17,922 nt of DNA from Thermogutta sp. (GTDB lineage Bacteria; Planctomycetota; Planctomycetia; Pirellulales; Thermoguttaceae), in the NCBI RefSeq assembly GCF_014359955.1, contig NZ_JACIYL010000011.1, forward strand, positions 1 to 17,922, read 5' to 3'. Every line of letters begins with the position of its first letter. Positions within the stretch are counted from its first letter, which is position 1. The position numbers and the translations under genes were made by a program. The notes below the pieces were generated by a model, which searched no databases, was not told the DNA's origin, and saw nothing but the letters and a program-made list of their open reading frames with translations. Shown here one piece after another: positions 1 through 17,922 of the stretch.

Positions 1-1
1 A

Positions 2-58
2 TATTGGGAGCCCTATTTGGACAACCAGTGGGAAGCGGTTAAGGATCTCATTCTCTAG
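2..58 (+). CDS. C-terminal end of an upstream gene (partial)
   Basis: The frame starting at base 2 reads YWEPYLDNQWEAVKDLIL and stops at TAG 56-58. The aromatic and acidic composition looks like a genuine protein C-terminus, and it has the same orientation as the tail genes that follow. Only 18 codons are visible, so no function can be assigned; by position it would be another virion protein. The 155 bases between this stop and the next start show no gene. They contain only a 10-base palindrome at 61-70. Confidence 0.4.
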   Translation, partial: YWEPYLDNQWEAVKDLIL

Positions 59-213
59 TTCCAGGCCTGGCACGCCCGTCGCTCCACGCTCTAGGGTTTT
101 TCCCGACTTCCGATCAAATTCCACTTGCCTTATCTCCCCCGGGACGGCCGATGTTTCGCGGAGACCGGCCGCCTGTCCCAACTTAAAGCGGCGTAGACGG
201 TAGAATCCCCTTT

Positions 214-1788
214 ATGGACCTCTACACGCCTTCTGCCGACAGCGGTTTCTTCAACCTCCTGGGAAAGCTCTTTGGCCTCGGCCGGGCGGTCGATGCGGCC
301 CGCACAGGGTCCGTCCTCACCAAAAGAAATGCCCTGGAGGCCGCCCTGGACCTCTTCCCCGAGGCCCAGAATGCCCTCTCGGCCCATAGCACCTGGGACT
401 CCGCCGGCAGCAATCTGGAGGGACAACTGACCGGTGTCGCTGTTGCCCTCCTGCGGCGCTACATCAGCGAAAAAGGCCTGGTCTTTCGCACAATCAATGA
501 TGCCCTGGAGACGCTCCGCCGGGACCTGGTTGCGGGCGGCTATTATTTCGCCAGTTCCACGAAGTCTTTAACGGTTACTCCCGCCACCGGCAACACGGGC
601 GACGTCCTGGTTGCCGTCAGCGACCGCAACACCTACGGCGAACCTGTCTGGATCTATCCCGAGTCGATCGTCCTGCGAAGTGATGGCAGCGCGATCAACG
701 TGAGTGCCGAGGCCCCAGTCTCCCGGGGAGATGCCTCCTGGCCCGGTGGCTCGGGGGCGTATTTCAGACTTCCCGTGAACACCTTCCAACAGTCCCTGCT
801 CCGCAATGCGGGCTTCGAGGTCGCTTCGGCCAATATCCCCGACGGCTGGACGATCCACACAGGCACCCCGGGGACGACCGTCCTGGTGACCGAACCGGAG
901 GAGCAGCAAATCACTATTTCCGGCAATCCCACGGGAGGCTATTTCGTCCTCACGTGGACCGATCCTTTGGGAAGGATTTTCCAGACCGAGCCGATCGGTT
1001 ACGCCCCGACGGCCAGTGAAATCCAGTCCGCTTTGCAGGGCATCCGCGGCCTGGAGGCGGTCACTGTGACGGGGACAAATCCGTTCACTGTCACCTTCGA
1101 GAAAACGCCGGGGGACATCAACCAGCTCGGGGCGATCAATAAACTCACTGGCGGCACGAGTCCCCAGGTCACGATCACAACGACCCGCCCGGGCGATGTC
1201 CTTTCCTACCGGGGACGAGCTCTCAAACTTGTCGGCAACGGCAGCGAGCAAACAACCCTCTATCAGATGGTCCGTCTGCAACCGGGGCGGGTCTATTTCC
1301 TGCTCGGCCGGGCCCGCCGTACCGCCACAGCAAGTGGCGAGATCCGCCTGGAGCTCCGCCGGGCTGTCAACGACACGCCCCTCTCCGATTCGGCTGGCAA
1401 TCTCAACCGGATCACGGTCTCTGTGAGCAGCCTCCCCAGCAACCAGCATACTGGGATTACAGGGAGTTTCCGGCTGCCGGCTGACTTCGAGGGCGGCACA
1501 GTGGCCCTAGTCATCACGGCGAGCACACCGATCCCCAATGGGCAAGCCGTGGGCCTGGATGAACTGGTGCTGGTAGAAGGCTCACGACTGTATCCCGGTG
1601 GGCCCTATATTGCGGTAGCCACGGGCTGGAAACCTTTTTCAGGGGATAGCTGGACGATCACTGCCTCAAACAACCTGGCTGGCAAGTGGGAATTGACATT
1701 GGAGCGGTTTCTTCAGTGGCGGTCGCGGATCGATCGATCGCCACCGGGATCAGGGACGACACAGATTCCAGACAGTCTCTTGGATTAG
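214..1788 (+). CDS. Phage virion/tail protein with interrupted carbohydrate-binding-like domain
   Basis: A 524-residue protein, probably a tail or other surface virion component. Residues 1-120 are mostly helical and resemble a virion-attachment region. From about N198 the motif NAGFE...PDGW matches the start of CBM4/9-type carbohydrate-binding modules. The matching later strands (ALKLVGNG..., then VYFLLGRARR...) appear only after about residue 330. Between them, roughly residues 232-325, lies a separate beta-rich unit (GGYFVLTWTDP ... IQSALQGIRG ... VTVTGTNPFTVTF ... LTGGTSPQVTITTT). This is a repeat type widely found in phage tail and bacterial surface proteins. No strong Shine-Dalgarno sequence precedes ATG 214; I keep this start because the sequence from MDLYTP on looks protein-like. 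The position just before the tail assembly chaperone is where a major tail protein often lies, but the domain content suggests a decorated or minor protein. Role is inferred. Confidence 0.7.
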   Translation: MDLYTPSADSGFFNLLGKLFGLGRAVDAARTGSVLTKRNALEAALDLFPEAQNALSAHSTWDSAGSNLEGQLTGVAVALLRRYISEKGLVFRTINDALETLRRDLVAGGYYFASSTKSLTVTPATGNTGDVLVAVSDRNTYGEPVWIYPESIVLRSDGSAINVSAEAPVSRGDASWPGGSGAYFRLPVNTFQQSLLRNAGFEVASANIPDGWTIHTGTPGTTVLVTEPEEQQITISGNPTGGYFVLTWTDPLGRIFQTEPIGYAPTASEIQSALQGIRGLEAVTVTGTNPFTVTFEKTPGDINQLGAINKLTGGTSPQVTITTTRPGDVLSYRGRALKLVGNGSEQTTLYQMVRLQPGRVYFLLGRARRTATASGEIRLELRRAVNDTPLSDSAGNLNRITVSVSSLPSNQHTGITGSFRLPADFEGGTVALVITASTPIPNGQAVGLDELVLVEGSRLYPGGPYIAVATGWKPFSGDSWTITASNNLAGKWELTLERFLQWRSRIDRSPPGSGTTQIPDSLLD

Positions 1789-1807
1789 GTTTCATGAGGA
1801 GGGTGCG

Positions 1808-1927
1808 ATGCCAACTCTGTGGGGCCACAACGAAGATGTGACGACGACCACGACGACGCCGTTTCCGGGATTCGACGGAACGACGAGCACGACGGAGATT
1901 CCGGCAGAGCAGGAGGGAGAGGACTGA
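1808..1927 (+). CDS. Small Thr-rich peptide (39 aa)
   Basis: ATG 1808 follows a good Shine-Dalgarno sequence (GAGGAGG, about 6 bases upstream). It opens a 39-codon frame, MPTLWGHNEDV, then six threonines, PFPGFDG, a TTSTTEIP stretch and an acidic end. The stop TGA shares one base with the ATG of the next gene, the same tight coupling seen through the module. The Thr runs resemble the Ser/Thr stalks of the giant protein at 6256-10116, suggesting a small virion or secreted component subject to the same modification. No family is recognised. A leader whose main purpose is translational coupling to the chaperone gene is an alternative. Confidence 0.55.
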   Translation: MPTLWGHNEDVTTTTTTPFPGFDGTTSTTEIPAEQEGED

Positions 1928-2286
1928 TGTGGCCATTCCGGAAGCGGCGTCTCCTTTTTCGCTATCACAATGGTGAGAAGTGGGTGGCGGCGGATCCGCT
2001 CCCCCTTTTTCGTCGGATCACGAAGGAGGCCGACCGATTGGTGGTCCTGGCGGCCGCCTTCGACGAGCAGAAGGATCCCGAAGCAGAGGAGTTCGTGAGC
2101 CTCGTCGCAGAGATCTTTGGACTCCGCCGCTACGATCCGCAGACCGGCCGCGGGCTCACCGACGCCGAAATCGCGGCGGTGTTCCAGCAGTTCGACGCCT
2201 TTTTGCAGGAGGTCCGGGAACGTTTTTTCCCTGGATCGACCTCGCAGCCCGCTTCGGCTGGGGGGTCATCCAATTCGCCGACCTGA
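1927..2286 (+). CDS. Tail assembly chaperone, short (zero-frame) form
   Basis: A 119-residue protein starting MWPFRKRR at an ATG that overlaps the previous stop. It has an acidic helical body (DEQKDPEAEEFVSLVAEIFGL, followed by LTDAEIAAVFQQFDAFLQEVRERFF) and a low-complexity Ser/Ala end. Position, size and composition fit the G-type tail assembly chaperone of long-tailed phages, which binds the tape measure protein before tail tube assembly. The assignment rests on the next gene being tape-measure-like and on a -1 frameshift signal near the 3' end (see the 2223-2267 entry). That combination is the hallmark of the lambda G/GT system and its relatives. Sequence similarity to any named family is not obvious by eye. 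Confidence 0.65.
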   Translation: MWPFRKRRLLFRYHNGEKWVAADPLPLFRRITKEADRLVVLAAAFDEQKDPEAEEFVSLVAEIFGLRRYDPQTGRGLTDAEIAAVFQQFDAFLQEVRERFFPGSTSQPASAGGSSNSPT

Positions 2287-2498
2287 GTCCGCGGGATCCC
2301 CGCTGGCCGCTCGCATTGGAGATGGCACAAAGGCGGATGTTATGGAGGGACGCCTGGCCAGTGTTTAAAGGGATCAGCATGGCCTTCGGCGAGATCCCCA
2401 AGGAGGCGTTTGAGGCAATCAGTCACGACGAGGAGGAGGCGGCCAGCGCGTACGAGTTGTACCAGGCCTATCGGAGGCTCGAAGGGGATGCTCAGTGA
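1927..2498 (+). CDS. Tail assembly chaperone, -1 frameshifted long form (GT-like)
   Basis: Slippage by one base at 2223-2229 would join 101 zero-frame codons to 89 codons of the overlapping frame. That frame stays open from before the slip site to TGA 2496-2498, giving a product of about 190 residues. The extension reads PWIDLAARFGWGVIQFADL and goes on to an acidic helical end (EEEAASAYELYQAYRRLEGDAQ). It has normal protein composition and lacks its own convincing start codon with a ribosome site just before it. Its end overlaps the start of the tape-measure-like gene by 11 bases. In lambda-type phages the minority GT form bridges the tape measure and the tail tube subunits. The fusion is inferred from sequence, not proven. 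Confidence 0.6.
2223..2267 (+). promoter_or_regulatory. Programmed -1 ribosomal frameshift signal
   Basis: The slippery heptamer T TTT TTC (2223-2229) is correctly phased to the chaperone frame (CGT TTT TTC), so both tRNAs can re-pair after a -1 slip. After an 8-base spacer a stem-loop follows: 2238-2249 pairs with 2256-2267 over 12 positions with one G-G mismatch and one G-U pair, around a 6-base loop. Heptamer type, spacer length and stem strength all agree with known -1 frameshift sites. Confidence 0.65.
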
Positions 2499-3891
2499 GT
2501 TTGCGGCCATCGTCGACGAAGTCGTCCGCGGGGCGGAGGAGCTCCGCAAGGCCCTCATCCGCGCCGAAGGGGAACTCGCCCGCACGGCCGCCTCACTCAA
2601 GGCCTCGTCCCCGCTTCCCCAAACGAGCAACGTCCTCAACCTAGACACACTCCAGAAGATCAATGCCCGCGAGATCTCGGAGGCTTTGTTAGCTACTGCG
2701 TCGACTCGTTTCGCGAAATCAGCCCAAGGGGAAGGGCGGATCCAAGAACAAGCGACTGAACCGCGGAGTACCACTCAAGATCTGGCCAAGACCAATCAGG
2801 CCCTCTCCGAACAACTCCAGAAGATCCAGCCGACGATCGAACAGATCGCCGCCCGCTTGGCGGAGCGGCGCCACGAGCCGGCCGGACCGCAGACCCAGCG
2901 GGTCGCCCAACAAGTGACCCAGCCACGCGAGCCGACGGCCACGACGACGGTGCGGCGGATCCAGGAAACGCGGCTGCGGCCGTTGCGGTCGGGAGAACGT
3001 CGCTATCGTCCGGTACGCGAACGGACCGTCTCGCCCCTGCAGAGACTGCTCCAGACCAGGCGGGGCCGGGTCTGGCGGTGGCAGCTCGAGCGGAGTCGAT
3101 CGCCCCTTCGCCGCTACGTGGGACAAGCCCTCAGCCGTTATGCCGAGCGGGGCAATGCCCGCCGGCTGTTTCTGGAGTTGTCGCGGGCCCCGGCGGCGAT
3201 GCGGGCGCCCCAGGCGGTCCAGCAGGCCGCCCGGGCGGGGATGACGGCCCAGCAGCTGGCCCGCGGGGCCCAGATGGTGGGGATGGTGGGACGCGTCGGG
3301 GGGATGGCGGCCACCGCGGCAGGGATTGCAACGGGGCCTGTGGGCATCGCGGTGATGGCCGCGGTGGCGATCGGGACGGCATTTGTTAAGGCGGCCGAAG
3401 CGGTCTGGAAATTCGTCCGCAGCCAGGATGAGGCCGTTCATGAAATTCAAAGGTTCGTAAGCAACTTCGCCCAGGTGCATGCAGGCTTCGCGCAACTTCA
3501 GGCCCAGTATCAGGTGGCCCGGCTCCAGGAGGCACGCCGCATGGCCGAGCGGACCTACGGCACAACGGCCCTTGCCGCCAGGGCCGCGGAACGATACCGC
3601 AGGGAAGGTGAGGAATTACGGGCCTTGCAGCAGAATCTCCACAATCTGTGGCAGGTTGGCAAACTCCAACTCGCCGAAGTGACGAAGATTGCCACGGGCA
3701 TTAAGACGCTGGAAAAGCTGGCAGGTCCGATCAATAACGCCATTGAGGCATTCATGCTCTTTCTGGGGGTGGATACGCGTCCCAAACCACCACCTTTCCA
3801 GGAGTGGCTCGACCCCTATCGCCGGGCCCGGGTACAGATGCCGCAGCGTCAGGCCCCCGCGGCCCCCTTCAATCGCGGTCCGAAGAAGTAA
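2488..3891 (+). CDS. Tape-measure-like tail protein
   Basis: A 467-residue protein. ATG 2488 (MLSEFAAIVDEVV) was chosen over the longer frame because it follows a GAAGGGG ribosome site and overlaps the chaperone extension by only 11 bases. Residues 1-150 are a long amphipathic helix or coiled coil (EELRKALIRAEGELARTAASL, TNQALSEQLQKIQPTIEQ). A strongly basic Arg-rich stretch follows (about 150-230). Next comes a Gly/Ala/Val-rich hydrophobic block at about 263-310, long enough to span a membrane, and then more helix and a Pro-rich end. Helical rod plus a central hydrophobic segment directly after a frameshifted chaperone is typical of tape measure proteins. If so, the short length predicts a short tail (of the order of 70 nm at about 1.5 angstrom per residue). 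A minor tail protein is an alternative. Confidence 0.6.
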   Translation: MLSEFAAIVDEVVRGAEELRKALIRAEGELARTAASLKASSPLPQTSNVLNLDTLQKINAREISEALLATASTRFAKSAQGEGRIQEQATEPRSTTQDLAKTNQALSEQLQKIQPTIEQIAARLAERRHEPAGPQTQRVAQQVTQPREPTATTTVRRIQETRLRPLRSGERRYRPVRERTVSPLQRLLQTRRGRVWRWQLERSRSPLRRYVGQALSRYAERGNARRLFLELSRAPAAMRAPQAVQQAARAGMTAQQLARGAQMVGMVGRVGGMAATAAGIATGPVGIAVMAAVAIGTAFVKAAEAVWKFVRSQDEAVHEIQRFVSNFAQVHAGFAQLQAQYQVARLQEARRMAERTYGTTALAARAAERYRREGEELRALQQNLHNLWQVGKLQLAEVTKIATGIKTLEKLAGPINNAIEAFMLFLGVDTRPKPPPFQEWLDPYRRARVQMPQRQAPAAPFNRGPKK

Positions 3892-5774
3892 TGATCGTCG
3901 TCGAGTACAACAATATCCGACTAGAAAACGTGATCACCCGCGGTTTCCGGCAGGAAGTGGTCTACGATCCGTCGGGAACAGACCATTTCTTTGTCCGTTA
4001 TACCCTGGAATTCGAAGGGCTCATCACGGGATTCCGGCGTGGGCAGTACGCTGCCTGCGAGATGATGGGTGTTCCCGTGATCGCGCACGCGTTGTGGAAG
4101 GACATTCGCCATGCCCTCATGGATCCCCGCCATGTCCTGGAGGTGAAAGGGGCCTTCAAGGACGGCGATCAGGTCAACTGGCTGACCCTCTTCCGGTGCG
4201 TTCCCGAGCGGATCAATCCCCAGGACCCCGATCGCGATCTCGGACATGGCCCCAAGCCGATCCATTTGGAGACCCTGGGCAGCATCGGCGGACGGGCCCT
4301 TAAAGTTCGCTGGCAGGTCCAGTGCGAAAAATTGGACTTCCTAAAAGACCTCAGTTATTCGGAACGGATTCATTTCGAAAAGGAATTCGCCGATCTGCAA
4401 ACGGTCCTCGATAATCGCTGGTCCGTCGAGGAAGAGCTGGACAGCAATTTTTATCTCACCCGCACGATCCGCGGGTCACTGCGATTGTCGCGGCCTGTTG
4501 CGCGCATCGGCTTCGACTACCGCTGGATCACGGTCCCCGCCCTGGAGGCGGGATTCAAACGCCAGCGGTTCCGCTATGCCGTGAAGGAAGATGGCCTGAC
4601 CTGCGAATATGAAGTCGTCGATCGGCAGGTCCACACGGCCGCCCCTTGGCCCGCCACCGAGATGCGTGTCACCAACAGTAAATCCACCGAACTGGGCATG
4701 CACTACCGCGGGCACTGTCAGGTCGATCTCATCGGACCACCTCACGTCCCGCGCAAGGCCCTTGTCATCCGGGCGATTCAGATCATGGATGCCCTCACGA
4801 AGTTCCTGTCAAGAAACTTGATGAACGATAAGTTTCTCAACTGGCTCCCCGTTCGGATTCAACTCACCGAATACATTGGCGAAGTGAACCAGGTCTCGGG
4901 TTCCATCGAATACCAGTTCTCGCCGGGCACCGATCTCACGGAAGCGGAACAGCAATTCGTCAACAACTACAAAGAACTGGGGAATGATCTCGACCTATCG
5001 GCCCAGCCGTGGCCCATTCCCGGTCTGGGCGTTCCGCCGCATCCCCAGTACGATCCCAATCTCTCCTGGATGCCGGCCCCTTACGGCTACAACACCTGGG
5101 GCGGGGAGAGGGATCCTGCCGCGGTCGCCATCTTCCAGTGCTATTTGCAGAGGCCCTACCATCCCTGGCATGCCACCGGTTGGTGGCCTGCCCCCCAGGG
5201 CGCTCCCGAAGAGGTTACCCGCCCGGCCGTGGAAGAGGTCTCCGTGCAACGAGTGAAACCGGGAGACCTTATTGTTCCCGAGGAAGAACGCAAATTCTCG
5301 CCTAGCCACCAGACGGCCATGTACACCTACTGCCGGATGGTGTCCACCTATAGGATCTCCCGCCGCCGAATGGTGTTCGATCGACTGTCCGCCGATGACG
5401 AAGCCGCGCAGACAGTCGTCGTGCAGCTTGGACACAGCACGGCCCGCCGGGTCATCGTCATTGACGCCGAACGCCACGGCCAGCACCCCGAATTACCGGC
5501 ACCCGTCGATTACACGGATGACAACGGCGTGAAGGGGTACCTGCTCGATTATTCGATCGACCTTCTGCCGCCGGCCGTGTCCCCGGCGGGAGACGGCTGG
5601 ATTTACCGGGCCCGGGCCAGATACGTCTACGCCCTGGATCGGGCACCACCCGAGAAGTCGGCTGTCTGGCCTGTCGGCCGCATGCCGCACACGGCGGCCA
5701 CGGACAGCGGATTCAAACCCGAGGACGTCTTCACCGAGGACATTGGACCCAATCCCTCGCCATCGCCGTCATAA
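3891..5774 (+). CDS. Large tail/baseplate protein, unknown family
   Basis: A 627-residue protein beginning MIVVEYNNIRLENVITRGF at an ATG that shares one base with the previous TAA. The upstream extension of the frame is discarded. It opens with beta-rich sequence like a virion-ring domain (YNNIRLENV...FFVRYTLEFEGLI). A mixed alpha/beta central part follows, then at about residues 385-455 a Pro/Trp/Tyr-rich linker, then a second folded domain running to the end. Placement between the tape-measure-like gene and the giant fibre-like protein suggests a distal tail, hub or baseplate component. I do not recognise the family and give no enzymatic role. Confidence 0.55.
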   Translation: MIVVEYNNIRLENVITRGFRQEVVYDPSGTDHFFVRYTLEFEGLITGFRRGQYAACEMMGVPVIAHALWKDIRHALMDPRHVLEVKGAFKDGDQVNWLTLFRCVPERINPQDPDRDLGHGPKPIHLETLGSIGGRALKVRWQVQCEKLDFLKDLSYSERIHFEKEFADLQTVLDNRWSVEEELDSNFYLTRTIRGSLRLSRPVARIGFDYRWITVPALEAGFKRQRFRYAVKEDGLTCEYEVVDRQVHTAAPWPATEMRVTNSKSTELGMHYRGHCQVDLIGPPHVPRKALVIRAIQIMDALTKFLSRNLMNDKFLNWLPVRIQLTEYIGEVNQVSGSIEYQFSPGTDLTEAEQQFVNNYKELGNDLDLSAQPWPIPGLGVPPHPQYDPNLSWMPAPYGYNTWGGERDPAAVAIFQCYLQRPYHPWHATGWWPAPQGAPEEVTRPAVEEVSVQRVKPGDLIVPEEERKFSPSHQTAMYTYCRMVSTYRISRRRMVFDRLSADDEAAQTVVVQLGHSTARRVIVIDAERHGQHPELPAPVDYTDDNGVKGYLLDYSIDLLPPAVSPAGDGWIYRARARYVYALDRAPPEKSAVWPVGRMPHTAATDSGFKPEDVFTEDIGPNPSPSPS

Positions 5775-5776
5775 CC

Positions 5777-6259
5777 ATGGCCACTGACGTCACGCAAATC
5801 GATGTCCTTGAGTGGGTTCTCCAGCACCTGCGGAGCGAGCTCGCGCTGAGCGAGAACACCTGCTTTCTCGCCGCCGATGACCTCGCCCCGATGGAGTTGC
5901 CACCAGCTCCCGTCTTCGTCACCGTGACACCCCTGGAAGGGCATTTCGAGGTTGAGGAACAGAGCGTAGAGAACACCATCGAGGAGTGGACCTTCCGCGT
6001 GAGACTGTACATGCGGATTGCACGCGACCGCAGCGGCAGCGACCACAATCGCCTTTTGCATCCGACCGATGGCGTTCTTGCGTGGAAGCGGCGGATTCTG
6101 CGGGCCCTCTGCGGCCAGCATCTTGTGCAGTGGAATGTGGGCAGGACAATCGCGGCCGTGTCCTGCACCCGGATGGTATGGCTTCAGGGCCAGCGCGGCG
6201 ACCTGCACTATGCCAGTCTGGCCATTGATTTTCTCATCCCCATATCCTGGAACCTGTGA
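5777..6259 (+). CDS. Small tail protein, unknown (possibly terminator/completion-like)
   Basis: A 160-residue protein. ATG 5777 lies 3 bases after the previous stop. Its end overlaps the GTG start of the next gene by four bases (GTGA). Features are an N-terminal helix (IDVLEWVLQHLRSEL), a central strand pair (FVTVTPLEGHFEVEE ... WTFRVRLYMRI), a Lys/Arg-rich helix (WKRRILRALCG) and a final strand set. Size and alternating beta-alpha pattern recall tail terminator or tail completion proteins, which cap the tail tube, although those genes usually precede the tape measure gene. Assignment beyond 'tail module protein' is weak. Confidence 0.5.
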   Translation: MATDVTQIDVLEWVLQHLRSELALSENTCFLAADDLAPMELPPAPVFVTVTPLEGHFEVEEQSVENTIEEWTFRVRLYMRIARDRSGSDHNRLLHPTDGVLAWKRRILRALCGQHLVQWNVGRTIAAVSCTRMVWLQGQRGDLHYASLAIDFLIPISWNL

Positions 6260-9200
6260 GCGATAAGATCATCTTCACCATTAACGATCTGGCGTGCATC
6301 CTCCGGCCCGCGGATCGGCGGGCCCAGGCCTGGTTCCGCCGTCACTGGCCACCGGGATACTGGCCCTATGTGGCTCCGCCCGCCAGTCCATTTTCCCCGA
6401 ACTATCTCTGGCTTTCCGAGATCGGAACGCGGCCGCTGGGCGGCTGGTCCACGTTTCGCTGGGCGGACAGACTGCCGCGACGATGGGAACTCAATACGTT
6501 GTGGATTCCCACGGGGGCCTCACGATTTACGATTGGGCTGTTTCTCATCGACGGCCAGTCGGCACGCGAGATCTACAAGCAAATCCAGGAATCTAGTGGC
6601 AACACCGGCGTTATTTTTTATTTCGAGCACGGAGAAGATGGATACGCTCAGGTCCTGTGGGTCCTCGATCTGGTGCCGGTCGTGGCCCACGAGACGCTCG
6701 ATAAAGCCCCACAAGAGGACGCCGGCGACGAACTCTACCTGCTTGTCCTCGTGGACGATCGCTACTTCTGGCAGTTTGTTTACATTCCACTCGATCGCCC
6801 CAGGCGGTGGGGCGAGATCATCGAGACACTCCAGGAGACACTCCAGGCGAAAGTCCGTTTCTGGACCCCCGAAGGGGACATCGTTGATTACGATGAGATC
6901 ACCGCGGCCGATCTCGATCGGTTTCCTGACCTGGAAGCCGACATCCATGCCACCAGCACCACCACCAGCCGCGTGTGCACCACTTCGACAAGCACGTCCT
7001 CCACCAGCAGCACCTCAACGAGTTCGACATCCAGCACAACGAGCACGAGCACCACAACCACGCTGCCGCCCATTCTTCCCGATCCGGAAGGCTGGACGAC
7101 TCCCGGCCAGCCGGCCACGGTGATTCTCGACGCCCTCGCCGCCGGACTGGGATATGTCGTCGGCTCTGTGTTCTGGTGGTCTGGCGGAATTCACTACATC
7201 GAGCTGACGAAGAAACGATTCTTCGCCGACAGTGAGCAGAAAAAAACACTCCATATCCTGGCTGGCCGCAGCGACGGAAAGGCCGACACGCACTATCAGC
7301 CACGCAATCTCCGCCTGAGCTGGCCGGTCTGCAGCCCTTCCGGACGCTACCTCAAGTTCCGGACCCTCGATGACACGCTCGATTCTGGGACTGGCCAGCG
7401 TTCCTACCAGACAACGGGCTGCAACCTGTCGGAGGACTGCGCGCGGGCGATCCTCAAGCGGATCCGCAAGATTCAGGAGATCACTTCGCCGAGCCTCAGC
7501 ACGCTCACTCTCCCTCTCAGCGACGCGCCCCAAATTCTGGCCGAGCCGTACGCCGACATCGACTGGCTGCAACTAGACGTGAACCGCGGCCGGATTCTTG
7601 TGGCCGCCCAACATGCGGCGGTGGAACCGGCCCTCTACAGTCTGACCTGCCGCGATTCGCAAGGGGGCACGACAAGCACCACAGCCGTTCCTGGCTGGGG
7701 ACAGAGCGGCTGCGAGCCGTGCACCTGCACCTGGGAGTGCGTCGATGGAGAGGCGCGGATCAAGGAAAGCACCTGCCCCGAAGGCTGCGAGTGTGCCCCG
7801 CAGCCGAAACGCTGCGAAGATGAGAATTGGGAGCTGGTAGTTCCTTGTGTCACGACGACGACACCTCCCTGCAGCGGCACCTGTCACTGGCAATGGGACG
7901 ATCAAAACAAGGCCTGGACGCTGGTTAACGGTCAATGTTCCGAAGGGTGTCTGTGTGCGTCACCGCAATTCTGCGGGGACGGGGATTGTGCCTACGCCTC
8001 GACGTTCTGCGTGAAGGCGGACAGTCAACCCCCCAATCCCATCTGTACGACAAGTTCACCGACAAGCAGCACGAGCACTTCCAGTCCGGGAAGCACGACT
8101 CCCTGCCCCTATCCGCCTGGCCATCCGTGCTGTCCCGAGACCTGGACGACAACCACCACGCCCCGGCCGGAGTGCTGTTGTCCCGATAGCGGGACTGTTT
8201 GTGGCGGATGCCAGTGGAAGGCGGTCATTGGTATCGGCGGAGGTCTGAGCTGGGTCATCGCGAATTCTGATTGCTGTCCCGACTGCGGATGTGCGTATCC
8301 GACACGGATGCCGCGCGACCAGTGCGACATCGAACACACTCCCTGCAGTCAGCGTCCGCCTGTGATCACCACCCCATGCCCGCCCTGCGCCGGCGGATGC
8401 GAATGGGTCTGGTCCATCACCTGGCAACGATGGGTAAAAACCCGCGAGTCCTGTACCCGTTCCGGTCCGTTCTGCCCCTGTCCAGATGGACAGGAGTGCC
8501 AGAAGTGCCTCTGTGATCCACCGTCGCAGTCGCCCGCGGATCCCTCCTGCCACAACCTCGCCTACACACCCTGTCACTGCGTCTGCGGCACGACCCCCTG
8601 GCCGTGGCCGTGCCCGCCACCGCCGACAACGCGGCCGCCGACCACAAGCACGACCCCGGGTTGTGGCAGTCGCTGCCTGATGCGGTGGGATGGATCGGGG
8701 TGGAATCCCGTCGGCCCTCCCTGCCCGGGGAATTGCCCCTGTGCGACACCGCCGGTTGCTGGCAGCCAGGTCGGAGAGTGCCGCGAATCGGTGTGTGTCC
8801 CGGGAACCACCAGTAGCACCTCCACCAGCTCCACCAGCTCGACGACCACCAGCACGACGACGACAAGCTCCACGACGACCACCACGGCCTGTCCGGGCTA
8901 TTGCCTCTACGGGGCCACCGATACAGGCGTCTACCTCATTTCCAATCAGTGCCAGTCGGGATGCCAGTGTGCTCCGGCCCCCTGCACCGAGGTCCTGCCC
9001 GGGCAAACGGTCGTGGTCGGCTGCCTGACAGCAGGCCAGGCCGCCACCACAACGACCTGCAGTTGCTATGGCTACTGCGAGTATCTGGATCCGTTCATCG
9101 TGGACCAGCGCTGCGCCCCGGGCTGCCGCTGCAAGCCCCTTCCCTGCGACGGTTCACAGACACGGGGCATCGTCGGCTGCGAACCGGTGACCGGCACAAC

Positions 9201-10116
9201 CACCACCTGTCCCTGCCCGGGCTGGTGTGCGTACGAGCTCCTCTATGAGTCTGATGGCAGGAAGACAATTCTCACTCACGGCGGGAACTGTCCGCCGGGA
9301 TGCGGCTGTCCCGTGGTGTGCCCGGATGAACTTGAATCTCCAGGGATGTTCTACAGGCGCTGCACGAGCGACCAAGAGCAACTGACGAAGACCTGCATCT
9401 GTACCGGGGCATGCGAATGGCGGGCCAGACGAAATAACGCCGATGGCAGCCTTTACTGGGAGCTCTGGGATAATCAATGCAGTGAGAATTGCCAGGGGTG
9501 CCCACCACCGGCACATCCGCCGCAAGTATCCGGGGAGGTTGAGTTCACGGCATGCCAATCGGCCACCACGACCCGGCAGCCGTGTGGCGGCTCCTGTGTC
9601 TGGGAATGGTCTTCCTGGTATCACATCTGGGCCCTCACAAAAGGCTGTCCGCAGGGGTGCTACTGCCGGCCGCCGGAAGGCCCCGGACCGGTCTGGGATC
9701 CCGTTTCCGGCTGGACCAATACCTACATCTCGCAGTGCGTGGACCAGCCCCCGCCTCCGCCGCCGACCAGCACGAGCTCCTCCACCACCTCCAGCTCGAG
9801 CACAACGACCAGCAGTACGACATCCAGCACAACGTCGTCCACCACCTCCAGCACGACTTCAACGACGACGTCATCGACGACCACCACGACGGGCCAGCCC
9901 ACAACCAGCTCGAGCACAACCTCGAGTTCCAGCACCAGCACAACGTCGACGCCGGGCTGCTCTTCCTGCCAGTGTCTCTGGCAGTTTGATGACGAGTATG
10001 GCTGGATACTCTATTACGACTGCACCTATGAAGGGTGCGGCTCGAATTGTTCCTGTGACCCGCCGCCACGGAGTGGGTATTACCAAGGAGAGCTTTATTA
10101 CGTGCAGTGTCATTGA
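6256..10116 (+). CDS. Giant Cys-rich, Ser/Thr-stalked tail fibre-like protein (1286 aa)
   Basis: The GTG start (MSDKIIFTIND) is coupled to the upstream stop. Residues 1-230 are a folded, Trp-rich domain, probably the virion anchor. A Ser/Thr stalk follows at about 233-269, then a second folded domain at about 275-480 (GLGYVVGSVFWWSGGIHYIEL...). From about residue 486 to the end I count 97 cysteines in eleven units. Each follows a pattern C-x-G-x-C-x-W/Y, a beta hairpin, C-x2-G-C-x-C-x-P, then a closing C about 15-30 residues later. Units begin near residues 486, 539, 649, 712, 803, 879, 936, 985, 1049, 1110 and 1235. Further stalks lie near 851-877 and 1171-1232, with shorter ones between other units. 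The pattern implies disulfide-rich modules spaced by flexible stalks, outside the cell. The last gene of the tail block is a usual place for a receptor-binding fibre. No signal peptide is visible, as expected for a virion protein. Family unrecognised; fibre role inferred. Confidence 0.65.
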   Translation: MSDKIIFTINDLACILRPADRRAQAWFRRHWPPGYWPYVAPPASPFSPNYLWLSEIGTRPLGGWSTFRWADRLPRRWELNTLWIPTGASRFTIGLFLIDGQSAREIYKQIQESSGNTGVIFYFEHGEDGYAQVLWVLDLVPVVAHETLDKAPQEDAGDELYLLVLVDDRYFWQFVYIPLDRPRRWGEIIETLQETLQAKVRFWTPEGDIVDYDEITAADLDRFPDLEADIHATSTTTSRVCTTSTSTSSTSSTSTSSTSSTTSTSTTTTLPPILPDPEGWTTPGQPATVILDALAAGLGYVVGSVFWWSGGIHYIELTKKRFFADSEQKKTLHILAGRSDGKADTHYQPRNLRLSWPVCSPSGRYLKFRTLDDTLDSGTGQRSYQTTGCNLSEDCARAILKRIRKIQEITSPSLSTLTLPLSDAPQILAEPYADIDWLQLDVNRGRILVAAQHAAVEPALYSLTCRDSQGGTTSTTAVPGWGQSGCEPCTCTWECVDGEARIKESTCPEGCECAPQPKRCEDENWELVVPCVTTTTPPCSGTCHWQWDDQNKAWTLVNGQCSEGCLCASPQFCGDGDCAYASTFCVKADSQPPNPICTTSSPTSSTSTSSPGSTTPCPYPPGHPCCPETWTTTTTPRPECCCPDSGTVCGGCQWKAVIGIGGGLSWVIANSDCCPDCGCAYPTRMPRDQCDIEHTPCSQRPPVITTPCPPCAGGCEWVWSITWQRWVKTRESCTRSGPFCPCPDGQECQKCLCDPPSQSPADPSCHNLAYTPCHCVCGTTPWPWPCPPPPTTRPPTTSTTPGCGSRCLMRWDGSGWNPVGPPCPGNCPCATPPVAGSQVGECRESVCVPGTTSSTSTSSTSSTTTSTTTTSSTTTTTACPGYCLYGATDTGVYLISNQCQSGCQCAPAPCTEVLPGQTVVVGCLTAGQAATTTTCSCYGYCEYLDPFIVDQRCAPGCRCKPLPCDGSQTRGIVGCEPVTGTTTTCPCPGWCAYELLYESDGRKTILTHGGNCPPGCGCPVVCPDELESPGMFYRRCTSDQEQLTKTCICTGACEWRARRNNADGSLYWELWDNQCSENCQGCPPPAHPPQVSGEVEFTACQSATTTRQPCGGSCVWEWSSWYHIWALTKGCPQGCYCRPPEGPGPVWDPVSGWTNTYISQCVDQPPPPPPTSTSSSTTSSSSTTTSSTTSSTTSSTTSSTTSTTTSSTTTTTGQPTTSSSTTSSSSTSTTSTPGCSSCQCLWQFDDEYGWILYYDCTYEGCGSNCSCDPPPRSGYYQGELYYVQCH
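6952..7062 (+). repeat. Ser/Thr stalk-coding low-complexity repeat 1
   Basis: About 37 codons made almost only of ACC, ACG, ACA, AGC and TCG/TCC triplets, encoding Thr and Ser between the N-terminal and second folded domains of the giant protein. Synonymous codons vary, so the peptide composition rather than the DNA repeat appears to be maintained. Confidence 0.8.
8806..8886 (+). repeat. Ser/Thr stalk-coding low-complexity repeat 2
   Basis: Twenty-seven consecutive Ser/Thr codons between the fifth and sixth Cys units of the giant protein, bracketed by a Val-Pro-Gly and an Ala-Cys boundary. Confidence 0.8.
9766..9951 (+). repeat. Ser/Thr stalk-coding low-complexity repeat 3 (longest)
   Basis: About 62 codons, nearly all Ser or Thr with one GQP break, preceded by a run of seven prolines and a glutamine-containing turn. 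It separates the last Cys unit from the rest of the protein. Tandem AGC-ACG-ACG type triplets make it prone to length change by slippage. Confidence 0.8.
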
Positions 10117-10127
10117 GGAGGAGAAGG

Positions 10128-11888
10128 ATGTTTCTCACTATCGGCATGGCCTGTTACGACGATTTCGACGGGGTCTATTTCACGGTCATGGACCTGCTCA
10201 TCCATCACAACGAGGCCCTGCAAGACGCCGAGATCGTGATCGTGGATAACGCTCCGCACCTCCCCAGCGGGAAGACGACGGGGGACTTCGTGCGGAGCCT
10301 CGGCGGTCAACCTGTGCCGGTGCGTTATGTGCCCCTGCCGCAACCCGTCGGCACGTCACCAGCCCGCGACGCGATTTTCCAACACTCCAAAGGCGAGTAT
10401 GTCCTGGTCCTCGATTGCCATGTCCTGCTGCTGCCGGGAGCCCTGATGCGACTGGAAAAATTCCTGGAGGAAAACCACCCCTGCGATGACCTCCTCCAGG
10501 GCGTCCTCCACTCGGACGATCTCCGCCACCGCTGGACGCACTTCCAGGACGTCTGGCGGGCCGAGATGTGGGGGATCTGGGGCTCCGATCCGCGGGGGCA
10601 GAGTGCCGAAAACCCACCGTTTCAGATCTTCGCCCAGGGACTCGGCCTCTTCTGTGCCCGGCGGGAAAGCTGGCTCGGCTTCCATCCCCTGGCCCGCGGC
10701 TTCGGCGGGGAAGAGTGCTACATCCACGAGAAATACCGCCGGGCCGGCCGGAAATGCCTCTGCCTGCCGGGACTCGGCTGGGTCCACCGGTTTGGCCGCC
10801 CCAAAGGGGTTCCCTACCCGCTCACGCAGTGGAACAAGGTCCGCAATTATGTGCTCGAACACCTCGAGCTGGGCCTTGGTCTAGACCGCGTCTATCGGCA
10901 CTTTGTGCTCGGCGAGGGCGAGGATCCCGGCGACGGCTCAGCCCCCCAGGGGGCACTCAGCCGGATGCCGGAAGAGCATTGGAAATATCTCCTCGACGAT
11001 CCTGAAAAGCACCTTCATCCACCCGTAAAGTCGTCCACGGGCTGCGGCGGTTGCGGGGGAGGCCCGGCGATCGAATCGCTGGAGAAGTGGTACGAATGGC
11101 AGGCGGAACATCACCCCGACCTCAAGGGACACATCCCGCGTCTGAAAGAGCTGGCCACCGGGAAAACACTCGTGGTGGAACTAGGCAACGCCCGCGGTGG
11201 GAGTACGGCCGCCTTCCTGGCCGCGAAGCCGAAACGGCTCGTGTCAGTGGATGTCAACGCTCCCGGATGGCTTGCGCAGGTCACGGAGAAGGTGAACGAG
11301 ACCAGCTTCGACTTCATCCAGGCCGACTCGCGGTTCGTCGAACTCCCGGATGGCATTGAGGTTCTGTTCATCGACACCCAGCACACGGCGAGCCAGGTCT
11401 GGGCGGAGTTGAACGCCCATGCGGGCAGGGTCCAGGGGCTGATCGTCCTCCACGACACCAAAACCTTCGGCGAACGCGGCGAGGACGGGGGCCCGGGCCT
11501 CCTCCCGGCCCTGCGTCGTTTCCTCAAGGAAAATCCACAATGGACCGTGCTGAAGCACTACGAGGACTGGCACGGGCTGACAATCCTCTCCAATCGGCCC
11601 GAGGATCGCCCGAAGCTCCCCTCCACGGCCCGCCAGGTCTTCAATTTCACCAGGGCCGTCATCGAGCACGTGAAAAGCGGGGCCCGGTTCGTGAGCAGGG
11701 AAGAACTCGAACGCCGCCTGGACATCTGCGCCCTCTGCGAACACCGGGCCGAGAACCGCTGCTCGATCTGCGGATGTTATCTGATCGATTCGCCGACCGG
11801 ACAGGGGGGCAAGGCGGAATGGGCCGACCAGGCCTGTCCGATTGGCAAGTGGCTGCCGGTTCAGGGCCAACGCAAGGACGCTGCCTGA
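10128..11888 (+). CDS. DxH-type glycosyltransferase fused to methyltransferase-like and Cys-cluster domains
   Basis: 586 residues. ATG 10128 sits 4 bases after GAGGAGGAG, so the longer GTG frame is rejected. Residues 1-260 are a GT-A glycosyltransferase: MFLTIGMACYDD start, IVIVDNA strand, metal-binding D96-C-H98 (LVLDCHVL), GLGLFCARRESW, then the acceptor/catalytic FGGEE motif at 192-196 and GWVHRF. The DxH plus GGEE plus VHRF set parallels polypeptide GalNAc-transferases and related families. Residues 340-490 resemble a class I SAM methyltransferase (VVELGNARGGST with E351 and G353; D375; LFIDTQH at D416; LIVLHDTK). C-terminal cysteines 534, 537, 545, 548, 550 and 570, ending CPIGKW, form a small probable zinc-binding module common in phage glycosyltransferases. 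It begins 11 bases after the giant tail protein, suggesting cotranscription and possible action on that protein. Acceptor and sugar are unknown. Confidence 0.7.
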   Translation: MFLTIGMACYDDFDGVYFTVMDLLIHHNEALQDAEIVIVDNAPHLPSGKTTGDFVRSLGGQPVPVRYVPLPQPVGTSPARDAIFQHSKGEYVLVLDCHVLLLPGALMRLEKFLEENHPCDDLLQGVLHSDDLRHRWTHFQDVWRAEMWGIWGSDPRGQSAENPPFQIFAQGLGLFCARRESWLGFHPLARGFGGEECYIHEKYRRAGRKCLCLPGLGWVHRFGRPKGVPYPLTQWNKVRNYVLEHLELGLGLDRVYRHFVLGEGEDPGDGSAPQGALSRMPEEHWKYLLDDPEKHLHPPVKSSTGCGGCGGGPAIESLEKWYEWQAEHHPDLKGHIPRLKELATGKTLVVELGNARGGSTAAFLAAKPKRLVSVDVNAPGWLAQVTEKVNETSFDFIQADSRFVELPDGIEVLFIDTQHTASQVWAELNAHAGRVQGLIVLHDTKTFGERGEDGGPGLLPALRRFLKENPQWTVLKHYEDWHGLTILSNRPEDRPKLPSTARQVFNFTRAVIEHVKSGARFVSREELERRLDICALCEHRAENRCSICGCYLIDSPTGQGGKAEWADQACPIGKWLPVQGQRKDAA

Positions 11889-11904
11889 CGGAAAAATTCG
11901 ACAC

Positions 11905-11933
11905 TTTTCGACACCTAACGGGGGTGTCGAAAA
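11905..11933 (+). terminator. Stem-loop after the glycosyltransferase fusion gene
   Basis: An 11-base perfect stem (TTTTCGACACC paired with GGTGTCGAAAA, 7-base loop TAACGGG) lies 17 bases after the stop. A third copy of TTCGACAC starts at 11897, just upstream. No T-run follows on the plus strand, so termination would be weak. The half-sites could instead be an operator ahead of the next gene. Confidence 0.4.
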
Positions 11934-11974
11934 AGGGTTATAGGTATTCACAAGATGTGTGTGGAAAATGACTT

Positions 11975-12730
11975 ATGACAGAAAAACGTCCCTCGGCGAT
12001 GGTCGTTGCCATTTGTCCGACTTTCCGCCGCCCGCAACTGGCCGGGAACGCCGCGGCCTGCTTTCTTGCTCAGAAGGTTGGCGGCAAGCGGGCGCTCCTC
12101 ATCTGGGACGACGGGGGCAGTCTTCACCCCCACCACAATGGTTCCATCCATGTTATTACGTCCAAGCGTTTTTCGGACCTGGGCAGCAAGTACAACGCCC
12201 TGGCGAAACTGGCGGTATCGATGCTGGACGCCGACTTCCTGGCGGTCTGGGAAGACGACGATATTTATTTGCCCTGGTATCTTGCGGCCCACCTGGAGGC
12301 CATACAGAGAACAGGACGCCTGTGGTCCAAGCCATCGCGGGTGCTGAGCTTGTACACAGGAAGCCTCCAGGAAGAACCGGCTGCGGGACGCTTTCACGCG
12401 TCGATCTTTTTGAGCCGCGAGGCCTGGAGGCGGGTCAAGTGGCCGACCCACGGACGGGCCGACTTCGATCAGGAGTTCATGGCCAGTTTATTGCGGGAAT
12501 GTGGGCCGCCGGCCGATCCCCTGGAGGTCCATCCGGTCCCGGGATATGTCTTTCGTTATGGCTCGACGAAAAACTACCACGCCCAGTACTTCATGAAGGG
12601 TCCAGACGATACGAGCTGGTACCAGGACGTCGAGCGAACGGTGAGTCCAGTGCCGAAAACGGAATTGCGAGCCGAATTCGACGAAGAGACGCGGGCTGTT
12701 TACGAACGCTTTCGGGAGCCTAGGACGTAG
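11975..12730 (+). CDS. Glycosyltransferase, GT-A/GT2-like
   Basis: 251 residues. The N-terminus has the MVVAICPTFRRPQLAG strand-turn of GT2-type enzymes, then LLIWDDGGSL, GSKYNALAKLA, and the metal-binding acidic cluster VWEDDDIYLPWYL (E93-D96). That is followed by an acceptor-side region with REAWRRVKWP and a DFDQEFM acidic motif. It is therefore a nucleotide-sugar-dependent transferase, probably cytoplasmic since no membrane segment is visible. The start ATG follows GTGGAAAATGACTT, a weak ribosome site; an alternative ATG at 11959 is in another frame. It comes 86 bases after the fusion glycosyltransferase and converges with the antisense membrane protein gene, the two 3' ends overlapping by 11 bases. 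Substrate unknown; it may act on virion proteins or host surface glycans. Confidence 0.75.
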   Translation: MTEKRPSAMVVAICPTFRRPQLAGNAAACFLAQKVGGKRALLIWDDGGSLHPHHNGSIHVITSKRFSDLGSKYNALAKLAVSMLDADFLAVWEDDDIYLPWYLAAHLEAIQRTGRLWSKPSRVLSLYTGSLQEEPAAGRFHASIFLSREAWRRVKWPTHGRADFDQEFMASLLRECGPPADPLEVHPVPGYVFRYGSTKNYHAQYFMKGPDDTSWYQDVERTVSPVPKTELRAEFDEETRAVYERFREPRT

Positions 12731-13355
12731 ACTGCAAACGCTCCACCTGGAGGAGCGTGTGCACGGCCAAAAAGGAGCCTAAATACATTCCCGCAAGAGT
12801 GGCGAGTATCCAGAACGACACTTCCTTCTCTGCGGCCTCGAAGATTGGATTGCGGCTGAATGGCATAAGGTCCCGCGGGTCCACATGGTAGAGGAGACCA
12901 AGAAAGAATCCGCCTCCCGCACAAAGAAGGATCGAGCCCAGCGTTAGCGCAACGGCCACGGGAGACGGCACGTGCTTGAGAGAAAGGATAGAGGCCGTGG
13001 CTCGGATGCTCCACCAGCAAGTGAAGGGAACAATGCCCAGGACATACCAGACTGCGGGCACAATGTAGGTCAGATTGGACAAGCAGAGGGCCGCCACAAG
13101 GCCGATTGGGATGTTGATGAGGCCCATAACCCAGACGATCCCCAGATGGCGATACCTGCGATGGGAAACGAAACGTCGATAAAGGAAGGCCGCAGCGCCG
13201 GGGCGCTCGGAGAAGACTTGATCGTTGAGAGGAGGCGGTTCGACCGGTGCGGTCGCCGTGACCTCGATCGTTCCGCCACACTTCGGACACTGATAACGCC
13301 CTGGCCGGGGCGCCCGGGCCGTCGCCCTACAATGCGGACATTGGACGATTTCCAT
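12720..13355 (-). CDS. Zinc-ribbon, four-helix membrane protein
   Basis: 211 residues starting MEIVQCPHC. This start is preceded on the minus strand by GAGGGG about 6 bases upstream; the much longer frame upstream is an antisense shadow. Cys 6, 9, 23 and 26 form two CPxC-type knuckles, a cytoplasmic zinc ribbon. After a Pro-rich linker come four hydrophobic helices (IVWVMGLINIPIGLVAAL; YIVPAVWYVLGIVPF; VAVALTLGSILLCAGGGFFLG; FWILATLAGMYLGSFLAVH). This layout is common in uncharacterised bacterial membrane proteins, notably in Planctomycetota. It is the only antisense gene among the glycosyltransferases and looks like an independently acquired cargo ('moron') gene, possibly expressed from the lysogen. 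Function unknown. Confidence 0.65.
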   Translation of the reverse strand: MEIVQCPHCRATARAPRPGRYQCPKCGGTIEVTATAPVEPPPLNDQVFSERPGAAAFLYRRFVSHRRYRHLGIVWVMGLINIPIGLVAALCLSNLTYIVPAVWYVLGIVPFTCWWSIRATASILSLKHVPSPVAVALTLGSILLCAGGGFFLGLLYHVDPRDLMPFSRNPIFEAAEKEVSFWILATLAGMYLGSFLAVHTLLQVERLQSTS

Positions 13356-13418
13356 GCTGAGCCCCTCGTCATGTGTGGATCTTGTTCCGATGATAATTGG
13401 CCTGGCCAGTAGGTCAAT

Positions 13419-13997
13419 ATGGAAACCCTCCATCTCATCACGCCAGTGAGCCGCCCGGAAAACCTGCCTCGCCTGGAGTATAGTATTCGGGGCGGGTTTC
13501 GGACCACGAACGTCCTGTGGTGGTGCCTGTTCGATGAGCGATTTGGACCCGTACCGCCACGGCTGCCGTGGTCCCGGATTCACTACTGGGGACCGGGGCC
13601 AGGGCAAACCGGGGCCGTGGGTTACGCCGCGCGTAACTGGGCCATCGAACGGATCACTGGCGGATGGCTTTACTTCCTCGATGACGATAACCTCATCCAT
13701 CCGGAGTTCGAAGACGCGTTCATCGAGGCCCGCCGTCTCCATCCCCAGGCGGGCTGGTTCCTCTTCGACCAGGTGGCCGCGGATGGAACGTTGCTCCGCG
13801 AGGCCCAATGTCCTCCCAGTGTGGGCCACGTGGACCTGGGCCAGGCCGTCATCCGCCGTGACGTCCTTCAAGGATTTCGGTTTCAGGAAGACCGCTACGA
13901 CGCCGACGGCGAACTCTTTGCGAGGCTGGCCGCGGCTGTGCCACCGGTCTGCATCCCCCGCCGAGCCAGCTTTTACAACGCCTTGCGGTGCGGATGA
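13419..13997 (+). CDS. Small glycosyltransferase, GT-A fold
   Basis: 192 residues. METLHLITPVSRPENL is the first strand of a GT2-type fold. GAVGYAARNWAIERITGGWLYF leads into the metal-binding D88-D89-D90 (FLDDDNLIHPEF). WFLFDQV and a late acidic DADGELF follow. The length is at the short end for the family, so only the core nucleotide-sugar domain is present. It lies 63 bases from the divergent membrane-protein start, so the gap may hold two back-to-back promoters. It is the third glycosyltransferase in the cargo region, and its role in capsid/tail or host surface modification is inferred from neighbours only. Confidence 0.72.
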   Translation: METLHLITPVSRPENLPRLEYSIRGGFRTTNVLWWCLFDERFGPVPPRLPWSRIHYWGPGPGQTGAVGYAARNWAIERITGGWLYFLDDDNLIHPEFEDAFIEARRLHPQAGWFLFDQVAADGTLLREAQCPPSVGHVDLGQAVIRRDVLQGFRFQEDRYDADGELFARLAAAVPPVCIPRRASFYNALRCG

Positions 13998-14028
13998 GGG
14001 TTGATTCAGGGTTTATGATAAGTATGGT

Positions 14029-14044
14029 TGTCATCTTGATGACA
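14029..14044. promoter_or_regulatory. Palindromic operator-like site upstream of the XRE gene
   Basis: TGTCATC-TT-GATGACA is a perfect 7-base inverted repeat with a 2-base centre, 110 bases before the XRE start. A possible -10 (TATGAT, 14014-14019) lies just upstream, which would place the site near +1. Repressor binding by the neighbouring XRE protein is an inference. Confidence 0.35.
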
Positions 14045-14154
14045 TTCTGGATTTCAGAAACAACTCTCGCCTGGCACGGTCTACTGATGTAAAATTCTTT
14101 GGTTTTCTGGAACCAGTCTGGATGACGTTCACAGTACGGAGAGGGCCGGGCCCT

Positions 14155-14400
14155 ATGTCTACTCTGGCGGAGCGTTTGAAGCGGGCTCGAGAATCGCTGG
14201 GTCTCACCCAGGAGGCCGTGGAGCGGGCCACCGGGATTGGAACGTCGAGCCTTTCCGAGTTCGAATGCGGAAAGCGCGAACCACGGCTGGCGCAATTGCG
14301 GTTGCTGGCAGATTGCTACCGGCGACCTCTCAGTTACTTCCTGCGTAAAGACGAACCTAAACCGCAGCCTGTTATGTGGTGCAAGTTTCCCGACGGCTGA
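14155..14400 (+). CDS. XRE-family helix-turn-helix regulator
   Basis: 81 residues from ATG 14155 (MSTLAERLKRARESLGLTQEAVERATGIGTSS...); an in-frame ATG at 14122 would add 11 atypical residues. The Cro/CI-type HTH spans about 5-60: LKRARESLGLTQ, EAVERATGI turn, SSLSEFECGKREPRLAQLRLLADCY, then RPLSYFL. The sequence continues PVMWCKFPDG and stops. In longer relatives a similar junction leads into an ImmA/IrrE-type metallopeptidase domain; here that domain is absent. The -1 frame remains open from before the stop to TGA 14466-14468 (LTLQQKENDLED...), so an indel is possible. Its role is probably phage or cargo gene repression. The 176 bases after it show no other gene. Confidence 0.72.
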   Translation: MSTLAERLKRARESLGLTQEAVERATGIGTSSLSEFECGKREPRLAQLRLLADCYRRPLSYFLRKDEPKPQPVMWCKFPDG

Positions 14401-14576
14401 CCCTTCAACAAAAAGAGAACGATCTGGAAGACAAGAACGACCCGCCGAAAGACGAAAATCAACAGTGAGTTGCACACAATAGACTGAACGGAGGCTAATT
14501 TTCCACTAAAATGTAACCCCTCTGAAGCTCATGGCATGGCCACCCCGTTTCCACTCAGGCTGGTAAACGTCGATTG

Positions 14577-15062
14577 TTATTCGAAGCCTGGAAGCATGGT
14601 TGAAGGCGGTGGTTCGCGGGCCTGAATCCCTAGATCCAGAGCCAATGTGACGAGATCTTGGTCAAAGCTGATCAATTCGTCAGCTTTGTGGGCCAAAGCC
14701 GTTGCGATGATCAGACAATCCCGAAAGCGTTTTTCGCGGTTGGAATTGACAGGCTGTGTCGCACCGGGTTTCATTCTCTGTCGTTGCTTACTTACCACCT
14801 GCCGGAATTCGATTGCGGCCTCAAAATCAAAGGGAATTATGCAGAAGTTCTCTTGAAGACGTTTTCCCGTTTCTTCGAAAGAGCTGTCGCAACCGAAAAG
14901 AAACTCAGCGGCCACGATCGCCGGAATGCAGATGTGAACTTTATTCTTAGCACACTCGCTTAAGAAATGTTTCGCTCGTGCGGCTTTGTCGCAATTGGGG
15001 TCGTCGGGCCGAATCGCATACACAAGCACATTGGTGTCGATGAAAACCACACTTGACCCCAT
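14577..15062 (-). CDS. PIN-domain protein, VapC-like ribonuclease
   Basis: 161 residues. The four acidic residues of the PIN active site are present: D9 in FIDTNVLVYA, E53 in AAEFLFG, D115 in RDCLIIATA and D134 in SFDQDL. Such proteins are Mg-dependent single-strand RNases, most often toxins of VapBC systems. The length is slightly above the usual 130-145 because of an insertion near residues 92-110. No small AbrB- or RHH-type antitoxin precedes it. Its upstream partner, 15 bases away in the same operon, is instead the 246-residue unknown at 15078-15818. Either that protein supplies the antitoxin role or this is an orphan PIN gene. Confidence 0.75.
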   Translation of the reverse strand: MGSSVVFIDTNVLVYAIRPDDPNCDKAARAKHFLSECAKNKVHICIPAIVAAEFLFGCDSSFEETGKRLQENFCIIPFDFEAAIEFRQVVSKQRQRMKPGATQPVNSNREKRFRDCLIIATALAHKADELISFDQDLVTLALDLGIQAREPPPSTMLPGFE

Positions 15063-15077
15063 TACGCAGGCCCCGAA

Positions 15078-15818
15078 TTATTCGCACCACAAGCTCCGAA
15101 GAAACTTATCAATGTCGTCAATTTTCGCCCAATCCGGTCCAGCAGTTTTTTGCAGCGCCTCGATGGCACTGTCAAGCGGTGTTTTCCGATAAGGCAAAAG
15201 CTTGTCAGCGCGAAATGTGAGCAGGGTGCCTGTATTGAAATCCCATTTTCCCTTCCCGCAAACACCGATTTCTTCGTAGAGATGACGCCCAATCTCTTTG
15301 GCAAGTTCCTTGCTAATCTCAATGGTTAACGTTTTTCCTTTATAACCAGACAACTTCAGCCTAGCTTCTTTTCCTCCGACTTGGATACACTCTCCATACA
15401 GCGTTGTTTCGCCTTCAATGCAAGTGGGCGTCAAACGTTTCTCACCGGGGATGGATAATGTACCGATTTCATCCCCTGTGAATTCCACCTTCCAACCGCG
15501 TTTTTCGACCATCCGCTGTAGGTCATTGAGCGATCGTACGGCATTTGGCGGCGGAGGCGCGCTGCCCTTAACAATCTCCGAGAGTGTCTTGTTGGCAGTC
15601 TGAAGTTCGTCTGGCGCGACACACTCGATGCACAGGCTCCCCTCTTTGACACCGGTGAGACGCAGGTAGAGGTCGGGACCTGGTTTACCGTCCGGGCAGG
15701 CCAATTCTTTAAGGAGCTTCTCGTATCGATCAAGAAACGCGAAGAGGTCTCTTACCGGCACCTGGTCCGGTCGAACATGAGGCCCCTGAATATGAATTTC
15801 AAGTCGCTTAAGGCTCAT
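15078..15818 (-). CDS. Unknown protein paired with the PIN gene
   Basis: 246 residues from ATG 15816-15818 (MSLKRLEIHIQGPHVRPDQVPVRDLFAFLDRYEKLL), with GGGAGAGG about 10 bases upstream on the minus strand. It appears soluble: an N-terminal alpha/beta part with LYLRLTGVKEGSLCIECVAP, a helical stretch with NDLQRMVEKRGW, then a beta-rich half (LYGECIQVGGKEARLKLSGYKGKTLTIEI) and the end WAKIDDIDKFLRSLWCE. No known family or catalytic motif is evident. Placement directly before the PIN gene suggests an antitoxin-like or chaperone partner, but it is far larger than typical VapB. Its start overlaps the end of a gene fragment upstream. Confidence 0.62.
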   Translation of the reverse strand: MSLKRLEIHIQGPHVRPDQVPVRDLFAFLDRYEKLLKELACPDGKPGPDLYLRLTGVKEGSLCIECVAPDELQTANKTLSEIVKGSAPPPPNAVRSLNDLQRMVEKRGWKVEFTGDEIGTLSIPGEKRLTPTCIEGETTLYGECIQVGGKEARLKLSGYKGKTLTIEISKELAKEIGRHLYEEIGVCGKGKWDFNTGTLLTFRADKLLPYRKTPLDSAIEALQKTAGPDWAKIDDIDKFLRSLWCE

Positions 15819-15975
15819 GGGCCAGGTACCTCTCCCTGAGACAGTCGTCGATGGCCTTGTCGGTTGGTCTTATTCGCCTCTCGATATTAAGCTCGGCGGC
15901 ATTTAATTCTAAATTTGGGATCCCGGTTACGCAACTGAGAAAATAGCCACCGATCTCGGTAACAATCCAAGCGGG
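15808..15975 (-). pseudogene. 5'-truncated gene fragment at the head of the PIN operon
   Basis: A 55-codon minus-strand frame reads PAWIVTEIGGYFLSCVTGIPNLELN, then AAELNIERRIRPTDKAIDDC, then LRERYLAHEP, and stops 11 bases inside the next gene. The composition is strongly protein-like and the overlap with the 15818 start is operon-like. It contains no ATG or GTG start, and the frame is closed by TAA at 15976-15978. Most likely it is the C-terminus of a decayed or recombined gene. An unusual start codon is the alternative. No other gene is seen from 15976 to 16215. Confidence 0.4.
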
Positions 15976-16111
15976 TTACGACCCCAAGATGTAGTGGTTG
16001 CTAGAGTGACTAGACACTATCTGCTGATCGCAATTGACTTGACTTTCACGATGAAGGGTCCACCACAGGAAAACCGAAGCAGGTCATCATCTACCTTCCC
16101 CTGCGCGAGTT

Positions 16112-16127
16112 GTTGACACCTGTCAAC
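16112..16127. promoter_or_regulatory. Palindromic operator-like site
   Basis: GTTGACA-CC-TGTCAAC has perfect 7-base arms around a 2-base centre, like a dimer-binding operator. No -10 element is seen at the right distance on either strand. It lies about 100 bases before the tRNA-like region and could be a regulator or recombination accessory site. Confidence 0.3.
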
Positions 16128-16215
16128 GCCTGGTCTTTTCGCGTCTCCATCCCCCATCACATCTGATAACACCCGCAAAATCGGTAGTCTCCCAAAGTTG
16201 GGATCGGGACCTCAA

Positions 16216-16299
16216 GTGGCAAGTTCACCAGACTAGCAATCTGGTTCTACCTCCAGACTGTGGATCTGGGTGTCGCGGGTTCGAATCCCGTCAGCCACC
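16216..16299 (+). other. tRNA-His(GTG)-like element with doubled anticodon arm; attachment-site-like
   Basis: The 3' half is a normal tRNA-His. It has the anticodon arm 16253-16269 with anticodon GTG at 16260-16262, a 5-base variable loop and a T arm 16275-16291 with TTCGAAT loop. The acceptor strand CAGCCAC ends in discriminator C, as histidine tRNAs require. The 5' half is not normal: GTGGC pairs with the acceptor end, but the D arm is replaced by a second anticodon-like arm at 16228-16244. At 84 bases it is about 7 longer than usual. It probably is not a working tRNA. A tRNA 3' half next to xis/int is typical of attP or a remnant att site. No CCA is encoded. Confidence 0.6.
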
Positions 16300-16357
16300 C
16301 TCGGCAGGTGCCCGATTCCGCGAGGGCCGGGGGGCTTCGGCGGTGCCGGTGAGCCCT
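16300..16357 (+). repeat. 58-base tail repeat, copy 1 (after tRNA-His-like 3' half)
   Basis: Begins exactly after the tRNA discriminator base with CTCGGCAGG and matches copy 2 at 52 of 58 positions. Its right part folds as GGGCT-T-CGGC-GGT-GCCG-GTG-AGCCC (16332-16356). No T-run follows, so it is not a standard terminator. Confidence 0.8.
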
Positions 16358-16422
16358 GACTTGTCTATTAAGCGAAACGGCCGTCAATAATAAATCCCCA
16401 CTTTATGGTTATGAGGTGTGTG

Positions 16423-16479
16423 CTGACTCGAAATCAGGTGCCCCGAAAGGGGTTGCGGGTTCGAGTCCCGTGCCCTCCG
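16423..16479 (+). other. tRNA-Ser(CGA) 3' half; attachment-site-like
   Basis: Anticodon arm CTGA-CTCGAAA-TCAG (anticodon CGA, 16429-16431), long variable arm CCCC-GAAA-GGGG, T arm with TTCGAGT loop, acceptor strand GCCCTCC and discriminator G at 16479 all match a serine tRNA. Upstream there is no matching GGAGGGC acceptor strand or D arm, so only the 3' half exists. This is what an attP core or leftover att site in a tRNA gene looks like. Confidence 0.6.
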
Positions 16480-16537
16480 CTCGGCAGGCGCCCGGTTCGG
16501 TGACGGCCGGGGGGCTTCGGCGGTGCCGGTCAGCCCT
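16480..16537 (+). repeat. 58-base tail repeat, copy 2 (after tRNA-Ser-like 3' half)
   Basis: Starts exactly 180 bases after copy 1 and directly after the tRNA-Ser discriminator base. The hairpin stems (GGGCT/AGCCC and CGGC/GCCG) are identical to copy 1; one of the six substitutions falls beside them in an unpaired position. Confidence 0.8.
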
Positions 16538-16556
16538 TCCACGCCTGCTTTCATTC

Positions 16557-16586
16557 TTGCACTAATGCTAAGTGTGCGCATATAAT
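16557..16586 (+). promoter_or_regulatory. Promoter of the excisionase-like gene
   Basis: TTGCAC (16557-16562), 18-base spacer, TATAAT (16581-16586): a near-consensus sigma70-type promoter. The predicted start of transcription, about 16593, coincides with the first ATG of the gene, so the mRNA may be leaderless. Confidence 0.6.
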
Positions 16587-16592
16587 GGAGGC

Positions 16593-16799
16593 ATGAGTTC
16601 CATGATTATCGAACCGCGGGAACGGCTGTTCAGCGTCGATAGTGCGGCAAAACGCCTTGCCGTATCGCGAGGCCGCGTGCACCAACTCGTGGCAAGCGGG
16701 CGTATTAAGGCAATCAAGATTGCAAAGGCCCTGCTCATCCCAGAGTCGGAACTTGCTAAATACGAACGCGATCGCAGACCGTACCGTAAGTCCCTATAA
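16593..16799 (+). CDS. xis: Excisionase-like small HTH protein
   Basis: 68 residues from ATG 16593, or 65 from ATG 16602. It contains the winged HTH typical of the excisionase/MerR-like DNA-binding family: LFSVDSAAKRLAVSRGRVHQLVASGRI, then the wing KAIKIAKALLIPESELAKY. Such proteins bind attachment DNA and direct excision, or act as small regulators. GGAGG lies 1 base before ATG 16593 and 10 before ATG 16602, but it sits between the -10 box and the predicted transcript start, so it may not be transcribed. The location between two att-like modules and the recombinase supports the excisionase role; the assignment is by family and context. Confidence 0.65.
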   Translation: MSSMIIEPRERLFSVDSAAKRLAVSRGRVHQLVASGRIKAIKIAKALLIPESELAKYERDRRPYRKSL

Positions 16800-16834
16800 C
16801 CTCTGTCGGCTTTTGAATTTGCAGCTTTTTGCTA

Positions 16835-16863
16835 TTGACAAAAGCTAGGCGCACGCTTAGAAT
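16835..16863 (+). promoter_or_regulatory. Strong promoter upstream of the integrase gene
   Basis: TTGACA (16835-16840), 17-base spacer, TAGAAT (16858-16863), one mismatch from the sigma70 consensus. Transcription would start near 16870, leaving a leader of roughly 235 bases. Right after the start is a 21-codon frame (16877-16942), which may be a leader peptide or chance. Confidence 0.65.
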
Positions 16864-17047
16864 CAGTCTTGGAAAAATGACCGGCACCTTCTGGGCCCGC
16901 TCTCGGGCGGCTTGGCGGGTGCTAAGAAAACCAGGCGGGTAGTTGCACCTGCACTCACACAATTCGGAGTGCTGTCATGCGCGGAAATTGTGCGCTCTTA
17001 GTGCGCGGAGTATGGCAGACTTCCAATAGGAGGTCAAGTCGTAGTCC

Positions 17048-17083
17048 GCGGCCTTCGGGGGGCAGGGTGGCCCGAGAGGCCGC
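17048..17083 (+). promoter_or_regulatory. Stem-loop in the integrase leader
   Basis: GCGGCCT pairs with AGGCCGC and, after a single bulged G, TCGGG pairs with CCCGA, leaving an 11-base G-rich loop. The 12-pair hairpin ends 9 bases before the integrase ribosome site GAGGAG (17093-17098), so it could influence int translation. No T-run follows. Confidence 0.45.
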
Positions 17084-17106
17084 TCTACACCCGAGGAGAA
17101 GGCAGC

Positions 17107-17922
17107 ATGAGAATCAGTCAGCTCGCAAAACAATACACTCTTGTCCGACCGCATCAATCGCCCAAGCACATCAAAGACGTGGAGCGGGTTGTGCGAAGAT
17201 TCGTCGAAGCGAATGGGGACATTTCATTGGTCGATCTTTGCGAAGAGCACATCGCGAGGTTTCTTTCGCACGTCGGTGCCGGCTGCGAATCTTGTCATTC
17301 CTTGAAGCACTATCTCACTGTGCTCAAAGCGGTCTTAAACGAAGCCTACCAACAACAACTGATTGTTCGGATTCCGCGGTTTCCAAAAATACGAGTGGAA
17401 AGGCGAATACCAGATGCCTGGACTTTGGAAGAGATCCAACAATTGTTTGCACACGTTGCCAACCTAGAAGGTTACGTGGGCCGGACTCCTGCCCGGCTCT
17501 GGTGGGAGTCGCTCCTGCTCGCGGCGTATTACACAGGGCTGAGGATCAGTGCACTTTTGAGTATCTCCTGGTTTCAGGTCGATTTAGAGCGGCGGTATCT
17601 TCGGGCGTTGAGCCGGAAGACGCAAAAAGAACAACTGTTTTCGATTCCCGAAGACCTGTCGATCCTCTTGCACCAACTCCGCCACCATCCGCAGCAAAAG
17701 GTCTGGGAACATCCCTATCACGAGAAATGGCCTTTTCGAGCTCTCCGGCGGATCGTGGACCGGGCCGGCATTCCGGCTCCCAAGAATCTGCACGGGCAAC
17801 TGTTTCAGAAGATGCGGCGCACCTGTATCACCTGGACCGCCGTGAACGATCTGAACATGGCCACCAGGGTGGCGGGCCATGCTTCGCCGGATACAACCAT
17901 CAAGCACTACGTGGATCCGCGG
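17107..17922 (+). CDS. int: Tyrosine recombinase/integrase (3' end outside window)
   Basis: 272 codons are visible and the frame is open at the right edge. ATG 17107 follows GAGGAG at 8 bases. Residues 1-95 form the SAM-like core-binding domain; the catalytic domain follows. Catalytic residues: R146 (TGLRISALL), K171 (SRKTQKE), R237 (KMRRTCIT), H258 (VAGHASPDTT) and the nucleophile Y268 (IKHYVD). The position normally holding the first His of the H-x-x-R motif is Q234, with a His at 229 instead. Since Y268 is near the edge, little more than the C-terminal tail is missing. It would carry out site-specific recombination at the tRNA-derived sites just upstream. It lies 307 bases after the excisionase-like gene, under its own promoter. 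Confidence 0.85.
   Translation, partial: MRISQLAKQYTLVRPHQSPKHIKDVERVVRRFVEANGDISLVDLCEEHIARFLSHVGAGCESCHSLKHYLTVLKAVLNEAYQQQLIVRIPRFPKIRVERRIPDAWTLEEIQQLFAHVANLEGYVGRTPARLWWESLLLAAYYTGLRISALLSISWFQVDLERRYLRALSRKTQKEQLFSIPEDLSILLHQLRHHPQQKVWEHPYHEKWPFRALRRIVDRAGIPAPKNLHGQLFQKMRRTCITWTAVNDLNMATRVAGHASPDTTIKHYVDPR

Follow-up and report, generated by a model that had tools for sequence, protein, structure and literature searches.

We found two tRNA 3' halves that look like attP cores, each followed by a copy of the same folded element, directly upstream of phage-type xis and int genes. The stretch of DNA analysed (the window) is contig C113, 17,922 bases long, of a draft genome in 1117 contigs (G000). 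Insertion into a tRNA gene puts the tRNA at risk and exposes xis and int to the tRNA promoter. Our best explanation, to which we assign a probability of roughly two in three, combines an attP that recombines at the anticodon loop, a tail that insulates xis, a probably working module 2 and a module 1 that is a second core.

The proposed mechanism is as follows. The tyrosine recombinase of a temperate phage would use the anticodon loop of a tRNA gene as its insertion site, and the phage would bring a replacement 3' half for the tRNA that this insertion splits. Behind the half would stand a conserved three-way junction that includes a GNRA hairpin and in most cases runs out into a T-rich stretch. 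This tail would, in the lysogen, terminate the transcript of the rebuilt tRNA and protect the xis promoter, which begins only a few bases downstream. Module 1 (tRNA-His) would be a second core of the same type with its own tail, either a second usable target or the leftover of an earlier attP.

Two tRNA 3' halves within phage sequence

The two tRNA 3' halves that the sequence-only reading had described, 180 bases apart, with a common 58-base tail and upstream of xis and int, were confirmed. The direct repeat measured 89 nt (16269-16357 and 16449-16537; 83% identity, spacing 180), and the 58-base tails (16300-16357 versus 16480-16537) differed at six positions, being identical at 52/58. The half in module 1 matched tRNA-His(GTG) of a same-genus genome (G001) exactly over 48 nt, from tRNA position 28 onward (E 1.3e-21). 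The half in module 2 matched the window genome's own tRNA-Ser(CGA) region exactly over 59 nt, from position 27 onward (E 1.7e-26). Both matches run from within the left arm of the anticodon stem to at most 2 bases from the tRNA 3' end, and the matched segment is what an element crossing over at the anticodon loop must bring to restore its target tRNA. The earlier suggestion that the halves serve as crossover sites agrees with this arrangement, since both show the layout of an attP core with the anticodon loop as the putative crossover (Table 1).

Table 1. Features of the putative integration region of the window
Feature	Position	Strand	Remark
Dyad ACCAGA-CTAGCAA-TCTGGT (19 bases), upstream of the His half	16227..16245	+	
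Module 1, attP-like core and tRNA-His(GTG) 3' half, 48 nt exact	16253..16300	+	sequence match
Module 1, predicted core site	16253-16269	+	7-base anticodon loop as overlap; crossover position predicted
Tail 1, three-way-junction element	16300..16365	+	outer stem kept via two G-U pairs
Segment between modules	16366..16421	+	searched part 16358-16425
Module 2, attP-like core and tRNA-Ser(CGA) 3' half	16422..16481	+	exact match 16423-16481
Module 2, predicted core site	16422-16438	+	
Tail 2, three-way-junction element	16480..16548	+	7 T in the following 10 bases
Promoter-like site before xis: TTGCAC, 18 bases, TATAAT	16557..16586	+	9/12 matches
xis, excisionase-like HTH gene	16593..16799	+	ORF also listed from GTG at 16572
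Promoter-like site before int: TTGACA, 17 bases, TAGAAT	16835..16863	+	11/12 matches
int, tyrosine recombinase	17107..17922	+	truncated by contig end

No complete tRNA was found in the window by ARAGORN, and the Rfam tRNA model detected the His half alone, below its threshold (23 bits versus 29). A whole tRNA would be present at attL, so the window has the layout of attP rather than attL. In the window genome tRNA-Ser(CGA) is intact and carries no tail; a complete tRNA-His was not found in the draft. When the segment between the modules was searched against its own genome and 118 others of the family, it matched itself only, and the left flank of module 1 matched only itself and a 29-base stretch in G052. 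Hence no single-module sister phage was found; as both stretches are single-copy in the window genome, no attR was seen there, and the genome searches showed neither an attR nor an attL of the window phage.

To the right of the modules we found, in order, the excisionase-like HTH gene, a leader of ~240 bases and the tyrosine recombinase. The int gene, which adjoins the modules, matched PF00589 (E 4.6e-11) and phrog_1 (E 5e-28). To the left lie a major-tail-protein match (E 5e-7), an HTH regulator, a PIN-domain gene and glycosyltransferase-like genes, one of which scores below the Pfam cut-off. With phage-type genes on the left and xis and int on the right, the modules sit within phage sequence, as expected of an attP. 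The PIN-domain gene (14577-15062, minus strand; E 7.6e-15) is possibly the toxin of a toxin-antitoxin pair. Further to the left, positions 6256-10116 hold a cysteine-rich ORF of 1286 aa with Ser/Thr-rich linkers and no Pfam match.

A second integrase, 65% identical to that of the window and with a RecT-type gene behind it, was found on contig C741 of the same genome. The last 40 bases of the window (17883-17922) recur exactly in this gene (L109), and the window contig was therefore probably broken at a common stretch. No match to the window integrase was obtained in INPHARED by tblastn, and a search of genome contigs with the integrase returned 49 stretches, none of them confirmed. Its IMG/VR relatives (L076, L077, L078) start at or inside int. 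The leader between the int promoter and int (about 16864-17106) is conserved in L061, L062, L109 and partly in L137, contains a covarying hairpin within GGCACC...GGGTGCC, and gave no Rfam match at E<=1.

According to a review (PMC8371274), the anticodon loop corresponds with its stem to the overlap and core sites that make up classical att sites, and IntSSV1 carries out strand exchange at this loop/stem; on that account single anticodon-loop cores are ordinary. The window resembles such systems, which judging by title include Acidithiobacillus ICEs. As far as the accessible excerpts describe them, the element carries the tRNA 3' part from the anticodon stem onward, the 7-base loop and palindromic stem serve as overlap and core sites, and xis and int are adjacent. 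It differs from the systems in those excerpts in that two cores from different tRNAs stand side by side, with the same folded element behind each.

The inner arms of the dyad upstream of the His half are identical to the tRNA-His anticodon arms. Dyads with a 7-base spacer starting CTA were seen near the tail in 4/15 loci scanned (the window, L061, L062 and L153), and in three of these four the inner arms equal the anticodon arms of the same phage's tRNA. In another congener, G002, the 3' half of tRNA-His is present twice, both times together with the hairpin that lies downstream of it there (L118 on C102 and L122 on C230), as if an unrelated element had integrated at the tRNA-His anticodon arm.

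A conserved three-way junction behind tRNA ends

We collected relatives of the tail with two covariance models, R1 (7 tails) and R2 (16 tails). R1 had matches in at least 6 of 119 genomes of the family and at least 7 of 396 of the order, and R2 in at least 3 of 397 genomes of the class; these three genome sets overlap. A pattern scan of viral sequences yielded L115, and two scans for the outer stem yielded 43 stretches each, L115 again among them, giving 85 new loci. Seven of the 85 scored 55.6-80.4 bits with R1, two of the seven being copies of one sequence. The resulting alignment holds 16 tails from 15 loci, the window contributing two.

Several candidates stayed outside these 16: L167, whose sequence equals L157; L202 (36.9 bits), L201 (28.1), L154 (24.6), L166 (22.2) and L182 (21.5); L160, L133, L114 and L087; and the tRNA-Val(CAC) scars of G000 and G001 described below. 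L111 (26.1 bits) was also not among the 16, and was included in the table of T-runs and promoters, which comprises 17 tails. L202 and L201 were picked via the outer stem and have no xis-like gene directly behind them; L154 is followed by an HTH, xis-like ORF and may count as a distant member of the tail family. One viral pattern returned a sole stretch, L060, which was judged not to be a tail, and another returned 0 stretches. A further scan gave 15 stretches, of which 3 were known members and 12 (L211-L222) were new and matched no model at E<=0.1.

The common fold of the tails is a three-way junction composed of an outer stem (GGCAGGTG/CACCTGCC in the consensus), a GNRA-capped stem and a third stem; their sequence is conserved too. 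In alignment A6, comprising the 16 tails and fitted to the structure, 94.5% of cells were paired, and 12/23 pairs showed double-sided change, with 26 compensatory cells. None of 500 shuffles reached these values, and slid structures paired at 38-55%. Alignment A4, built with MAFFT from 9 tails, 7 of which had served to draw the structure, gave 95.8% paired cells and double-sided change at 7 pairs (12 cells), with 0/500 shuffles reaching this. The GNRA tetraloop was present in 16/16 tails. An exact outer stem had been the selection criterion for six of the 16 members, and a pattern fixing the GNRA loop that for L115, so that outer stem or GNRA loop is not independent in those members; the other stems are.

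The outer stem of module 1 (GGCAGGT/ACTTGTC) contains two G-U pairs, which fits an RNA better than a DNA palindrome. With R1, tail 1 scored 60 bits versus 78 for tail 2. The fold energy of the 58-base tails alone was dropped as evidence, being no better than that of shuffles (z 0.23 and -0.69), and the minimum-energy folds of L042, L046 and L004 depart from the consensus. At gathering score, Rfam gave nothing in the window and eight relatives except three tRNA matches; at E<=1, the module region gave weak matches only, far below gathering scores. In L134, the 85 bases directly behind the tRNA-Gly half and before the tail are unrelated in sequence and are also predicted to fold as a three-way junction (z -4.75).

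Related genomes were searched for the tail and for what precedes it, as had been proposed from the sequence, and this revealed 11 tRNA species next to or near tails. For 14/16 tails, a tRNA 3' end is found upstream at a distance of no more than 115 bases. In eight of the 16 it is at most 1 base away (His, Ser, Lys, Val(TAC), Ile, Ile, Cys, Val(CAC)) and in six it is 13-115 bases away (Gly, Glu, Phe, Arg, Gly, Phe). No tRNA was found upstream of the tails of L157 and L125 (2/16).

Directly behind the tail, a xis-like gene was found at 13 loci: the window, L061, L062, L073/L113, L115, L125, L134, L137, L144 (cut by the end of the stretch), L153, L157, L164 and L111. An integrase follows xis at 10 of these 13, two of the ten being cut by a contig end. 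L063, L064 and L065 look like remnants. The order tRNA 3' half, tail, xis, int recurs in single-core viral contigs (L115 with Ile, L164 with Cys, L137 with Val), and L062 occupies tRNA-Phe as an integrated element whose int is followed by phage genes. Of the 15 loci, the window alone carries a second tRNA core.

The tail as a predicted insulating terminator

At least 5 T occur in the 10 bases following 14/17 tails; the module 1 tail, L065 and L115 have 3 T in these 10 bases. In L111, seven consecutive T precede the xis promoter. For the 13 tails that have xis behind them, the top promoter-like site scored 9-11/12 and started 2-9 bases after the stem, compared with 6-8/12 for the other 4 tails. 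A stricter promoter and terminator scan of the window reported neither tail as a terminator and did not report the xis promoter, the latter because its -35 element matches at only 3/6 positions.

Since the promoter-like site sits behind the tail, we rejected the tail as a leader of the xis message. The tail precedes that message and would be the trailer of an upstream transcript, which would be that of the rebuilt tRNA in the lysogen or of another gene in L111. We read the tail as a predicted insulating terminator between the rebuilt tRNA and xis-int.

The tail resembles intrinsic (Rho-independent) terminators in part, a T-rich stretch following the GC-rich stem in 14/17 tails. In place of their one hairpin it has a three-way junction whose sequence and GNRA hairpin are conserved; some tails lack a T-run, and a simple terminator scan misses the tails of the window. 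The int-alpA RNA is a structured RNA beside integrase and excisionase-like genes. The tail is likewise structured and near such genes; unlike int-alpA, it is placed between a tRNA end and xis. At gathering score, neither the window nor any of eight relatives matched int-alpA, nor did the module region and leader do so at E<=1. Neither a double tRNA attP nor a tail of this kind was found among the literature matches listed, a body of text with most subscription journals outside it.

Alternative explanations for the tail and for the second module

To an ordinary host repeat linked to tRNA genes we give hardly any credence. The sequence-only reading had proposed looking for the tail behind many host tRNA genes without a recombinase, and this came out negative: it was seen behind one of the 27 tRNA genes read in the window genome, and there in part. 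That gene, tRNA-Val(CAC), which is the footing of the host-repeat explanation, has the tail's first 32 bases behind it in G000, followed by TTTCTTTTTT, and it precedes the same 32 bases in G001. However, 25 of the 27 genes have other sequence downstream (tRNA-Tyr, 6 bases from a contig end, could not be judged), and a xis-like gene stands immediately behind the tail at the 13 loci listed above. The tail query hit three places in the window genome, namely the two modules and tRNA-Val(CAC); 24 genomes matched it, most via the tRNA part alone. The tail belongs to the phage side and is not a host repeat. The Val(CAC) arrangement (L004, 4283-4314, on G000:C269, and L036 in G001), with a T-run after it and no recombinase seen nearby, is likely a scar common to two species; it looks like an old one that may now act as a terminator. 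An integrase arm-binding region common to both cores, as the earlier reading had it, was not supported and appears unlikely. In known phages arm sites lie beside the core and upstream of int; the tail occupies this position and is kept in sequence as well as in fold. Yet the fold is kept beside integrases only 24% and 34% identical to that of the window, and a Pfam scan of four integrases showed no arm-binding domain, both of which argue against a common arm region, and the compensatory changes and G-U pairs suggest an RNA. On these grounds the tail is probably not an arm region; a conserved structured terminator belonging to a phage family accounts for it better.

Module 2 (tRNA-Ser), next to the promoter and xis, has the layout of the single-core relatives and is probably a working attP. 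Module 1 may be a remnant, and we put this at somewhat under an even chance: an ancestor would have used tRNA-His, and the Ser core with the xis-adjacent tail would have come later by recombination with a related phage. Tail 1 has no T-run, which leaves the earlier suggestion of successive integrations standing, and has a weaker outer stem and the lower R1 score; moreover, no other locus was seen with two tRNA cores, hence one suffices. Against a remnant, the His half is exact over 48 bases although tRNA-His varies among other congeners, and the outer-stem changes of tail 1 preserve RNA pairing. The exact half speaks for use or a recent origin of module 1. More tentatively, one small integrase may have two attP cores for different tRNAs, each with a prefabricated RNA terminator, in a dual-target region; if true, either tRNA gene would be rebuilt with a working end and xis-int would be insulated. 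Integration at tRNA-His is predicted to give the order tRNA-His, tail 1, Ser half, tail 2, xis, and integration at tRNA-Ser the order tRNA-Ser, tail 2, xis; on paper, both are viable. The His and Ser anticodon arms have 8/10 positions in common, a likeness that 38/465 tRNA pairs equal or exceed, and this weakly suggests that a single enzyme could read both cores. An assembly chimera of two related phages, which the fragmented draft and the C741 integrase with its 40 shared bases could suggest, we consider very improbable. No exact run common to the tails exceeds 26 bases, the longest being flanked on either side by differences private to each tail, and a false join at such a run would yield one hybrid module rather than two complete ones.

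Implications

Single cores are ordinary and the double core is rare. A phage with two cores would capture an integrase with a widened or changing target, something otherwise inferred from trees. A conserved folded element placed right at the junction of tRNA and xis, and retained across many tRNA targets and alongside integrases that have diverged, would be a general answer to the risks of insertion into a tRNA gene as well as a candidate new RNA family.
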